Shown here: positions 1 to 64,000 of the stretch, piece by piece
Layout of the letters: every line of letters begins with the position of its first letter
How positions within the stretch are numbered: the first letter of the stretch is position 1
Origin: Candidatus Hydrogenedentota bacterium
GTDB lineage: Bacteria > Hydrogenedentota > Hydrogenedentia > Hydrogenedentales > JAEUWI01
Length of the DNA stretch: 64,000 nucleotides
Assembly (NCBI GenBank): GCA_016182605.1
Contig: JACPGE010000073.1
Span: forward strand, 1-64,000
Direction of reading: 5' to 3'
The notes under the pieces: generated by a model
Seen by the model: the letters and a program-made list of their open reading frames with translations, nothing else
What the model was told of the DNA's origin: nothing
The model's database searches: none
Program-made: the position numbers and the translations under genes

Positions 1-2
1 CA

Positions 3-125
3 ATCCTACAGATCCTGAGCATCGGCCTATTCGAGAAAACGCCCATTTTACAGGCCTTTTCGAAGCATGACTCCACCAACAATACAGATGAATGTTGTAA
101 CCAATTGGAATTATTCAACTTCTAA
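3..125 (+). pseudogene. C-terminal end of an IS4-family transposase (cut by window edge)
   Basis: The reading frame entering the window from the left ends at TAA 123-125 after 40 codons. It reads like the extreme C-terminus of IS4-type DDE transposases: an FEKTPILQAF segment, then a Cys/Asn-rich stretch, ending NQLELFNF just before the stop. Only the tail is visible, so whether the element is intact cannot be judged. It lies about 250 bp before a degenerate cas6 tail, which suggests the element inserted in or near a cas6 copy. Family assignment is by recognition of this characteristic tail. Confidence 0.6.
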
Positions 126-702
126 CCGGACACGAGTGATGGCCCTTGTTGGTCTAGAAGTCATCGTGGGTTACATAATGCTGGGGGGGCTCTTATCCAT
201 ATTGTCTAACTTCATAGCGAGGAGAAGCTAGGCGGCCAATGTTCGATCATGCTGGGTTCCACGAGCCAGTGCTGTCGGCAGCGAGGTCTGTAGCAGGTAG
301 ACTGTACGTGGTTAACAATCGAGCACTGTTTCGGTCGATGTAACGCTTCACGCGCCAAATTATTTTGCCTGTCACCCTGCCCGCCGCATAACCGGTGAAC
401 CTTCTGGCGCAAGTTGGCATGTCGTTTGCTTTACCACCGAAGGTTTGGGGGGAGTTCAGGCGGGTTCGAGGCGACAAGGTCTCTTCTACCGGAATCCATA
501 GCCCTCTATCCCCCCCACCTCACCCCCCTGGCCCTCTGCGGAGGGAATCCAACGGGAAATCCGGGCGGGACGCCCAGCCTCCTGGAGGAAAACTCGATCC
601 CCTTGGCCCTCTGCGGAAGGAGACACTTTCACCCCTCGTCTTGCCCTCACCTTCCATGCGATTTCAACTGCATCAGCGTTGCTTCTCTGCTACACTGTGC
701 GC
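126..702. other. Stretch without an intact gene between IS4 remnant and cas6
   Basis: Apart from the cas6 remnant (372-501) I see no gene. Two direct repeats reading GGCCCTCTGCGGAGGGA-like lie at about 531-547 and 604-620. A REP-C-type copy (CCGGGCGGGACGCCC) is at 561-575. No CRISPR repeat-spacer periodicity is present. Confidence 0.6.
372..501 (+). pseudogene. Degenerate tail of a second cas6-like gene
   Basis: This stretch copies two blocks of the intact cas6 at 703-1683. TCACCCTGCCCGCCG (372-386) matches 1366-1380, and the 433-462 segment encoding TTEGLGGVQA matches 1507-1536 closely. The sequence between the blocks is shortened and diverged, and the upstream part of the gene is missing. 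The frame then stops at TAG 499-501. It is best read as a decayed paralogue, probably broken by the adjacent IS4-type element. Confidence 0.55.
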
Positions 703-1683
703 ATGAACACCGATTGGATGGAAGCCATCACTCTCGCTCCGCGGCGCCTGCTTCTGACGGGGGACGTTGGCGCGGTGCCGGTGACGCGGTGGCGCGGCGT
801 CTGGGGCATGGCGTTGAAAGAATGCTGCCCGGCGGCGTATGCGGCCGTCTTTGAGGGGATTGTGGAGGGGGCGCCCGCGCGCCCGGCCTATGTCTTGCGC
901 GAAGTGCCTTCCCCGGTCCCAGGCCGGCGCACGCTGTCGTGGACCCTGATCGGGCGCGAGGCGATTGCCCACGAGGCCGCGCTGATGGAGGCGTGGGCGC
1001 TGGCGGGCCGGCAGGGCGTGGGGAGGGGGCGATCGGCCTTTCGCGTGGCGCAGCGCCAGCCCTTGGGTCCCGATGGCGCCCCTGCGGCGCGGGGCATGGC
1101 GTCTTGGCCCCTTTCCCGCGCGTCTTGGCCCCTTCCGGGCGATCCGCAATGCACCCCGTGCCGCGTCTCCTTCCCCGCGGGCATTCACCTGCGCTACAGC
1201 AACCGCTTTCTCGATGCGCCCACCTGGCCGGATCTCCTCCATGCCATGTACAAGCGGGCCCTCGGCTGGCTGCCCGAAGACGCCCAGGCCACCCTCGCGG
1301 CAGCGTGGCCCGAATGGGAACGCGCCGCGCTGGCGCGACCCGCGCAGGTGGAGACCGCGCCGCTCACCCTGCCCGCCGTGTGGTCGGGCAGGCAGGAGCG
1401 GGAGCGGGTCTATCTCGCCGTGGCGGGCCGGGCGGATCTGCCGGCGGGCCCGGGCCCCGCGTGGCCTGTGTTGCTGGCGGCCCAATGGCTCCACGTGGGC
1501 CGCCACACCACCGAAGGCCTGGGGGGAGTTCAGGCCTGCGCTGCGATAGCCTTGAAAAGCAACGGGCTGTCTGGCGATAGCCCGGATAAATCACGGGCTC
1601 CAGCCGACGGGGCCATAACGCTCACTCACACTTGTTGTTGCCCAAACCTTGGATCCGGAAATAACAGACAGCCCGTGATTTAG
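703..1683 (+). CDS. cas6: Cas6-type CRISPR RNA endoribonuclease
   Basis: This is a putative CRISPR RNA-processing RAMP ribonuclease. The N-terminal third has the Cas6 layout: a hydrophobic strand, the loop VPVTRWRGVWGMAL (residues 25-38) that matches the family's LRGAFG element, then PAYVLREVPSP. The diagnostic Gly-rich box is HVGRHTTEGLGGVQA, ending near residue 278, equivalent to the family's hvGkgttfGLG. The last 48 residues run into a dispersed repeat (from about 1578), so the original C-terminus may have been replaced. The ATG at 703 is chosen over a TTG at 679; no good Shine-Dalgarno is seen. No other cas gene or CRISPR array is present here, so it is an orphan in this window. The proposed catalytic His is not assignable by eye. 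Confidence 0.7.
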   Translation: MNTDWMEAITLAPRRLLLTGDVGAVPVTRWRGVWGMALKECCPAAYAAVFEGIVEGAPARPAYVLREVPSPVPGRRTLSWTLIGREAIAHEAALMEAWALAGRQGVGRGRSAFRVAQRQPLGPDGAPAARGMASWPLSRASWPLPGDPQCTPCRVSFPAGIHLRYSNRFLDAPTWPDLLHAMYKRALGWLPEDAQATLAAAWPEWERAALARPAQVETAPLTLPAVWSGRQERERVYLAVAGRADLPAGPGPAWPVLLAAQWLHVGRHTTEGLGGVQACAAIALKSNGLSGDSPDKSRAPADGAITLTHTCCCPNLGSGNNRQPVI

Positions 1684-1700
1684 CCTGCCCGGTGAACGCC
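1578..1700. repeat. Dispersed ~120-bp repeat, copy 1 (overlaps cas6 end)
   Basis: The left end reads CCCGGATAAATCACGGGCTCCA and the right end CAGACAGCCCGTGATTT followed by GCCTGCCCGGTGAACG. The two ends are mutually complementary over AAATCACGGGCT/AGCCCGTGATTT. ACGGGCTGTCTG (1562-1573) is also complementary to CAGACAGCCCGT (1665-1676). A further arm, AGCCCGTGATTTATC, is at about 1848-1862. Copy 2 is at 4001-4130. Confidence 0.6.
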
Positions 1701-1881
1701 AGCACCATCGTCACGCTGAGCATAGTTCACCACGTTCCAAGATGAACTCGTTGCCAGAAAGCTTTGAAGTGGTGAAATATGCGGGATACCGCTGGGCATG
1801 TTGCCGCAACGACGGATGTGGGATGGAGTTATGGAACAAATGCATGAAGCCCGTGATTTATCGGGGTAGAGGAGCGGATTC

Positions 1882-2010
1882 ATGGCCATGTCGAAACGCG
1901 ATAGAATCGGTGTCCTGATCCTGGTGGGGATCTTTCTGATCCTGCTGGTCTTGTTGTATTTCACCGCGAATCAGCCCATCGGCACGGGGCAGTACTTCGA
2001 TGATTTTTGA
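1882..2010 (+). CDS. 42-residue single-span membrane peptide
   Basis: This is a small gene with ATG at 1882, an AGAGGAG ribosome-binding site 7 nt upstream, and TGA at 2008-2010. The product begins with a basic stretch (SKRDR, residues 4-8). One strongly hydrophobic helix follows (about 9-27, Ile/Leu/Val-rich), then a short polar tail ending QYFDDF. This is the layout of small regulatory or structural membrane peptides. The family is not recognised. A second in-frame ATG at 1888 is possible. It lies alone between cas6 and the convergent response-regulator gene. Confidence 0.55.
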   Translation: MAMSKRDRIGVLILVGIFLILLVLLYFTANQPIGTGQYFDDF

Positions 2011-2088
2011 TCGGTGCGCATTGCGCTCCAGCGGGGGGCCACCTGGAGCGGCCGGCGCTTCATTGGGGAGAGGGGGCGGCGGCCCCGG

Positions 2089-2790
2089 TCAACCCAAGAG
2101 CCGGTTGCGTTCCCGCTCGTAGCACGTTGGGCAGTAGCCGTGCGAGATCCGGGCCTGCAGTTTGCTGCTGAAGTACTGATCCATCGGCTGCCATTCCTGT
2201 TCCGTGACCTTCACATTCTTGCAGTGGACGCAGACCTGGACGAAGGACTGCAGCATGCGAATGGTTTCGAGCGCCTCGGACATGCGGTGGAGCAGCGTGT
2301 CCCGCTCCCGGGCGAGTTGCCGTTCCTTGAGAATGCGCGCAATGGTGTTGGGGATGAGTTTGAGGTAGTGCCCGCCCACGTCCTTCACGAGGTAATCGGA
2401 GGCGCCGCTATTGAGGGCGTTCACCGCAACGCGTTCGTTTCCCACGCCGGTGATGAGGACGACGGAAATGCCGAGTTCCATCGCCTGTTCAATAATGGAG
2501 AGCCCCACGCCGTCGGGCAGATCGTGGTCGAGGAGAATCAGATCGATGCCTGGCTGAAGCATGCGGTCGCGCGCGGCGCGGAGATGTCCCACCGATTCCA
2601 CAGAGGCCACGCACCGTGTGGCAGCGGCGGTCTTTACCAGTGCGATCCGGTCTACAGCGTCATCATCGATGACGAGGATACGCAATGCGATTTCATCCTG
2701 AGCGGGGGGCGTCCGCTGTAATTCGCTGGAGCCGAAGAGGCTTCGAAGTTCCACAATCCAGGGCGGCGCGACGGTCGATTGGTGCGACAT
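2089..2790 (-). CDS. Response regulator with C-terminal Cys-rich output region
   Basis: This is a receiver-domain protein of 233 aa. The acidic pocket is DDD (42-44), the likely phosphoacceptor is D88 in LLDHDLPDG, with T114 and K136 completing the active site. After a linker/coiled-coil (about 150-180) comes a small region with CVHC (187-190) and HGYCPTC (217-223). This resembles the CxxC..HGxCPxC module found at the C-terminus of some signalling proteins, which may bind zinc; there is no classical DNA-binding domain. The start is supported by GGAGGTG just upstream. It lies 77 nt downstream of the kinase gene on the same strand, so it is probably the kinase's partner. Confidence 0.85.
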   Translation of the reverse strand: MSHQSTVAPPWIVELRSLFGSSELQRTPPAQDEIALRILVIDDDAVDRIALVKTAAATRCVASVESVGHLRAARDRMLQPGIDLILLDHDLPDGVGLSIIEQAMELGISVVLITGVGNERVAVNALNSGASDYLVKDVGGHYLKLIPNTIARILKERQLARERDTLLHRMSEALETIRMLQSFVQVCVHCKNVKVTEQEWQPMDQYFSSKLQARISHGYCPTCYERERNRLLG

Positions 2791-2867
2791 GATTCACACC
2801 TCCATCTAGTTAAGTGGGGCAAGGCACAATGGCTCAGTATGGATCATTACCGGCAAAATTGCACGCA

Positions 2868-3938
2868 CTAATTTGGCCAGGTGAAGTAAAAGCGGCATCC
2901 GGCGCCGAGGGTCGATTCGACCCAGGCCACACCGCCGTTGCGTTCGACACAGCGCTTTACGATGGCCAGGCCGATTCCTGAATGGGCGGGGTTCTCCGTC
3001 TCTGAGGTGTGAAAGAGGCGAAACACGCGTTGAAGGGACTGCGGGTCGATGCCGGGCCCGTTGTCCTCAATGCAGAAAGTGTGAAATCTATTGCCGGAGA
3101 CGACGGAAATGCGAACAGCGCCCGAATCCGCATCGCAATAGCGCAGGGCATTCTCCAAGAGATTCTGAAAAATCTGATGAAGTTGGGTTTCGTTTCCACG
3201 AAGTTCGGGAAGAGCGCCCTGAATCCGAATGCGATTGCGCTGTTCTCCGGTGAGACTCAGCATGACTTCGTTGAGCACTTCGATCACCGGTACGGTTCGT
3301 TGAATCGAGGTGTTCCGCGCTATGCCGCTGTATTCGAGCACATCGTTGATCAGGCGATCCATTTTGTCCACACGGTGCTGCAACTGTATCAGCTTTTCCC
3401 GCGTGTCGGTACTGGCGCTGGAAAGATCGTCGTCGATCCATTCGGAAAGCCGGCGGATGCCCCGCAACGGCGCCTTCAGGTCGTGGGAGACGACATGCGC
3501 AAAATCTTCGAGATCGGTATTGGCCTGTTGGAGCTGCAGATTGACGGATTCGAGACCGGGCAGGCGCAACGCCAGGGGAATCGTACGGATGAGCGCGACA
3601 ACCGTGAGCCACGATACGAGCGCTGTAAGAATCTTCGCGAGGGCGCTGAGCCGGTAATTGGGCCACCAGAAGATGGAGGCCTCTATAAGATGGGTGGAGC
3701 CGCAGGCAACGATGAAGGCCCCGAAGAGCCAGAAGACCCTGGGAAAGGGCACGTCGGGGCGCCGGAGAACAAAAGAGACGATAACGATGGGGATCGCCAT
3801 ATACGCGCCCCAGATGAGCACGTCGGAGGAGATGTGCAGCCACCCCAGGAGGGAACTCCATTGGCCGCATTGCCAGCGGGGCGGAAAGCCGGAGGTGTCG
3901 AAGAGCAAGCCGGCGGAAAGCTGTGAAATGTCGAACAT
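2868..3938 (-). CDS. Membrane histidine kinase with ethylene-receptor-type sensor domain
   Basis: This is a 356-aa sensor kinase. The N-terminus has three membrane helices whose sequence matches plant/cyanobacterial ethylene-binding domains. D39, Y46, P50, I76, C79 and H83 align with ETR1 D25, Y32, P36, I62, C65 and H69 at a constant offset of 14. In ETR1 the Cys and His hold the copper cofactor. The kinase core follows: H152 in SHDLKAP, N-box around N263 (NLLENALRY), D292 in DNGPG, and a GIGLA box at 321-325. AGGAGT precedes the ATG. It forms an operon with the downstream response regulator. Ethylene sensing is an inference from the conserved residues. Confidence 0.88.
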   Translation of the reverse strand: MFDISQLSAGLLFDTSGFPPRWQCGQWSSLLGWLHISSDVLIWGAYMAIPIVIVSFVLRRPDVPFPRVFWLFGAFIVACGSTHLIEASIFWWPNYRLSALAKILTALVSWLTVVALIRTIPLALRLPGLESVNLQLQQANTDLEDFAHVVSHDLKAPLRGIRRLSEWIDDDLSSASTDTREKLIQLQHRVDKMDRLINDVLEYSGIARNTSIQRTVPVIEVLNEVMLSLTGEQRNRIRIQGALPELRGNETQLHQIFQNLLENALRYCDADSGAVRISVVSGNRFHTFCIEDNGPGIDPQSLQRVFRLFHTSETENPAHSGIGLAIVKRCVERNGGVAWVESTLGAGCRFYFTWPN

Positions 3939-4000
3939 GGCGCGACTCCTTGCCTGGGCTGTCCGATCATGTGCGCTTCAGCGGTGTCCAGTATTCTAGC

Positions 4001-4130
4001 ACGGATAAATCGCCGGCTCCACCCCTTTTCTCATAGCGCCTTTTCCCGCATATCGTTGCACAGCGTGCACGGCGCCGCCGCCAGACAGCCCGTGATTTGG
4101 CCTGCCCGGTGAACGTCAGCGGCATCGGCG
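4001..4130. repeat. Dispersed ~120-bp repeat, copy 2 (intergenic)
   Basis: This copy has the same architecture as that at 1578-1700. The left end is CGGATAAATCGCCGGCTCCA. The right end (4081-4118) has CAGACAGCCCGTGATTT, then GCCTGCCCGGTGAACG. The roughly 70-bp interior is unrelated between copies. The rest of the gap between the kinase and the 4265 gene shows nothing else. Confidence 0.55.
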
Positions 4131-4264
4131 CGCCTGTGCCTGTGGGAAGCCTTCTGCGCCCCTCCACTTTGAAGCCGCCCCGCGATGCGTGCTATTAATT
4201 AGGGGTCAAGCCTTGATACGCCCCGGCCACGCCCCGCCATGAAGACCAGGAAGTACCCACTGCC

Positions 4265-6112
4265 ATGCGACACCGCCCCAAGCTTGTGTTTTCCCTCACG
4301 TGCGCCTTGTTCCTGTTGGCCCGGGCCGCCGTTGCGGTTGCGCCCGAAAAAATGCGGGCCGTGGCCGCGGAGCACAAAGCCGCGCTTCAATTGCAGACCT
4401 ACCTGACGGCGGACGCGGTCCGCCAGTTGGGGGAGGACGCGCCGGCACGCAAGGCATCGGCGGAGGCCTTTCACCGGCTCGGCATTCAGACAGTCATACT
4501 GGAGGTCTATCGCGGCGCAGTGCTTCCTTCAGACGCGGCGTTGACCGTGCTGCGGGACTTCTACCGTGAACAGGGCTTCGCGGTCATGGCGGGCATGGCC
4601 ACGGTTCCCGGGGAGGGCTTTGGCGTTGCCGCGAATACCGGGTTGCACTGGTTCAACTGGCAGGCGGCGAAGACCCGGGAAGACCTGGAGCCCGTGGTGC
4701 GGCGCGCGGCGCGGTTATTCGACCGCATCGTGATCGACGACTTTCTGTGCACGGGCGACACGAGCGATGAATCCGGGGAAGCGCGGGGGGATCGGAGCTG
4801 GAGCGCCTACCGCATGGATCTGCTCACCGGGCTTTCGCACAGTCTTTTCATCGGCCCGGCGAAAGAAGAGAATCCGGACGTCACCATGATCGTCAAGTAT
4901 CCGCAATGGTACGACCGCTATCATCAATTTGGATACGACGTGGAGCGGGAGCCCCAGCTTTTCGACGAGGTGTGGGTGGGCACGGAGACGCGGGGCGCGC
5001 GCACGCAGCGCTTCGGCTTTACCCAGCCCTACGAGGGATTTTTTGCCTACCGCTGGATGGAGAGCCTCGCCGGCGCGAAGCTCCAGTCGGCATGGTTCGA
5101 TCATGGCGATTGCACCGATATCGATTTTGTGGAGCAGGCGTGGCAGACCGTGCTCGCGGGCGCGAAGCAGATCGTGATCTTCAATGCGCAGGAAGTGATC
5201 GCGGGGCACAACGGCCATGACCGCTTGCGCGAGGACTTTGACGGGTTGGTGGAACTCGCGAAGGCCGTGGCGCTCCATCCGGTTTCGGGCGTGGCGAGTT
5301 ACAAGCCGGCCCACAGCGAGGCGGGCGGCGATCTCTACGTGAACGATTTCGTGGGCATGCTCGGCGTGCCCCTGGTGCCTTCCGCGCACTATCCGGACGA
5401 AGCGGCCAACCTCTTCCTGCCCGCGCAGGCCGCGCACGACCCGGATATCGTGAAGAAAATCGCCGCGTCGCTCGTGGCGGGGAAGAACGTGGTGGTGACC
5501 GCCAGCCTGATTGCGAGTGTGGCGGAGAGCGAGACGCTCTGCGAGTTGGCGGGATTGCAGGGGCCGCTAAAGTCCGATCCCTTTCGCACGGAGGCGCTGG
5601 TCTTCGGCGAGAGCCGCATTGCGGCGCAGAACGGCCTCGATCTGGAGGCGCGCCCCGTGGTGAGCACCGCCGAAGTGTTGCTGGCGGTCTATGACAACGA
5701 CACGGCGGTGCCCTTCCTGACGCGGCATCAGGTGGGGTCGGGCACGCTGAGCGTGCTGAACAGCCACACCTTCTCCCAGGCCGATTTCGACGCGGTCGGG
5801 GAGGTGCTCTTGTCCCCGCGCGATCTGGGGCTGCTCTATCTCCCGGCGAACTGGGCCGATGCGATTCGGGCGCTCTTCGGCGGCACGCCGGGTGTGAAGA
5901 TGAGCGCGCCGAGCCGCGTGACGCTCCAGCCGCTCGGGGCAACCGGTTGGTTTATCCAAAACTACAACGATACAGCGGCCAACATCCGCTTGGACTTCGA
6001 GCAGGCCGGGAAATATCTCATCCGCTTGCAGGGCGATCCCCGCACGGTGGAAGAGCAGACCCTGACACTGGAGATGGCCCCGCGCTCCCGGGTCTGGATC
6101 GCGAAGGAATAG
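4265..6112 (+). CDS. Secreted TIM-barrel hydrolase-like protein
   Basis: The protein has 615 aa with an N-terminal signal peptide (hydrophobic core about 8-24, cleavage near AVAVA). The body reads like a glycosidase-type barrel. Strand-like segments alternate with helices, and there is a conserved-looking acidic strand end FDRIVIDDFLCTGD (near residue 156), followed by YPQWYDRYHQFG and DEVWVGTETRG. The C-terminal ~70 residues look like a small beta domain. The family is not confidently named and catalytic residues are not assigned. It lies immediately upstream of another glycoside-hydrolase-like gene in the same direction (71-nt gap), which suggests a carbohydrate-utilisation operon. The Shine-Dalgarno is weak. 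Confidence 0.6.
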   Translation: MRHRPKLVFSLTCALFLLARAAVAVAPEKMRAVAAEHKAALQLQTYLTADAVRQLGEDAPARKASAEAFHRLGIQTVILEVYRGAVLPSDAALTVLRDFYREQGFAVMAGMATVPGEGFGVAANTGLHWFNWQAAKTREDLEPVVRRAARLFDRIVIDDFLCTGDTSDESGEARGDRSWSAYRMDLLTGLSHSLFIGPAKEENPDVTMIVKYPQWYDRYHQFGYDVEREPQLFDEVWVGTETRGARTQRFGFTQPYEGFFAYRWMESLAGAKLQSAWFDHGDCTDIDFVEQAWQTVLAGAKQIVIFNAQEVIAGHNGHDRLREDFDGLVELAKAVALHPVSGVASYKPAHSEAGGDLYVNDFVGMLGVPLVPSAHYPDEAANLFLPAQAAHDPDIVKKIAASLVAGKNVVVTASLIASVAESETLCELAGLQGPLKSDPFRTEALVFGESRIAAQNGLDLEARPVVSTAEVLLAVYDNDTAVPFLTRHQVGSGTLSVLNSHTFSQADFDAVGEVLLSPRDLGLLYLPANWADAIRALFGGTPGVKMSAPSRVTLQPLGATGWFIQNYNDTAANIRLDFEQAGKYLIRLQGDPRTVEEQTLTLEMAPRSRVWIAKE

Positions 6113-6183
6113 GGCGAAATCCGGGGGAGCGTCTCCAAGGCTGGGGACTCGGCCCTGAATGATCGATAGAAAGCAGGGTGCTT

Positions 6184-8490
6184 ATGGGCTGGCTGTTGTC
6201 TGGGCTGGTAGTGCTGGGGATTTTGGGGGCGGATCTTCCACAAGATGGGGTGCTGGCATTCGATGCCGCGGCGCCGGGAACGGCTGTCCTGCTGAACGGC
6301 AGGATCGAGGGCGTGGGGGACGCGGCCCACGTGGTGGCGGAAGACAGTACCGATCCCTACGCGCAGGTCTACCTGGAAATCCCGCTGCAGGGCCTCCCGG
6401 ATTCCCTGCCGGAAACGATCTTGCTCGAAGTGCGCTTTCACGATGAGGGCGCCTGTCTCATCGAGCCGGGTTTGCAGTGGGGGACGGAGAAGCTCCGCCT
6501 CGCACCCGTGCGCCGCTCCGGCTACACGCGCCTGAACACCCACGCGGAACGCACCGGGTGGTACGCCTTCACCTTGCCCGAAGCGGCACGAACTGCGCCA
6601 ACGCTCAGTTTCGTCTCCACCGGCCTTCAGCATGTGCGCAGCATACAGGTATTGCCGATGCCGGAAGAGGCTGCGTGGACCGCCCATGACGCGGCCATTC
6701 CCAAGAAGGTGGAGCCCATGGTGAGACTGAAGCGGCCCATTGAGGCCGTGACCACCGCGGGGGTCGATGTGCGTGGCGGGATGGACACCCTGGAGGCCTC
6801 GCTGAAGAACCTGAACGAGATTGCGCCGCTGACGCGGGTGCTGGGCTTTAGCTCCATCGAAAGCTATGTGACTTGGAAACGCCTCGAACCCAATGCGGAA
6901 GGAGACTTCGATTTCAGTTACTACGATGCGGTGGTAAAGAAGCTGGCGGAATACGATCTGAAATGGTTTCCATTGCTTATCGTGGGCTCGGCCTATGCCC
7001 TGCCCGAGTGGTTTCTCGATCACAAAGAGAACGTGGGGATGGTTTGTCTGGAGCACGGACTCTCCAACCCGGTGCAGAGCATCTGGTATGCGCCGCACCG
7101 CCGCCACGTGGAGCGCGTGCTGCATGCCTTTGGCGATCACTACGAGCCGATGGGCGTGATCGAAGGCGTGCGCCTGGGACCCAGCGGAAACTATGGCGAA
7201 TCCCAGTATCCGGCCGGCGGCAACTGGGGCATTCGGGGCAACGAAATGCACATCCACATCGGGTGGTGGGCCGGCGACCCCTATGCGCTGCAGGATTTCC
7301 GGCGCTTCCTCCTCGAGAAGTACGGCACGCTCGACGCCCTCAACGCGGCGTGGGAATCCCACTATGCGGCAATCGGCGACGTGCGGCCGGAACTGCCCAG
7401 CAGCAACTATATTATGCGGCGCCGGCTCGACTTCACCCAGTGGTACACCGATTCCATGACCCAATGGTGCGAGTGGTGGGGGGAGGTGGCGCGCGCGGCC
7501 CTGCCGAAGACGGTGATTTACCAATCCGCCGGGGGTTGGGGCTTCCGCGAATCGGGCACGGACTACAGCGGCCAGGCGAAGTCCATGGTCAAGATCGACG
7601 GCGGCATCCGCCTTACGAACGAGACAGACAGCTACGAGCAAAATATATACGCGACACGGCTTGCGACGACCGCGGCGAAATTCTACGGACTGGATATTGG
7701 TTTTGAGCCCGCGAGTTCCCACACGGCGCGGGGTGTGGTGGGGCGGCTCTACAACCTGATTGCGACGGATGGCCGCCACTTCTTCACCTACGAGGGCAAC
7801 ATCATCAATCACCCCATGGAAGTGGAGCGGTGGCTGAAGTACCTCCCGCTGGCCGAGACGCGCCAGAGGCCCGTGGTCGATGTGGCGGTCTACTACCCGG
7901 AGACTGCCAACCAGATCGACGACGGCGCGTTTCGCCATCTGTATGCCTGGGGCTTCAATCCCCGGGCCGCGGCCGTGCGCCGCGTGGTGGACGTGGACTA
8001 CCTGGATGAGCGCCTCATTCGCGAAGGCGCGCTGGACCAGTACAAGGTGCTCGTCTTCGCTTGGGGCGACACCCTGGAAGAAGACGTGCTCCAGGCGATG
8101 GATGCGTGGGTGCAGCGCGGCGGCGTGTTGATTTATCCGGCCTTCCCGCGCGGATTGGCGGGCATGATCGAAGGAGACACGGCCATCTTCAAACGATGGC
8201 AGGCGGGGGAGACGGGCCAGGGCGCCTTTCACCGCTTTCAGGGGGACATGGAGCCCACGAGCGAGTACGGCGATTTCGTGAAGAAGGTATTGGCGGGCGT
8301 GCCAACGCTGGATGCCCGTGTGCAGGCCGTGCTGAAAATCAATGCGCCGGATCAGGTCTTTTTTACGGTGCAAGAAGACGGCCATGCGATCGCCCTGAAT
8401 TATCGCGACGAGGCGGTGACGCTTGCGGTGCCCGGCGCGGGAAACCTGACGATTGAACCCTATGGGATCGCGCGCTTCAGGACGGAGTGA
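6184..8490 (+). CDS. GH42/GH14-like glycoside hydrolase, secreted
   Basis: The protein has 768 aa. The N-terminal ~20 residues are hydrophobic (signal peptide or anchor), then a beta-sandwich-like region precedes a TIM barrel. The barrel carries NYGESQYP, with E339 as candidate acid/base, in a context (GPSGNYGES) reminiscent of the GPAGE box of GH14 beta-amylases and of GH42 barrels. Residues about 564-680 (VVDVAVYYPE to GGVLIYPAFPRG) look like the glutamine-amidotransferase-like trimerisation domain of GH42 enzymes. The substrate is not deducible. ATG 6184 is preferred to GTG 6178. It is probably co-transcribed with the 4265 gene. Confidence 0.7.
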   Translation: MGWLLSGLVVLGILGADLPQDGVLAFDAAAPGTAVLLNGRIEGVGDAAHVVAEDSTDPYAQVYLEIPLQGLPDSLPETILLEVRFHDEGACLIEPGLQWGTEKLRLAPVRRSGYTRLNTHAERTGWYAFTLPEAARTAPTLSFVSTGLQHVRSIQVLPMPEEAAWTAHDAAIPKKVEPMVRLKRPIEAVTTAGVDVRGGMDTLEASLKNLNEIAPLTRVLGFSSIESYVTWKRLEPNAEGDFDFSYYDAVVKKLAEYDLKWFPLLIVGSAYALPEWFLDHKENVGMVCLEHGLSNPVQSIWYAPHRRHVERVLHAFGDHYEPMGVIEGVRLGPSGNYGESQYPAGGNWGIRGNEMHIHIGWWAGDPYALQDFRRFLLEKYGTLDALNAAWESHYAAIGDVRPELPSSNYIMRRRLDFTQWYTDSMTQWCEWWGEVARAALPKTVIYQSAGGWGFRESGTDYSGQAKSMVKIDGGIRLTNETDSYEQNIYATRLATTAAKFYGLDIGFEPASSHTARGVVGRLYNLIATDGRHFFTYEGNIINHPMEVERWLKYLPLAETRQRPVVDVAVYYPETANQIDDGAFRHLYAWGFNPRAAAVRRVVDVDYLDERLIREGALDQYKVLVFAWGDTLEEDVLQAMDAWVQRGGVLIYPAFPRGLAGMIEGDTAIFKRWQAGETGQGAFHRFQGDMEPTSEYGDFVKKVLAGVPTLDARVQAVLKINAPDQVFFTVQEDGHAIALNYRDEAVTLAVPGAGNLTIEPYGIARFRTE

Positions 8491-8552
8491 CGCCGCGTGA
8501 CAACCCCGTCTTCCCAAACGCAGGCGGAACTTCTCGCATCCGGGTAGGCGAA

Positions 8553-8602
8553 AAAGAGATCTCTCGCTTCGTTCAAAATGATATTTCGTTCGAGATGACA
8601 AG
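8553..8602. repeat. REP-D-like repeat in host intergenic gap
   Basis: AGAGATCTCTCGCTTCG is followed by TTCGAGATGACAAGG. It is the same frame of conserved ends as the REP-D copies inside the prophage, which shows that this family exists in host DNA outside the phage. The rest of the 8491-8684 gap shows no gene. Confidence 0.55.
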
Positions 8603-8684
8603 GCCTTCGGGAGGGAGAGATTCCCTGCGCCCCGTGTATTCGTGCGGCCGTTGAACGGTGGACCGGAGCCGGTGCTCCGTGACG

Positions 8685-10754
8685 TCACGTCTGCGGAAAG
8701 ATCGCGGGCAGGATCGAAGCGCGCGAACCCAAAACGCGCTCATTTGCCACGGCGGGCGCCTCCGCTTTGGCCTCATCCGCAATTGCGGCTTCCGCGGGCG
8801 GGGCCGTCGTCTCCTTCGCGGCAGGCGCAACTTCGGGCGTCCCCTCGGGCGTGGCCGCGGGCGGCGCGTCCCGCTCGGACTGCACCCGCGCGAGCACGGC
8901 TTCGAGCGGTTCCAGCACCACAAACTGGGGATAGGTCCCGGGCGATTTCTCCTGATCGAGGCGGGAGTAAAGCTGTATGCCGCGCACCTCGCTGCGCGGC
9001 GTGTTTTCCTGCCAGCGCAGGCCGATGCCGTGCAGGGGTTGCGCACCGCCGGCGCGCACCGCCTCCGAAACATCGATAAAGGTCCAGACATTCACCTGCT
9101 TTCTCAGTTCTTCCCGGCCCGCACTCCAGAGGGGCGTGGCGTCGAAACGCAGGATCTTTTCCTGGCCGTCTGCCGTCCAGGGGGTCCGAAGGGCATAGGC
9201 GGCCAGCACATTCTCGACATTCCACGTAAAGGAGAAATCATTCTTGTTCCCATCAAGCAGGATGCGATCTGCGCTGCCCTCGCCAGACTTGCAGTTGAAG
9301 GCCACCAGATACCGCGCCGCTTCGGAGAATTTCTGCCCTTCCATCTCCGGAAAATCCATGACCACCATGCCTGCCCCGCCGCCCACGGGCTCAAAGACCA
9401 CAAGCCGCGAGCTGGTGAACGGCGCAAACTGCACGGCGCCGCCCGCTTCCTTCCAGTAGCCGGTCTTGACACTGGGAAACTCGCTGTGAAAGGTGGGGGC
9501 GAAGCCGTCGAAGCGTTCGATCAGAGACGGCAGTATGGCGCCAACGCTTTGCACGCCGAGGGCCGAAGTAAGTTTTTGCATTGCGGCGTAGGTGTACTGC
9601 TTGAGCGTTTCCTCGCCCGGCGCGCCAAGCCGGATCGCCCAGGATCCGTCAAGTTCAACGGTCATACGTGCCAGGTCACGGCAGTGAGCGGTGGCCGCAT
9701 CCCCGCTTTCCTGAACATCGTAGAAGTAGAAATCTGATAGCTCGATCTCACTGCCCGATACCACCAGAGGAATCTTTCCAGTCTGAATCTCCGCCAGGGG
9801 GATGGGCAGTCTGGTGATCGCTCGCGGGTCTGCGCGGCGCACGCCCCAGGAATTGTCCTTCCCTATCATTATCATGCCACCCGCATGCCACCGTTGCGGC
9901 GCTTCTCCCCAGAAGGTGCCATAGCTCGCACAAAAAAACTGATCCTCGTCCCGGCCCACGGCCGGTAGATCCATCGTGCACTGCAAGGGCCGCGCCTCCT
10001 GATCCGGCGCCACAACCTGCACCTCCTCCTGCCCGCGTCCCGCGAAGCGCACCACCTCGAAGCCCTCCAGCCACATCTGCGATTGCGGATCACGCAGTGC
10101 CAGCCAGTAGGCGCCGTCCGCCACCGGTCCGAAGGACACCCGGCCTTCGTGATTGGTCACGTCGCGCACCGTCAGGCTTTCGTCTCCCGTGGAGGTAAAC
10201 GATACTTCAACGCCCACCGCGGGCGGGCCTTCTGCCGTGCCCCGCCGCACTACAATGTCTACCAGGGATTCCTTGGCAGGCAGGGGCAACGCGCCGGCCG
10301 CGGGTGCCGCGTTGTTGCGCAGGGCTTCCGCCATCTGCGTATTCGTTGCGCTAAGCTCCGCCAGCGAGCGGAGCATCGCCTCGTTGCTGGAGGCCATCGC
10401 GTCGAGCATGGCCCGGTTGTTCGCCTGAATCTGCTGGATGGCAACAAAGCCAAAGGCACACATCGCCACCGCCATTACCGCCAGGAACGCCGTCTGAATC
10501 CATTCGCGCATGATCTGCTCCTTCATGGCGTCCCACCACAGCCTGCGGGCCAGGGCATCGGGATCGCCAAATCGTTCCAGCGCCTGCTGCCAAGCCGCCG
10601 TTTCCGACGCGCCGTGCGCGCGTTCGTCTTCCGCCGCAAGCGCAAGATGATCGGCCAACTCATCCGTAATATCTTGTCGTAGGTGCTCCGGTTCCCGGGG
10701 ATGACGCGGAAAGAGCCCTTCGTGGCTTTCAGGCCACACCGAATTCCACTCCAA
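8685..10754 (-). CDS. Membrane protein with permease-prefix-like N-terminus
   Basis: The protein has 689 aa. The N-terminal 70 residues (ITDELADHLALAAEDE..FGDPDALARRLWWD) resemble the permease-prefix domain that heads some ABC permeases. One membrane helix (about 87-106) and a coiled-coil-like Asn/Gln/Ala stretch follow, instead of a permease. The large C-terminal part contains a carboxypeptidase-regulatory-like beta segment (about 150-210, GVEVSFTSTG..GRVSFGPVADG). It ends in an Ala/Pro/Glu-rich tail. The gene overlaps the end of the PadR gene by 26 nt, the usual arrangement when PadR controls a permease-prefix protein. Function unknown. Confidence 0.65.
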   Translation of the reverse strand: MEWNSVWPESHEGLFPRHPREPEHLRQDITDELADHLALAAEDERAHGASETAAWQQALERFGDPDALARRLWWDAMKEQIMREWIQTAFLAVMAVAMCAFGFVAIQQIQANNRAMLDAMASSNEAMLRSLAELSATNTQMAEALRNNAAPAAGALPLPAKESLVDIVVRRGTAEGPPAVGVEVSFTSTGDESLTVRDVTNHEGRVSFGPVADGAYWLALRDPQSQMWLEGFEVVRFAGRGQEEVQVVAPDQEARPLQCTMDLPAVGRDEDQFFCASYGTFWGEAPQRWHAGGMIMIGKDNSWGVRRADPRAITRLPIPLAEIQTGKIPLVVSGSEIELSDFYFYDVQESGDAATAHCRDLARMTVELDGSWAIRLGAPGEETLKQYTYAAMQKLTSALGVQSVGAILPSLIERFDGFAPTFHSEFPSVKTGYWKEAGGAVQFAPFTSSRLVVFEPVGGGAGMVVMDFPEMEGQKFSEAARYLVAFNCKSGEGSADRILLDGNKNDFSFTWNVENVLAAYALRTPWTADGQEKILRFDATPLWSAGREELRKQVNVWTFIDVSEAVRAGGAQPLHGIGLRWQENTPRSEVRGIQLYSRLDQEKSPGTYPQFVVLEPLEAVLARVQSERDAPPAATPEGTPEVAPAAKETTAPPAEAAIADEAKAEAPAVANERVLGSRASILPAIFPQT

Positions 10755-11064
10755 GCACGCCGTTCACCCCCACCGCGAAATGCTCCCACTCTTTCCGCTT
10801 CGACTCCAGCGCCCGCGAACCCTCCGCCGTGATCCGGTAAAACTTGCGCCGCCGTCCCGCTTCCGGCTCCTCCCAATACGACTCCAGCAGCCCCGCCCGC
10901 TCCAGCCGGTGCAGCGCGGGGTAGAGGCTCCCCTCCTTCAATTCCAGGCTCCCCCCGGAGCGCCGCAGCACCGCCTGCGTAATTTCGTACCCATACGTCG
11001 GCGCGGGCAACACCACGTGCAAAATGATCATGTCGACGGTACCCGTGAGCAGGCGGCTATCCAT
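10729..11064 (-). CDS. PadR-family transcriptional regulator
   Basis: The protein has 111 aa and is a winged-helix repressor. The signature is clear: LLTGTVDMIILHVV, then TYGYEITQAV, then the wing-helix ELKEGSLYPALHRLERAGLL, and GRRRKFYRITAEG before the C-terminal dimerisation helix. The ATG at 11064 is preferred because GGAG lies 8 nt upstream; a further in-frame ATG at 11082 is less likely. It is the first gene of a two-gene operon with the overlapping membrane-protein gene. A perfect palindrome just upstream (11089-11100) is a plausible autoregulatory operator. Confidence 0.88.
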   Translation of the reverse strand: MDSRLLTGTVDMIILHVVLPAPTYGYEITQAVLRRSGGSLELKEGSLYPALHRLERAGLLESYWEEPEAGRRRKFYRITAEGSRALESKRKEWEHFAVGVNGVLGVEFGVA

Positions 11065-11088
11065 GGCGCATCTCCAATACAAAGATTA

Positions 11089-11126
11089 TCTATGCATAGA
11101 ATGGCACATGCACGCTGCCTTGTCAA
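11089..11126 (-). promoter_or_regulatory. PadR-operon promoter region with palindromic operator
   Basis: The perfect 12-bp palindrome TCTATGCATAGA (11089-11100) lies 25 bp before the padR ATG. A consensus -35 TTGACA on the minus strand (11121-11126) lies upstream, so the palindrome would overlap the -10/start region. This is a classic position for autorepression. It was found by reading only. Confidence 0.45.
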
Positions 11127-11608
11127 GACTCCACATGCCCCGCTCCCCCGACATGATTCTCTGATCCTGGCATTAAGCACGACTTATTATGTATTCATGA
11201 TATCAGTCAAGTAAATCCCCCTCGTTCAGACAATCGCCCTTCTTCCCATTCGCGTGCATGGGTGTTCATTCGTGGTTTGATTCCTCCCCCATCCGTGTTC
11301 ACCGGTGTTCATCCGTGGTTTGTGCTTTCCCCCCTCCTCTGCGAAAACCAGCGCCCTCCCCCGTTTCGCAACGCCAACCTAAGCCCGAGTGCAACATCGT
11401 CCCATAAGTGCAAGAGGAGCTTGCATTCCTGGCAATCTACACTTTCTCCTCCGTGCCAGTATCTCCTCGCCGCACTCAGAGAGCCACAATCACAATTGAA
11501 CGCATCCAACTGTGCAAACATCACGGTCGCATTCATTCGCAACTCACGATGGCAGAACTACTTCCAACGGACCTCGTGCAGCCCGCGCGCTGCTTTCAAA
11601 GCCAACCC
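11127..11608. other. Gene-free gap with GTTCATCCGTGG repeats
   Basis: No credible gene is seen. GTTCATTCGTGGTTTG (11265-11280) and GTTCATCCGTGGTTTG (11306-11321) are direct repeats of a common dispersed motif. The remainder up to the tRNA promoter is non-repetitive, with only short open frames of poor coding character. Confidence 0.5.
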
Positions 11609-11637
11609 TTACTTGAAGGGCCCCGCGGCCCTATGCT
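11609..11637 (+). promoter_or_regulatory. Probable promoter of the tRNA-Ser gene
   Basis: TTACTT (11609-11614), a 17-nt GC-rich spacer, and TATGCT (11632-11637) would start transcription about 12 nt before the tRNA. It is plausible but weakly consensus. Confidence 0.35.
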
Positions 11638-11656
11638 AAAGTCTTCATCCTGCCCC

Positions 11657-11746
11657 GGAGAGTTGACCGAGTGGACGAAGGTGGCGCCCTGCTAAGGCGT
11701 TGTGCGCGCAAGCGTACCGAGGGTTCGAATCCCTCACTCTCCGCCA
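11657..11746 (+). tRNA. tRNA-Ser (anticodon GCT), phage integration target
   Basis: This is a class II tRNA of 90 nt with encoded CCA. The acceptor stem pairs GGAGAGT (11657-11663) with ACTCTCC (11736-11742). The anticodon loop CTGCTAA (11689-11695) gives GCT, reading AGC/AGT serine codons. A long variable arm (GTTGTGCGCGCAAGCGTAC) follows. The T arm is GAGGG-TTCGAAT-CCCTC (11719-11735). The 3' end overlaps the phage attachment core, and the prophage supplies the sequence after it. Confidence 0.96.
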
Positions 11747-11747
11747 T
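11730..11747 (+). other. attL core
   Basis: TCCCTCACTCTCCGCCAT, shared exactly with 59345-59362. It covers the T-arm 3' strand, the acceptor stem and the CCA end of tRNA-Ser, so integration regenerates the tRNA. Confidence 0.93.
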
Positions 11748-11760
11748 TAATAGACAGATC

Positions 11761-11805
11761 GAGCGGTATCAACAGGTTATGTTGATACCGCTCGTTTTCT
11801 TTTTG
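11761..11805 (+). terminator. Phage-borne terminator replacing the tRNA terminator
   Basis: A perfect 13-bp stem (GAGCGGTATCAAC with GTTGATACCGCTC, 7-nt loop) is followed by GTTTTCTTTTTG. It lies 14 nt after attL, inside the phage. The host-side hairpin after attR starts with nearly the same GATCGAGYGGT, so the phage appears to carry a substitute for the displaced tRNA terminator. Confidence 0.8.
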
Positions 11806-11827
11806 TTGCGTTTTTGGGCTCTTTTTT

Positions 11828-11876
11828 CGTGGTGCTGCCAGATTGGCAGGGGGTTTGGCATGATTCCCTGCCAAAT
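11828..11876. repeat. Putative integrase arm-type sites next to attL
   Basis: TGCCAGATTGGCAGG (11835-11850) and CCCTGCCAAA (about 11867-11876) contain TTGGCAGG-type units. They match the three CTTGGCAGG/CTGGCAGG units found just inside attR at about 59276-59308. Repeated short sites on both sides of the core are typical of integrase arm-binding sites. Confidence 0.4.
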
Positions 11877-11882
11877 TACGTA

Positions 11883-12980
11883 TTAGTGGTCTAGCAGGTC
11901 TGCGTATTGCTCGATGTAGTCGACTCCGCCTTCTGCGCGGACGTAGCGCATGGTGGTGGCTATGTCGGTGTGGCCCATCAGCACCTGTAGGGTGGGGAGG
12001 GTGCAGCGGATCGGGGGGTTGGCCATGGCGGTGGCGAAGGAGGATCGGAAGGCTTTGAAGTTGACGCCGTCGTGGCCGGCGGCTGTGAGGGCGCGGGTGA
12101 AGGCGTTATAGAGGCTGTTCTTGGACCAAGGGGTGCCGTTGTCGCGGAGGAAGATGGGATCGGCGGGGCGCATTTTGCGGGCGCCAATGGCGTCTGTGAT
12201 GGCATTTAGGGCGCGGGTAGAAATTTTGTATTTGCGGAGTGCTCGGACTTTGACGCTGACGCGGTCTATGTGTTGGGTCTCCCAAATAACTTGGCTGTAG
12301 GTGAGGCTTATGGCGTCGCTTGGGCGGTTGCCGGTGTAGGCAATAAAGCGGGCGATGCACCAGAGGTTGTATTTTGGGTGGAGGGTGTCGAGGTAGGTCT
12401 TGATCTGGGCGGGGCTGTAGGCTTGGATCTCTTTGTCGTCGACGCGGCCCAGGGGCCATTTGGTGACGGGGTTGGTGGTGAGGATGCCGGCGACGATGGC
12501 TTCGTTTACGGTGGCGCGGATGGCGCTGATGAAATTGTTCGTGGTCTGCTGGGTGTGGGTCTTTTGCAGGTGGAGGGCGTAGCGTTGGATGGTTTCGCGG
12601 TTGACCTGGCTCCAGCGGCCAATATTGTTGGCGTTGCACCAGGATTGCCAGGTGCTGAGGTGGTTTAGGTAGGCGCCGTGGGTGCGGGGTGCGGCGCTGG
12701 CTGTGGGGAGGTAGGTGTAGAGGTAGTGATCGTTGGTCTCGCGGATGCGTGGATCTGGGCCTGCTTGGCGGGTGGGGGCTTCGGGTGGCACGATGGTTTG
12801 GACCATGGCATCGAAGAGGCGCTGGGCTACGGATGGGTCTTTGGTGGGGTATTTGCGGCCGGCGTGGGTGAACTTGAGCCGGGGGCGCTTGCGGGTGCCG
12901 GTGTCGTCGAGGTAGTCGATGATGTAGAAGCCTTCGGAATCCTGGCGGAGCCTGGGTGGGTTGTTGTACTGCTTGGGCAT
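11883..12980 (-). CDS. int: Phage integrase (tyrosine recombinase)
   Basis: The protein has 365 aa and catalyses integration/excision at the tRNA-Ser site. It has an N-terminal arm-binding region, a SAM-like core-binding domain (about 85-165) and a catalytic domain. Visible catalytic residues are R219 (GNRPSD), R312 (FKAFRSSFA), H337 (LMGHTDI) and the nucleophile Y346 (MRYVR). The usual His of the HxxR box is Lys309 here. The ATG at 12980 is chosen over 13022 because AAGGAGG lies 8 nt upstream. The gene ends about 135 nt from attL. Confidence 0.92.
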   Translation of the reverse strand: MPKQYNNPPRLRQDSEGFYIIDYLDDTGTRKRPRLKFTHAGRKYPTKDPSVAQRLFDAMVQTIVPPEAPTRQAGPDPRIRETNDHYLYTYLPTASAAPRTHGAYLNHLSTWQSWCNANNIGRWSQVNRETIQRYALHLQKTHTQQTTNNFISAIRATVNEAIVAGILTTNPVTKWPLGRVDDKEIQAYSPAQIKTYLDTLHPKYNLWCIARFIAYTGNRPSDAISLTYSQVIWETQHIDRVSVKVRALRKYKISTRALNAITDAIGARKMRPADPIFLRDNGTPWSKNSLYNAFTRALTAAGHDGVNFKAFRSSFATAMANPPIRCTLPTLQVLMGHTDIATTMRYVRAEGGVDYIEQYADLLDH

Positions 12981-13084
12981 GGTGGCGGCCTCCTTGTTGG
13001 GTCTGGCTGGGGAGGCTAGCATATCTGGGCGCGGAAAGTATGGTGTTTTTTTGGTGCTTTTTCTTTGCTGGGGGGGAGGGGAGG

Positions 13085-13175
13085 GAGGAGTCTGGAGGGC
13101 ACCCTTAAACCAGGAGCGAAGCGGAGCTTCGGGGACTGCATTACCAAGGGGGACCTTGGTAACGAGGGGGAATAG
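13085..13175. repeat. REP-G copy between int and the Sel1 gene
   Basis: GCGGAGCTTCGGGGACTGCATT is followed by ACCAAGGGGGACCTTGGTAACGAG-like sequence (split at a short palindrome CCAAG..CTTGG). It is the same family as at 30446-30497 and 31589-31640. It fills most of the gap. Confidence 0.55.
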
Positions 13176-13181
13176 GCCTTG

Positions 13182-13922
13182 TCATTGCTGGGTGCCTTCG
13201 AGGGTGATTTGGCTTTGGGTACGATTGTGTTCCCAATCGAGGGCCTTTTTCTGGGCAAAGTCTATTTGCTCCTTGGTTAGCACTTCGGCGACTTCGTCTC
13301 TCCAGTCTATGAAGGAGGGCTCGTTTGCACTGGCCAAGGCGAGCCATAGATAGGCGGTAGACTTATCTTGGGGAACGCCCCACCCGTTGGAAAAGCACAG
13401 CCCCATAAGTGCTTGGGCGGGGGCAAAGCCTTGCTCGGCAGATTGAATGGCCCAATCTGTTGCCAGTTCGTAGTTCTGCGGAACGCCTTCGCCGCGGGTG
13501 TACATCGTGGCGACCATGAATTGCCCGTATGCCCCGCCTTGGGCCCCGGCTTTCCTGAACCATTCGAAGGCGTCCTTGAATTCCTTGTATTCGTAGGCTT
13601 CTGCTCCGGCTAATCCCAGTGCTTCGATGTTGCCTTTGGCGATCGCGGGCTGTAACCAGAGGACTACCTGATTCACCTGCATTTCTGACCGTGGCTCTTC
13701 CAGGAAGATCTTTGCGAGGGTGAGTTGCTGACTGACGTCTCCTGCCTGTGCTTCTTCCACCATCCATTGGGCTTCTTCAGGCGTGACGTGCTTCAGCACA
13801 GTCTCCTGGAAAAACACTACTTCTGGGTCTGGTGGTTTCGGTGCCGGTGGCTCTGGCGGCGGTGGCGGGGTGCAGGCCCCTATGAGTAGAAGGGTGAATA
13901 CCATAAGGGCCTTGGCTGGCAT
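13182..13922 (-). CDS. Sel1-repeat lipoprotein (prophage moron)
   Basis: The protein has 246 aa. It has a lipoprotein signal peptide with lipobox LIGAC (lipidated Cys17), then a Pro-rich linker, then Sel1/TPR-like alpha-helical repeats (about 60-215, e.g. GNIEALGLAGAEAYEYK, YGQFMVATMYTRGEGVP, APAQALMGLCFSNGWGVP). It should be a membrane-anchored, periplasm- or surface-facing scaffold. It lies between int and the repressor on the lysogenically expressed strand, where prophages commonly carry lysogenic-conversion genes. AAGGGG precedes the start. Confidence 0.8.
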   Translation of the reverse strand: MPAKALMVFTLLLIGACTPPPPPEPPAPKPPDPEVVFFQETVLKHVTPEEAQWMVEEAQAGDVSQQLTLAKIFLEEPRSEMQVNQVVLWLQPAIAKGNIEALGLAGAEAYEYKEFKDAFEWFRKAGAQGGAYGQFMVATMYTRGEGVPQNYELATDWAIQSAEQGFAPAQALMGLCFSNGWGVPQDKSTAYLWLALASANEPSFIDWRDEVAEVLTKEQIDFAQKKALDWEHNRTQSQITLEGTQQ

Positions 13923-14074
13923 GGTGTGAATCCCCTTTTCACCACGTTTTCACTGCAAGATTAAAGAAATTGCACCATATTCTTATGTCCCTTGGATGAT
14001 AGGTTGGCTAAGTATCAACCAAAGGGGCAATGAGCATGCTAGCAGAAAACGAATTGCGGGACCAGTTGTTGGAG

Positions 14075-14548
14075 TTAATCCGGATCTTCGGGCCATTGCG
14101 CGAGGGTCTCGGTGATGAGGGCAATGCGGCGCTTGAGGACGTCGAGCCGATGGGGGCCGGGCAGGGCCTCGTTGCTGATGGTGTCTGCAAGGGAGTGGAG
14201 ATCCCCTGAAACGGACTGGAATAGGGCGCTTGCACGGGCTTGGGTATTGGGATAGGGTCTGTTTTCTTCGGCTATGCGTGGCCATGGGTTCATTGGGGCT
14301 TCTGGGTTCCTTACCCCGGCGTCGATGGATGAATTTGGATCCACATAAAGATAATGCTTCCTGACTAGCCACTTCTCTAATTTGTTTCTATGATCCGGCC
14401 CTAAATGCTTGGTTTTATTGAAATTATATAGAGAGTTCTTAGGGATGCCACTTTCTTTAGAAATTTGCACAATCTTTACTCTCTTAGAGGCTTCCTGAAG
14501 CGCTCTATAGAGATGTTCTTTCCATTCTTCTCTGATCATGGGCAACAT
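14075..14548 (-). CDS. Putative phage repressor (HTH protein)
   Basis: The protein has 157 aa from ATG 14548; a TTG at 14575 would add nine residues. Residues about 25-60 form a lambda/XRE-type helix-turn-helix (VQISKESGIPKNSLYNFNKT) and the remainder is a short undefined C-terminal part with no LexA-type protease site. It faces away from the Cro-like gene across a 139-nt region holding divergent promoters and repeated TTACGAAAG boxes. That position argues for a role as lysogeny repressor. The local sequence is more AT-rich than its neighbours. Confidence 0.65.
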   Translation of the reverse strand: MLPMIREEWKEHLYRALQEASKRVKIVQISKESGIPKNSLYNFNKTKHLGPDHRNKLEKWLVRKHYLYVDPNSSIDAGVRNPEAPMNPWPRIAEENRPYPNTQARASALFQSVSGDLHSLADTISNEALPGPHRLDVLKRRIALITETLAQWPEDPD

Positions 14549-14593
14549 TCTATCAATCTCTATCTTGTTTTGCAATATAGACTTACACCGTTT

Positions 14594-14622
14594 CTTATAG
14601 TTACGAAAGTTTACGAAAGAAA
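14594..14622 (-). promoter_or_regulatory. Candidate repressor promoter with operator boxes in its spacer
   Basis: On the minus strand there is TTTCTT (14617-14622), a 17-nt spacer, and TATAAG (14594-14599). The spacer is occupied by two directly repeated TTACGAAAG boxes (14601-14609 and 14611-14619), spaced by one helical turn. Bound protein would therefore block this promoter. Confidence 0.45.
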
Positions 14623-14627
14623 ACCTA

Positions 14628-14656
14628 TTGACAACTGAGTAAAAATCATGTATCTT
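14628..14656 (+). promoter_or_regulatory. Early rightward promoter
   Basis: Consensus -35 TTGACA (14628-14633), a 17-bp spacer, then TATCTT (14651-14656). It drives the Cro-like gene and the early operon. TTACGAAAG boxes flank it upstream (14601-14619) and a third TAACGAAAG (14692-14700) lies over the start of the Cro-like gene. Confidence 0.65.
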
Positions 14657-14687
14657 GAGTCTTGTAGCGTTAAGGAGAGGTTAAGCA

Positions 14688-14972
14688 ATGGTAACGAAAG
14701 CACGACGTAGACGGCGGAAGCTGCCGGTACCTTCGGCGGGTTTGCCGAATCGGTTACGGAAGCTTCGCGTGGACCGTAAGTGGACGCTTTTTGACGTGTC
14801 TTTGCGAACGATGATTCAGCCTTCGGTATTGAGCCAGTACGAACGTGGAAAGCTTGAAGTTTCTCCTGAGCGCGCGCATCTGCTTGCGGAGTTGTTTGGG
14901 GTGCCGGTTTCGGAATTCTGGACGCCTCCGACGTTGGCCGATGTGGCCTATCCGGGGGTGGCGAATGGGTAG
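14688..14972 (+). CDS. Cro-like HTH regulator
   Basis: The protein has 94 aa. A very basic N-terminus (RRRRRK) precedes an XRE-type helix-turn-helix. The pattern is LRKLRVDRKWTLFDVSLRT, then PSVLSQYERGK and SPERAHLLAELFGVPVSEF, as in Cro/CI-family proteins. It has a strong AAGGAGAGG ribosome-binding site. It is the first gene after the early promoter, divergent from the repressor. It overlaps the next gene by 8 nt. Confidence 0.8.
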   Translation: MVTKARRRRRKLPVPSAGLPNRLRKLRVDRKWTLFDVSLRTMIQPSVLSQYERGKLEVSPERAHLLAELFGVPVSEFWTPPTLADVAYPGVANG

Positions 14973-15279
14973 CCTACTGACGATAGCGACGGTGGCTGCG
15001 CGGCTGTCGGTGGATCGGGGCACGGTGTACCGGTGGGCGAAGAACCGGGCTTGCAAGTTTCCTGTGGTGCGCTTCCCGAATGGGCGGATGAAGGTGGACG
15101 CGGATGATCTGCAGGATTGGTTGAACCGGTGCAAGGGCGTGGTGAATCCGCAGCGGGGCACTTCGGTGGAGCAGGCGATGGCGCTGGCTGGGGATGAGGT
15201 GGGGAGGATGCTGGAGATGGAGGGGCGGATCGAGGAGGCGATCGGGGGGCGGAGGCGAGGTCCATTGTCTGATTGCTGA
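14965..15279 (+). CDS. Excisionase/MerR-like HTH protein
   Basis: The protein has 104 aa. The N-terminal half has the helix-turn-helix of the HTH_17/excisionase group: LTIATVAARLSVDRGTVYRW, then a beta hairpin VVRFPNGRMKVDADDLQDWL. Proteins like this act as Xis, Cox or early regulators. The C-terminal part is a short acidic helix. ATG 14965 overlaps the stop of the Cro-like gene, which indicates translational coupling. Whether it is the excisionase cannot be decided from sequence alone. Confidence 0.65.
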   Translation: MGSLLTIATVAARLSVDRGTVYRWAKNRACKFPVVRFPNGRMKVDADDLQDWLNRCKGVVNPQRGTSVEQAMALAGDEVGRMLEMEGRIEEAIGGRRRGPLSDC

Positions 15280-15337
15280 TGGTAGTACATATTTTTTTAT
15301 GCCTGTGGTTTGAACGGAATTGGAGAGGGTTTTTCCG

Positions 15338-15844
15338 ATGCGCAAGATTGAGGGCCGGTTGCCGGAGACGTGGTTTGAGGCTGTGGAGGCGGATCGGGTG
15401 TCGGCGGGGTTGAGTGTGCCGCAGTTTGGCCAACTGTTTGGCAAGGAGAAGACTTGGGCCTACGACATGCTCCATGGGGAGGCTTCGCCGGGGATGGAGG
15501 GGCTGGAAATTCTGGTGAGGGGCACGGGGGGCTGGAATCTGTTTGATTGGCTGGCGCGGCTGGCGGGTGCGGTTTGGGCGCCGCTGCAACCGGCGGAATC
15601 TGCGTTAGAGCAGACGGCGGACACTCTTCAGGAGGTGAGTGAGTATCTGCGGGAGCTGGCCGGGGTGCGGGATGAGAACGGCCGGGTCTCGGCACTTCAA
15701 CTGGCGCGTGTGAAGAAGGAGGGGTGGGAGGCTATCCGTGCTATGGCGGCGCAGATGCAGGCGCTGGAGCGGGAGAGCCTCCGGATAGTGGATGGGCGGG
15801 CGAATAGCCTGGCGGCGGCTTCGATGATGGAGGGGGGGCGATGA
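15338..15844 (+). CDS. Early phage protein, possible regulator
   Basis: The protein has 168 aa. The N-terminal 60 residues (EADRVSAGLSVPQFGQLFGKEKTWAYDMLHG) look like a degenerate helix-turn-helix of phage CII/Mor-type regulators. The rest is Ala/Glu-rich and helical (SEYLRELAGV, AIRAMAAQMQALERE). ATG 15338 is chosen because GGAGAGGG lies 9 nt upstream, rather than the TTG at 15320. It overlaps the next gene by 4 nt. No specific family recognised. Confidence 0.55.
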   Translation: MRKIEGRLPETWFEAVEADRVSAGLSVPQFGQLFGKEKTWAYDMLHGEASPGMEGLEILVRGTGGWNLFDWLARLAGAVWAPLQPAESALEQTADTLQEVSEYLRELAGVRDENGRVSALQLARVKKEGWEAIRAMAAQMQALERESLRIVDGRANSLAAASMMEGGR

Positions 15845-16428
15845 AGGTTTTGGATTGGTTCCGCGGTGGGAAGCGCGATCGCAAGGATTGGTACGCGGAA
15901 GCACTGTATATGAAGCGGCTCTATCGGGAAGCGGTGATGATGGTGGCCCGGTATAAGCACCGGGTGGTAGTGCTGGAGGTGTTGCTGGGGGAGGCGCGCC
16001 GCGCGAATGCGAGGCAGGCAGAGCGATTGTTGGCTTTGCGGCGGGTGGTGGACCGGATGCACGTGCTGTGGCACGCGAAGCTTGATTCAACTAACCCTTC
16101 GGTGCATTGGCGCTCGGAGGATACGCGCGCCCTTTCCTATGCTCAGGCCTGCACGTTGGAGCAGTGCTGTGAGGCGCTCTATGAGGCGCTGGGTATTCCC
16201 CTGGAGTGTGAGCCGGGCGATCCGTGTCCGGTGTCGATGCGCTTGGCGTCGGAATCGCAGGCGCCCCCTTGCCCGGAGGCCCCTGGCCTCCCGCAAGCGG
16301 GGGGATCTGGAGGGAATGGACAGACACGGACGGACACTGACCTGCACGGACAGGAGTGGCCTGAATCGGCCGGCGGTGACGGCCAAGCGTGGGCACGGCC
16401 AGATAACACGAAAGGACCCAAGGTATGA
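15841..16428 (+). CDS. Hypothetical early phage protein with repeat-derived tail
   Basis: The protein has 195 aa. The N-terminal half is basic and helical (ALYMKRLYREAVMMVARYKHR). The middle ends in an acidic segment (ALGIPLECEPGDP). From about residue 140 the sequence is encoded by a REP-A-like element (about 16261-16305, GCCTCCCGCAAGCGGGGGG-like) and a GGACAGACACGGACGG-type repeat (16317-16360), giving a low-complexity tail. Coupled on both sides by ATGA overlaps. Function unknown. Confidence 0.55.
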   Translation: MKVLDWFRGGKRDRKDWYAEALYMKRLYREAVMMVARYKHRVVVLEVLLGEARRANARQAERLLALRRVVDRMHVLWHAKLDSTNPSVHWRSEDTRALSYAQACTLEQCCEALYEALGIPLECEPGDPCPVSMRLASESQAPPCPEAPGLPQAGGSGGNGQTRTDTDLHGQEWPESAGGDGQAWARPDNTKGPKV

Positions 16429-16754
16429 CAACGGAAAACACGCCCGCGCAGGAGGTGCAGGCGCGGTACAGCGAGGCGCTCTATCGCCTGAATCAGGCTG
16501 AGGACGAATTGAATCGGGCCACGTTGCTGGAGGACTTCGGCGAGGTGCTGGAGGACGGGCACTACAAGGTTGTGCCCATGACCAAGTCAAAGTCGAAGTT
16601 CGGGCTCAACCCAAACGTTGATTGTGCCCCGATCACCATCGACCGTGCTTCGGCAGAGGCCATCCTTCGATTGAATCGGGAGCGGAAGGTCGCGGAGGTT
16701 CGGCTGGCACAGAAGCTTTTTCAGGAGGCCGCGGCGCTGCGGCTGGCGGAGTAG
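16425..16754 (+). CDS. Hypothetical early phage protein
   Basis: The protein has 109 aa, translationally coupled (ATGA) to the previous gene. It is mostly helical: an N-terminal coiled-coil-like stretch (EVQARYSEALYRLNQAEDELNRATLLEDFGEVL), a polar middle containing PMTKSKSKFGLNPNVD, and a C-terminal Arg/Glu/Ala helix. No family recognised. Confidence 0.5.
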   Translation: MTTENTPAQEVQARYSEALYRLNQAEDELNRATLLEDFGEVLEDGHYKVVPMTKSKSKFGLNPNVDCAPITIDRASAEAILRLNRERKVAEVRLAQKLFQEAAALRLAE

Positions 16755-16757
16755 CGC

Positions 16758-16964
16758 ATGTCTGATCCGCTCCTCATTCGCGACCTGAACGATTGGTGCC
16801 AGCGCCAGACGGATCTTTGCAATGCGGTGCTGGACAGCGAGGGGACGGAGGGTGAGTTTTCGATTTCGGAGGCCCATGGTGGTCTTCGTGTGCTGCGGGA
16901 TTTGGCGAGTTGGCTTCGATACAAGGATCCGCGTGGGGTCCTGACGAATGGAGAAAGGGAATAG
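16758..16964 (+). CDS. Small hypothetical early phage protein
   Basis: The protein has 68 aa and starts 4 nt after the previous stop. It is acidic at the centre (DSEGTEGEF) and probably helical. It is supported as a gene by its tight packing in the early operon. Function unknown. Confidence 0.45.
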   Translation: MSDPLLIRDLNDWCQRQTDLCNAVLDSEGTEGEFSISEAHGGLRVLRDLASWLRYKDPRGVLTNGERE

Positions 16965-16967
16965 GGT

Positions 16968-17327
16968 GTGGATTACGTAAAACTGAGCCTGGATTCGATT
17001 GACGCCGGCGAGGCGGTGCGGGCAGTGAATGACGAGATTGCCCGCGTGGTGGCGGATGTGGTTGCGCGTCCGCAGAAGAAGCGGTCGCGAACCGTGACGC
17101 TCAAGATCGAGGTCACCCCGGATTTCAACCCAGAAACGGGCCGTACGATGGTGACCACGGAGTATGGCGTCAGCACCAGTCTGCCCGGGCAGAAGGGGTC
17201 GAAGACGATCGGCACGTTGGAACGTGATGCGGTGATGGTGGTTTCGTCGCCGCATCTGAGCAACCTCGAGGAGCGGCAGACGAATATTGCCGAGTTCGAG
17301 GCTGCCCGCCTGGCAAAAGGGGAATAG
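16968..17327 (+). CDS. Hypothetical early phage protein
   Basis: The protein has 119 aa with a GTG start three nt after the previous stop. Basic PQKKRSR precedes alternating beta-type segments (TVTLKIEVTPDF, TMVTTEYGVSTSL, DAVMVVSS). It belongs to the run of small genes between the immunity switch and the DUF2303-like gene. No family recognised. Confidence 0.5.
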   Translation: MDYVKLSLDSIDAGEAVRAVNDEIARVVADVVARPQKKRSRTVTLKIEVTPDFNPETGRTMVTTEYGVSTSLPGQKGSKTIGTLERDAVMVVSSPHLSNLEERQTNIAEFEAARLAKGE

Positions 17328-17395
17328 GGAAAGGGACGACAGGCCCAAAGGGCCCAAAACTACATTGGCTCTTTGAGCCTGGGAGATTCTACGCG

Positions 17396-18292
17396 ATGGC
17401 GAAGCAGAACGAGTTTGAAGCAATGACCTTTGAATCCGGCGAGGTTGGCGGCTTGGCCGCGCTGGCCAGCTTCATTAAGCACGAGGTGCGCGGCGGTGCT
17501 GCCCTTACCAATGTAGACGAGACGCGCCACCGGCGGCTTGTACTGGTGGACAAGGGCGTGGGCGAGCCGGAATTGATGTCGTTTCTACAGGAGCCGCTGG
17601 CGGCGCACCACTCGATCACGCAACTGGACAGTTACGTCCAGGCGGTGAGGGACTGGCGGCGTGAGGAGTGCCCTGTGTATACGGAGACGCCCGCTGCAGA
17701 CGTGGCGGCTTCGGAGGCGCGGGCAGTTACGTGGGTTAAACCGGCGCGCGTGGATACGGTGCTTTGGTATGGCACGGTCCATGATCATTCGCTGACGCTG
17801 CCTCTGCGCCTTCACCCTGCCCGGGCGGCGTTGGACCAGTTGATCAAGCCGGGTGCGCGCTGGAGCCAGCAGGCGCTGTGGGAATTGCTGAATGGGGATC
17901 TCTGGACGGGCATGGACCCTGCGCTCCAGATGTCGGTAAGTGGCATTAGCGTGTCCGGAAAGCGCGACACCGATATCAGCATCGATGAGTTTGGTCAGGC
18001 GAGCGGGAGCGCTGGGATTTCCTACAAGGTGAACTTCCGCAAGGGTGGATCCGACCCGCAGAGCGGGACCATTCGCAAGGAATGGGTCTATGACGGCCCT
18101 TGGTTCGATTGCGTGGACAACAAATACAAGATCACGCTTGTCTTGATGTTGGACGCCGATGACGAAAAGGGCCTCCAGTTTCGCTTCATCGCCCGGGGCT
18201 TGCAGGAGGTCCGGGACGCTGTGTACGCAGACCTGCGGGCCCGGCTGACATTGGAATTGGCTGGCGTGGCCAGCGTCTACGTGGCGGAATAA
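17396..18292 (+). CDS. DUF2303-like (YfdQ-type) early phage protein
   Basis: The protein has 298 aa. Its layout is like the DUF2303/YfdQ proteins of lambdoid early regions: an N-terminal Ala/Glu helix, a core with FLQEPLAAHHSITQLDSYVQAV, and a C-terminal beta-rich half (GISYKVNFRKG, YKITLVLMLDAD, LQFRFIARGLQEV). Its role in phages is not known. It follows a 68-nt gap with GGGAGA before the ATG. Assignment is by overall resemblance, not a hard motif. Confidence 0.5.
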   Translation: MAKQNEFEAMTFESGEVGGLAALASFIKHEVRGGAALTNVDETRHRRLVLVDKGVGEPELMSFLQEPLAAHHSITQLDSYVQAVRDWRREECPVYTETPAADVAASEARAVTWVKPARVDTVLWYGTVHDHSLTLPLRLHPARAALDQLIKPGARWSQQALWELLNGDLWTGMDPALQMSVSGISVSGKRDTDISIDEFGQASGSAGISYKVNFRKGGSDPQSGTIRKEWVYDGPWFDCVDNKYKITLVLMLDADDEKGLQFRFIARGLQEVRDAVYADLRARLTLELAGVASVYVAE

Positions 18293-18320
18293 CGCGCCAC
18301 CCGGCGCTGGGAGATTTGGA

Positions 18321-18566
18321 ATGGTGCTGAGACGATTGCTGCGGTGGCTGGTTAGCCGCGAGGTGTTCTTCTATGGGATTGGCGCGGACGGTTCGCGCTG
18401 GCGGGCGCGGGTGAAGCGGTTCACCCCACAATGCATTGCGATGCAGTTGCGCCGTCGCTTCTTCCTGTATGGACACCAGGTGCGGGTGGATTTGGATGCC
18501 TGGCGTGGCTTCGGCACGGTTTATGTGGATGACCAAGTCTTCGGCTTCGTGCGGCGATTGAATTAG
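18321..18566 (+). CDS. Small basic hypothetical phage protein
   Basis: The protein has 81 aa and is strongly basic (LRRLLRWL, RWRARVKRF, LRRRFF). It has no membrane span or family motif. It ends just before a 256-nt non-coding stretch that contains three perfect hairpins. Confidence 0.45.
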   Translation: MVLRRLLRWLVSREVFFYGIGADGSRWRARVKRFTPQCIAMQLRRRFFLYGHQVRVDLDAWRGFGTVYVDDQVFGFVRRLN

Positions 18567-18574
18567 GCCTCTTC

Positions 18575-18796
18575 CCGCGGCGGGCCGTGTGAGACGCACG
18601 ACCCACACATGGCCCGAGATAGAGGCCCGCCGCGGTGCAAATTTGAAACGGTCTTGTCATCGGCCTGTTATGCCTGATGGCAGGAGAGCCCCGGGGCGCA
18701 AAGCTATTTGGAAAGAATCGGGGCTCTCCATGATCTCTCCAATGCGGGGGCCTATTGTTCCCGCGGCGGGCGGCCATCGGCCTTTGGCCGCCCGCC
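18575..18796 (+). ncRNA. Structured non-coding region with three perfect hairpins
   Basis: Three inverted repeats lie in 222 nt: CCGCGGCGGGCC (18575-18586) with 18624-18635; GGAGAGCCCCG (18683-18693) with 18719-18729; and GGCGGGCGGCC (18765-18775) with 18786-18796. CCGCGGCGGGC recurs at 18761-18771, so the arm at 18624-18635 could pair with either copy. That gives two mutually exclusive folds, as in attenuators. It lies between an early gene and the Dam-type methyltransferase gene, as a leader or a small RNA. No known RNA family recognised. Confidence 0.5.
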
Positions 18797-18822
18797 ACTA
18801 TTGAATTGTAACGGAGGCTCGA

Positions 18823-19509
18823 GTGGAAATGTTGCCGGAAAATCCGCGCAGTTGCTGGCGCACCCCGAAGGAGATCTTCGGGCCGCTGAACGTGCGGTTC
18901 GGGTTCACGCTGGACGCGGCGGCCGATGGCCACAATGCGCTGTGCCCGGAATGGATTGATCGCGGGCAGAACGCCCTGAATACGGCGTGGCATGGCCGCG
19001 CGGTCTTCGGCAACCCTCCGTACAGTGGGCCGCGGGCGGCGAAGGGCGGCACGTTTCTTCCGGAGGCGCCGCTTCGTCAGTGGATGCAGCATGCCCATGA
19101 CCAGGCCGCCCAGGGGAATGCGGAGACGGTTGTGATGCTGGTGGCGTGCCAGCCTGCTAATCGCTGGTTTGCGGATTTTGCACAACTGGCCCAGGAGGTC
19201 ATTTTCCCGACGCCGCGCATCGAATTCGACGCGCCGGCGGCGCTGGTGGACTCTTCAGATAACCGGGGAGACAACGCGATTTTTGTATTTGGCAGGCACG
19301 TGCGCCGCGTGGGCGCATGGTGGTGGCATTGGCAGACCAATGTGACCTGCACTCCTCCCACCGCCAGTGAACTGGCGTTAGAGCGCCGCGTTCACGAACT
19401 GGAATCGGCAGTGGCCGTCCAGCGTGCTAACTGGGACGCCGAGCGGCGAGGTATGCAGGAGATCATTGCCGATTTGAAGCGCGGAAGGCTGCTGGAGGAT
19501 GTTGCGTAG
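18823..19509 (+). CDS. Phage DNA N6-adenine methyltransferase (Dam-type)
   Basis: The protein has 228 aa. It matches phage Dam-family methyltransferases (PF05869): WRTPKEIFGPLNVRFGFTLDAAA, a Cys/Asp segment around LCPEWIDRG, and the catalytic motif NPPYS (residues 64-68). The C-terminal ~45 residues form a coiled-coil-like tail (LERRVHELESAVAVQRANWDAERR). GTG 18823 has GGAGG 6 nt upstream; ATG 18829 is the alternative. It likely protects phage DNA or alters regulation. It is the first of three DNA methyltransferases in the prophage. Confidence 0.85.
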   Translation: MEMLPENPRSCWRTPKEIFGPLNVRFGFTLDAAADGHNALCPEWIDRGQNALNTAWHGRAVFGNPPYSGPRAAKGGTFLPEAPLRQWMQHAHDQAAQGNAETVVMLVACQPANRWFADFAQLAQEVIFPTPRIEFDAPAALVDSSDNRGDNAIFVFGRHVRRVGAWWWHWQTNVTCTPPTASELALERRVHELESAVAVQRANWDAERRGMQEIIADLKRGRLLEDVA

Positions 19510-19625
19510 TGTGTGCAGAAGAAACTCTGCGAATGAAAAAGCTTGCACCCAATATTGACGGTATTTTTTTGGCAATCTGTGTCCGAAAAAACACTCTTAT
19601 GGTGCACTGGTTAGAGGTGATGGTG

Positions 19626-20582
19626 ATGGAGTTGGAGGAGTTGAGGGAATTGGCCGGGCGGTATGCCCGCGGGATCGGCGCGGACAATACCGCGGCCGCG
19701 TATACGCGCCAGTGGGAGGCGTATCAGGCGTGGCTGCGGGTGAACAACATCGACCTAAACCCCGTGGACCCATCCCCGGTGACGATGTATCTCACCCACC
19801 GCGTGGTGGATGACGGCGTGGCCATGACCACGTTGGTGCAGGCCCTGAGTGCCATTCGGTGGCATTACCGGGTGAACTGGGGCGAGCACACAGGGGCGTT
19901 TGATCCCTCGTTGAAGGCCCTTGTACGCAATCTCAGGCGAGACTATGGCCGGGCCGCCGCGCAGAAGAAGCCGTTGCTTGCGGTCCATGTCCGGGAGATC
20001 ATCGCAGCGGGTGAGGCTAACGTCACGCGGTGCAAGAAGGCAATTTGGCGCCGTGACAAAGCCCTCCTCTTAACAGCTTGGGCAAGCGCCTGTCGCAGGT
20101 CAGAACTGGCTGCCTTGGAAATCGTGCACGTTCATTTTTCAAAGGCTGGTGGATGCATATTGACCGTGGAATCGTCGAAGACAGACCAATTTCGCCATGG
20201 CGTGAGGCTGACATTGCGGTCTGGTGCGCACGCTGTAACGTGTCCAGTCTGTGTCTTGAACGCCTGGTGCACTGAACTGAAGAGTGTCGGCTGCAGATGG
20301 CTCTTTCCAAGTGTGCAGGCGGGCCATATCACTGACGTCGCGATAAACCCGAGCGACATCGGCCGGATCGTGAAGGGCTTAGTGCAGAGCATTGGTCTCA
20401 ATCCCAGTGAATATTCGGCGCACAGCACCCGCGCGGGCTGGGTCACGGATGCCCTCGCGCAAGGGCGCCCGGAATCGACGGTGATGATGCATTCACGGCA
20501 TCGTGACCAGCGCATGATGACGGTGTACAACCGCGGCGACACCTCTGCATTGGCGGACGTGACTGCGGCGGCCGGCCTATGA
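19626..20582 (+). CDS. Second tyrosine recombinase
   Basis: The protein has 318 aa, XerC/D-like. The N-terminal SAM-like domain includes TAAAYTRQWEAYQAWL. The catalytic set is complete: R157 (ACRRSEL), K185 (SSKTDQ), H266 and R269 (AHSTRAG), H292 (SRHRDQ) and Y301 (TVYNRGD). ATG 19626 is selected because GAGGTG lies 6 nt upstream; the frame opens earlier at 19509 but that part looks non-coding. It is distinct from the attL-proximal integrase and sits within the modification block. It may resolve multimers, invert DNA, or be a relic of another inserted element. Confidence 0.85.
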   Translation: MELEELRELAGRYARGIGADNTAAAYTRQWEAYQAWLRVNNIDLNPVDPSPVTMYLTHRVVDDGVAMTTLVQALSAIRWHYRVNWGEHTGAFDPSLKALVRNLRRDYGRAAAQKKPLLAVHVREIIAAGEANVTRCKKAIWRRDKALLLTAWASACRRSELAALEIVHVHFSKAGGCILTVESSKTDQFRHGVRLTLRSGAHAVTCPVCVLNAWCTELKSVGCRWLFPSVQAGHITDVAINPSDIGRIVKGLVQSIGLNPSEYSAHSTRAGWVTDALAQGRPESTVMMHSRHRDQRMMTVYNRGDTSALADVTAAAGL

Positions 20583-20801
20583 GTGGGCAAAATTTGCCTA
20601 CCCCCCGGGGCGGCGGGTCCTTCCCAGGGGCCCCCCAAGGCCCGAGCCCCCCTGTATGGTGGTGGGTGAAAACGTACATGGTGTGAATGTCCAAGTAAGT
20701 AATTGTGATTGTGGGTGTGTTTTTGATGGCGGTTGCGTTGTTTTATGGCGGTCCGATAGCGGTGTGGTGTGCTGACGGCATGTAGATTTGGAGGTGAACG
20801 G

Positions 20802-21167
20802 GTGTCGAGATTGAGTGTTTCAGAGCATTTGAGGTCGGGGATTTTCCGGCGCCTTGGGATGGTTGCGGTGCCGTCGTATGGAGTACTAGTTCAATCGGAG
20901 TGGTCTCCAGAGTTTGAACAATTGATGCGGAACCGGATGATTTCCGGGGCGTTCCGGTATGGCCGGCTGGGTGCCGAGGACAAGCCGGGGTATGACCGGG
21001 TGGGGAGCGCGGTGGCGCGGCTGGAACGGTACCGGCTGGATGGAAACCTCGAGCACCTGGTGGACGTGGCAAACATGATGCTGGTGGAGTTTGTGGAGGG
21101 GGAGCACCCTGGCCGGCACTGGGCCGCGGGGGATGATGGCACCCATGCGGAGGTGGTGGGCCGATGA
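20802..21167 (+). CDS. Conserved-type hypothetical phage protein
   Basis: The protein has 121 aa with a GTG start and GGAGG 7 nt upstream. The pattern FRYGRLGAEDKPGYDRVGSA, then RLERYRLDGNLEHLVDVANMM and VEFVEGEHPG, recurs in many phage early regions as an uncharacterised protein. It overlaps the C5 methyltransferase gene by 4 nt. The 219-nt gap before it contains a C/G-rich stretch (about 20599-20650) and nothing else recognisable. Confidence 0.55.
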   Translation: MSRLSVSEHLRSGIFRRLGMVAVPSYGVLVQSEWSPEFEQLMRNRMISGAFRYGRLGAEDKPGYDRVGSAVARLERYRLDGNLEHLVDVANMMLVEFVEGEHPGRHWAAGDDGTHAEVVGR

Positions 21168-22876
21168 CACAAAGAGCGTTTCATAGTGCGTCGACAATGC
21201 GCCGGTGGCCGTTGCATCCTCTGGTATTGCAGGACCGGGAGGAACTGGTCATTGACTCCTTTGCGGGCGCGGGTGGCGCGAGTATCGGGATTGAGCGTGT
21301 GATCGGGCGGCCTGTTGATATCGCCATCAATCATGACGACGCGGCGCTGAAGGTGCATCAGTTGAACCATCCCCGGACGCTGCACTACCGGGAAGATATT
21401 TGGAAAGTGGACCCGCGGACGGCTACGCAGGGGCAACCTGTTGGGTTGGCGCATTTTTCGCCTGACTGCACGCATTTCAGCAAGGCGAAGGGCGCCACGC
21501 CACGGAAGAAGGAGATACGTGGGCTGGCTTGGGTGGTGCTGCGCTGGGCGAGCCAGGTGCAGCCACGCGTGATCGTGCTGGAGAACGTGGAGGAGTTTCA
21601 GACGTGGGGTCCGCTGACGCGGAAGGGCCAGCCGTGCAAGCTGCGAAAGGGCGAGACCTTCGAGCGCTGGTTGGGACATCTTCGGGCTTTGGGGTACGTC
21701 GTCGAGTGGCGGGTATTGCGGGCGTGTGATTACGGCGCCCCGACAACGCGGAAGCGGTTGTTCTTGGTGGCGCGCTGCGACGGGGAGCCTATTGTGTGGC
21801 CGGCGCCGACGCACGAGGAGAAGAAGAGGAACATCCCCCCTACCCCCCTTCGAAGGGGGACTAAGAGGAAGCCGTGGAGGACGGCGGCGGAGTGTATTGA
21901 CTGGACGCTGCCGTGTCCGAGCATTTTTGACCGGAAGAAGCCGTTGGCGGAGAACACGCTGCGTCGGGTGGCGAAGGGAATTAGACGGTTTGTGATCGAG
22001 TGCGCCGAGCCCTTTATTGTGATCAACACGACTGGGCACGCGTCGGCCTCGATTGACGATCCGCTGGCCACGGTGACGACGGGAAATCACCATTACCTGG
22101 TGGCGCCGACGCTGATTCAGACGGGGTACGGAGAACGCGAGGGCCAGGCCCCGCGGGCGCCGGGGTTGGAGAAGCCGATCGGCACCGTGACGGCGGTTGA
22201 TCATCACTCGTTGGTGATGCCGTTTTTGCAGCGGTACCAGGGCCCGAAGCGGGAGGACGTGGAGTTTCGTGGGAACGGCCCGGGCGAACCTGTGGGCACG
22301 GTGACGGCGGAGAACCGGTATGGGTTGATTGCGCCGGTGCTGGTGGGAGTTGGCGGCCGGGCGGGGCAGAGTCCGCCGTGTGGGTGCGACGAACCTGCGC
22401 GGACAGTGACGGCGAAAGGGGACCGTGCAGTTGTGGCGGCGTTTCTGGCGAAGCACTACGGGCAGGGACACGGCGCGGACCTTCGCGGGCCGATGCCGAC
22501 GATAACGGCGGGGGGCATGGGGCACATGGCCGAGGTTCGGGCGTTTTTGGTGAAGTATTACGGCAGTGGAGGTGGGCAATCGTGTAATGAGCCTATGCAC
22601 ACATTGACGGCGAAACACCGCTTGGGCCTGGTGACGGTGCACGGGGTGGACTATCAGATCGTGGATATTGGCATGCGGATGTTACAGCCGCACGAGCTGG
22701 CGCGGGCGCAGGGGTTCCCGGACGACTATCAGATTCCGGGGACGAAGAGTGCACAGGTGCGGATGATCGGGAACAGCGTTTGCGCGGACATGGAAGCCGC
22801 GCTGGTGCGCGCGAATTTTAAGCCCCGGGCGATCGGTGCGCGGATGCAGGGCCCGCTGCGGGGAGTGCAGGGTTGA
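21164..22876 (+). CDS. DNA cytosine-5 methyltransferase
   Basis: The protein has 570 aa. Motif I is SFAGAGGASIGIE. The catalytic loop is SPDCTHFSKAKG with nucleophile C102 (DC instead of the usual PC, as in a phage subgroup). Motif IV is ENVEEF, motif VIII-like is TTRKRLFLVA, and the C-terminal motif X is GNSVCADM. Residues about 222-236 (NIPPTPLRRGTKRK) are encoded by a REP-I element (21831-21873), an in-frame insertion in a variable loop. The central target-recognition region shows internal repeats of the form GTVTA. It is coupled by ATGA to the previous gene. Confidence 0.9.
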   Translation: MTQRAFHSASTMRRWPLHPLVLQDREELVIDSFAGAGGASIGIERVIGRPVDIAINHDDAALKVHQLNHPRTLHYREDIWKVDPRTATQGQPVGLAHFSPDCTHFSKAKGATPRKKEIRGLAWVVLRWASQVQPRVIVLENVEEFQTWGPLTRKGQPCKLRKGETFERWLGHLRALGYVVEWRVLRACDYGAPTTRKRLFLVARCDGEPIVWPAPTHEEKKRNIPPTPLRRGTKRKPWRTAAECIDWTLPCPSIFDRKKPLAENTLRRVAKGIRRFVIECAEPFIVINTTGHASASIDDPLATVTTGNHHYLVAPTLIQTGYGEREGQAPRAPGLEKPIGTVTAVDHHSLVMPFLQRYQGPKREDVEFRGNGPGEPVGTVTAENRYGLIAPVLVGVGGRAGQSPPCGCDEPARTVTAKGDRAVVAAFLAKHYGQGHGADLRGPMPTITAGGMGHMAEVRAFLVKYYGSGGGQSCNEPMHTLTAKHRLGLVTVHGVDYQIVDIGMRMLQPHELARAQGFPDDYQIPGTKSAQVRMIGNSVCADMEAALVRANFKPRAIGARMQGPLRGVQG

Positions 22877-23565
22877 TGTCAAAACTTGCTGCGCAATTTA
22901 TGGCAAATCATGGGCGTGGGACTGTGAAGGCGGGCACGCGGTTCAAGTTGCGGCCACTTCAGTTCGTTTTATCGATGCATTCTTCGCTTCATTGGCACGG
23001 TTTTTCCCGCGGGAATATGGCCGCCATGTGGGAATGGTTCGTGATTCTTGGTGAGAAGTCGAATCCGGTCTGGTCTTCACTCATTAGCAACAGCGGATTA
23101 ACGAGCGTTTCGTGTCCAGGGCTTGGTCTGCCCTTGAACGATCGCGACATCGAGGCGGGGCTGAGCCGGGTGCTGGTAGATCATATTATTGACGGCACGC
23201 CGGGGCAGTCGGTGATGGTGAACCGTTCGTTTTCGGATCCCTTTTTCCCCGAGACGGACCACTTCTTTCGGGAAGCATTTAAGGGTAGTCCGCTTTTTCG
23301 GCGATCTCCGAACCGGTACTGGAAGGCTGCGCGAGAGATTTACAGTGCGCAGCTTATTTATTCCCTGCGTCGTGGCTGGTATTTAAAAATCAAATATGGG
23401 TTCGATGGATCCTCTTGGGACATTGCGCTATGCCGGGCGGACGCGAAGGATTTAGGGGTGTGGCCGCATGTGTGTTTTCCGGAGGGAATATCGAATCTGG
23501 AGTTTGATGCATTGTTGCTGGCATGGTTGCTGAAGCACGTGCGGACGGAAGGGAAAACGAGGTAG
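22876..23565 (+). CDS. Hypothetical phage protein
   Basis: The protein has 229 aa. ATG 22876 overlaps the methyltransferase stop. It has no recognised motif; its Trp/Phe-rich composition and mixed alpha/beta character suggest a folded soluble protein. It lies between the C5 methyltransferase and the Gp37/Gp68-type gene, so a role in DNA modification is possible but unproven. Confidence 0.5.
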   Translation: MSKLAAQFMANHGRGTVKAGTRFKLRPLQFVLSMHSSLHWHGFSRGNMAAMWEWFVILGEKSNPVWSSLISNSGLTSVSCPGLGLPLNDRDIEAGLSRVLVDHIIDGTPGQSVMVNRSFSDPFFPETDHFFREAFKGSPLFRRSPNRYWKAAREIYSAQLIYSLRRGWYLKIKYGFDGSSWDIALCRADAKDLGVWPHVCFPEGISNLEFDALLLAWLLKHVRTEGKTR

Positions 23566-23567
23566 GT

Positions 23568-24872
23568 ATGGGTAAGAAGAGCGCGATCGAGTGGACGGAC
23601 GAGACGTGGAACCCGCTGGGTGGGTGCAGCAAAATCAGTCCAGGGTGCAAGAACTGTTACGCGGAGAAGATGGCGGCGCGGCTTCAGGCGATGGGCCTGC
23701 CTTTGTATGAGGGGGTGATCGGCGCGGATGGGCATTGGAGTGGCCGGATTAATTTGGGCGATCAGGAATTGATGAAGCCGCTGTGGTGGCGGAAGGGGCG
23801 CAGGGTTTTTGTGAATTCGATGAGCGATCTATTTCACGAGGGGGTGCCGTTTGAGTTCATTGATCAGGTGTTCGCGGTGATGGCGCTGTGTCCGCAGCAT
23901 ACGTTTCAGGTGTTGACGAAGAGGCCGGAGCGGATGGCGGAATACTTGCGGAGCGGCGACGGCGTGGCGAGTCGCGAGGAATGCATTGCAATGTCCTCCC
24001 CCCAAGATTTGAATGGCCGCCAAGTGCTTTTTGGAAAAAGAAAGGGGCCATTCGACGGGCCCGCGAATGAAAAATACGATGTGCGCCCATGGCCGGGCTG
24101 GCCGCTGCCCAATGTCTGGCTGGGCACGAGCGTAGAAAATCAGGCGGTGGCGGACGAGCGGATCCCGGCGTTGTTGGGGTGTCCCGCGGCGGTGCGGTTT
24201 TTGAGCTGTGAGCCGCTGTTGGGTGCGGTGGATATTCGGCAATATCTACAGAAGACCACACGGACTCATTTTTCCATTTGTGTGGATGGTGCGCTGCGCA
24301 ATAAGAGTTTTGACGGATTCACCCATGATGGCGGGCGGTGGATGACTCGCGAGGAGGCGAAGGCGGAATTGCTGCGCCTGCAAGCGGAGGGCGTGCAACT
24401 GTTGCCGATGGGGGCTTGTGAGGGGTTCAGTTCGGAGACGGGGTGTCCTGGGCATCCGCAGCCGCGCATTGACTGGGTGATCTGCGGTGGTGAGAGCGGG
24501 AAGGACGCGCGGCCAATGCATCCGGACTGGGCGCGGGATTTGCGAGAGCAGTGTGTGGATGCCGGTACGAAGTTTTTTTTCAAGCAGTGGGGGGAGTGGG
24601 CGCCGCACAGGCCTGTGCCTGGTGGAAATCTGGGCGGCGATGTCCGATCTGGTCGAGTTCGGATCGTGCATCCAACGGGCGAATCTGATCTGGAGATATT
24701 TGATCGTACTGGCGGCCGCAACACGATCCCTGGATCTCAATATATGGGGAAGGTGGGGAAGAAGGCGTCGGGGCGGGTGCTGGATGGTCGGACGTGGGAC
24801 GAGATGCCGGGCGGTGGTGTGGGCGGTGGACGAACACGGACTTGCACGGACGATCGGGGGGGGGTGGCATGA
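23568..24872 (+). CDS. Gp37/Gp68 (DUF5131) family protein, radical-SAM-like
   Basis: The protein has 434 aa. The N-terminus carries the family signature IEWTDETWNPLGGCSKISPG and KNCYAEKMA, with C20, C27 and C30, a three-Cys arrangement like that of radical-SAM clusters. Further family blocks are FVNSMSDLFHEGVP, FQVLTKRPERM, VWLGTSVENQ and WVICGGESGKDARPMHPDW. The molecular function is not established. The final ~20 residues are encoded by an ACACGGACTTGCACGGAC repeat (about 24834-24851). Start ATG 23568, two nt after the previous stop. Confidence 0.85.
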   Translation: MGKKSAIEWTDETWNPLGGCSKISPGCKNCYAEKMAARLQAMGLPLYEGVIGADGHWSGRINLGDQELMKPLWWRKGRRVFVNSMSDLFHEGVPFEFIDQVFAVMALCPQHTFQVLTKRPERMAEYLRSGDGVASREECIAMSSPQDLNGRQVLFGKRKGPFDGPANEKYDVRPWPGWPLPNVWLGTSVENQAVADERIPALLGCPAAVRFLSCEPLLGAVDIRQYLQKTTRTHFSICVDGALRNKSFDGFTHDGGRWMTREEAKAELLRLQAEGVQLLPMGACEGFSSETGCPGHPQPRIDWVICGGESGKDARPMHPDWARDLREQCVDAGTKFFFKQWGEWAPHRPVPGGNLGGDVRSGRVRIVHPTGESDLEIFDRTGGRNTIPGSQYMGKVGKKASGRVLDGRTWDEMPGGGVGGGRTRTCTDDRGGVA

Positions 24873-25183
24873 GGACGGACTACAAAAACTGGCACGTAGC
24901 CACCAAAGACCGAAAGACCATCGAGCAGATCGCAAAGCGGGCGCAACGTACGCTTGGCGCTCAAGGGCTCAGGATCGACTGGGACTCGATCCGGATAGAT
25001 TTGACCCTCTGCCATGCCAACGGTTGCCCGCTGCGATTGATGGATCTCTTGAATGCGGACGACTTGCATCTTATGTCTGATGTGCTTGGCGTACTCAACC
25101 ACATCGACGGCGAGACCGGCAAGCTGGACGGCGGCTTCGTGCCCCGGTTCGCGGCCCAGCAGGGCGGGGAGGCAGGTGCATGA
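24869..25183 (+). CDS. Hypothetical phage protein
   Basis: The protein has 104 aa, coupled by ATGA overlap on both sides. It contains DWDSIRIDLTLCHANGCPLRL and a helical second half. No family recognised. It is placed between DNA-modification and replication genes. Confidence 0.5.
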   Translation: MRTDYKNWHVATKDRKTIEQIAKRAQRTLGAQGLRIDWDSIRIDLTLCHANGCPLRLMDLLNADDLHLMSDVLGVLNHIDGETGKLDGGFVPRFAAQQGGEAGA

Positions 25184-25473
25184 AGCGTAAATACCCGTTT
25201 CATTTCGTCCATCGCGGTGCGCGATGCGTGATAGACAGAAACATGATGGATGACAAGGTGCGATTTTCAGCGAAGGTCACAATCGGGGGATATTGTGACA
25301 TTTGGTTGACGTTAGAAACGTGGGACATGGGCAGCCTGGACTCACACCGGGAGGCGCGGAAAGCGGCCATCAGGTGGGCGAAACGCATTGGAGTCATATG
25401 GATGGAGTTGAAGGCGCAGGCGGTTTTAACCACACAGAGCGCAGAGAGCACAGAGAAGGAGGTGGGCTCATGA
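25180..25473 (+). CDS. Hypothetical phage protein with REP-F-encoded C-terminus
   Basis: The protein has 97 aa. The folded-looking part (beta segments RFSAKVTIGGYCDIWLTLE, then helix SHREARKAAIRWAKRIG) is followed by a tail that starts VLTTQSAEST. It is produced by translation of a REP-F element (25425-25463, GGTTTTAACCACACAGAGCG). The element therefore supplies the last ~17 codons and the sequence leading into the next start. Confidence 0.5.
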   Translation: MKRKYPFHFVHRGARCVIDRNMMDDKVRFSAKVTIGGYCDIWLTLETWDMGSLDSHREARKAAIRWAKRIGVIWMELKAQAVLTTQSAESTEKEVGS

Positions 25474-25814
25474 CGCGACGCAGGCGCGTGAAACGCGAGC
25501 CGCGGGGGTATGTGCGGCGGTCTGCTACTGGTGAGTTGCCGCGGCGGCTGGTGATCGATGTGCGGTTTACGCGGGAGGAGTTGGTGGAGTATGTGTGCTG
25601 GTTAATTTGGGTCACTGAGCAGTGCTGTGAGGAGGATACTTCTGTTGTTGAGGAGTTCTCTGATCGTGAGTTTTGGAATGCAATGAAAGCCGAGGTGGCC
25701 GATCAGGGCCGGTTGAATTTCTCGGATTGGGGTGGTGGTGATAAGGAGGTGGATCAGGTGATCGTGTCGCGTGCGCGCGCGCTTGTGGCGCGGGTGTGGC
25801 CTGCGCATGGGTGA
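25470..25814 (+). CDS. Hypothetical phage protein
   Basis: The protein has 114 aa. The N-terminus is basic (TRRRRVKREPRGYVRR), followed by an acidic alpha-helical part. ATG overlaps the previous stop and AAGGAGG, contributed by the end of the REP-F element, lies 8 nt upstream. It overlaps the helicase gene by 8 nt. No family recognised. Confidence 0.5.
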   Translation: MTRRRRVKREPRGYVRRSATGELPRRLVIDVRFTREELVEYVCWLIWVTEQCCEEDTSVVEEFSDREFWNAMKAEVADQGRLNFSDWGGGDKEVDQVIVSRARALVARVWPAHG

Positions 25815-27204
25815 TCAATACCGTATAGCGCCGCAGGCGGTGGAGGCGGAGCGGAGTGTGCTGGGTGCGCTGCTGGTGGAGCCGGATGAGGTGGTGGGTG
25901 AGGTGGTGCGGGTGCTTGGGGCCACTGCGCGGATGTTTTATGTCGAGCCGCATTCGATGCTTTACGCGCATTTAACGCAGATGTATTTGCAGCGGACGCC
26001 TATCGACCCGACGACGGTGCTGGAGCGGCTGAGCCGGGCTGGGCGGCTGGAGGAGATTGGGGGGAGCGCGTACCTGGCGGAACTGATCAGTGCGGTGCCG
26101 AGCACGGCGAACGTGGGGTATTACGCGCAACTGGTTCGGGACGCGTTTGTGCTGCGGGAGTTGATGGCGCTGGGGGAGCAGTTGACGCGGGCCGCGGGCG
26201 CTGGGAGCGGGAGCCCGATGGAGGTGCTGGAGTCGACGGAGGGCGCGTTGCTGGCGCTGCGGGATGCGGCGCACGGGGGGCGGGAATTGACGCCGGTGGC
26301 TGTGGGGCTGGAGGAGGATATTTCGGCGATCATGGATATTTACGCGTCGGGTACGCTGGGGGGGTTGAGCACGGGCATCAGTTCGCAGGATCGCATCCTT
26401 GGGGGATTGCAGCCGGGCGATGTGACGATACTGGCGGCGCGTCCGAGTGTGGGGAAAACGGCGTTTTCGTTGAATGTGGCGCGGTATGTGGCGATGGAGC
26501 AGGAGAGCGCGGTGGCTTTTTTCAGCCTGGAGATGAGTGCGCGGAAGCTGCGCACGAGGCTGCTGTATATGGTGGGGCGCGTGAGCAAAATGGAGGTGGT
26601 GGACCGGCGGTGCAAGCAGATCGACTTGGAGCAGCGGCTGGAATATGCGCGTGGGCGTTTGTCAAAAATTCCGCTGTATGTTTTCGACGGCGGCGGGATC
26701 ACGCCGGCGACTATCCGGGGGGAGCTGCGGCGCTTGAACCGGAAGCAGCCGCCGCATGGCCGGGTGAAATTGGTGGTGGTGGATTATCTTCAGTTGATGA
26801 CGCATCCGGAGAAGTCGAACCAAAACCGTGAAGCGGAGGTGGCGGCGCTGTCGCGGGAGCTGAAGGCGTTGGCGGTTGAGGAGCACGTGCACGTGATGGC
26901 GCTGAGTCAGTTGAGCCGTGCTGGGGATGGGGAGCCGGATTTGAAGCACCTGCGCGAGTCTGGGGCTATCGAGCAGGATGCGGACGCGGTGATTTTCCTC
27001 TACCGGGCGCCGGATGCGCAGGAGGGGTTGATCACGCTGAAGATCGCAAAAAACAGGGATGGTGAGACCGGGGTATGTGAGGCCTATTTCCGGAAAGACT
27101 ACCAGGAGTTTCGGGCGGTGGTGCGGGAGCGGGACCCGGCAACGGTGACGTCTCCTGTGCAGAGTGAGTATGAGTATGACGAGGATGAACACGGCGCGTT
27201 TTGA
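25807..27204 (+). CDS. dnaB: Replicative DNA helicase, DnaB-like
   Basis: The protein has 465 aa. The N-terminal helical DnaB domain is IAPQAVEAERSVLGALLVEP. The RecA-type motor has Walker A RPSVGKTAF (K217), Walker B VVVDYLQLM (D326), motif ALSQLSR and the C-terminal DADAVIFLYR. It unwinds the phage origin together with the initiator encoded next. It is close to full length for bacterial DnaB, so it may replace rather than recruit the host helicase. It overlaps the upstream gene by 8 nt. Confidence 0.95.
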   Translation: MGDQYRIAPQAVEAERSVLGALLVEPDEVVGEVVRVLGATARMFYVEPHSMLYAHLTQMYLQRTPIDPTTVLERLSRAGRLEEIGGSAYLAELISAVPSTANVGYYAQLVRDAFVLRELMALGEQLTRAAGAGSGSPMEVLESTEGALLALRDAAHGGRELTPVAVGLEEDISAIMDIYASGTLGGLSTGISSQDRILGGLQPGDVTILAARPSVGKTAFSLNVARYVAMEQESAVAFFSLEMSARKLRTRLLYMVGRVSKMEVVDRRCKQIDLEQRLEYARGRLSKIPLYVFDGGGITPATIRGELRRLNRKQPPHGRVKLVVVDYLQLMTHPEKSNQNREAEVAALSRELKALAVEEHVHVMALSQLSRAGDGEPDLKHLRESGAIEQDADAVIFLYRAPDAQEGLITLKIAKNRDGETGVCEAYFRKDYQEFRAVVRERDPATVTSPVQSEYEYDEDEHGAF

Positions 27205-27224
27205 GCGCGGGAATTGGAGGGCGT

Positions 27225-28163
27225 ATGGCCGGGACGTATCGGCGGGTGGATGTTCGGGTGTGGAGCGATAAGCGGGTCCGTGCGCTGCCTGAGCGCGCCC
27301 GGCTGCTGTGGCTGTGGTTTATGACGAATGACCAGATCACGGCCGTGGGGGTGATGCGGCATCATCCTGGGGCTATCGCGCACGATCTCGGGTGCACGGA
27401 AGCGGAGTTGGCGGAGCCCGTGGGCGCGCTGCTGGCGGCCGGGATGATCCGGTACGAGTCCAGGGAAATGCTGTGGTGCGTGTGGAATTTCGTTCGATAT
27501 AACCTGCCGGACAATTGGAAGCAGATTATTAGCTGGGGCCGTACGATAGACCGGATGCCTGAGTGCGATCTGTTGGGTGAGTATCTGTTGCACGTGCGGG
27601 AGATACTGGCGAGCGAGGGCCGGGAAGCGCTGTTGGAGCGATTTGATACCGCAGTTTTACGGCGTTCTGGTGGTGCTGGAGAGGGTATGGATATGGGTAT
27701 CCAGACCGGGAAATCTGATTCAGGATTGGGTATGCCATTGGGTATAGGGAACCCAGAATCAGAAACGGAAACCGGGTATGCAATATCAGGAACAGGATCA
27801 GGAACAGGATCAGGAACAGAAACAGGAACAGGATCAGAAGGGCGGAGCGAGTCCGCCCCGATGGTGGAGGGTGATAGCGGATTGGGATTGTTTGCGGTGC
27901 TGCATGGTCCGCCGACGCCGGTGCCTGAGGCGTGGGTGCGCGCCTGGCGGGTGACGTTTCCGGGATTGGAGGTGCGCGCGGAGTTGTTGTCCGCGCGGCA
28001 GTGGCTGGAGGATAACCCCGCGCGGCGGAAGAAAAAAATCAAGGCGTTTCTTGGGGGTTGGTTGCGACGGGCGTGGGAACGTCTGCCGGAGGAGCGGCGC
28101 CGAGTGAAGGCGCCCGTTGCGCGGGTGGCGATTCGGACGGTTGAACTGGGTGCCCGGCAATGA
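27225..28163 (+). CDS. Replication initiator-like protein with internal iterons
   Basis: The protein has 312 aa. Residues 1-110 resemble the winged-helix N-terminus of phage replication proteins (YRRVDVRVWSDKRVRALPERA, LLWLWFMTND, VWNFVRYNLPDNWKQII). A Gly/Ser/Thr/Glu low-complexity linker (about 188-206, GTGSGTGSGTETGTG) is encoded by 12-bp iterons. A basic C-terminal helical region follows (ARRKKKIKAFLGGWLRRAWERLP). The position next to dnaB and the iterons inside the gene parallel lambda O. ATG 27225 has GGAGG 8 nt upstream. Confidence 0.7.
   Translation: MAGTYRRVDVRVWSDKRVRALPERARLLWLWFMTNDQITAVGVMRHHPGAIAHDLGCTEAELAEPVGALLAAGMIRYESREMLWCVWNFVRYNLPDNWKQIISWGRTIDRMPECDLLGEYLLHVREILASEGREALLERFDTAVLRRSGGAGEGMDMGIQTGKSDSGLGMPLGIGNPESETETGYAISGTGSGTGSGTETGTGSEGRSESAPMVEGDSGLGLFAVLHGPPTPVPEAWVRAWRVTFPGLEVRAELLSARQWLEDNPARRKKKIKAFLGGWLRRAWERLPEERRRVKAPVARVAIRTVELGARQ
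27786..27833 (+). repeat. Four 12-bp iterons, candidate replication origin
   Basis: Tandem units TCAGGAACAGGA, TCAGGAACAGGA, TCAGGAACAGAA and ACAGGAACAGGA lie within the initiator-like gene, followed by a partial TCAG. Iterons inside the initiator gene are how the lambda origin is organised. The 12-bp period also keeps the reading frame, so it could alternatively be a simple-sequence linker. Confidence 0.45.
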
Positions 28164-28417
28164 GCACCAAGGAGGGAATCATGATTGACAGGTTACCGAG
28201 CACGGACGATGTTGAGGCTTTCTGGAAGTTGAAGCCGGTATTCGATGGGTATTTTTCCAGCCGGGACGGGGCGACTGAGCATCGGTGGCGGCAGGAGCTT
28301 GGGCGTCCGGCGGATCGGTGGGTGAGGCTATTGCCGCGGCGCGCTCGAAACTTAGGAAGGAGGTTGACCGGGTGGGGATTTGTCGCTTACGTGAAGGGGC
28401 GGAAATATGACACCTGA
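28160..28417 (+). CDS. Small hypothetical phage protein
   Basis: The protein has 85 aa. ATG overlaps the previous stop; a second ATG at 28181 is possible, after AGGAGG-like GGAGGGAATC. It has a basic C-terminal half. It overlaps the next methyltransferase gene by 11 nt. Function unknown. Confidence 0.45.
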   Translation: MSTKEGIMIDRLPSTDDVEAFWKLKPVFDGYFSSRDGATEHRWRQELGRPADRWVRLLPRRARNLGRRLTGWGFVAYVKGRKYDT

Positions 28418-29390
28418 TTGGGCGATCGAGACTGGAGACTGTTTGGAGGTATTGAAGGGGATGGAGTCGGTCACTGCGCAGTGTTGCGTGACGAGTCCGC
28501 CGTATTTTAGGCTGCGGGATTATGGCCATGCTGGGCAGATCGGTCTGGAGTCCACGCCGGCGGAATACGTGGAGCGGTTGGTGGAGGTGTTCCGCGAGGT
28601 GTGGCGCGTGCTGAAGGATGACGGGATTCTGTGGCTAAACCTTGGAGATAGCTACTCGAGCTGCGGGAAGAACCGGACCGAGGCGCAGGCCACGGCGAAG
28701 ACGGGGCTGGGCGGCGGCGTGCGCACCCAATGCGCGAGCCTGGTGCAGCTGTCGAAGTTGTCGAAAGGGCTTAAGCCCAAAGACCTGATCGGTATTCCGT
28801 GGCGCGTGGCGTTTGCGTTGCAGTCGGATGGGTGGTATTTGCGGCAGGATATTATTTGGAGCAAGCCCAATTCGATGCCTGAGAGCACGCGGGACCGGTG
28901 CTCGCGGAGCCACGAATATATTTTTATGTTGACGAAGCGCCCGCGGTATTACTACGACTACGAGGCGGTGCGCGAGCCGATGACGACGCGGCGGGCATCT
29001 GCATTGAATTGGTGTCGTGACAGCAAGGAGGGGGAGGTGCCTGGCGCGAACAACAAGCAGCACCGGCTGGAACGCAAGGACAAACAGGCTGGTCATGGGC
29101 GGCGACGAGGGGTAGGGTTTCGCAACAAGCGGGACGTTTGGACGGTGAGTACACAGCCCTATACCGCGGCGCATTTTGCGACGTTTCCCCCCAAGTTGAT
29201 CGAGCCGTGCGTATTGGCTGGTAGCCGGGTGGGCGATCTGGTGATCGACCCCTTCAGCGGGGCCGGGACTACTGGCTTGGTGTCTGTGGTGCATGGGCGC
29301 AAGTATTTGGGGATTGAGTTGAATCCGGAGTATGTGGCGATGAGCGAGGCGCGGATTGAGGCGGCCACGCGGCAGGGCGTGTTGTTTTGA
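28407..29390 (+). CDS. TSPPY-type DNA methyltransferase (beta class)
   Basis: The protein has 327 aa of the N6_N4 methyltransferase family. Catalytic motif IV TSPPYF is at 29-34 and the SAM-binding FSGAGTT at 283-289. This order is typical of beta-class N4-cytosine or N6-adenine enzymes. Other blocks are LWLNLGDSYSS, IPWRVAFALQSDGW, DIIWSKPNSMPES and KLIEPCVLAGSR. There is no restriction partner nearby, so it is an orphan phage methyltransferase, the third in this prophage. Confidence 0.92.
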   Translation: MTPDWAIETGDCLEVLKGMESVTAQCCVTSPPYFRLRDYGHAGQIGLESTPAEYVERLVEVFREVWRVLKDDGILWLNLGDSYSSCGKNRTEAQATAKTGLGGGVRTQCASLVQLSKLSKGLKPKDLIGIPWRVAFALQSDGWYLRQDIIWSKPNSMPESTRDRCSRSHEYIFMLTKRPRYYYDYEAVREPMTTRRASALNWCRDSKEGEVPGANNKQHRLERKDKQAGHGRRRGVGFRNKRDVWTVSTQPYTAAHFATFPPKLIEPCVLAGSRVGDLVIDPFSGAGTTGLVSVVHGRKYLGIELNPEYVAMSEARIEAATRQGVLF

Positions 29391-29409
29391 AAGATGCGAG
29401 GACAAGAAC

Positions 29410-29715
29410 GTGAGCCAGTCCAGAACAGATACCGAACTTCAAGGGGAGCCCTGCATTGTGGGGCTCATCGAGGACACGGCGGATCTCATCTTTGCAAATT
29501 GTGGGCGCTGGCCCACGCTGTTGCGGTTTACTGAAACGGCCTTCTTCCGGTTCACCTTTTCTGAGACGGCCCGGTCGCGGCTGGCTGGGTTTGGATTGGG
29601 GTGGGTGTCCGCGGAGCAGATGACGTTGCGGCATGTGTCGGCGGTGTTCGGGGGGCGGTTCAGGGTTGAGATTTTACCGGATGGTGACTGTCCGGGGTTG
29701 ATGTGGTTGTTTTGA
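29410..29715 (+). CDS. Hypothetical phage protein
   Basis: The protein has 101 aa from GTG 29410. It has mixed alpha/beta sequence with no motif recognised (FRFTFSETARSRLAGFGLGW, GGRFRVEILPDGD). It is the last gene before the packaging block and the first repeat-loaded gap. Confidence 0.4.
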   Translation: MSQSRTDTELQGEPCIVGLIEDTADLIFANCGRWPTLLRFTETAFFRFTFSETARSRLAGFGLGWVSAEQMTLRHVSAVFGGRFRVEILPDGDCPGLMWLF

Positions 29716-29728
29716 CGAGGTGAAAACA

Positions 29729-29812
29729 GCCCCCCCTGCCCCCCCGCAAGCGGGGGGGAGGAATTGGGGCGAAGAAGAACTCGGACAGGAATGTCCAAGA
29801 TCCTTGGGAAGG
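29729..29812. repeat. Stacked REP-A and REP-B
   Basis: A REP-A hairpin (29729-29758) and REP-B (29781-29810) fill the gap; the downstream ATG follows 9 nt after REP-B. Confidence 0.8.
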
Positions 29813-29820
29813 GAACGGTT

Positions 29821-30369
29821 ATGACGGATTTAGATCTCTCAGTGTACAGTGAAGATGAAGTGCGGGCGATGCGAACGGCGCTGGGCATGGCGCTGGCTGG
29901 TGTGCCGCGGGACCGCGTTGTTGAATCGGTAACGGCCCAGGGGGTTGCGGATCCGGAGGGGTTCGTGACGGCGGCTGTGGAGCATGTGTGGCAGTTGCTC
30001 GGCCTGGAGGGGATGACGCGGGAGTTTCACGTGGCTGCGCGCTGGAGCTTGTATGGTTCGGCGCGGGCGGCAGGGGAACTGAAGATCTGCCGGGAATTGC
30101 TCACGGATTTGGCGCGGCTGCAGGGGCTGTATCCGGGGCAGCGCGCGGTGACAACGCCTGGCGGGGGGAGTGTGGAGTCTGGCGGGAAGGGGCCTGGTGT
30201 GGCAGTGGCGCCGGGGAAAATTACCAGTTTGGATGAGTGGTTGAATGCGCCTGTGTCCGGGCAGGCTGGAGGGAAGAAGAAGGGTTCTTCGAGGGGCCCT
30301 TCGACGGGATCCAGGAAGAAGAGCGCAACCACGAACGGCACGAAAGTCGCGAAAGGGAAAAAGGGATGA
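29821..30369 (+). CDS. Hypothetical protein at head of packaging block
   Basis: The protein has 182 aa. It is acidic and helical in the first 110 residues (EDEVRAMRTALGMALAGVPRD, ARWSLYGSARAAGELKICRE). The tail is Gly/Ser/Lys-rich and ends in KVAKGKKG. The tail overlaps a repeat-like stretch (about 30326-30369). It lies just before the small terminase gene and may assist packaging; no family recognised. Confidence 0.5.
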   Translation: MTDLDLSVYSEDEVRAMRTALGMALAGVPRDRVVESVTAQGVADPEGFVTAAVEHVWQLLGLEGMTREFHVAARWSLYGSARAAGELKICRELLTDLARLQGLYPGQRAVTTPGGGSVESGGKGPGVAVAPGKITSLDEWLNAPVSGQAGGKKKGSSRGPSTGSRKKSATTNGTKVAKGKKG

Positions 30370-30550
30370 AAACCGGACAGGAATGTCCGGGCCCCTTGGG
30401 AAGGGATCTCTCAGTCGCGGAACTCCTTCGAGATGACAGGGAGAGGCGGCGCGGAGCGCCGGGGACGGCATTCCCAAGGGGACCTTGGGAACGAGAAAGC
30501 AGAGATCCATGGGTAAGCATGGGTATTTCTAGAAACGGACAGGAGTGATC
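30370..30550. repeat. Stacked REP-B/C, REP-D, REP-G, REP-B
   Basis: In order: a B/C hybrid (GGACAGGAATGTCCGGGCCCC, 30376-30396), REP-D (30404-30443), REP-G (30446-30497) and a partial REP-B (GGACAGGAGTGATCC, 30537-30551) whose AGGAG serves as ribosome-binding site for the next GTG. Confidence 0.8.
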
Positions 30551-30552
30551 CA

Positions 30553-31155
30553 GTGCATGAATTGACGGCGGAGGAGCGGGAGGCGATGCGTTCCGCGCTG
30601 GCGCGGCGGAACGGGGGGATTCCGTTGACGCAAGAGGATCGGCGGTGGCTGCGGAAGGCGGAGAAGCTGCACGCGCAGGCGTTGCGCATTCAGGTATTCA
30701 AGGCGGTGCCGAAGGGGGAATATGCCGATATTTCGGGGCGGCAGGTGAAGGTTTTGAACGAACAGGCGTCCCGGTATGGATTGCCGTTGGCGGGTGCGAC
30801 GGTGGACCTGACGGTATTGATTCCGCGGTTCCATGATTTTCTGGCGGAGAACCGGTATAAGTTGCGGGCGCCGGAGGAGGAGGATCCGCTGTTGGCCGGC
30901 GCGGTTAGTCCGGGGTTGGAAAAGTACCGGAACCACAAGGCCGCACGAGAGGAGATTCGGCTCCGGGAGGACCTGGCGCAGAGCATTCCCCGGGAAGACG
31001 TGAAGGCCGGGTTCGGGTTGGTGGCGCAGCGGCTGCGACGGCTGGGCGACAAGCTGGCGGATCTCTATGGAGAAGAGGCCCGCGGGGTGCTGGAGGCATG
31101 TTTGGAGGATTGCGCTGTGGCTGTCCGGGAGTTGTTGGGCGCCGATGACGAGTGA
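30553..31155 (+). CDS. Terminase small subunit (putative)
   Basis: The protein has 200 aa. The N-terminal region (TAEEREAMRSALARRNGG) may be a recognition module. GEYADISGRQVKVLNEQASRY and GLPLAGATVDLTVLIPRFHDFL resemble Nu1-type helix-turn-helix small terminases, and the C-terminal half is long helices (KYRNHKAAREEIRLREDLAQ, RLRRLGDKLADLYGEEARGVL). It binds phage DNA for packaging with TerL, encoded two genes downstream. The GTG start has AGGAG 8 nt upstream. Confidence 0.65.
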   Translation: MHELTAEEREAMRSALARRNGGIPLTQEDRRWLRKAEKLHAQALRIQVFKAVPKGEYADISGRQVKVLNEQASRYGLPLAGATVDLTVLIPRFHDFLAENRYKLRAPEEEDPLLAGAVSPGLEKYRNHKAAREEIRLREDLAQSIPREDVKAGFGLVAQRLRRLGDKLADLYGEEARGVLEACLEDCAVAVRELLGADDE

Positions 31156-31180
31156 GGCCCTACTGGCCCCCCTGGGAGGC

Positions 31181-31250
31181 CCCTCCTGACGCCCCCGCAA
31201 GCGGGGGGGGAGGAAGGAAGGAATTCACGCAAAGCCGCGAAGGCGCAAAG
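31181..31250. repeat. Stacked REP-A and REP-E
   Basis: A REP-A hairpin at about 31190-31212 is followed by REP-E (TTCACGCAAAGCCGCGAAGG, 31223-31250) before the 31280 gene. Confidence 0.75.
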
Positions 31251-31279
31251 GGAAACACACGAATGGGAAGGATGAATAG

Positions 31280-31699
31280 ATGAAGATTAATGTGGCCGAG
31301 GATTTTTCAATGGTGCCCGGGGGGCGGTATCGGGCTGATGGGCCTTGGAGCGGGGAGCAGTTCCTGGAGGAGGTATTGGTTCCGGCGTTTCAGAAGCTGG
31401 CCCGGACTGAATTGCTGGAAATTGATTTTGATGGGGTGTTCGGGTGCGCGCCGTGTTGGATATCTGAGGTGTTCTATGGGCTGGGGTTGCGGTTCCCAGA
31501 AGATGAGGTGGCTGGCCGGATTGTGATTGTCGGGGAGAACAAGGCGCTTTTTTTGGAGGATGTGCGGGAGTCGCTGCGAGAGGGTTTGGCGGCGCGGAGC
31601 GCCGGGGACTGCATTCCCACGGGGGACCGTGGGAACGAGAGGAAATTGGACTCGGACAGGAATGTCCAAGATCCTGGTGGGTTACGAACTGAAGGGTAA
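31280..31699 (+). CDS. STAS-like DUF4325-type protein with repeat-encoded tail
   Basis: The protein has 139 aa. Residues 1-95 fit the DUF4325 STAS-like layout: GGRYRADGPWSGEQFLEEVL, then LLEIDFDGVFGCAPCWISEV and FPEDEVAGRIVIVGEN. The last ~36 residues are translated REP-G and REP-B (31589-31676, giving ARSAGDCIPTGDRGNE and DSDRNVQDPG), so the original stop was lost or bypassed. Its role in a packaging block is unknown. Confidence 0.55.
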   Translation: MKINVAEDFSMVPGGRYRADGPWSGEQFLEEVLVPAFQKLARTELLEIDFDGVFGCAPCWISEVFYGLGLRFPEDEVAGRIVIVGENKALFLEDVRESLREGLAARSAGDCIPTGDRGNERKLDSDRNVQDPGGLRTEG

Positions 31700-31702
31700 T
31701 TG

Positions 31703-33835
31703 ATGGCGGTGATGGTGTGGACAGAACCTCGCGTGCGGCCGGCGCTGGAGGAGTTGCTGTGGATGCTGGGGGAGGCGCGTTCCCGGGCACGGCGGCCGCT
31801 TTCGCGGTTCATGGTGGAAGAGGTACGGCTGCCGACAGGGCCGATGGCGGGCGAACCTTACAACCTGGCCACACAGCCGTATTCGCGGTTGTTCTGCGCG
31901 GCGGTGGACTCGGGCCGGTACACGGATTTCCTGTCCACGGGCCCTACGCAGAGCGGGAAGACGTTGACGACGGCGCTGGGCCCTATGGCGTGGCACCTCT
32001 TCGAGTGGCAGGAGCCGGTCATTTTTGGGCTGCCGAATGATGATATGCGCAGGGACAAATGGGAAGACGATGTCCTCCCAATGATCGAGGCCACGCGGTA
32101 CCGGGAGCTGTTGCCGACGCGCGGCCCGGGCAGCCGCGGTGGTGATCCGGGCGCCCGGATTCGATTTTCCCACGGGGTGGTGGTCCGGTTTATGACCGGC
32201 GGCGGTGCGGACAAGTCCCGCGCGGGAAAGACGGCGCGGGTGTTGGTGGCGACGGAGGTGGAAGCGTTCGACCTGGTGAAGAGCACGAGCGCGGAGGGTA
32301 CGCAGATTGAGCAGTTGGAGGCACGGACGCATGCGTTTGGGAGCCGTGCGCGCAAGTACAAGGAGTGCACGGTGACGACGAGCACCGGCTACGTGTGGCG
32401 CAAGTACGCCGCGGGCAGTATGACGCGGCCCTGGTATCCGTGCGCGCATTGCGGCACGTGGGTGAGTTTGGACCGGGAGAATTTTCACGGGTGGCAGGAG
32501 GCGGAAACGGAAGTGGATGCGTTCTCGAACGCACGATTGGTGTGTACGGCGTGCGGCGTGCTCTGGACGGACGACGAGCGGCGTTGGAGTGTGGGGCAGA
32601 TGGCGGCGGTGCACCGGGGCCAGCGGATAGTGGAAGCGTCGGGCCCCACCGCAAGCGGGCCCCCCATTCCCCCCCCCGCAAGCGGGGGGGGATGGGAGGG
32701 GAATCTCGGACAGGAATGTCCAAGATCCTTAGGTGTGCCTGTGATCGAGGGGGATGCGCCGAAGACGTTCAGTTTTACGTTGCGGTGGAACGGGGCTGAA
32801 AATTTATTGATGGACCAGGGCCAGATCGGTGTAGCGGAGTGGCAGTCTGCGCGTGCGGAGAAGGCGGACGAGGCGGAACGGGCGATGTGCCAGTTCTACT
32901 GGGCGCGCGCGATCGACGACGACACCGAGAACAGCGTTGATCTGACGGTGCAGAGTCTGACGGAGCGCTTGGGTGATTGGGTGCGCGGTGTGTGCCCGGC
33001 GGACACGATGTGCGTGACGGCTACGCTGGACATGGGAAAACACGTGGCGCATTGGCTGGTGCTCGCGTGGCGGGAGGACGGATCGCCGCACGTGGTGGAC
33101 TACGGGACGATTACTGTGCGGTGGCGGGAGTTGGGGCTGGAGAACGCGATCACGAGCGCGTGCTGGGAATTTGCGGAGATTTGCGAGGCAGGCTGGCTTC
33201 ATGAGAATCAGAGCCGGGTGCCTGATGTGCGCTGGATCGATTCGGGTGGCGAGTGGGCTAAGCAGGTCTATGATTTTTGTAAGACAACGAACTACGCGTA
33301 CAGGCCGATGAAGGGCTTCGGGGCGAGTCAGGATTTTGAAAAGAGCTACATGCAGCCGAAGAGCACGGGGAGCACTGTGCTGCACATCGGGGAGCAGTAT
33401 CACGTGGCGTTTGTGGCAGAGACGGGCGTTCGGTTGATCGAGGTGAATGCGGATTACTGGAAGAGCTACGCATATCGCCGGCTGATGACGCCAGTGGAGA
33501 AGCCGGGTGGTCTGACGCTGTACCGGACGCTGAGCAGGGATCACAGGGCATTCGCGCTGCATTTACTGGCGGAGCGCCGTGAACTGGAGTGGGTGCCTGA
33601 GACGGCGCGATCGTTGGGCCCGCGGAAGGGCGGCTGGCGGGAGCGGTGGGTGAAGGTGAACCGGAACAATCACTGGGGAGACACGTTCTATATGGGGTGC
33701 GCGGCTGCGCATCATGGCGGGGTGCGGTTGGAGATAGATAGCGCTGAGGGTGATGGGGGACCCCGCCCCGTGGTGGCTCCGCCGCGAAGAGTGGCGGGGC
33801 GCAAGCGGCGGGGTGTGGTGATGTACAGGAAGTGA
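31703..33835 (+). CDS. Terminase large subunit (GpA-type) with in-frame repeat insertion
   Basis: The protein has 710 aa, the phage packaging ATPase/nuclease. Walker A is STGPTQSGKT (K86). GpA-type features include VLVATEVEAFD, the zinc-like CAHCG and CTACG, FSFTLRWNGAENLL, the nuclease-region TLDMGKHVAHW, and IDSGGEWAKQVYDFC. Residues about 312-347 are encoded by REP-A plus REP-B (32641-32735): PIPPPASGGGWEGN, then GQECPRSLG. The insertion lies in the linker between ATPase and nuclease halves and keeps the frame. ATG 31703 is used. Confidence 0.92.
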   Translation: MAVMVWTEPRVRPALEELLWMLGEARSRARRPLSRFMVEEVRLPTGPMAGEPYNLATQPYSRLFCAAVDSGRYTDFLSTGPTQSGKTLTTALGPMAWHLFEWQEPVIFGLPNDDMRRDKWEDDVLPMIEATRYRELLPTRGPGSRGGDPGARIRFSHGVVVRFMTGGGADKSRAGKTARVLVATEVEAFDLVKSTSAEGTQIEQLEARTHAFGSRARKYKECTVTTSTGYVWRKYAAGSMTRPWYPCAHCGTWVSLDRENFHGWQEAETEVDAFSNARLVCTACGVLWTDDERRWSVGQMAAVHRGQRIVEASGPTASGPPIPPPASGGGWEGNLGQECPRSLGVPVIEGDAPKTFSFTLRWNGAENLLMDQGQIGVAEWQSARAEKADEAERAMCQFYWARAIDDDTENSVDLTVQSLTERLGDWVRGVCPADTMCVTATLDMGKHVAHWLVLAWREDGSPHVVDYGTITVRWRELGLENAITSACWEFAEICEAGWLHENQSRVPDVRWIDSGGEWAKQVYDFCKTTNYAYRPMKGFGASQDFEKSYMQPKSTGSTVLHIGEQYHVAFVAETGVRLIEVNADYWKSYAYRRLMTPVEKPGGLTLYRTLSRDHRAFALHLLAERRELEWVPETARSLGPRKGGWRERWVKVNRNNHWGDTFYMGCAAAHHGGVRLEIDSAEGDGGPRPVVAPPRRVAGRKRRGVVMYRK
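32641..32735. repeat. REP-A plus REP-B inside the TerL gene
   Basis: CCCCCCCCGCAAGCGGGGGG lies at about 32669-32690, and TCGGACAGGAATGTCC with its AAGATCCTTAGG tail at 32705-32732. The order matches the intergenic stacks. Confidence 0.85.
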
Positions 33836-33840
33836 GGGGA

Positions 33841-33925
33841 GGCCCCTTCGGCAGGCTCAGGGACCGGCAAGGGAATAGGTCGTATAGGACGTATACCGGG
33901 CGGGATGTCCGGGCTCCTGGGGGAA
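33841..33925. repeat. REP-H and REP-C-like
   Basis: CCCCTTCGGCAGGCTCAGGG (33843-33862) is followed by GGGCGGGATGTCCGGGCTCC (33898-33917) in the gap after TerL. Confidence 0.7.
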
Positions 33926-33977
33926 TGCCCGCTGTGAATTGTTCAGGGCTTGGAGAGGCCCTGGTTACTCTTGAAGG

Positions 33978-34445
33978 ATGTCGACCATGACGGAAATAGT
34001 TTTGGAGCGGAGGATGGTGGAAGTGCCCATGGCCGTGGAGACGGAAGGGTACGTGAGTGGGCATGTGGAGGTGCAGTTGCGCACCCGTGAACAGAAGCTT
34101 GCCCTGAAGCGCGTGACGGTGGCGCTGAAGGAAAGCGGGGCGCGATTGGTGAACGGGCGTGTGGTGGATAATGGCGGCGATGCGATCCGCTGGTTGCTGG
34201 AGCAGCTGGCCGGGGTGGGCGTATCGGCGCCGGTGGTGACGTGGGCCGACGCTGCTGAAGCGGCCCCTCCTGCCTCACCGCAATCGGCCCCCCCGGGCCC
34301 CCCCTGCCCCCCCGCAAGCGGGGGGGTGCCGAGTGCGGATGGTTTTCCGCCGGTGCCCAGTGTGCAGGCGGTGTCCGTTGGTGGCCGCCGGGTGAAGGGG
34401 AAGAAAGGGAAGAAAGGTGTCGGCGCCGCCTTGGCCGCCAACTAG
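33978..34445 (+). CDS. Hypothetical protein with REP-A-encoded Pro-rich segment
   Basis: The protein has 155 aa. Residues 1-90 look folded (VEVQLRTREQKLALKRVTVALKE, DAIRWLLEQLAGVG). A Pro/Ala stretch PPGPPCPPASGGV around 108-120 comes from a REP-A copy (34285-34328). A basic tail GKKGKKGVG follows. It lies directly after TerL. Function unknown. Confidence 0.5.
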   Translation: MSTMTEIVLERRMVEVPMAVETEGYVSGHVEVQLRTREQKLALKRVTVALKESGARLVNGRVVDNGGDAIRWLLEQLAGVGVSAPVVTWADAAEAAPPASPQSAPPGPPCPPASGGVPSADGFPPVPSVQAVSVGGRRVKGKKGKKGVGAALAAN

Positions 34446-34452
34446 CCCCCTG

Positions 34453-34580
34453 CAAGCTCCCCCACTGCCCCCCCCCGCAAGCGGGGGCGCAGGGGGGGGA
34501 GGCGGTAGGAGTCTGGAGTCTGGAGGGATAGAAAGAGGGGGAGGCACGCAAAGCCGCAAAGGGGAACAAGATCCTTTGGG
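34453..34580. repeat. REP-A and REP-E between converging genes
   Basis: A long REP-A variant (34459-34500) and REP-E (CACGCAAAGCCGCAAAGG, about 34543-34562) fill the gap between the plus-strand gene and the end of the antisense cassette. Confidence 0.7.
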
Positions 34581-34582
34581 GA

Positions 34583-35050
34583 TTAATCGGGGAGTAGTGC
34601 TGCGGCGGCGATGACGCCGGCGCTGATCTCGTTTTCGGGTGTGGCGTGGATGAGCTTTTGGGCGATGCTGGGGGGTATGTAGATGCTATAGGTTTGGCCG
34701 CGTTCACCGTGTTTTGATGGCCGCCCGGTGGATCGGCCCGTGGGTCGGCCTTTGACGATCTCGGGAGGGAGCCCCCCCTGCCCCCCCGCAAGCGGGGGGG
34801 TGGGCATGGGGGCGTAGGTGGAGAATTTCCGGGCGGTGCTGTAGTAGCGGGCCTGTGGGTTCGACTGGCTGGAGACGGTTTTGGGGCAGTGCCACCAGAC
34901 GGAGCAGGCGGGCGCCACGATGCGTTCCGCGATGCGCTGGGCATCCGCGGGGTCGTGGTAGTTTTTGGTGCCTACGGCGTACCAGCGGCCCGTTTTGGGG
35001 TGTTTGGCGCGGATCGAGAACATTACCTGGTAGTGGGTATTCGGGGTCAT
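34583..35050 (-). CDS. Antisense cassette gene 5: two-part protein joined by REP-A
   Basis: The protein has 155 aa. Residues 1-78 form one module (YQVMFSIRAKHPKTGRWYAVG, DAQRIAERIV). A segment PTPPLAGGQGGLP, encoded by a REP-A copy read in reverse (34771-34801), joins it to a C-terminal part. That part (GRPSKHGERGQTYSIYIPPS, then AQKLI) looks like a ribbon-helix-helix DNA-binding protein. AGGAG precedes the ATG, which overlaps the upstream gene by 4 nt. The repeat may have fused two genes or replaced a linker. Confidence 0.6.
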   Translation of the reverse strand: MTPNTHYQVMFSIRAKHPKTGRWYAVGTKNYHDPADAQRIAERIVAPACSVWWHCPKTVSSQSNPQARYYSTARKFSTYAPMPTPPLAGGQGGLPPEIVKGRPTGRSTGRPSKHGERGQTYSIYIPPSIAQKLIHATPENEISAGVIAAAALLPD

Positions 35051-35364
35051 TGGGTGGGCTCCTGTTTCAGCCGGTGGCGACGGATTTTTACGGCGGTTTG
35101 TGAGATGCCGAGCTTTTCCGCCGCTGTGGCGTTATTGTGTTGTATTACAGTTTTATTCATGGCGGGAGACCATGTGATCTCTCGCCGGAAGGCGGGGATG
35201 CCGAGCGCCACGCGGCGGCGGCGGACAAACTCCGCAGACCTCCCTATGTCGGCTGCTATGGCCGCGTCGGGCTCTTTGCCTAACCGCTTGAGTGTGCGCT
35301 TGTCGAGGGATTCTTTTGCCGCGTCTGCGGTCATCACAGATCGGGGTGTATGCTTTGTGCGCAT
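35047..35364 (-). CDS. Antisense cassette gene 4: HTH-like protein
   Basis: The protein has 105 aa. It has two helix-turn-helix-like halves. The first is AIAADIGRSAEFVRRRRVAL (about 35-54). The second is AAEKLGISQTAVKIRRHRLK near the C-terminus. It is very basic. It is likely a DNA-binding regulator, possibly of the cassette or the surrounding late genes. GAGGG lies upstream of the ATG. It is coupled to gene 5. Confidence 0.65.
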   Translation of the reverse strand: MRTKHTPRSVMTADAAKESLDKRTLKRLGKEPDAAIAADIGRSAEFVRRRRVALGIPAFRREITWSPAMNKTVIQHNNATAAEKLGISQTAVKIRRHRLKQEPTQ

Positions 35365-35367
35365 CGT

Positions 35368-35598
35368 CTAAGCCCTCGGCTTGTACCAGTCGGGGGCCTG
35401 GTATCCGGCGCGATACTCGGCGGCGATGCGGCGGCGGGTGGCGGCGGCATGCTCGTAGGGCGCTGCCTTATATGGCCCGCCGAGCATGCCGTTGGTTCGC
35501 TCGGCAGTCTCATAGCAGGCGCGGGCGTAGCGGTCCAGAATGCGGGCTTTCGCTTCTTGTTCGGCGGCGCAGGCGTCGAGTTCTTCTTGGGTTTTCAT
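35368..35598 (-). CDS. Antisense cassette gene 3: small helical protein
   Basis: The protein has 76 aa, Ala/Glu/Arg-rich and helical (EELDACAAEQEAKARILDRY, HAAATRRRIAAEYRAG). AGGAG lies before the ATG. It ends 3 nt before gene 4. No family recognised. Confidence 0.55.
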   Translation of the reverse strand: MKTQEELDACAAEQEAKARILDRYARACYETAERTNGMLGGPYKAAPYEHAAATRRRIAAEYRAGYQAPDWYKPRA

Positions 35599-35629
35599 GG
35601 TTTTTGGCTCCTTTTTGGGGGTTAGTCTA

Positions 35630-35839
35630 TTACCAGGCTTTTCCGACGGGACTGTTCCCGTCAGTATTTAGGTAACCGATCTGTCCGTCACTTGCCCGAT
35701 ACCATTGGGCAAATATTTGATCATCAGGGTATTCTCGCGCCGCAGTGATTGCCGCCGCCCGTGCCGCATTGTCTGTTTTGCACTCGGATAATATCTCCGA
35801 TTTTCCGCCTGCCGCTACTCTCACAATCTTGATCTTCAT
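35630..35839 (-). CDS. Antisense cassette gene 2: small protein
   Basis: The protein has 69 aa. The pattern is KIKIVRVAAGGKSEILSECK, a helix, then FAQWYRASDGQIGYLN. GGAGAGAGAAG lies directly before the ATG, and a CTCCCC/GGGGAG hairpin lies just upstream (about 35850-35870). Unknown function. Confidence 0.55.
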   Translation of the reverse strand: MKIKIVRVAAGGKSEILSECKTDNAARAAAITAAREYPDDQIFAQWYRASDGQIGYLNTDGNSPVGKAW

Positions 35840-35880
35840 CTTCTCTCTCCGTGGGGAGGTTGCCCTCCCCGGTTGGGGGG

Positions 35881-36114
35881 TTAGTCCTGGACCTCGCGGG
35901 CCGCGCCTGCGGCTGCACGGACAATGCGGTTGAGGTCTGATTTTTGGGCGTACTGGAGCGCGCGGGCGCCCATCCAGGCCGGGGTAATGGTATAACTGTA
36001 GTCTCCGTAGACTATGATCTCGCCGGTTTTCCCCGCTACGGCTATCGTGCCCGCCGTGCGAGCCGCCTCGCCCTCAACTCGCGTTACCGTTATCTGGATT
36101 TTGTCGTTTTCCAT
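35881..36114 (-). CDS. Antisense cassette gene 1: small beta-rich protein
   Basis: The protein has 77 aa from ATG 36114 with GGGAGA upstream. It has beta-strand-like sequence (KIQITVTRVEGEA, GEIIVYGDYSYTIT) and then an Ala-rich helix. It is the first gene behind the strong minus-strand promoter at 36164-36192. Unknown function. Confidence 0.6.
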   Translation of the reverse strand: MENDKIQITVTRVEGEAARTAGTIAVAGKTGEIIVYGDYSYTITPAWMGARALQYAQKSDLNRIVRAAAGAAREVQD

Positions 36115-36163
36115 CGTTCTGTCTCCCTGTTGTCTCAGCGCCCCGTGCGCCATCTATGTTTGA

Positions 36164-36192
36164 ATTATACAATGTAGATTGGAGAATTGCAA
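36164..36192 (-). promoter_or_regulatory. Near-consensus promoter of the antisense cassette
   Basis: On the minus strand there is -35 TTGCAA (36187-36192), exactly 17 bp, then -10 TATAAT (36164-36169). It lies in an AT-rich island unlike the surrounding DNA. It should be active in the lysogen with host sigma-70-type polymerase and opposes late transcription. Confidence 0.75.
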
Positions 36193-36597
36193 GAGGGAAA
36201 TTTTGTTCAGTGGAAGGGCGAGGAGTGTGGAGGAGGAGGAGGAGATCTCTCCGTCGCGTGGCTCCGTTCGAGATGACAGGGTGTGGGTGGCGTCCGGGGT
36301 GTCCGGGCTGTCCGGTTCCGGACGGGGCGGAAGGGGTTCCAATTATTCCGGGGGCGTGCTACGGTTGGGGCTGATAAAGTTGAATTCAGGTATTCCCCCC
36401 CACCCAGGGGCGGTCTTCGGTGATGTCCGGGGCCGCCCCGCCCTTTTTTCGCGGCGGTGATGGAGATGGAGTTTTTCCCCGTGGATGCGTGTGCTACCTC
36501 CTGCCCCCGGAGCCCTCACCGGTGCATGTGTCCACGGGGAGATTTTTAGGGATGGGGACCTTGGTAACGAGGCTGTAGGGCCTACGTGGAGGTGGTG
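36193..36597. other. Gene-free gap with REP-D, hairpin and REP-G fragment
   Basis: It contains REP-D (36239-36282, GAGATCTCTCCGTCGCG to TTCGAGATGACAGGG). A hairpin GGGGCGG..CCGCCCC lies at 36407-36439 with TTTTTT at 36444-36449, a possible plus-strand terminator. A partial REP-G (GGGGACCTTGGTAACGAG) is at 36553-36570. No gene seen. Confidence 0.6.
36407..36449 (+). terminator. Possible intrinsic terminator in the late-operon gap
   Basis: A 7-bp GC stem (GGGGCGG with CCGCCCC), a 19-nt loop, and TTTTTT four nt after the stem. The long loop makes it weaker than a canonical terminator. Confidence 0.35.
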
Positions 36598-36900
36598 ATG
36601 GCGTTGCTGGATGCGGATGCGACATTTGAAGAGATTCAGGCCGCGGTGCTGGGCAATGCGGACTATGACGTGTCCAACAGCACTGAGAAGGCGCGTGCGT
36701 TCATTCAGGCGTGCCGGATGTATCTGATCCTGCTGACGGATGAAACGGAGGCGGGCGCCAACCGGGTGCGTGAGGATCCGGTGAAGGTGCGGGAGATGCT
36801 GACGCGGGCCGAGGTTTGGCTGAGGCCGCGGGATACTTCGGGTGGCATGGGCCGGACGCCGGGTCACGTGCGGCGATTTGACCTTCGACGGTTTCGGTGA
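36598..36900 (+). CDS. Small head protein at gpW position (putative connector)
   Basis: The protein has 100 aa. GGAGGTG lies 6 nt before ATG 36598. It is helical: ALLDADATFEEIQAAVLGNA, EKARAFIQACRMYLILLTDE, VREMLTRAEVWL. In lambda the small head-tail joining protein W sits between TerL and portal, as here, but sequence similarity to gpW is not evident to me. Confidence 0.5.
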   Translation: MALLDADATFEEIQAAVLGNADYDVSNSTEKARAFIQACRMYLILLTDETEAGANRVREDPVKVREMLTRAEVWLRPRDTSGGMGRTPGHVRRFDLRRFR

Positions 36901-36907
36901 GTGGCGA

Positions 36908-36942
36908 GGACCCCCCTTTATCCCCCCGCAGGCGGGGGGAGA
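36908..36942. repeat. REP-A before the portal gene
   Basis: CCCCCCTTTATCCCCCCGCAGG followed by CGGGGGGAGAG. It is a REP-A variant with GCAGGC in place of GCAAGC. Confidence 0.7.
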
Positions 36943-37049
36943 GAGGAAGCCAATCGGGAGATTGGCGGTCCCAGTAGGACTTGGCGATCCCAGGGAACGG
37001 ATAATCGGAGACGGTGGTGAAGCGATCTGGACGACACAGAGACGCAGCG

Positions 37050-38627
37050 ATGAATCCGGTAGCGGCCTTTTCCGGGCTGCGATCGGATTACGAGCAGGTG
37101 AAGGCCAATCGCTGGCGTTCGTTTATCATAGGTGGGTGCGGTCAAGGTACTGACGGCGACTTCTCCTATCGGAGCGACGCCGACTATTACCGCATCATGT
37201 CCCTGGCGCGCCAGTTCGACGAGAATGATTCGCTGATTGGCCAGGGGCTGGACCGTCTTGAGCGCAACGTTGTTCAGGACGGGATGCAACTGGACCCAAA
37301 GACGGGGCTCGCGGAACTGAACACCTACCTCGCCGCGAAGTGGAGCGCCTGGTGCGACACCCCCGAGGCCTGCGATATGTCGCAGGAACGGGACTTCCAC
37401 GGGATGGCCCGGATGGTGCTGCGGAGCGTAATCCGTGACGGTGACATTCTTGCGCTGATGACGAACACGGGCGCGGTGGAACTGATCGAGGGCCACCGGC
37501 TCAAGACCCCGCACCGCACCCGGAAATCCGTGGTGCATGGCATCCTGATCGACCGGTACCGGCGGAAGCTTGAGTACTGGATTACGCGATCGGACCTGGG
37601 CATTCTGGGCACGGTGACCCGTGCCGATCAGGTGGAAAAGGTGCCCGCGCGCGACCGTGCCGGCAACCTGCAGGCCCTACACATTTGCGATCCCCGGCGC
37701 GTCACCCAGACCCGTGGTGTCAGCGCGCTGGTGCGGGTCTTCGATATGATCGGCATGCTGGGCGATATCAATTTTGCGAAGCTGGTGCAACAGCAGATTC
37801 TGTCCTGTTTTGCCATTCTCCGGACTCGGCCCCTCGGCGGCGCGGACGGTTTTGGTCAACCCACAGGCTACGGTGACAGCACTACCGAGGCCAAGGCTGA
37901 CGGTAGCGGTACGGAATTGCTCGAGGGCATTGGCCCGGGCATGGAGGTCACCGGCGAGCCCGGTGAACAACTCGAGGGGTTCTCCCCGAACGTGCCAGGC
38001 CAGGGGTATTTTGAACAGGCGAAATTAATCATAACGATCATCGCCATCAATCTCGGGTTGCCCGTGCACGTACTGTTGCTCGACCCGAGCGACACGAATT
38101 TTTCCGGCTGGCGTGGTGCCATCGACCAGGCCCGCTTGGGCTGGCGCCACTTGCAGTACGGTATTTTGGTCAAGCAATTCTACCGGCCTGTGTACCAATG
38201 GAAACTGCGGGATTGGCTGGTTACGGACCCGGAATTGCGCCGGTTGGTGGCGACCCTCGACAATCCCGAGGATGTTTTCAAGGCGCGTTTTCTCACTCCG
38301 CGCTTCCCCTATATTCAACCCGAGGTGGATGCGCAGGCGGACGCGGAGATCATCGGCAAGATGCTCGACTCCCGCCGGGGCGTGCTCGCGATGCGCGGAC
38401 GCGATATCGAGCACGTGGATCAGGAGATTGTTGATGACAATGCGTCCCTGATCACGCGCGCGCTGGAGAAGCTGGCCGAGATCAAGGGAAAGTTTGGGGA
38501 GTTGGCGGAGGATGTGAGCTGGCGCGATATGCTGGGCCTGTGGGAAGTGCAGCCCGGGAGTGCGCCGGCGGCGGCGGGTCAAGACGGCGCCAAGGGGCGT
38601 AAGGTTCCGAAAGGGAAGGCGGCGTAG
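37050..38627 (+). CDS. Phage portal protein (lambda B family)
   Basis: The protein has 525 aa. It forms the dodecameric DNA-entry vertex. Family-typical segments are ADYYRIMSLARQFDENDSLI, GQGLDRLERNVVQDGMQLDP, RDGDILALMTNTGAVELIEG, HVLLLDPSDTNFSGWRGAID and KARFLTPRFPYIQPEVDAQAD. ATG 37050 is given; a GTG at 37017 has a better-spaced GGAG and would add 11 residues. It precedes the protease gene as in lambda. Confidence 0.92.
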   Translation: MNPVAAFSGLRSDYEQVKANRWRSFIIGGCGQGTDGDFSYRSDADYYRIMSLARQFDENDSLIGQGLDRLERNVVQDGMQLDPKTGLAELNTYLAAKWSAWCDTPEACDMSQERDFHGMARMVLRSVIRDGDILALMTNTGAVELIEGHRLKTPHRTRKSVVHGILIDRYRRKLEYWITRSDLGILGTVTRADQVEKVPARDRAGNLQALHICDPRRVTQTRGVSALVRVFDMIGMLGDINFAKLVQQQILSCFAILRTRPLGGADGFGQPTGYGDSTTEAKADGSGTELLEGIGPGMEVTGEPGEQLEGFSPNVPGQGYFEQAKLIITIIAINLGLPVHVLLLDPSDTNFSGWRGAIDQARLGWRHLQYGILVKQFYRPVYQWKLRDWLVTDPELRRLVATLDNPEDVFKARFLTPRFPYIQPEVDAQADAEIIGKMLDSRRGVLAMRGRDIEHVDQEIVDDNASLITRALEKLAEIKGKFGELAEDVSWRDMLGLWEVQPGSAPAAAGQDGAKGRKVPKGKAA

Positions 38628-38633
38628 GGAAGA

Positions 38634-38672
38634 AACATCCCCCCTTCCCCCCTTCGAAGGGGGACCAGGAGC
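38634..38672. repeat. REP-I before the protease gene
   Basis: ACATCCCCCCTTCCCCCCTT followed by CGAAGGGGGACCAGGA. It is the same family as at 42836-42874 and as the insertion in the C5 methyltransferase (21831-21873). Confidence 0.75.
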
Positions 38673-38688
38673 GGGAGAGGAAGTTGGC

Positions 38689-40146
38689 GTGAAGGATGAG
38701 ACCGCGATAAACGGGGACTTGGTGCAGGCGCTGGCGGGCCCTTGGGCCATGGCCGAAGAGCATGCGCTGATGCTTGGTGCCTGGTTGCGCGCCGCGCAGG
38801 GCACGGTTCGCGCCACTCCTGCGGTTGATACCGGCTACCTCGATCGGGGCGTGCACGTGATCGAGATCGTTGGGACGCTGTACAAGGGCAGCGTGAACGC
38901 CTATGGCATGCAGTTCGCGGGCACGCTGGAACTGGCAGCGCGGGTGCGCGCGGCGGACAGTTCCCCGTCTTCCAAGGCGATCGTGTTGTATATGGACACG
39001 CCGGGCGGCATGGTGGCGGGGACGAACGAACTGGCGATGGCGGTGCGTGACTGCAAGAAGCCGACGATAGCCGTGGTGAGTGACCTGTGCGCGAGCGCGG
39101 GGTACTGGGTGGCATCGCAGGCCGATTACATCATTGCCAACGAAACATCGCTGAACGGCAGTCTGGGCACCTACGCGCTGCTTTATGACTGGAGCGGCAT
39201 GTTTGCCTCGGTTGGGGTCAAGGCCTACGTGGTGCGCGCCGGTGAATTCAAGGGCGCCGCTGCAATGGGTACCGAGATCACAGAGAAGCAGTTGGCAGAA
39301 TTTCAGCGGACGGTGACCGATATCAATGGGATTTTTCTGCGTAGCGTGGCCAATGGCCGTGGTGCGCGGTTGCCGGACGTTTCCCAGGTGGCCACAGGCC
39401 AGGTGTGGATTGCCGAAGAGGCCCTTTCCAAGGGGCTGATCGACGGTATTGGCACACTGGACGAGGTGGTTGATCGGTTGGTGAAGTCGGGAGTCTTTAG
39501 TCTGGAGGGGGGAGGGGGGAGGAGATCTCTCAGTCGCGGAACTCCTTTCGAGATGACAGGGGGAAAGAGCGTCAGTGGCGTGGATGGGGAAGAAAAAACT
39601 TTAACCGGCGGCGTGGCCGCTTTGAATATGGAGGACGATGCGATGGATCCGGTAAAAACCGAGACTGCCGCGGCGCCGGTGGCGGCGACGTTGGCGGAGT
39701 TGAAGGGCAAGTTTGCCGATGCGGGTTCCGATTGGCTGGTGGCGCAACTGGAATGCGGCGCCACGATGGCGACGGCTCAGGACGCCTACACGACGCTGTT
39801 GCGCGAGCGCACGAAGGCCGCGGAAGCGCGTGCCGTGGCTGCGGAGGCGGCAGCTCTGGAAGCGCAGAAGACGCCTGCGGCGGCGGCCGCGGCGCTCTCC
39901 AAACCGGAGAAGGGCGCGGAAAGCTTCACGGGTGTGGCTGCGGTGGGGGACAACGGCGTGTCCGCGTCTTCCGGCACGGGCGGTGCAGACGGCGGCTTTC
40001 AGGCGCGGCTGGACGAACTGACGGCGCAGGGAAAGACGTCGCAGGAGGCCATGCGCATTGCCGCGAAGGAGGACCCGGATGGCCGGGTGGCCTGGGTGGC
40101 GGCGCACAACCGGAGCAAAGGGAACTCGGCTGCGGTGACGGTGTAG
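38689..40146 (+). CDS. S49 prohead protease with C-terminal scaffold (lambda C-like)
   Basis: The protein has 485 aa. The SppA-like protease has catalytic S136 (LCASAGYW) and K188 (AGEFKGA), with LYMDTPGGMVAGT forming the oxyanion region. Residues about 276-295 (RRSLSRGTPFEMTGG) are translated REP-D (39516-39560) at the boundary to the scaffold part. The scaffold part is Ala/Glu-rich (LLRERTKAAEARAVAAEAAA) and ends with a helical tail. As in lambda, the C-terminus probably acts as scaffold for capsid assembly. GTG 38689 is used, with GAGAGG 8 nt upstream. Confidence 0.9.
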   Translation: MKDETAINGDLVQALAGPWAMAEEHALMLGAWLRAAQGTVRATPAVDTGYLDRGVHVIEIVGTLYKGSVNAYGMQFAGTLELAARVRAADSSPSSKAIVLYMDTPGGMVAGTNELAMAVRDCKKPTIAVVSDLCASAGYWVASQADYIIANETSLNGSLGTYALLYDWSGMFASVGVKAYVVRAGEFKGAAAMGTEITEKQLAEFQRTVTDINGIFLRSVANGRGARLPDVSQVATGQVWIAEEALSKGLIDGIGTLDEVVDRLVKSGVFSLEGGGGRRSLSRGTPFEMTGGKSVSGVDGEEKTLTGGVAALNMEDDAMDPVKTETAAAPVAATLAELKGKFADAGSDWLVAQLECGATMATAQDAYTTLLRERTKAAEARAVAAEAAALEAQKTPAAAAAALSKPEKGAESFTGVAAVGDNGVSASSGTGGADGGFQARLDELTAQGKTSQEAMRIAAKEDPDGRVAWVAAHNRSKGNSAAVTV

Positions 40147-40152
40147 GCCTTC

Positions 40153-40237
40153 GGCCCCCCCTGGCCCCCCCGCAAGCGGGTGGGATAGGGAAATTCTAAC
40201 CACAAAGAGCGCAAAGAGCGCAGAGAAAAAAGAGACA
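40153..40237. repeat. Stacked REP-A and REP-F
   Basis: REP-A (40154-40184, GCAAGCGGGTGGG variant) is followed by REP-F (40196-40235, TAACCACAAAGAGCGCAAAG). Confidence 0.8.
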
Positions 40238-40272
40238 AACAGCCGCCGGTGGCGGTGATGGAGGAGACGACG

Positions 40273-40908
40273 ATGACACAGATGGTGTCCGGTGCCAAGA
40301 AGGCATTTACGGCGGGCGCGGCTATCCCGCTGCACGCGCGCGTTAAGTTGACGGCGGGCAAGCTGGCTTTGGCCGGCCTTGCAGACGGCGGCGCAGAACT
40401 CGGTGTGATGGACGCGGAAGCGTTCGCAGACGGTGATTACTGCGCCGTGATACTTCCGAATGCTCCCGGCACCCGCATCGGGATTGCCGCGGCGGCAATT
40501 ACGCTGGGCGCGCTGATCTACAGCGCTGCGGACGGCAAACTCAGTTCGACGGCTGCGGCGGGCAGTTACCTGCGCGGTGTTGCCGTTCAGGCGGCTGGCG
40601 CGAACAACGACTGGTTCGAATACGCTCCGCTGGCCGGCGGTGTGGCGATCGACTCGAGCAGCGTGGTTCGCGCGGGAATCGCGACGGCTGGCGCTGGCGA
40701 AGCGACGGCGAATCTGATGGACATCACGACAGGCCTTGCGGCGATCACGGGGTGGCAGATTCAGATTTTGCGGTCGGGTGTGCCGGTCATTCTGGATCAG
40801 GTGCTGAGTTCGCCGAGTGCAGGTGTGCTTCGCGTGGCGGACGGCGCGAGCACGTTCCAGGTGACCAATGGCGACAAGTACAACTGGATTGCTTACGGCA
40901 CGCTGTAA
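40273..40908 (+). CDS. Head decoration/DUF2190-like protein
   Basis: The protein has 211 aa. Residues 1-110 are a beta-rich Ala/Gly module of the type found in capsid decoration proteins (FTAGAAIPLHARVKLTAGKL, LGALIYSAADGKLS, GSYLRGVAVQAAG). The C-terminal ~80 residues (ITGWQIQILRSGVPVILDQV, GDKYNWIAYGTL) look like a second beta domain. It sits between protease and major capsid genes, where lambda has gpD. GGAGGAG lies 8 nt before ATG 40273. Confidence 0.65.
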   Translation: MTQMVSGAKKAFTAGAAIPLHARVKLTAGKLALAGLADGGAELGVMDAEAFADGDYCAVILPNAPGTRIGIAAAAITLGALIYSAADGKLSSTAAAGSYLRGVAVQAAGANNDWFEYAPLAGGVAIDSSSVVRAGIATAGAGEATANLMDITTGLAAITGWQIQILRSGVPVILDQVLSSPSAGVLRVADGASTFQVTNGDKYNWIAYGTL

Positions 40909-40939
40909 GCGCAGTTGAATTGGACAATTGAAAACAGCG

Positions 40940-41013
40940 GAGGGGAGATGGGATCTCTCCTTCGCTTAGGCTCAGTCGAGATGACAATCTCAGGCAGGAA
41001 TGCCTGAGCCCAT
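40940..41013. repeat. REP-D and REP-C variant
   Basis: GGATCTCTCCTTCGCTTAGG to GTCGAGATGACAATC (40951-40990), then the palindrome CTCAGGCAGGAATGCCTGAG (40989-41008), which is a B/C-like unit with changed arms that still pair. Confidence 0.7.
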
Positions 41014-41074
41014 AATGGCTAATTGAAGAGGAAGACAACTTTCGCCGTGGTGGCGATGATGGAGGAGCTAGGCG

Positions 41075-42049
41075 ATGCGGCCAGGCAAACAATTGACGAC
41101 ATTGCGCCCGGATCTGGCGGGCGGAATCAGGGCCTTCGATACGATGGCCAACGAGGGCGGCTTCATCGCCCACCAGGTGTTTCCCGTGACGGAGGTGGCG
41201 AAGCAGAGCGGTACCTTCCCGAAGATCGATTTGAAGGAATCGTTGCAGAGTCCGGAGACCCGGCGCGGATCCCGTGCCGAGTACAACGAGATCGGCTGGA
41301 AGTTCACGGACGACAACTACGCAACCCAAGACCATGGTCTGCAACACTTCATTGACGACCGTGACGCGGAGATCTACTCTGAGTACTTCGACGCGGAAGT
41401 GGAAGGCGCGGAGCTGGTGGTCAGCAACATTTTGCTGGCCGAGGAGCTTCGTGCTGCGACGACGCTCTTCAACCCGACCACATTCTCCGGCAAGACGGCG
41501 GGTGTCACCAACGAATGGGATGATTTCTCCGCTGCGACGCCGATCACCGATGTGGATAACGCCGTGGAAACGATCTACGACAACAGCGGTGTGTGGGCGA
41601 ACGCGCTGGTCATCAGCCACAAGGTGTTCCGTAATCTGAGCCGCTGTGACGAGATCCTTGAAGCGATCGCGTCGAGCGGCGCCGGTGACAGCATTTTGCC
41701 CGGCAAGATTACTGCTGCCCAACTGGCCCAGGCCTTTCGCCTGGATCGGGTTATTGTGGGTGGTGGTACGAAGAACACGGCGAATCAGGGTCAGACCGCG
41801 GTACCGGGTCAAATCTGGTCCGGCGAATACGCCCTGGTTTGCCGCGTGGTGACCGAGCCCGGCAAGTTCAAGCAGCCGGGCATCGGCCGTACTTTCCACT
41901 GGGATGCAGACGGGTCCCAGGTGGGCGGTACCATCGAAAGCTGGCGTGTGGCTGGCCAGCGCGGCGGATGGGTTCGCGCGCGGCACGAGGTACAGCAGAA
42001 GCTGATGCTCCTGGAGTTGGGCTACCTGCTGAGCAACATCACGACCTAA
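41075..42049 (+). CDS. Major capsid protein
   Basis: The protein has 324 aa, about the size of lambda gpE. It has the typical Ala-poor start (TTLRPDLAGGIRAFDTMANE), GGFIAHQVFPVTEVAKQSG, and a helix ELVVSNILLAEELRAATTLF. It also has VVSHKVF-like ALVISHKVFRNLSRCDEILE and a C-terminal RHEVQQKLMLLELGYLLSN. GGAGGAG precedes ATG 41075. Position and size strongly support the capsid subunit. Confidence 0.85.
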   Translation: MRPGKQLTTLRPDLAGGIRAFDTMANEGGFIAHQVFPVTEVAKQSGTFPKIDLKESLQSPETRRGSRAEYNEIGWKFTDDNYATQDHGLQHFIDDRDAEIYSEYFDAEVEGAELVVSNILLAEELRAATTLFNPTTFSGKTAGVTNEWDDFSAATPITDVDNAVETIYDNSGVWANALVISHKVFRNLSRCDEILEAIASSGAGDSILPGKITAAQLAQAFRLDRVIVGGGTKNTANQGQTAVPGQIWSGEYALVCRVVTEPGKFKQPGIGRTFHWDADGSQVGGTIESWRVAGQRGGWVRARHEVQQKLMLLELGYLLSNITT

Positions 42050-42051
42050 TC

Positions 42052-42075
42052 GCCCTTCGGCAAGCTCAGGGACCG
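42052..42075. repeat. REP-H after the capsid gene
   Basis: GCCCTTCGGCAAGCTCAGGG at 42052-42071. Confidence 0.7.
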
Positions 42076-42158
42076 ATAAAATGTCCGCCTGGGTCCTGCT
42101 GTGGCAGGGCCCAGGCGGTTAAACAGCCGGTGTAATGCCGGTCATGAGGATATGAACG

Positions 42159-42467
42159 ATGCGCGAAAACGTGATACTACGCCGGGACATGCCGGTGAAC
42201 GATACCGTACTGCCTGCGGGCAGCCTCCTGGGTGTGATCGAAACGGCGGATGGCGTGAGCTGGAATCTGCTGGTTTCCGCGGTCAGCAACGATTTGGCCC
42301 GGGTGGAAGCGGAGGTCTCTGATCCGCCCGCGTCGACCGATGCCCCCGAGCAAGCGCCCCCCCCTGGCCCCCCCGCAAGCGGGGGGGAAGAGCCGGTGGC
42401 GCCCGAGGTATCTGATCCGCCCGCGTCGATCGATGCCGTCGCGTCCACTCAGCCGCCTGCGGAGTAA
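42159..42467 (+). CDS. Head-completion protein with REP-A insertion and local duplication
   Basis: The protein has 102 aa. Residues 1-50 are a small folded part (MPVNDTVLPAGSLLGVIE, SWNLLVSAVSNDLARVEA). The segment EVSDPPASTDA is duplicated as EVSDPPASIDA, and the two copies flank a REP-A-encoded stretch (PPPGPPASGGEEP, 42354-42389). Placement matches lambda FI. The duplication could be a footprint of repeat insertion. Confidence 0.6.
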   Translation: MRENVILRRDMPVNDTVLPAGSLLGVIETADGVSWNLLVSAVSNDLARVEAEVSDPPASTDAPEQAPPPGPPASGGEEPVAPEVSDPPASIDAVASTQPPAE

Positions 42468-42473
42468 GGCGGC

Positions 42474-42833
42474 ATGAGCAGCCAACTGGAATTGCGTGGT
42501 CTTCGTGGTGGCCGGTCCCGCTTGTTGCAGGGAGCGGCCACAGACGTGACGTATCACGTCTTTGGAGGCGCGGACCTGCCTATCAGGGCCACGTGGGCGG
42601 AAGAGGCGCATGAGCGTCAGGAGGCCGAGCGCGGCGTAGATTCGGCGCGCACGGGTGTGCTGCAGGTGTCTGTGGCAGATGTGGCCAGCCCGCAGATACG
42701 CCGGGACCGGGTGACTATCGATGGTGACGTGTGGACGGTGATTCGATCGCTGTCGCGGGGCCTTGGCCTGGTGAATCTGGCCTGCGAGATACGGGATCTT
42801 GTGGAAGTTCGGCGCGGGAATCGGGAACGGTAG
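42474..42833 (+). CDS. Head-tail joining protein (putative, FII-like position)
   Basis: The protein has 119 aa. The C-terminal part IRRDRVTIDGDVWTVIRSLS resembles head-tail connectors of the ATP-binding sugar transporter-like/FII group. It follows the FI-position gene as in lambda. The first 45 residues are less typical. AAGGCGGC precedes the ATG. Confidence 0.55.
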   Translation: MSSQLELRGLRGGRSRLLQGAATDVTYHVFGGADLPIRATWAEEAHERQEAERGVDSARTGVLQVSVADVASPQIRRDRVTIDGDVWTVIRSLSRGLGLVNLACEIRDLVEVRRGNRER

Positions 42834-42835
42834 GA

Positions 42836-42985
42836 AACATCCCCCTTAATCCCCCTTTCGAAGGGGGACCAAGAGGGGAAATTTTAACCACAAAGATCGC
42901 AGAGAGCGCAGAGAGGAAGCCGGGCGGGATGCCCGGGCCCCTTTGGGATGGGGCTCGGACAGGAATGTCCAAGATCCTTTGGGAG
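42836..42985. repeat. Stack of REP-I, REP-F, REP-C, REP-B
   Basis: In order: REP-I (42837-42874), REP-F (42881-42917, AATTTTAACCACAAAGATCG), REP-C (42919-42940, CCGGGCGGGATGCCCGGGCC) and REP-B (42955-42983). The last GGGAG of REP-B is the ribosome-binding site of the next gene. Confidence 0.85.
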
Positions 42986-42991
42986 TGATTG

Positions 42992-43486
42992 ATGCCGATA
43001 ACGCCGGTTGGAACATTGCATGAAGGGCCGATGGCGCTGGCAGCGTTGCTGGCGGCAAGTCCGACGTTTCAGGAGGTCTGGGGCGCTGCGGATGCGGCAG
43101 AGGCGCTGGAGCAGATCTGGTTGTACGATGTTGACCTTGAAGGGGAAGAGGGGTTGGAACTGCCGGCGGTTGTCGTTGACTGGGCGGGCGATTTTGACGA
43201 AGAGGTGGCGGCTGCGGGTAGTGGGGGGGTGTTTTCCAGCCGGGGTGAGTTGCGGTTGACGGCCTTCCTGGAAGTGCCGGAGGAATATCGGGTGAACAAG
43301 CGGCAGGCGTTGATCTGGGCGGGTAATGTGGAGAGCGCGATTTTTGAGGAGATGCGAGCGCTGTGTAATCAGGGGACGTATTTGTGGGTGAACCGGTGGC
43401 GGGTGTTGACGCCGGTGTTGGGACCGGCGAGCGGCACTGTGCTGACGGTGGAATGGGATATTTTTGCTGGTGTTGGGATGGGGTAG
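42992..43486 (+). CDS. Minor tail/tail-completion protein (putative)
   Basis: The protein has 164 aa. It has an alpha/beta sequence with LPAVVVDWAGDFDEEVAAAG, then ELRLTAFLEVPEEYRVNKRQ, LIWAGNVESAIFEEM and a beta C-terminus. Gene position between head connectors and the tail tube corresponds to the Z/U/completion proteins of siphophages. Start ATG with GGGAG 7 nt upstream from a REP-B. Confidence 0.55.
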   Translation: MPITPVGTLHEGPMALAALLAASPTFQEVWGAADAAEALEQIWLYDVDLEGEEGLELPAVVVDWAGDFDEEVAAAGSGGVFSSRGELRLTAFLEVPEEYRVNKRQALIWAGNVESAIFEEMRALCNQGTYLWVNRWRVLTPVLGPASGTVLTVEWDIFAGVGMG

Positions 43487-43494
43487 GGCCGCGG

Positions 43495-43527
43495 AACCCC
43501 CCTGGCCCCCCGCAAGCGGGGGGGGGA
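43495..43527. repeat. REP-A
   Basis: CCCCCCTGGCCCCCCGCAAG followed by CGGGGGGGGAG, in the short gap before the next tail gene. Confidence 0.8.
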
Positions 43528-43557
43528 GAGAAGAGGCCGAGTGAAGAAGGTGACACG

Positions 43558-44091
43558 ATGACGCTGGTGACGAGCACAACGACGGGTGTTTTTACGGTCG
43601 CATGGGAGAATCCCCCGCGTGGGATGCGCAAGGCGTATGCTCAAGCGCGGCGTGAGTCCCTCGAGAGCGCTATTACGCACTGGTTTGTGAATCGGTTGCC
43701 GGTGCACTTCACGCGTGCTGCCGTGGCGTTGTATGGGTTTAAGTCGCGGACGCGGGAGCACGAGATTCGGAAGGCGCGGCGGTATGGTCACCGTGATCCC
43801 CTGGTGTTCAGTGGGACGATGAAGCGTGCCATTCTACGGCGCATGCCGCCGGTGGTGCATCGTGGCCGGTACAGTCAGATCCGTTGGACGCAGTTGCCGC
43901 GGTACACCTACATCGTGAGCACGCTGGAGCCGGTGGGTAAGGGAAAGAAGCGGCGTGCGGTGTGGATTCAGCGTCCGGATAAGACGGTGGAGTTGACGAC
44001 GGTGGCGCCACAGGAGGCGCAAGCGTTGGGCGAGATCTTTGAAAAAGGGTTTTCGCGCCGGGTGATGCGTTTGAGCAAGGGGAAGGGGTAG
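43558..44091 (+). CDS. Minor tail protein (putative, gpZ-like position)
   Basis: The protein has 177 aa and is very basic. MRKAYAQARRESLESAITHW, then LPVHFTRAAVALYGFKSRTR and HRDPLVFSGTMKRAIL suggest a nucleic-acid- or connector-facing protein. It sits directly before the tail-tube gene. Assignment to gpZ/tail-completion is by position. Confidence 0.5.
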   Translation: MTLVTSTTTGVFTVAWENPPRGMRKAYAQARRESLESAITHWFVNRLPVHFTRAAVALYGFKSRTREHEIRKARRYGHRDPLVFSGTMKRAILRRMPPVVHRGRYSQIRWTQLPRYTYIVSTLEPVGKGKKRRAVWIQRPDKTVELTTVAPQEAQALGEIFEKGFSRRVMRLSKGKG

Positions 44092-44205
44092 GAGATCTCT
44101 CAGTCGCAGAACTCCTTCGAGATGACAGTGGGCGGGGTGAAGGCAATGGACGTCATAGACTGAATGGACAGCGGGACGCCCGGGCCCCTTTCGGGGCGGC
44201 GTGGA
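44092..44205. repeat. REP-D and REP-C
   Basis: REP-D (44092-44128, GGAGATCTCTCAGTCGCAG to CTTCGAGATGACAG) is followed by ATGGACAGCGGGACGCCCGG and the REP-C end (44163-44190). Confidence 0.75.
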
Positions 44206-44258
44206 AGTTGGTGATGAAGATGGGCTGATTGCCCGTAATTTTACTGGAGGTGATGGCG

Positions 44259-45152
44259 ATGGCGCAGCAACTGTACAAGGCAACGCACCTGATCATCAAT
44301 GGGACGACGATTCCATTCATGGAAATGGGCATTGATCCCAAGATTGAAAAAATGGCGCTGTGGCACGGCAGCTACGGGAGCCCGGCGTGGCTTTCGAATC
44401 AGGGGCAGAAGCCGATGAAGACGCTGGTGACGCCGGCGATTGCCAGCACCATAACCGCGCTGGGGGGCATCCGTGGCGCTGTGATCGGCGCGAACGTGAC
44501 GATGTACCTGGGCCAGTGGAGCGGCCTGGCGCAGGCTGCGGGGTCCGTGCACAAGCGCGCCGTGATCAACGATGGGTTGGTGGTGGTGCGCGGTATCCGG
44601 GCGCCGGGCGACAAGTACGCGACGATGGCCCTGGACGTGTATGCAATTTCGGACGGGACCAATGCCCCGATGATCATCGAGGAAGGCGTAGCGGCGCCCA
44701 CGGAGACGCTCCTGGATGAACTGTTTTTCGGGGGTCCGATGAAGCTCGGCGCGACGTTTTACGAAACCCGGAGTTGGGATTACAACGCGAACCCGAAGGT
44801 GGACGTTGAATTTCAGAGTGGCCGGGGTTGGCCGACGCGGGTGGACCTCACGAGTGACGAACCCGTATTTAGCGCCGACACGACGGATCCGGATTTGATT
44901 GCGGATCTGACGCTGGCCGGCAGCGCGGTGGCCGATGCGTACTTTTTCCTGCGGCGTGCGACGGCGGGCGGGCTTCGCGTGGCGGATGCGACGGAGACCC
45001 ATATCAGCCTTCGTGTGCCTGCCGGGTTTGGTTGCCCGGGCGAGACCCGCGGGACGGCGCCGGAGAAGGTGAGTCAGGCGGTGACGGTGAACGCGCGGTA
45101 TGACGGGACGAACGCGCCGGTGATCCCGGACGTTACCGCGGCGGTGGCGTAA
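44259..45152 (+). CDS. Major tail tube protein (putative)
   Basis: The protein has 297 aa. It has beta-rich sequence with YKATHLIINGTTIPFMEMGI, ALGGIRGAVIGANVTMYLGQ, ALDVYAISDGTNAPMIIEEG and a C-terminal Ig-like part (VSQAVTVNARYDGTNAPVIP). It lies immediately before the G/GT chaperone gene, as for V in lambda. ATG 44259 has GGAGGTG 7 nt upstream. Confidence 0.7.
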   Translation: MAQQLYKATHLIINGTTIPFMEMGIDPKIEKMALWHGSYGSPAWLSNQGQKPMKTLVTPAIASTITALGGIRGAVIGANVTMYLGQWSGLAQAAGSVHKRAVINDGLVVVRGIRAPGDKYATMALDVYAISDGTNAPMIIEEGVAAPTETLLDELFFGGPMKLGATFYETRSWDYNANPKVDVEFQSGRGWPTRVDLTSDEPVFSADTTDPDLIADLTLAGSAVADAYFFLRRATAGGLRVADATETHISLRVPAGFGCPGETRGTAPEKVSQAVTVNARYDGTNAPVIPDVTAAVA

Positions 45153-45165
45153 GGAGGGGAAGAAC

Positions 45166-45226
45166 ATCCCCCTGGCCCCCCGCAAGCGGGGGGGAGTAAA
45201 TCCGGGCAGGATGCCAGGGCTCCTCT
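45166..45226. repeat. REP-A and REP-C
   Basis: REP-A (45168-45195) is followed by REP-C (45198-45222, AATCCGGGCAGGATGCCAGG) before the tail chaperone gene. Confidence 0.75.
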
Positions 45227-45266
45227 TTGGAGTGTGGTAGCAAGTACTAGTACGAGGATAGGCACA

Positions 45267-46028
45267 TTGGACAATCCATTGCTTTATTTTGTGGAAGGCC
45301 GGGCATCGGTGACGGCGGCGGAGCTGGCGGCGCTTGGTCTTCCACATTTATTTGATTGCGAGCCGGTGGCGCGGGAGGTGAACACGGGCCCGAGTGGCCG
45401 ACCCGGGTGCGTGTTCTGGCCGCGTCCGGGTGGCAGCCAGGAACAGGTTCGCCTGGGGTACTTTCCCGGCGAGCAGAGTTGGTGTGCGATCCCCGTTGAA
45501 GCGCCGCTGGAGAAGACCCCCCCTGCCCCCCCGCAAGCGGGGGGGATGGCGACACCCGCGGTGTGGGCGGGGTGGTTCACTGCGCTGCGGCCTGGTCCGG
45601 GGAGCCTGGCGCGTGCCGTGGGACTGTTGGGGGAACGCGGGTACCGGGTGGCGCTGGGCGATGGTGCTGAATGGACCTTCACGCCCCCGGCGCTGTTGCC
45701 GCGTGCGTGGGGTCTTGATGGCGCGGGGCAGTTTGCGCGGTTGCCGGACCCGCGGTATCAGCGGCAGTATGATGCGGCTGCCTGGCTGCTGGATTTTGAA
45801 ACGGGCGGGTTGGAGCCGCGGGACTTCCTCGATGTGGCGGGGAATATCGCCACGTGTTTGAGCATCAACTATCGGGTGGGGCTGGGTGAAGTGCTGGCTT
45901 TGACGCTGCTGAGTGACGAATTGATGCACCGGGCGGCGATGGCGGCGATCGGGGTGGAGGAATACCGTGCGGCCATGGAAAAAAAAACTTCCGTTGGCTC
46001 CGCTGGCGGGCCTGGCGCGAAGGACTGA
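45267..46028 (+). CDS. Tail assembly chaperone G (frame-0 product)
   Basis: The protein has 253 aa from TTG 45267 (GAGGA 8 nt upstream; a GTG at 45234 is an alternative). The C-terminal half looks like the helical G domain (LDVAGNIATCLSINYRVGLG, LTLLSDELMHRAAMAA). A REP-A copy (45518-45546) encodes the internal segment TPPAPPQAGG. Translation in frame ends at TGA 46026-46028. Just before that, at 45979-45987, nine A residues form a slippery site that gives the GT fusion. Confidence 0.7.
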   Translation: MDNPLLYFVEGRASVTAAELAALGLPHLFDCEPVAREVNTGPSGRPGCVFWPRPGGSQEQVRLGYFPGEQSWCAIPVEAPLEKTPPAPPQAGGMATPAVWAGWFTALRPGPGSLARAVGLLGERGYRVALGDGAEWTFTPPALLPRAWGLDGAGQFARLPDPRYQRQYDAAAWLLDFETGGLEPRDFLDVAGNIATCLSINYRVGLGEVLALTLLSDELMHRAAMAAIGVEEYRAAMEKKTSVGSAGGPGAKD

Positions 46029-46081
46029 TGCCGGGATATGCCCCCGAGTGGTGCGATCTGTACTGGCTGCGGTTTGAGTGA
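45267..46081 (+). CDS. Tail assembly chaperone GT (-1 frameshift fusion)
   Basis: Ribosomes slipping back one base on A-AAA-AAA (45980-45986) would continue as NFRWLRWRAWREGLMPGYAP and end EWCDLYWLRFE at TGA 46079-46081. That adds 31 residues and gives about 271 aa. This extension has the Trp/Arg-rich 'FRWL..EG' look of GT T-domains and is otherwise untranslated. A hairpin GGC-CCG..CGG-GCC at 45996-46012, 9 nt after the slip site, could stimulate shifting. As in lambda, GT would bind the tape measure. Confidence 0.75.
45979..46012 (+). promoter_or_regulatory. Programmed -1 frameshift site with downstream hairpin
   Basis: A run of nine A (45979-45987) placed as GAA AAA AAA ACT in frame 0. The stem at 45996-46012 has a CTGG loop and one bulged T. 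It is in the canonical place between tube and tape-measure genes. Confidence 0.75.
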
Positions 46082-46107
46082 CAAAGAAGTGACGGAGGTG
46101 CTGGCGG

Positions 46108-46494
46108 ATGGCGAGTATCGGCGGGATAACGGTCTGGGCTCTGGATGGCCCGGTTCAACTGCCGGGGTATTTCACGCGTGACGAGGTGCGCGATGCGGTG
46201 GACGGCCAGGACGTTGTGTTGATTGGTATCCGAGGGGAGGAGTTTCCCCTGGGCATCACGACGGATGCTTCTTCGGCGGCGAATCGCGCGGCGCTTATCG
46301 TGAGCATGGCGAGTTTACAGGGGTTTCGGGTGGACGTCCAGGACAATGATGGCATCTGGTGGTATAACCTGCGGGTGAAGGGTTTCCGGGTGCTGGCTGT
46401 TGCGAATTCGTTGGTTGCGGCTGGGGGTCTGTACGGAGGTTTGTACAAGTTGAAGGTTCAGTTTTTGTTGAAGAATGAGAGTACGTATTTTTGA
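46108..46494 (+). CDS. Hypothetical tail protein
   Basis: The protein has 128 aa. It has beta-rich sequence (TRDEVRDAVDGQDVVLIGIR, GFRVDVQDNDGIWWYNLRVK). GGAGGTG lies upstream of the ATG. It stands between the chaperone and tape-measure genes, a position that is usually empty in siphophages. Role unknown. Confidence 0.5.
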   Translation: MASIGGITVWALDGPVQLPGYFTRDEVRDAVDGQDVVLIGIRGEEFPLGITTDASSAANRAALIVSMASLQGFRVDVQDNDGIWWYNLRVKGFRVLAVANSLVAAGGLYGGLYKLKVQFLLKNESTYF

Positions 46495-46503
46495 GGTGAC
46501 CTA

Positions 46504-47013
46504 ATGGCCAGTGTGGTTTTTAGCGTGCAGAAGGTTGGGCATTGGAGCTGGCGGTTGACCCCGTCGAGCGTGGCGCCGGGCACGCCGATCTATTGGTATT
46601 ACGATGGGGCGTTTCAGGAGTTGAGTGATCGTCCGTTCCGTCAGATTGACCTGGCACCCGGGGAATCGATGCGGGTGGAGGGCTTTACGAGCGGGAGCGA
46701 TGTGCCATCGGCGGCGTATCCGGGGCGGCTGACGGTTGGATGGGATGTAAGCGCGGGCGCGACTGCGTTTCACGTGGATCGCTGGACGGGTGCGGCGTGG
46801 GAAGCGGGCCAGTTGCAGCAGGCGGCAGGCCGGTCGCACCTGCGGTGGACGAGCCCGGTGCTCTCCGATGAGACGGAGCATCGATATCGGATCGTGCCTG
46901 TGGGTGTGAATGAGGGTGCGGGCCGGGAGATTGTGGTGTATTTGATACGGCGGCCGGATGCGGTGGCGGCGACGTTTTCGTATGCTGGCGGGGAGTTGGA
47001 GGCGGTGTTTTAG
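46504..47013 (+). CDS. Hypothetical tail protein, Ig/FN3-like
   Basis: The protein has 169 aa. Two beta-sandwich-like halves are suggested by WSWRLTPSSVAPGTPIYWYY, LTVGWDVSAGATAFHVDRWT and EHRYRIVPVGVNEGAGREIV. Start ATG nine nt after the previous stop. It is likely a structural tail accessory. Confidence 0.5.
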   Translation: MASVVFSVQKVGHWSWRLTPSSVAPGTPIYWYYDGAFQELSDRPFRQIDLAPGESMRVEGFTSGSDVPSAAYPGRLTVGWDVSAGATAFHVDRWTGAAWEAGQLQQAAGRSHLRWTSPVLSDETEHRYRIVPVGVNEGAGREIVVYLIRRPDAVAATFSYAGGELEAVF

Positions 47014-47023
47014 GAAAGGCCCA

Positions 47024-47202
47024 GGCCCCCCCGGCCCCCCGCAAGCGGGGGGAGGAGGAGGGAATTTTGACCACAAAGAACGCATAGAGCACAGAGGAAG
47101 AACGGGCGGGACGCCCGGGCCCCGGGTCGAAAACCGGACAGGAATGTCCGGGCCCCTTTGGAGGAGATCTCTCAGTCGCGGAACTCCTTCGAGATGACAG
47201 GG
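47024..47202. repeat. Five-repeat stack: REP-A, F, C, B/C, D
   Basis: The densest stack: REP-A (47026-47056), REP-F (47064-47100, TTTTGACCACAAAGAACGC), REP-C (47104-47124), a B/C hybrid (47133-47156, CCGGACAGGAATGTCCGGGC) and REP-D (47163-47202). It ends 17 nt before the tape-measure ATG. Confidence 0.9.
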
Positions 47203-47218
47203 AAGAGGATAGGTAATT

Positions 47219-48868
47219 ATGGCTGAGGAAACAAAGGTTCTATTTCGGGTGGACACGGAAGAGGCGAAGGCCGTGGCCGGTTTCCTGAAGCTGGTGGATA
47301 AGCAGCGGGCTGTGGAGGATCAGTCGGAGCGTGTGTCGAAGTCGTTGAAGGCGCAGGGGAAGGCCGGTGAGGATGCTGCGCAGAGCCTGATGAGCATTGC
47401 GAAGGCGGGTGCGGGATTGTTGGGCGTGGGGAGTCTGATTGGTACCGTGACGGCGCTCCTCGAGAAGCTGGACGCGCGTGCCACGGCGCTGGCGGAGAAG
47501 AGCCGGGAGAGTGCGGTAGGCCTGCGCGAATTTTTGCTGTTACAGCCCCCTGGCGCTGGCGGGCGCGACTTTGTGCGCGACGTGGTGATGCGCGGGGCCA
47601 AGGAATTTGGGTTGCAGCCGGATCAGTCTGGTCAGATTGCTCAGCCGTTGCAGAGCCTAATCGGTGGCCCGGTGGACACGTTTTCCAAGAAGCTGGTATT
47701 TGACAGCGGCTTCGACACGGCGGCGAAACTGGTGGCGCAGGGCGTTGACGCTGAGACTGCGGTGGGCGTGGTGAAGAGCGGCAAGGCGATGGGCAAGTAT
47801 GGGTCTGAGGTGGGGGATATTTTCATGGCGGCCGCGGACGCGTCGTCACTGGGTCCTCGAGAATTGGGCACGGCGCTGCCGAACGCCTTGGCGTACAGCA
47901 ACATCGAAGAGGCACTGGCACAGATCGCGAGTCTGACGAACGAGGAGACGAATGCGGGGAAGATTCCGGCGTTGACGGAGCAGTTGGGCCGGGTGATTGG
48001 GCGGGGTACTGAGGGCGAGGGTATCCAGAAGCGGTTTAAACTGGGCGGTCGCGGGTTGAGCGAATCGGAGAAACTGGAGGAACTGTACAAGATCGCGCAA
48101 GTGGAGGGTGAGGGCGCCAACGAAGCCGAGCGCGTGAAGGATTTCACATCGCGGTTGAAGCAATATGACGTGAGTTCCTCTGAGGAGGCGAAGGCGCTGG
48201 GGATTGCTATTCGCCAGGTGCCGTTTACGCGGGAAACGCTCGCGAAGTTCGACTCCAGCCGCGGAAATCTCGATTCGAAGATGGGCATGATACCTGCGGA
48301 CCCATTGTTGGACAACGAGATGTTGCAGCGCAAAACTGAGGCAATGATGAGCGTTTACAACACGTATTCCGACGAGGCGGCTCGTGCGCGTGAGTCGGAG
48401 GCGAAGAAGCGCGGCTTAGGCCTGGAACTGGTGGGCAGTGGCTCTGGATTTCTTGCCGATCCCAACACGGCAAGTGTCGGCTGGTTTGGTAGCGCCATGG
48501 TGAACCAGGCCCGATCCATGAGTTTCTTGGGCGATGTCGCCAATCCTAATTTTGGCGACGCACCGGCGTATACACCATCCAAACTTCCTCCCCCTCCTCC
48601 GCAATCGGGGGCAGAGTATCAGGCGTCTGGAAACGATGAAATTGTCTCGTTGCTGCGGGAACAGAATTCATTGTCTGGGCAGGTTATGGAAAAGGTATTC
48701 AGGGCAGATGAACAGTTTTTAACAGCGATCAAGGATCTGAACGCTATCGTAGGGCAATTCTTTGCGGAGGTCTCGGCGGACAATAAGGCGCGGCGCGCCA
48801 AGTCTCCCTTGAACATTCAAAATCCGGCCCGGGCGGATTGGTTGCGAAACGGGCCGAACGGGAGTTAG
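47219..48868 (+). CDS. Tape measure protein (putative)
   Basis: The protein has 549 aa and is almost entirely helical. The start is VLFRVDTEEAKAVAGFLKLV, followed by an Ala/Gly-rich hydrophobic stretch (about 60-80, SIAKAGAGLLGVGSLIGTVT). Long Lys/Glu helices follow, then a Pro-rich hinge (SKLPPPPPQSG) near 465, and a C-terminal coiled coil. Size and position after G/GT fit a siphophage tape measure; helix length would set a tail of roughly 80 nm if mostly extended. Confidence 0.7.
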   Translation: MAEETKVLFRVDTEEAKAVAGFLKLVDKQRAVEDQSERVSKSLKAQGKAGEDAAQSLMSIAKAGAGLLGVGSLIGTVTALLEKLDARATALAEKSRESAVGLREFLLLQPPGAGGRDFVRDVVMRGAKEFGLQPDQSGQIAQPLQSLIGGPVDTFSKKLVFDSGFDTAAKLVAQGVDAETAVGVVKSGKAMGKYGSEVGDIFMAAADASSLGPRELGTALPNALAYSNIEEALAQIASLTNEETNAGKIPALTEQLGRVIGRGTEGEGIQKRFKLGGRGLSESEKLEELYKIAQVEGEGANEAERVKDFTSRLKQYDVSSSEEAKALGIAIRQVPFTRETLAKFDSSRGNLDSKMGMIPADPLLDNEMLQRKTEAMMSVYNTYSDEAARARESEAKKRGLGLELVGSGSGFLADPNTASVGWFGSAMVNQARSMSFLGDVANPNFGDAPAYTPSKLPPPPPQSGAEYQASGNDEIVSLLREQNSLSGQVMEKVFRADEQFLTAIKDLNAIVGQFFAEVSADNKARRAKSPLNIQNPARADWLRNGPNGS

Positions 48869-48876
48869 GGAACAGT

Positions 48877-50838
48877 ATGGCGGCGGAGGCGTTGGGAATT
48901 TACTTGACCGGTGCGAGCGCTACAGGGCGTTCGCAGCGGGACGCGCGTGCTTCGCTGGGTGGATTCCGGAGCGGGGTGCGCGCGGAGGTGCTGGTGTGCG
49001 ATCGGCCTCAGGCGCTGCCGGGCGTGGCGGTTCGGTATGTGGCGGGTGAGAATGGTGCGGGCATTGGCCAGTTGGCGGCGGTGGGGCTGAATACGTTGAC
49101 GTGGCAACCGCCGGGCGCGGCGCTGGCTGGCGCCGCGGTGGAGGTGCTGGCGGGTGCGCGTGCGGTGTTGCGGGGTCCTGTTGGGGAGGATGAGGCCGGT
49201 GCGTGGATCGAGGTGGAGCGTACGGGTACCGAGAACTTGGCGGGTGTCGAGTCGATCGGTATTCGGGACGTGTACAACAATGTGATTGGTGGCGCCCATA
49301 TATTCGCGGCGGCGGCGCTGGCGGGAACCGCGGAGCATGCTGCGGTGATGCTGGTGAATGAAGGGGCTGGGGATATCACGGCGCTGACGGTGTGGATTGA
49401 CGCGGCGAGCAGTGCCGGGCTGGCCTTCGCGGGTGAGGCGGTGGACGTGGATGGGGCAATACAGGTTATTGCGACCGCGACGACGGCGCCCACTGGGCTG
49501 ACGTGGCAGACGGGCGAGAGCGTGGGGACGGGGCTGGTCATCGGCACGCTGGCTGCGGGTGCGCAGGTGGGGCTGTGGGTGCGCCGGACGGTGGGGCCTG
49601 CGGCAGCGCAGGGCCCGCTGGAGACGGTGATCTTGCGGCTGGGTTTTACGCATGCGGCGGAGACGAGCGCTGCGGCGCTGCGGGGGCTGTACGCGGTACA
49701 GGGCGTGGCTCAATATGAGCTGTATGCGGAGCTTGGCCACATGCCCGATCCTGCAACGGATACCCTGCGGGCGAGCGGCGCTGGGAGTCCGCTGGCGTGG
49801 GCGACGGCGCTGGCGGCCGGGGTGTGGTATCCCGTGGTGTACCGGCGGAACTCGTGGGGCCTGCTGGGCGCGGCACACGAGCAACAGCCGATGGTTATTG
49901 ATGGTGCGGGCGATGCCTACAGCGGGCCACCGTCTATTCCGCAGGTCGTGAGTCTGACGGCGGTGAGTGGGGGCCGCGTGACGCTGAAGGCGGTTTATCA
50001 CGCGGTGCAGGATAGTGCGGCGCGGCGTGCCACGCATTGGCGGGTGTGGATGAACTTCGACGGGACGACGCCCGATCCGGACGTGGATGTGCCTTATCTG
50101 GAGACGGCCATGAACGGGCAGCGGCGGGAGGTACTGAGCCACACAACGGGTGCGCTGCTGGACGATACGGAAGTTGTGGCGGTGGTGCGGACGGTGCGCG
50201 ATCTGGGTGAGGCTACGGAGGTTTGGAGCGCGGACTCCGAGGAGGTGAGTGCGACGGCGGTGCTTCATGCGCCGATGCGCGTGCGCGCGGTGGCGCTGCG
50301 GGGCGGGCACGGTCTGACGTATCCGCCGGCGGTGGGACCCGAGGGCGCTGTGGAGTACCTGGACGAGGACGAGACCATCCGGTTTGTGTTCTGGCCTGGG
50401 CGGACCGAGTTTTGGATCGACACGGAATTGGTGTGGGTGATCGGCTACGACGCGCAGGCTGCGGAGACGTATTGGTGGTACATTCCGAGTGAGTGGGAGA
50501 TCAGCACGGGCACTGTGAGCGGCGCCGCGAGTATTGCGGGTGGGGTGGAGGTCGTGAGCCCGACCGAACTGTATGTGGTGGTGAACCAGGTTCGCCGACT
50601 GGCGATTGACGTGACGGCGATGACGATTACTGCGGCGTCGTGGAGTGTGAGCGACGATCTGCCCGTGATCGTGCCGACTGTGGGCGCGTGGGGCCGTTAC
50701 GGAGACACGCTGTTTCCTGTGTGGGACCCCGACCGTGAGGACTATCGGCCCGTGGTGCGGGTCACTGTGGCTGGCGTGGACAGTGCCGTTAATTACGATG
50801 CAACATTGGACCAGGCTGCTGTAGAAGCGCTCTGGTAG
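48877..50838 (+). CDS. Large tail protein
   Basis: The protein has 653 aa, Val/Ala/Thr-rich, beta-type throughout. It contains repeating Ig-like modules (AGVESIGIRDVYNNVIGGAH, DITALTVWIDAASSAGLAFA, TATTAPTGLTWQTGESVGTG). It is probably a distal-tail or tail-tip structural protein. It follows the tape measure by 8 nt. No specific family recognised. Confidence 0.6.
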   Translation: MAAEALGIYLTGASATGRSQRDARASLGGFRSGVRAEVLVCDRPQALPGVAVRYVAGENGAGIGQLAAVGLNTLTWQPPGAALAGAAVEVLAGARAVLRGPVGEDEAGAWIEVERTGTENLAGVESIGIRDVYNNVIGGAHIFAAAALAGTAEHAAVMLVNEGAGDITALTVWIDAASSAGLAFAGEAVDVDGAIQVIATATTAPTGLTWQTGESVGTGLVIGTLAAGAQVGLWVRRTVGPAAAQGPLETVILRLGFTHAAETSAAALRGLYAVQGVAQYELYAELGHMPDPATDTLRASGAGSPLAWATALAAGVWYPVVYRRNSWGLLGAAHEQQPMVIDGAGDAYSGPPSIPQVVSLTAVSGGRVTLKAVYHAVQDSAARRATHWRVWMNFDGTTPDPDVDVPYLETAMNGQRREVLSHTTGALLDDTEVVAVVRTVRDLGEATEVWSADSEEVSATAVLHAPMRVRAVALRGGHGLTYPPAVGPEGAVEYLDEDETIRFVFWPGRTEFWIDTELVWVIGYDAQAAETYWWYIPSEWEISTGTVSGAASIAGGVEVVSPTELYVVVNQVRRLAIDVTAMTITAASWSVSDDLPVIVPTVGAWGRYGDTLFPVWDPDREDYRPVVRVTVAGVDSAVNYDATLDQAAVEALW

Positions 50839-50851
50839 TGGAGGTGATGGC

Positions 50852-51910
50852 GTGCCGGAACTGAGTAAATACCTGAACATGTTTGCCGAGCGGCTACGGT
50901 TGCACCCGGGCGGTGCGAAGGTTGCGCCGACGAAGCTGCTGGAGGCGGTGGAGGATAACACGGAGGGTGCGGCGACGGTGGCGGCGGAGGTGGTGGCGTA
51001 TTTCCAGAATAATGCGACGAGCGCGACGGATCTGCTGATCGCGTTGTTGAGCGGGACGGCGGGTGAGGCGGGGATCGTGTTTGGGGATAAGGATGGGCAG
51101 CAGGGGAAGCTGTACTTCGACAATGTGACGGGGTCAATCATTATTAAGACGTCGACCGGGATTTTTACGATCGATTCGACGGGCTCGGTGACGATGACGA
51201 AGGCAGGGGGGAATGCCTGGCTGGCGGTGAATGAGACGGCCACGAATAACACAGTGGCGCAGACGGCAGCTATCCGCGCCACATTAACATCGGGATCTTT
51301 GGCTGATGGGTTTGGTCCGGGATTGGCGTTTCAGAATCGCACCGGCGCGGGCGGGGCGGTGCGCATGGGTATCCTGACGTTTGTGCGCGCTGGCGCGGAC
51401 AACACAGCGGATTTTGTTGTGAGGCCGGATGCGGCAGGGAGTGGCGCGGAAAAATTTCGGGTAGGTAGCGACGGCAAGATCACGATTCCGGGATACATCA
51501 TCAACGCCGGCATTCGCGCGGTGAGTGCGACAGGTGCGGCGAGTGCGCCGGAGCTTGGACATGCGAGCCACACGCCTGCGGGTACGAATGTGGCGAATGC
51601 GCCGACGATCACGCCGGGGGTGTTCCGGAATTGCCGGGTGGGGAATGGGCTGCCTGGGATCGTGGGTCAGTTTACGTGTGTGCCCACTGCGGGGAGCACG
51701 TTGACGAAGGTGGGGTTGAGCCTGCCGTTGTCGAGCAATCTGGCGGCTGCGGGGGATCTGCGGGGGCTGGCGAATTGTATTTCGCCGACGCTGGCGGGTC
51801 CGGTGAGTGTGTATGTGGATACGACGAATGACCGGATCGAGGTGGCGTTTACGAGTAATGGGACGGGGACGCATACGATTGATGTGGTGGTGCATTCGGT
51901 GGTGATTTAG
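50852..51910 (+). CDS. Tail fibre-like protein
   Basis: The protein has 352 aa, GTG start with GGAGGTG 6 nt upstream. The N-terminus may be an attachment helix (LSKYLNMFAERLRLHPGG). The middle has beta repeats of fibre type (GKLYFDNVTGSIIIKTSTGI, FTIDSTGSVTMTKAGGN). The C-terminal domain (LAGPVSVYVDTTNDRIEVAF) could be a receptor-binding head. Assignment is by composition and position. Confidence 0.6.
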   Translation: MPELSKYLNMFAERLRLHPGGAKVAPTKLLEAVEDNTEGAATVAAEVVAYFQNNATSATDLLIALLSGTAGEAGIVFGDKDGQQGKLYFDNVTGSIIIKTSTGIFTIDSTGSVTMTKAGGNAWLAVNETATNNTVAQTAAIRATLTSGSLADGFGPGLAFQNRTGAGGAVRMGILTFVRAGADNTADFVVRPDAAGSGAEKFRVGSDGKITIPGYIINAGIRAVSATGAASAPELGHASHTPAGTNVANAPTITPGVFRNCRVGNGLPGIVGQFTCVPTAGSTLTKVGLSLPLSSNLAAAGDLRGLANCISPTLAGPVSVYVDTTNDRIEVAFTSNGTGTHTIDVVVHSVVI

Positions 51911-51911
51911 G

Positions 51912-51950
51912 ACCCCCCCTGGCCCCCCCGCTTGCGGGGGGTTGGGGGGT
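51912..51950. repeat. REP-A variant with CTTG loop
   Basis: CCCCCCTGGCCCCCCCGCTTG followed by CGGGGGGTTGGGGGG. The loop is GCTTGC rather than GCAAGC, that is, the reverse-complement orientation of the core. Confidence 0.8.
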
Positions 51951-51969
51951 GGAAACGGAAAGGATTTGG

Positions 51970-52374
51970 ATGATGGGTAAGATTTTTGTGAGAGGTGAAG
52001 TTTTTGAGAGCCGGAAGGCGGCGCTTTTTTTCACTGAGGTGAAGGCGGCGGAGTATGTGCACCTTAATGAGCAGGCGCATGCGGCGCTGGCGGGGTGGGA
52101 CCCGGAGGGGGTGGAGGATGTGGTTATCGATACGGTGGAGGTGCCGCTTCGGGATGGGACGGGGATCGCGATCTCGGGGCGGGTGGATGCAGAGAAGGTG
52201 CGGGAGGCTGTGGGGGTGTGGGAGGTGCAGCAGGCGGCGGAGCGTGCTGCGCGGGATGCGCAGTTGGAGGCGCAGGCGGTGGCTATTCGGGAGCGTGAGT
52301 GGGCGGCGGCGCAGATGGTGGTGGAGGTGCAGGATTTGCGGGCGGAGGTGGAGCGGCTGAAGGGGGGGAAGTAG
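51970..52374 (+). CDS. Hypothetical tail-associated protein
   Basis: The protein has 134 aa. An N-terminal alpha/beta part (KAALFFTEVKAAEYVHLNEQ, DVVIDTVEVPLRDGTGIAIS) is followed by a C-terminal coiled coil (QQAAERAARDAQLEAQAVAI, VEVQDLRAEVERLKGG). It may be a fibre-assembly chaperone, as often follows fibre genes. ATG 51970 has AAGGA 6 nt upstream. Confidence 0.55.
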   Translation: MMGKIFVRGEVFESRKAALFFTEVKAAEYVHLNEQAHAALAGWDPEGVEDVVIDTVEVPLRDGTGIAISGRVDAEKVREAVGVWEVQQAAERAARDAQLEAQAVAIREREWAAAQMVVEVQDLRAEVERLKGGK

Positions 52375-52398
52375 GGGGAGGAGGAGAGCGAAGGCGAT

Positions 52399-52540
52399 TT
52401 CACGCAAAGGCGCAAAGGCGCAAAGGGGACCGAGGAATTTTTAACCACAGAGAGCACAGAGAGGCAGAGAGAATAACTCGGACAGGAATGTCCAAGATCC
52501 TTGGGGAGTAAATCCGGGCGGGACGCCCGGGCCCCTGCGG
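52399..52540. repeat. Stack of REP-E, F, B, C
   Basis: REP-E (52399-52427, TTCACGCAAAGGCGCAAAGG), REP-F (52438-52472), REP-B (52477-52505) and REP-C (52510-52536) lie in the 211-nt gap before the 779-aa tail gene. Confidence 0.85.
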
Positions 52541-52585
52541 GAAATTGAACCTGTAAGAGGGGCTTACAAGTTGGAGGAGGTGTAG

Positions 52586-54925
52586 ATGGCGTTTGTGGAT
52601 CTGACAGCCGGACCGGCGCAGGAGGAGTATTCTCTTGCGGGTGCGGAGGTGTATGCGCGCCGGCGCTGGTCGGACCCGTGGACGTGGCTGCCGTTTGTGC
52701 AGCCTGTGACGGTGACGGAGGGGCATGGTGGCGCCGTGGGTAGTGCCACGTTCCGCTACATCTATGGCCCGATCGCCCGGGCAGAGGATGGTCTCGACGA
52801 CATCTACAACCCCTATTATCTGAGCGGGGCGTACGTGTGCGTGTGGGTTTACGATGCCTACGGCGCGGCAGACCTTTGGTATGGCCAGTGCGAAGTGGAA
52901 CAGTCGATGCCGCGGGGCGGGGAGGTGGCCGCGGGCGAGCAACGTTTTACCGCGTATGAAGTGAGCCATATGTTCGGGCGCATCCCTGTGATTGGCAGCT
53001 ATACGTGGCTTGGGTTCATCAACCGGCCCATCGTGTTCAACCGGAGCCGGAGTGCGGGCCTGGGTCTGAATGGAAACCGGCATGGTGGTGTGCTGAGTTC
53101 GCGGCTGGGTGGTACCTGGAATGCGCTCCAGCTTATTGAATACCTCCTGTATTTCTTCATCAACAACGACGAGGACGGGAACCCGCGGCCTATTCAGTGG
53201 CAGTTGGCGGGTGACCTGAGGCAATTGGAGTACATCGAGCAGGAGTGGGACCTGCACGGGCGCTACTGCGATGCGTGCCTGGCGGAGTTGATACCGCGCA
53301 ATCGGGGGCTGGGGTGGCGCCCGGTGATCTTCGCGGACGGGAGCGCGTACATCTACGTGTTCAACAGCTTCTCTTCTGGCATTGTTGCCTGGGATGGCTA
53401 CCTGGCGCCGAATAGTCTGCAAACGCAGATCGACTACACGGGGGTACGGGCGTTTGATTCGGAGATCAGCATTAACAGGCTGGCCGAGTATGCGACCGTG
53501 GAAGTGCTTGGGGGCTATGTCTACTCGTGTTTTACGGTTTCTGTGGCGGATGGCACGCTGGTGCCGGGGTGGTCTGAGGGTGAGGAGACGGCCTACAAGG
53601 CGGGGAGCAGCAAGGAGGACGCGACTGCCGAGGACCACGACAACGCCCGGAGCGCGGAATCGCTGGACTATGTGTATCAGCGCTTCGAACTGCCCTACGA
53701 TTGGAATTTTTTCGCCGGTGATGGTCTAGGCGGTGATCAATACAATGTTGTGCCTGGCGTGTGGCCGTTGGGCGAGATCGACCCGGAGATCCTGGCGCCG
53801 ATGTATGGCGAGGATCAGAGTTTCGAACGCGAACTGCCCTTTGACGTGGTGTCGGACACGCCTGTCGGGTTCACGAAATTGCGCCCGTTTGTGTTGGTCA
53901 ACATCATTGCCGAAGAGGAAGACCCCGAGGACCCCGAAGAGACGATTTTGGTCGATCACTGGTGGTATGTGGACAAGATGCAGGCTGGGGAGCGGCCCGC
54001 GGCCAGCGTGACGCTGGGCAGTGGCGAACTGGTGATCAATGTGCGTCCGCCCATGAATCACGTTGCCGCATTGGGGAGCTTTGAGGCCGGTGCGGAGGGC
54101 ACTGCGGACAGCAACCACGAGACCAAATACGACTGGCAGAACTACCTGGCTACGGTGAACCTGCGGACGGATACCCGCCTGCGCGTTGCGGGGTATGTGC
54201 CGGGCTGGCTGCCGGGGGAACAGGGCCGGAAGAAGGTGATCGATGTGCCTGGGGCGCAGGCTTGGTATGTGGTGCCTGGGACGGTGACCCGGGCTGAGGA
54301 CGGGGAGCTTGTGCACCACGAAGGCGGGCTGGTGCGCGATGACACGATCGCACTGCAGCGGATTGCGGTAATGGCCGCGTGGTGGTACGCGCAGGCGCAG
54401 AACGTGGTGCGGTGTGACATTGGCTGGATCACGCTGGCCCACCCGGTTGGGTATATGGCCACGGGGATCTGGACCCGGGAGGGCTACACGGAACTGGGCA
54501 CGGTCATCACTCAGCGGACGTGGCAATTTGGGCAGGGCGTGGCGCCGCAGCGGACGACGATTGAGACCTCGTACGCCGAACTGGATTTCGTGGCGATGAG
54601 CGGCGATGTGGCCCGGGCACACGGGGTGCCTGCGCTGCTCGATGGAACGAGCGGTGGTAGCAGCGGCGTTGCCTCTGACTTCCAGGCGTTTCGCGAGCAG
54701 ATGACGCAACTGCCGTTGCGCCCGACCAGCGTGGGTGTGGACGGTATTGAGCGGGTGAAGGTGCTGCCTCCGTTGGTGACGACGGGTGGGGTGCGTGAGG
54801 TCTGGTGGCTGACGGCGGCGGACGGGGGCACGGGTGATGGGCAGGTCTGGGAGACGTTCCCGGGCGCGACGCGGTGGTATCCGCGGACGGGGCTGTGGAG
54901 TGATAAGAGTGGGGTGCCGGTGTAG
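52586..54925 (+). CDS. Large tail-tip/baseplate protein
   Basis: The protein has 779 aa. The first 400 residues have mixed beta structure with PWTWLPFVQPVTVTEGHGGA, FTAYEVSHMFGRIPVIGSYT and VFNRSRSAGLGLNGN, resembling the tail-hub proteins that follow distal-tail genes. A Glu/Asp-rich loop EEEDPEDPEE is near 450. The C-terminus (VDGIERVKVLPPLVTTGG) may bind fibres. GGAGGTG lies before the ATG. The family (J-like or gp27-like) could not be decided by eye. Confidence 0.6.
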   Translation: MAFVDLTAGPAQEEYSLAGAEVYARRRWSDPWTWLPFVQPVTVTEGHGGAVGSATFRYIYGPIARAEDGLDDIYNPYYLSGAYVCVWVYDAYGAADLWYGQCEVEQSMPRGGEVAAGEQRFTAYEVSHMFGRIPVIGSYTWLGFINRPIVFNRSRSAGLGLNGNRHGGVLSSRLGGTWNALQLIEYLLYFFINNDEDGNPRPIQWQLAGDLRQLEYIEQEWDLHGRYCDACLAELIPRNRGLGWRPVIFADGSAYIYVFNSFSSGIVAWDGYLAPNSLQTQIDYTGVRAFDSEISINRLAEYATVEVLGGYVYSCFTVSVADGTLVPGWSEGEETAYKAGSSKEDATAEDHDNARSAESLDYVYQRFELPYDWNFFAGDGLGGDQYNVVPGVWPLGEIDPEILAPMYGEDQSFERELPFDVVSDTPVGFTKLRPFVLVNIIAEEEDPEDPEETILVDHWWYVDKMQAGERPAASVTLGSGELVINVRPPMNHVAALGSFEAGAEGTADSNHETKYDWQNYLATVNLRTDTRLRVAGYVPGWLPGEQGRKKVIDVPGAQAWYVVPGTVTRAEDGELVHHEGGLVRDDTIALQRIAVMAAWWYAQAQNVVRCDIGWITLAHPVGYMATGIWTREGYTELGTVITQRTWQFGQGVAPQRTTIETSYAELDFVAMSGDVARAHGVPALLDGTSGGSSGVASDFQAFREQMTQLPLRPTSVGVDGIERVKVLPPLVTTGGVREVWWLTAADGGTGDGQVWETFPGATRWYPRTGLWSDKSGVPV

Positions 54926-54935
54926 GACCAGGAAG

Positions 54936-54964
54936 ACTCGGACAGGAATGTCCAAGATCCTTTG
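54936..54964. repeat. REP-B supplying the ribosome-binding site
   Basis: CTCGGACAGGAATGTCCAAG, then ATCCTTTGGAGG, with ATG 54975 nine nt later. Here a single repeat makes up almost the whole 49-nt gap. Confidence 0.85.
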
Positions 54965-54974
54965 GAGGTGATTG

Positions 54975-56375
54975 ATGGCGTGTTATGCGGGTGCGACGGT
55001 GGATATTACGCGGGTGGTGACTTGGCACGTGCTGGAATCCGTTTGGGACCGGCAGGCGGGGCAGAGCCCTATCATGCAGGTGCTGCGGGAGATTAATGCG
55101 CGTGAAGATCAGGTGGGGATTACGAAGACGGCTTGGTATTACGTGGGGGCGGATCCGGTGGATACGGACCTGGCGACGGATAGTGTTTTTGGTGGGGTGT
55201 ACGCGGGCGGGCGGCTGTGGGTGCAGGCGATGGATGCGTTGCTTGCGGTGCTGGCGCTCGGGGGAATCGTGGGGGATGATGGAATCCGCTGGACCGTGAC
55301 GGATGTGAGCACGATCCGGACTGCGCTGCTGGCTACGGTGGGTAGTAGCAGCGGGACGCGGCAGACGAATGCGCGGCTGCTGGAGAAGTGGAAGATGATT
55401 ATTGAGGCGCTGCGGGATGCGCTGGATGCGATTGAGGAGAAGGCGAGTGCGGCTTGGACGGCGAGTTATATTGATATTTACCTTGGCGTGGTGCCCGATA
55501 CGCTGGAGCGCAGCGGGTATGCGTCCAGTTGGAACAGCGGGTGCAAGGTGGAGCGGGTGGCCGTGGTTGACGGCTTCAGTGGATCGGAAGACCTGTTGTT
55601 CTACGATTTCATTGGCGGCGCGGGCGGAAATAGCTTTCCTGGCGTGAGCACGCCGCACGATAATTTTGTGGAGACATCGCGTACTAATTTTACGGGGGGG
55701 CCAGGGGGGGACACCATCTCCGAGGGGGAGTTGAGCAGTAGTGCGTTGTGTGCTGGGCATAACTATTTTTCTTGGGGGGACGACACGTGGGACGATCACG
55801 CCCCTGATGATTTCGGGTTTGCATTCGGGGAGGATGGCGTGGGTACCAATACCGCAGAATGGGAGGCATTCAACGATCCTCCGCATCAGACCGATGGGCT
55901 GGGGTGGTTTTGCTTTAATGTTTTCGATGTGGAATTTTTTTATCAAATTGGGTTTGGTTCGGATGTTCTGGCTCCGGACTCGGAAATATCCGTGGTTGTC
56001 GCGCTGGTGGTGGTCGCTGCTGATATAGATGGCGTGAGCAACGTGTGTAGCGGGACGTGGAGTAATAACCTCTATTCGGCCACCCATGATGAGAGTGATG
56101 CGATTGGCGTGCACTCCATTGGCGGGCGCACGCTGACGATGACCGATGCGGGGTTGAGTAATGAGGACCCCGAAGGCACTTATTTTGCTCCCGATGTGGG
56201 CAACTTCTCCGCCGCGGCGGCGCGTGCGGTGCTGACGGTGAATGGGGATGCGGCGTCGCTGATCACGTGGACGGATGGGGTGCTTGCCGGGGGGAATTTT
56301 GGGAGCGGCGCGGGGACGCGTATCCGTCTGGCGACGTGTGTGGACGCCTTGAACAGGCATCATCTGGACGCATAG
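54975..56375 (+). CDS. Tail-associated structural protein
   Basis: The protein has 466 aa. The N-terminal ~160 residues are helical (LRDALDAIEEKASAAWTASY). The C-terminal ~290 are Gly/Asp-rich beta sequence (FIGGAGGNSFPGVSTPHDN, FGFAFGEDGVGTNTAEWEAF, GDAASLITWTDGVLAGGNFG) that could be a receptor-binding or adhesin-like domain. It lies just before the lysis block. No family recognised. Confidence 0.55.
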   Translation: MACYAGATVDITRVVTWHVLESVWDRQAGQSPIMQVLREINAREDQVGITKTAWYYVGADPVDTDLATDSVFGGVYAGGRLWVQAMDALLAVLALGGIVGDDGIRWTVTDVSTIRTALLATVGSSSGTRQTNARLLEKWKMIIEALRDALDAIEEKASAAWTASYIDIYLGVVPDTLERSGYASSWNSGCKVERVAVVDGFSGSEDLLFYDFIGGAGGNSFPGVSTPHDNFVETSRTNFTGGPGGDTISEGELSSSALCAGHNYFSWGDDTWDDHAPDDFGFAFGEDGVGTNTAEWEAFNDPPHQTDGLGWFCFNVFDVEFFYQIGFGSDVLAPDSEISVVVALVVVAADIDGVSNVCSGTWSNNLYSATHDESDAIGVHSIGGRTLTMTDAGLSNEDPEGTYFAPDVGNFSAAAARAVLTVNGDAASLITWTDGVLAGGNFGSGAGTRIRLATCVDALNRHHLDA

Positions 56376-56387
56376 AACGGAGGCTGT

Positions 56388-56765
56388 ATGGCCGAGCATG
56401 GCGCGGAGGGATTTTGGACGCAGGTGGGGCTGGCGGCGGGTGCTGTGGGTGCGGGGGTTATCGCTGTGGCGCGGGCGATGATGCTGCGGGAGCGGAAGGC
56501 TGGGCATGCGGAGGGGAGTGTGGAGCGGCGGGAGACGGATCAGACGCTGGGGGTGAAGCTGGCTGCGTTTGAATTGCGGCTGGCGGCGATGGAGAAAAAT
56601 ATTACGTCGCTTTTCGAACGATTCGAGGAGTTGCTGGAGCGGGTGGCGTTTGGGGAGGGGGTGCGATCTGCGCATGAGGAGCGGCCACATCGGCAGGACG
56701 CGCATCGGGCGGACCCGCCCTGGCAACCGCGCAAGCGGGGGGGTGGGGATGAGGAGCGGTTTTGA
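56388..56765 (+). CDS. Small membrane protein with coiled coil (possible holin)
   Basis: The protein has 125 aa. One N-terminal membrane helix (about 10-33, WTQVGLAAGAVGAGVIAVAR) is followed by a coiled coil (LAAMEKNITSLFERFEELLE). The C-terminal DPPWQPRKRGGG is encoded by a REP-A variant (56714-56746). This hydrophobic-helix-plus-coil layout upstream of lysozyme fits a holin or spanin-like component. GGAGG lies before the ATG. Confidence 0.55.
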   Translation: MAEHGAEGFWTQVGLAAGAVGAGVIAVARAMMLRERKAGHAEGSVERRETDQTLGVKLAAFELRLAAMEKNITSLFERFEELLERVAFGEGVRSAHEERPHRQDAHRADPPWQPRKRGGGDEERF

Positions 56766-56766
56766 T

Positions 56767-56888
56767 GCCCTTCGGCAGGCTCAGGGACCGGGCGGGGAAT
56801 GGACGAGATGGACGGAATGGACAGCCGGGCGGGACGCCCGGGCCCCTGTGTGGGAAACTCGGACAGGAATGTCCAAGATCCTGGGTTG
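56767..56888. repeat. Stack of REP-H, ATGGAC repeat, REP-C, REP-B
   Basis: REP-H (56767-56790), direct repeats ATGGACGAGATGGACGG and AATGGACAG (56798-56822), REP-C (56823-56847) and REP-B (56857-56883) precede the lysozyme gene. Confidence 0.85.
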
Positions 56889-56910
56889 GCCCAGGGAATG
56901 GAGGTGAGTG

Positions 56911-57360
56911 ATGCGGCAGGTAAATCAGGCTGGGATTGAGTTGGTGAAAAAGTGGGAGTCGTTGCGGTTGAAGGCGTATTTGTGCAGCGCGGGGAAGGCG
57001 ACGATCGGGTGGGGGCACACGGCTGGGGTGGTGATGGGGATGCAGTGCAGTGAGGCGCAGGCGGTGGCGTGGCTTCGGGCGGACCTGGCGCATGCGGGAG
57101 AGGCTGTGAGCCGGTATATCACGGTGCCGCTGTCGGACAATCAGTTTGCGGCGCTGGTGAGTTTTGTGTTTAACGCGGGGCGGGGTGCGCTGCAAACGAG
57201 CACGCTGCGGAAGAAGCTGAACGCGGGGGACTATGGGGCTGTGCCGGGGCAGTTGTGGCGCTGGAACAAGGAGACGAAGGGGGGAAAGAAAGTGGTTTCG
57301 CAGGGTCTGGCGAATCGCCGGGCGGCAGAGATTGAGTTGTGGAATAGAAACGACGGCTGA
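56911..57360 (+). CDS. Endolysin, GH24 lysozyme
   Basis: The protein has 149 aa and degrades peptidoglycan at lysis. It has catalytic E16 (KKWES) and T31 in KATIGWGHT. The usual Asp at the second catalytic site is Cys25 (AYLCSAG), a variant seen in many phage GH24 enzymes. Other family segments are DNQFAALVSFVFNAG, LRKKLNAGDY and LANRRAAEIELW. There is no signal peptide, so it is holin-dependent. GGAGGTG lies before ATG 56911. Confidence 0.93.
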   Translation: MRQVNQAGIELVKKWESLRLKAYLCSAGKATIGWGHTAGVVMGMQCSEAQAVAWLRADLAHAGEAVSRYITVPLSDNQFAALVSFVFNAGRGALQTSTLRKKLNAGDYGAVPGQLWRWNKETKGGKKVVSQGLANRRAAEIELWNRNDG

Positions 57361-57380
57361 GGCCGGAAAGGACGTGGAAC

Positions 57381-58124
57381 ATGAACTATTACGGTGTAGT
57401 GAAATTTGAAAAGTGGCCGCCATTGTTCAAGGCGCTGTGGTCGGTGGTTATTACGACACTGGCCTTCGAGGTGACGCGCATGGACTTTCCAACGACGGCG
57501 GAGGAATTCCGGTTGCGCGGACAGCAGCTTGCGGTGACGGTGGGCCTGGCTGTCTATGTGGCGCTGAAAAATCTTTTCAAGAACCGAAAGCTGCGCGACA
57601 ATCCGTTGCCTGACTTCATCCGGGCGTGGATGGCGCTGGTGCTGGTGCCGTTGCTGGGGCTGAGCGGGTGCGCAACGCTGGGCGTTGCTGGGGTGGCAAG
57701 TAGTGCGAAGCAGACCACGCGGGAAACGACGCACGATGAAAACGGCAACGCGAACACCTTTGAGCACATCACAGAGGCGAAGGGCGAGGTGGATAAGGCG
57801 CTGTTCGACTTCCAGTATAAGGGGCACCCGGATGAATCTTGGGAAATGTCCATCGGGCAGGATAGTGAGGGCGTGACGAGCCCTGCGATGCAGGCGGCGA
57901 TCATGGCGAACACGATGCAGATGCAGGCGTTTGCTGATATCGTGAAGGCGCTTGTGCCGCTGATCCCTGGGGCGGGCGCGCCTGCTGGTGGCGGGGTGAC
58001 GCTGCCGGTGGAGAGTCCGGAGTTTGAACTGCCGGCGGAATTGCCGACTGACCTGGCGGGGTGGATCGCGTTTGCCCGGGCGAATCCGGAACTGATGCAG
58101 GCGCTGGAAGGGCTGAGGCCGTGA
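57381..58124 (+). CDS. Membrane protein with internal lipobox (holin/spanin-like fusion)
   Basis: The protein has 247 aa. A first membrane helix (about 13-31, PPLFKALWSVVITTLAFEV) and a possible second (50-62) are followed by a perfect lipoprotein signal at 84-97, MALVLVPLLGLSGC, with lipobox LSGC. The rest is a polar, Pro-rich tail. An internal ATG at 57630 could start the lipoprotein alone, giving a holin-like and an outer-spanin-like product from one frame. No ribosome-binding site is obvious for that start. It directly follows lysozyme. Confidence 0.6.
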   Translation: MNYYGVVKFEKWPPLFKALWSVVITTLAFEVTRMDFPTTAEEFRLRGQQLAVTVGLAVYVALKNLFKNRKLRDNPLPDFIRAWMALVLVPLLGLSGCATLGVAGVASSAKQTTRETTHDENGNANTFEHITEAKGEVDKALFDFQYKGHPDESWEMSIGQDSEGVTSPAMQAAIMANTMQMQAFADIVKALVPLIPGAGAPAGGGVTLPVESPEFELPAELPTDLAGWIAFARANPELMQALEGLRP

Positions 58125-58432
58125 GCTATTACGTGGACCTGGATGGGACCCTCGCACAGTATGAGCAGTGGGAGGGTCCCGAGGTTATCGGAGAGCCTGT
58201 GCCTGCGATGATGGAGCGGGTGCGGGCGTGGCAGCGGGCGGGGAAAACGGTGAAGATTTTCACGGCGCGCGCGAGTGTGCCGGAGAATATTCCGCCGGTG
58301 GAGCGGTGGCTGGCGAAGCATGGGCTGCACCAGTGCGAAGTGACGGCGATCAAGGGATTCGACGGGCTCGAATTCTGGGACGATCGCGCTGTGACGGTGG
58401 AGAAAAACACAGGAAGGATACTGACACGATGA
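58121..58432 (+). CDS. HAD-family phosphatase-like protein
   Basis: The protein has 103 aa. The HAD motif I DLDGT is at 6-10, motif II is KIFTAR near 47, and FWDDRAVTVEKNTGRIL is a motif IV-like end. Such short HAD proteins occur in phages, perhaps as nucleotide phosphatases. The GTG start overlaps the stop of the previous gene. It is coupled to the CAP gene. Confidence 0.75.
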   Translation: MSYYVDLDGTLAQYEQWEGPEVIGEPVPAMMERVRAWQRAGKTVKIFTARASVPENIPPVERWLAKHGLHQCEVTAIKGFDGLEFWDDRAVTVEKNTGRILTR

Positions 58433-59241
58433 TTTGGAAATACTTGCTGATAGTGATGGCGCTTTGCGTGAGTGCGTGGGGCCAGCCTGCGGAACTGACG
58501 CGGGAGCGGGCCATGGAACTGTGGCCGGTGTATGTGGCGACTCAGGCGGCGCCGAATGCGCCTGGGGCAATCGTGGAACGGCTGAACATGTATCGGGCGG
58601 CCGCGGGGTTGGGGCCCGTGGCAGTGGATGCGGCGCTGAACCCGGGGAGCCAGCAGTGTGCCCGGGTGTTGGCGTTGAATCCGACGTGGGTGATCTCGCA
58701 TACATTGCCGCGGCCGCTGAAGGGCTGGACGGCCGCGGCGTCGACGGCTGCGAAAAATGGGTGTATAGACCGGTATGACGATGGGGCCCGGGCGGTGGCG
58801 GATTTCATGCGGGACTGGGGCCTGACGTCGCTGAATAAGTACGTGGGACATCGGCGCTGGCTGATGCACCCGGGGCTTCAGACGGTGGGTGTGGGAGCTG
58901 TGGCGTCGAGCCTGGGGAATCCCGCGGCTGTGTGCATTTACGTGCGGACGCCCATGGGCGCGTCAACGCAGGCGGTGGCCTGGCCGCCTGCGGGGGATGT
59001 GCCGATCGGGTGGGTGCCGGAGAGGTGGTCCTACAGTGCCCCGGGCTCCGATTTGAGCGCCGCGGCGGTGTGGATGGATGGCCGGCGCGTTAGCGTGGCG
59101 CGGCAGGCCGGGACGAGTCCGCCGGGGGTGATCGTTTGGCAGCCAACTTTGCCTTTCAACGTGGAGAGTCGCCACGTGGTGCGGATCGAGGGCCTGCCTG
59201 GGGGGCGGGTGGAGTATGAGGTGCGGAGGTTCAGGCCGTGA
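58429..59241 (+). CDS. Secreted CAP/SCP-domain protein (moron)
   Basis: The protein has 270 aa. Signal peptide residues 1-18 (cleavage near VSAWG). The CAP domain follows: IVERLNMYRAAAGLGPVAVD, ISHTLPRPLKGW with the conserved His, YDDGARAVADFMRDWG, and VGHRRWLMHPGLQTVGVG. The C-terminal ~90 residues are beta-rich, Ig-like (HVVRIEGLPGGRVEYEVRR). The export signal and last position before attR suggest lysogenic conversion rather than virion function. Confidence 0.8.
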   Translation: MIWKYLLIVMALCVSAWGQPAELTRERAMELWPVYVATQAAPNAPGAIVERLNMYRAAAGLGPVAVDAALNPGSQQCARVLALNPTWVISHTLPRPLKGWTAAASTAAKNGCIDRYDDGARAVADFMRDWGLTSLNKYVGHRRWLMHPGLQTVGVGAVASSLGNPAAVCIYVRTPMGASTQAVAWPPAGDVPIGWVPERWSYSAPGSDLSAAAVWMDGRRVSVARQAGTSPPGVIVWQPTLPFNVESRHVVRIEGLPGGRVEYEVRRFRP

Positions 59242-59275
59242 GAATGCGCCGCCATTTCGCTGGTTTTGGGCTTTT

Positions 59276-59311
59276 CTTGGCAGGTCTGGCAGGACGCTAT
59301 CTGGCAGGCCT
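59276..59311. repeat. Putative integrase arm-type sites next to attR
   Basis: TGGCAGG-type units occur three times: CTTGGCAGG (59276-59284), CTGGCAGG (59286-59293) and CTGGCAGG (59301-59308). They match units inside attL at 11835-11876. Confidence 0.4.
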
Positions 59312-59344
59312 ATAAACAGGGCACGCGGAGTGATGTAAGGAAAG

Positions 59345-59362
59345 TCCCTCACTCTCCGCCAT
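59345..59362 (+). other. attR core
   Basis: TCCCTCACTCTCCGCCAT, identical to 11730-11747; here it is preceded by phage sequence rather than the tRNA body. Confidence 0.93.
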
Positions 59363-59372
59363 CTAAGAATTG

Positions 59373-59418
59373 ATCGAGTGGTTTCGACGCATTGGCGCCG
59401 GAACCGCTCGATTTTTTT
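59373..59418 (+). terminator. Original tRNA-Ser terminator (host side)
   Basis: A long stem (ATCGAGTGGTTTC pairing with GGAACCGCTCGAT, with wobble pairs, plus GGCGCC-type inner arm) is followed by TTTTTTT. It begins like the terminator just after attL. Confidence 0.75.
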
Positions 59419-59614
59419 GAGGCCGCTGTGGGGCGCTGGGTTCCGGCACGGGCCGGACGAACAAGTCGCGATGAAAACGGATTCGGCTATTGGGATGGCC
59501 CGGTAAAGCCGCATTGAGCCCTCCCGCGTCCCCCGCTATTCGCGGATGAATGCTAAACAGCCCCGCCGGGCGATCCCGGCGGGGCTGTGTGATTCGGTCT
59601 ATATTTCTTGGCGG
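59419..59614. other. Gap between terminator and surface-protein gene
   Basis: No gene seen. A GC hairpin ACAGCCCCGCC..GGCGGGGCTGTGT (59553-59591) precedes T-rich sequence and could terminate the minus-strand surface-protein gene or both directions. Confidence 0.5.
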
Positions 59615-62600
59615 TTAGTGACGGCGCATCCGGGCGTAGCTGTACAGCGTGCAAAACGCCAGCCCAATCAGCAGCAGATCGCCGAAGTACTTCTTGATGC
59701 TCATCGTCACCGGATTGTTCGGCGCACAGCAACCGGTCGGCTGCAAGAGCACAGCGTCAATTTCATCCAGCGTGATCAAGCCATCGGCGTCCGCGTCGAT
59801 CTCGTCGAATTGCGCTTGCGTCAGTGCGCCAAACGCCATCCGGGCTTCGTCGAAGGAGAGCGCCTCGTCGCCGTTCAGATCCGACGCTTCGAAGGCGTTA
59901 TCCAACGCTTCTGCAACCTCCTCGATCGGTGTTTCACCCTCGCCTTCACCTTCACCTTCACCCTCGCCTTCACCCTCGCCTTCACCTTCACCTTCACCCT
60001 CGCCTTCACCCTCGCCTTCACCTTCGCCTTCGCCTTCACCCTCGCCTTCGCCTTCACCTTCGCCTTCACCTTCGCCTTCACCTTCGCCTTCACCCTCGCC
60101 TTCACCCTCGCCTTCACCTTCGCCTTCACCTTCGCCTTCGCCTTCACCTTCGCCTTCACCTTCACCCTCGCCTTCACCTTCGCCTTCGCCTTCACCCTCG
60201 CCTTCACCCTCGCCTTCACCCTCGCCTTCACCACCTGGAACATCCACAACGGTGATGGTGATCGTTTCATCATCGCTCAACTGGGGCGCGCCATCGTCGG
60301 TCACCGTGAACGTGATGTCATAGTCGCCCGCATCCTGGAAGTTTGGCGTCCAGCTCAGCGTCTGGGTCTGATCGTCGAAGGTCGCGCCCGTGGGCAGGAT
60401 CTCCGCAGTGAAGACCAGCGCGTCACCGTCGGGGTCGCTGCCGGTCACCGTGACGTTCAGTGCCACGCCTTCGTTCACCTGGCGGCCGCCGACGGGATCG
60501 AGCACCGGCGCGCGGTTCACGTCGCCCACCGAGATCGTGATCGTCTCGCTGTCGGACTCGTTCGGCACACCGTCATCGGTTACCGTAAAGGTCACATCAT
60601 AATTGCCGGCATCGCCGAATCCGGGCGTCCAACTGAAGGCCTGGGTATCCGGATCGAAGCTGGCGCCCGTGGGCACATCTTCTGCCATGAAGCTGAGGCT
60701 GTCGCCATCCGCATCACTCGCGGTAACCATGAAGTTCAGCGTGGCGTTCTCATCTACTTGGCGGTCGCCGATGGCATCCAGTTCCGGCATGCGGTTCACA
60801 TCGCCCACGGTAATGGTGATGCTCTCCGAGTCGCCCTGCGGCGGCACGCCATCATCGGTCACCGTGAACAGCACGTTCGGGTAAACCCCGGCGTCGCCGA
60901 AGCCCGGCGTCCAACTGAAGACTTGGGTGTCCGGGTCGAAGCTGGCGCCCGTGGGCAGGTTGGATGCGCTGAAGGTCAGGCCGTCACCGTCGGGATCGTC
61001 CGCGGTAACCGTGAAGCTTAGCGTGGCGTCTTCGTCCACGTTCTTGTTTCCGATCGCGTCGAGCACGGGCGGCTGATTCACGTCGCCCACCGTGATGGAG
61101 ATGGTCTCCGTGTCAGTAAGCATGGGGGTGCCGTCGTCCGTCACGCGGAGGAGCACGTTCATATAGACGCCGGCGTCATCAAAGGCCGGGGTCCAACTGA
61201 AGGTGTCGGTATCGGGATCGAAGCTCGCGCCCGACGGCAGGCTGGCCGCGTCGAACGTGAGATCGCCGCCTTCCGGATCGGTGGCGGTCAGGGTGAATTC
61301 GAGGAGTTCGCCTTCATCCACCGTCCGGTTTCCCACCGCGCCCAGCACAGGCGGATCGTTCACCGGAGTCACGGTTATGTTGAAGATGCCTTCGACAGGC
61401 TCAGCGCCATTTTCGCCGCCGTCGGCAAGCTCGAACTCGAAGACATCCACGGGCTCTTCACTGCCTGCGTTGACATAGACCACCCGGTTGGCCGCCAAGT
61501 CCGCCTGTGTGAAGTTTGCAATGGCCACACCAGGATTGGTGCTCAATTCCAATTGACCATTCTCCGTGGGGCTCGTCACGGTGAAGACCAGGCCCGCGCC
61601 CGCGTCATCGACATCCGAGGAGGACAGCGATGCCGTGCCAATAATCACGGAGCTGCCTTCGGCGACGGTTGCGCCGGCGTTCGTGGCGAGCAACGGCGCA
61701 TCGTTCAGGGGATTCACCGTCACGTCGATCGTGATCGTATCGATGCCGCCGTTGCCATCGCTCACCTGCACGGTGAAGCTGTCGGCACCGGCGTAGTTTG
61801 CCGCGGGCGTATAGCCGATGACCTTGCTGGCGCCCGTGCCGGAAGCGGTTGCGGCGCCGTTGGAGGCCGCGCTGGAGATGCTCCAGGTCAGGGTGTCGGT
61901 TTCGGTGTCGGTAGCATTCAAGGTGAGGCTGAAGGCGGTAGGTGTCCCGTCTTCGTCCAAGGACTCTGCCAGCGGTCCGGCGCCCTCGGTAATGACCGGC
62001 GCGTCGTTCTGCGCGGCAATCGTCACATTGACCACGATGGTGTCGGAGCCGCCGTTGCCATCGCTCACCTGCACGGTGAAACTGTCTGCGCCATTGTAGT
62101 TTGCCGTGGGCGTGTAGCCGATGACCTTGCTGGCGCCCGTGCCGGATGCCGTTGCGGCGCCGTTGGAGGCCGGGCTGGAGATGCTCCAGGTCAGGGTGCC
62201 GGCTTCGGTGTCCGTGGCGTTCAGGGTAAGGCTGAAAGCGGTGGGCGCCCCGTCTTCGTCCATGGACTCGGCCAGAGGCCCGGCGCCTTCGGTGATGATG
62301 GGCGCATCGTTCTGCGCATCAATGGTCAGGTTTACGACGATGGTGCCGGTACCGCCGTTGCCGTCGGAAACCTGAATGGTAAAGCTGTCACTGCCGTTGA
62401 AGTTGGCATCCGGCACATAGGTGAAGGTGCCGGGGCTCGCGCCCATGCCGCTCACCGTCGCCGTGCCATTGCTCGCAGCGGAGGAGACCGACCAGCTAAG
62501 GGTGTCGGACTCCGTGTCGGTCGCACCAAGCGTTGGCGCGGCGAACGCCGTGGGCGTGCCGTCTTCATCCATGGTCACGGCCAGCGGTCCGGCGCCCTGG

Positions 62601-64000
62601 GTAATGACGGGCGCGTCATTCTGGGCGTCAATGGTGACGTCGACCGCGATCGTGTCGGTGCCGCCGTTGCCATCGGAGACCTGGATGGTAAAGCTGTCGC
62701 TGCCGTTGAAGTTGGCATCGGGCACATAGGTAAAGGTGGATGGGGAGCCCCCCGTGCCACTGACCGTAGCCGTGCCATTGCCCGCTACGGACGACACGGA
62801 CCACGTCATGGTGTCGGACTCTATGTCCGTCGCACCGAGGGTAGGCGCCACGAAGGCCGTGGGGCTGCCATCTTCATCCAGGCTTACGGCGAGCGGCCCG
62901 GCGCCCTGGGTAATGACGGGCGCATCGTTTTGCGCATCAATGGTCAGGTTTACGACGATGGTGCCGGTACCGCCGTTGCCGTCACTCACCTGCACGGTAA
63001 AGCTGTCGGCGCCGTTGAAGTTGGCGTCAGGCACATAGGTGAAGGCGCCGGGGCTCGCGCCCATGCCGCTCACCGTCGCCGTGCCGTTGCCCGCGGGCGT
63101 GGAAACGGACCACGTCAGGGTGTCCATCTCAATGTCGGCTGCACCCAGGGTGGGCGCCACGAAGACAATAGGGGAGCCGTCTTCATCGAGGGTCACGGCC
63201 AGCGGGCCCGCGCCCTGCGCAATGACCGGCGCGTCGTTTACTGCGTCGACGGTCACGTTTACGGTAATGGAATCGATCGCATCGTCCGCGTCGGAAACGT
63301 CGACGGTGAAGCTGTCCATGCCGTTGAAGTCGGCCGTGGGCACATAGGTGAATACGGTGGGGCTTGCGCCGGTGCCGCTCACCGTCGCCGTGCCGTTGCT
63401 GGCGGGGGAGGACAGGGACCACGTCAGTCCATCCATATCCGCATCGGTCGCGTCGAGGGCAGGCGCCACGAAAGCCGTGGGCGCGCCGTCCTCGTCCATC
63501 GTCACGCTAAGAGGACCCGCGCCCTGGGTGATGACGGGATCGTCGTTGAGGGGACTGAGGGTGACATCCACGGCGATCGTATCCGTGCCGCCGTTGCCGT
63601 CGCTCACCTGCACCGTGAAGCTGTCCATGCCGAAGTAGTCGGCGTCGGGCACATACGTGAAGGCGCCGGGGGCGGCGCCCATCCCGCTCACCGTGGCGGT
63701 GCCGTTGCCCGCGGGCGTGGAAACGGACCAGGTCAGGGTGTCCATCTCAATGTCGGTCGCGCCCAGGGTGGGCGCCACAAAGGCCGTGGGCGTGCCATCT
63801 TCGTCCATGGAGACTGCCAGGGGACCTGCGCCCTCGTCAATGACCGGCGCGTCGTTCTGCGCGTCAATGGTAACGTCGACCACAATGGTGTCGGCGCCGC
63901 CATTGCCATCGGAGACCTGAATCGTAAAGCTGTCGCTGCCATTAAAGTTGGCGCCGGGCACGTAGGTGAAGGTAGATGGAGAGGCGCCCATGCCGCTCAC
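59615..64000 (-). CDS. Giant cadherin/Ig-repeat surface protein (5' part outside window)
   Basis: At least 1461 aa; the N-terminus lies beyond 64000. About eight tandem ~100-aa cadherin-like (VCBS/tandem-95-type) repeats come first, with motifs [21 protein letters not shown] and [13 protein letters not shown]. Next is a variant cadherin domain (around 61390-61690), then five putative-Ig repeats ([36 protein letters not shown]). A (Gly-Glu)n linker of about 50 dipeptides (59932-60233) and two EF-hand loops ([24 protein letters not shown]) follow. It ends in GCCAP, a membrane helix and MRRH, like a C-terminal sorting signal. Probable calcium-dependent adhesin. Confidence 0.85.
59932..60233. repeat. 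Hexanucleotide microsatellite coding for Gly-Glu repeats
   Basis: About 50 units of CCTTCA, CCCTCG or CCTTCG on the plus strand encode (GE)n on the minus strand. The array is free of stop codons in all six frames, which explains long spurious open frames across it. Confidence 0.95.

What the first reader, a model, noticed from the sequence alone, without database searches (positions are those of the whole stretch)
34583..36192. Antisense five-gene cassette in the late operon, with its own strong promoter
Between TerL and portal, five small genes run against the late operon behind TTGCAA-17-TATAAT, each with its own ribosome-binding site and tight spacing. Two look DNA-binding (double HTH, ribbon-helix-helix). 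The promoter should be on in the lysogen. Such lysogen-expressed cassettes often encode superinfection exclusion or anti-phage systems. None of the five is recognisable, so this is the best candidate for a new system here.
Basis: partly seen in the sequence, partly recalled or inferred. Interest (0 to 1): 0.75.

Follow-up and report, generated by a model that had tools for sequence, protein, structure and literature searches.

The report
Antisense accessory cassette in a prophage
Five small, previously unseen genes with their own strong promoter sit backwards at a spot where related bacterial viruses carry quite different optional genes, so they are probably a swappable extra that works while the virus lies dormant in its host; what it does is not known.

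Summary
Five minus-strand ORFs lie at 34583-36114. All five starts have a Shine-Dalgarno motif (4.8% of minus-strand ATGs in the window do). One of only three promoter-like sites scoring at least 10/12 in 64 kb, TTGCAA-17-TATAAT, precedes them. The host is an apparently intact 47.6-kb prophage: tRNA-Ser, integrase, 18-bp att repeats at 11731 and 59345.

Sister phages (portal 36-42% identical) keep the two flanking genes but carry other, plus-strand genes between them: a DNA methyltransferase, or a methyltransferase with several further small ORFs, or one small gene. The site is therefore a variable accessory locus and the window's antisense cassette is one occupant. This supports an accessory ("moron") cassette and argues against a packaging or structural role.

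None of the five proteins reaches a curated cut-off in Pfam or NCBIfam, matches PADLOC or a solved structure, or has a confirmed relative in the collections searched. o4 has a double helix-turn-helix. The ribbon-helix-helix of o5 rests on low-confidence secondary structure only.

Best reading: lysogen-expressed moron operon with an o4-type regulator, built like Tab of phage JBD26. An anti-phage role is plausible but unshown; a membrane exclusion protein is unlikely. The host has CRISPR-Cas, but none of the spacers examined targets the prophage.

The parts
36164..36192 (-). sigma-70-type promoter of the cassette, TTGCAA-17-TATAAT
   Evidence: 10/12 match, one of three such sites in 64 kb; consensus match only, no expression data
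35881..36114 (-). o1, 77 aa, soluble small protein without homologues
   Evidence: SD AGGGAGA; codon frame score 20.2, best of six; no family hit above cut-off; fold pLDDT 45, predicted mainly strands then a C-terminal helix
35630..35839 (-). o2, 69 aa, small protein; weak resemblance to phrog_30184 (unknown function)
   Evidence: SD GGAGAG; PHROG E = 0.0058; codon score weak but still best of six frames
35368..35598 (-). o3, 76 aa, small protein without homologues
   Evidence: SD AAAGGAG; codon score 15.9; no family hit above cut-off
35047..35364 (-). o4, 105 aa, basic (pI 11.5) double helix-turn-helix protein, probable regulator of the cassette
   Evidence: sub-threshold HTH hits, best HTH_AsnC-type E = 0.00046 at 79-100; phrog_323 D5-like transcriptional regulator E = 0.0016; 31-37% identity in alignment to multi-HTH proteins of Pseudomonas plasmids (tblastn E = 0.03-0.4)
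34583..35050 (-). o5, 155 aa, basic (pI 9.9); N-terminal strand-strand-helix, C-terminal two short helices (possible ribbon-helix-helix); carries an in-frame copy of the phage's palindromic repeat at 34783-34798
   Evidence: SD AGGAG; codon score 24.1; fold pLDDT 37; no relative found
33978..34445 (+). conserved left flank of the accessory site (155 aa, unknown)
   Evidence: homologue in sister phage L035 (42% over 65 aa, E = 3e-10), weak in L037 (E = 0.004)
36586..36900 (+). conserved right flank: small gene in the gpW position just before portal
   Evidence: homologues directly before portal in L035 (2e-9) and L036 (7e-6), and in L037 through L035 (29% identity, E = 1e-12)
36407..36449 (+). 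terminator-like hairpin and T run on the late-operon strand, between cassette and right flank
   Evidence: stem predicted, but z = -0.93 against shuffles, so weak

Best explanation
The cassette is an accessory ('moron') operon occupying a variable site between the TerL module and the gpW-position/portal module of a temperate siphophage-like prophage. Shown by sequence: five ribosome-binding-site-led ORFs on the strand opposite to the late genes, a near-consensus sigma-70 promoter, and replacement of the insert by unrelated genes in sister phages. Inferred: because it does not depend on late transcription, it is transcribed in the lysogen as one mRNA; the double-HTH protein o4 binds DNA and most likely tunes the cassette's own promoter; o1-o3 and perhaps o5 are small soluble effectors that change the lysogen's fitness, with interference with other phages or with host defence the most probable benefit. 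Rough likelihoods: accessory cassette 0.85; expressed in the lysogen 0.7; anti-phage or counter-defence function 0.4.
For: Coding and promoter evidence. Intact integrated prophage with tRNA-Ser, integrase, repressor/cro-like divergent region and 18-bp att repeats. Variable site: L035 has an N6/N4 methyltransferase, L037 a methyltransferase plus several small plus-strand ORFs, L036 one small gene, between the same two flanking genes. In 50 portal-family loci the TerL-portal distance has a median of 365 bp, against 3179 bp here. Precedent: Tab of phage JBD26 is a minus-strand late-operon gene with its own promoter, expressed from the prophage and anti-phage (PMC10884400); P2-like phages carry a defence hotspot next to the portal gene (PMC9122126).
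Against: No RNA data; promoter called from a consensus. No homologue of any of the five in known defence libraries or elsewhere, so function is inferred from position only. o2 has weak coding statistics. The accessory genes in the sister phages are on the plus strand, so antisense orientation at this site is seen only here. No significant operator dyad in the promoter (best dyad reached by 17% of shuffles).
Confidence: 0.62

Rival explanations
1. The cassette is an anti-CRISPR (acr-aca-like) operon: o1-o3 are inhibitors of the host's CRISPR-Cas and o4 is the HTH autorepressor.
For: Architecture of several small orphan proteins followed by an HTH gene behind one promoter matches acr-aca operons as described in PMC9410906. 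The host has a type I-C cas locus (L028), a second cas1 locus with long arrays and a further array. An imperfect dyad AATT..CCAAT-4-ATTG..AATT lies inside the core promoter.
Against: None of the 77 candidate spacers, nor the few-spacer type I-C array, was found to match the prophage beyond short chance stretches, so there is no self-targeting that would require an inhibitor; the arrays are incomplete. o4 is a double HTH, not matched to a known Aca family (Aca models were not available as such). The dyad is not significant (17% of shuffles reach it). o5 follows o4, whereas aca is usually last.
Confidence: 0.12
2. A dedicated superinfection-exclusion or phage-defence system made of several of the five proteins.
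For: Position and promoter like Tab of JBD26 and other morons (PMC10884400).
Against: No membrane segments (highest 19-residue hydropathy mean 0.84), no enzymatic motif, no PADLOC match.
Confidence: 0.25
3. A phage regulatory module: antisense transcription and the two putative DNA-binding proteins modulate the late operon or the lysis-lysogeny choice.
For: Antisense orientation in the late operon; DNA-binding o4 with a weak resemblance to the D5-like regulator family; a terminator-like hairpin on the late strand beside it.
Against: Absent from sister phages at this site, so not part of the shared late-gene control; no k-mer of 8 or more shared between the cassette promoter and the immunity region.
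Confidence: 0.15
4. Spurious or decaying ORFs on the strand opposite to non-coding phage DNA.
For: o2 has weak coding statistics; o5 is interrupted in frame by a copy of the phage's dispersed palindrome.
Against: Five of five SD motifs, annotated frame best of six in all five, no frame breaks, promoter in the right place.
Confidence: 0.05

Closest known systems
Tab moron of Pseudomonas phage JBD26 (PMC10884400)
   Same: Small orphan protein gene in the late operon beside a terminase gene, on the minus strand, with its own promoter, expressed from the prophage
   Different: One 83-residue gene between terS and terL with a partner antagonist gene; here five genes between the TerL module and portal; no sequence relation was detected (PADLOC and phage collection searches were empty, but Tab itself was not compared)
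P2-like prophage defence hotspot between gpA and the portal gene gpQ (PMC9122126)
   Same: 1-5 kb locus of high turnover between conserved phage genes near portal
   Different: Different phage group; here the occupants seen are methyltransferases and orphan small genes, and no known defence system
acr-aca operons (PMC9410906)
   Same: Several small orphan genes and an HTH gene behind one promoter
   Different: HTH gene is fourth of five and doubled; no significant operator; no self-targeting spacer found

Membership tests
Prophage moron cassette | Absent or replaced at the same site in related phages | tested here: met
   Flanking genes conserved in L035, L036 and (right flank, weak left flank) L037, insert replaced by unrelated genes
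Prophage moron cassette | Own promoter independent of the late operon | tested here: met
   TTGCAA-17-TATAAT, 10/12, antisense to the late genes; sequence match only
Prophage moron cassette | Own terminator | tested here: not met
   No terminator-like site on the minus strand in 33500-37500; morons without a recognisable terminator are known, so this is a usual rather than a strict feature
Prophage moron cassette | Transcribed in the lysogen | not testable with these tools
   needs RNA-seq of a cultured lysogen
acr-aca operon | Small orphan proteins with an HTH gene in the same operon | tested here: met
   o4 double HTH
acr-aca operon | Inverted repeat bound by the HTH protein within the core promoter | tested here: inconclusive
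   26-bp imperfect dyad between -35 and -10, reached by 17% of shuffles
acr-aca operon | Inhibits a CRISPR-Cas system | not testable with these tools
   host encodes CRISPR-Cas, but no spacer examined matches the prophage
Membrane superinfection-exclusion protein | Transmembrane or signal segment | tested here: not met
   highest 19-residue Kyte-Doolittle mean 0.84
Known anti-phage defence system | Match to a PADLOC-DB model | tested here: not met
   0 families at E up to 1 for all five

The most novel reading that the evidence does not exclude
The five genes form a previously undescribed lysogen-expressed system that blocks other phages or neutralises host CRISPR-Cas, installed antisense at an accessory hotspot beside the portal gene of a phage group infecting a poorly studied bacterial lineage.
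Probability: 0.2. Interest if true: 0.6.

Novelty: new member of a known kind. Interest (0 to 1): 0.38.

Why it matters
Accessory loci next to packaging and portal genes are a productive source of new defence and counter-defence genes. This locus gives a defined place to look in a poorly sampled phage group: whatever lies between the homologue of the 33978 gene and the gpW-position gene is variable and worth cloning. The five proteins are orphan families, so a function would be new at the protein level even though the arrangement is a known kind.

Tried and rejected
Pfam, PHROGs, NCBIfam and PADLOC scans of all five: only sub-threshold hits. Peptide-pattern scans of IMG/VR for o1, o2, o4, o5 and of 85,000 genomes for o5 and o1: no confirmed relative; these reach close relatives only, and o3 was not scanned this way. 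tblastn of the five joined proteins against phages and plasmids: only weak multi-HTH hits for o4 plus one weak phage hit judged to be chance. 68 genomes of the same order: one match (E = 0.006) inspected and judged noise. Solved structures: nothing meaningful. Structure prediction of o5 and o1 without alignment: pLDDT 37 and 45, too poor for fold searches, which were therefore not run. Spacers against the window: nothing beyond 16-nt chance matches; matches of the 'array' at the start of L011 are a low-complexity tandem repeat, not CRISPR. Automatic search for minus-only stretches in 50 TerL-portal gaps: the measure does not flag the window itself, so its empty result means nothing; only the gap lengths are used. 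Some TerL calls in that script are uncertain: for L035 it took the methyltransferase for TerL and reported 450 bp, so the gap median is approximate. Shared operator sequence between cassette promoter and immunity region: none.

Full report
Setting. The window lies in contig 129 of a 6.76-Mb genome. Its phylum was not established; the pattern of relatives suggests a small, mostly metagenomic lineage (my guess, untested: Hydrogenedentota). From 11731 to 59362 it holds a prophage: tRNA-Ser at 11657-11746, an 18-bp repeat of the tRNA end at 59345, integrase at 11883-13022 (Pfam Phage_integrase), a candidate repressor on the minus strand near 14.1-14.5 kb divergent from a cro-like HTH gene at 14688, DnaB, methyltransferases, TerL and portal. 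It looks complete.

The observation. Five minus-strand ORFs fill 34583-36114. All five starts carry an SD motif against 4.8% of minus-strand ATGs. In a strand-symmetric codon model the annotated frame is the best of six each time; o2 is the weakest. The promoter TTGCAA-17-TATAAT is one of three sites of at least 10/12 in 64 kb, both strands; the other two are in the immunity region. The cassette is therefore real coding DNA, very probably with its own promoter. Genes are separated by 41, 31 and 3 nt and a 4-nt overlap. Transcription itself was not tested.

What it is. Portal-based search of IMG/VR with a four-sequence alignment returned three sister phages far closer than the rest: L035 (42%), L036 (40%), L037 (36%). 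In the window the order is TerL, 33978 gene, cassette, 36586 gene, portal. In L035 the homologues of the 33978 gene (E = 3e-10) and of the 36586 gene (E = 2e-9) enclose an N6/N4 methyltransferase on the plus strand; in L037 a methyltransferase and several small plus-strand ORFs, not all with strong coding scores; in L036 one small gene. No homologue of o1-o5 was found in those records. In a wider set of 50 portal-family loci the TerL-portal gap has a median of 365 bp, against 3179 bp here; TerL was called crudely there, so this is approximate. The site is thus a variable accessory locus, and the antisense cassette is one occupant.

The proteins. No family above cut-off in four libraries, no solved relative, no relative in phages, plasmids, 68 genomes of the same order, or by close-relative scans of viral contigs and genomes. 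o4 shows two HTH units: 31-37% aligned identity to multi-HTH proteins of Pseudomonas plasmids (tblastn E 0.03-0.4, so suggestive), sub-threshold HTH families, and a D5-like regulator hit at E = 0.0016. o5 has a predicted strand-strand-helix start and two C-terminal helices at pLDDT 37, so a ribbon-helix-helix is possible, not shown. None has a membrane segment.

How it probably works. The promoter is independent of late control, so the operon should be active in the lysogen; o4 probably regulates it; the remaining small soluble proteins are the likely effectors. The nearest worked-out precedent is Tab of JBD26: a minus-strand late-operon gene with its own promoter, expressed from the prophage and blocking tail assembly of incoming phages (PMC10884400). 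P2-like phages show that a locus next to portal can be a defence hotspot (PMC9122126). An acr-aca reading fits the gene layout (PMC9410906), and the host does encode CRISPR-Cas, but no spacer examined matches the prophage and the promoter dyad is not significant.

Verdict. Observation confirmed; interpretation partly supported. It is a new member of a known kind, a moron cassette at an accessory hotspot, with orphan proteins. Function is open.

Noticed in passing
window 29741-51940; copies at 29741, 31192, 32673, 34309, 34472, 34783, 42370, 43507, 45177, 45528, 47036, 51925: Dispersed palindrome CCCCCGCAAGCGGGGG: 12 of the 13 exact copies in the 6.76-Mb genome are in this prophage, 11 of 12 in the same orientation, some inside genes (TerL, 33978 gene, o5). 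The 13th lies beside a CRISPR array on contig C70.
   Followed up: partly
window 29784, 30376, 31655, 32709, 42958, 47137, 52481, 54941, 56862: A second dispersed phage repeat, CGGACAGGAATGTCC(AAGATCCT), mostly between genes; a related GACAGGAATGTC is at the degenerate end of the C70 CRISPR array in the same genome.
   Followed up: no
window 13182-13922 (-): Sel1-repeat protein with a lipoprotein-like start (GAC), between integrase and repressor on the minus strand: another candidate lysogen-expressed gene.
   Followed up: no
window 58168-59241 (+): CAP-superfamily (cysteine-rich secretory protein) domain gene next to the right attachment site, possible lysogenic conversion gene.
   Followed up: no
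L037 1845-5545: About 3.7 kb of small orphan plus-strand ORFs at the same accessory site of a sister phage; worth a separate look.
   Followed up: partly
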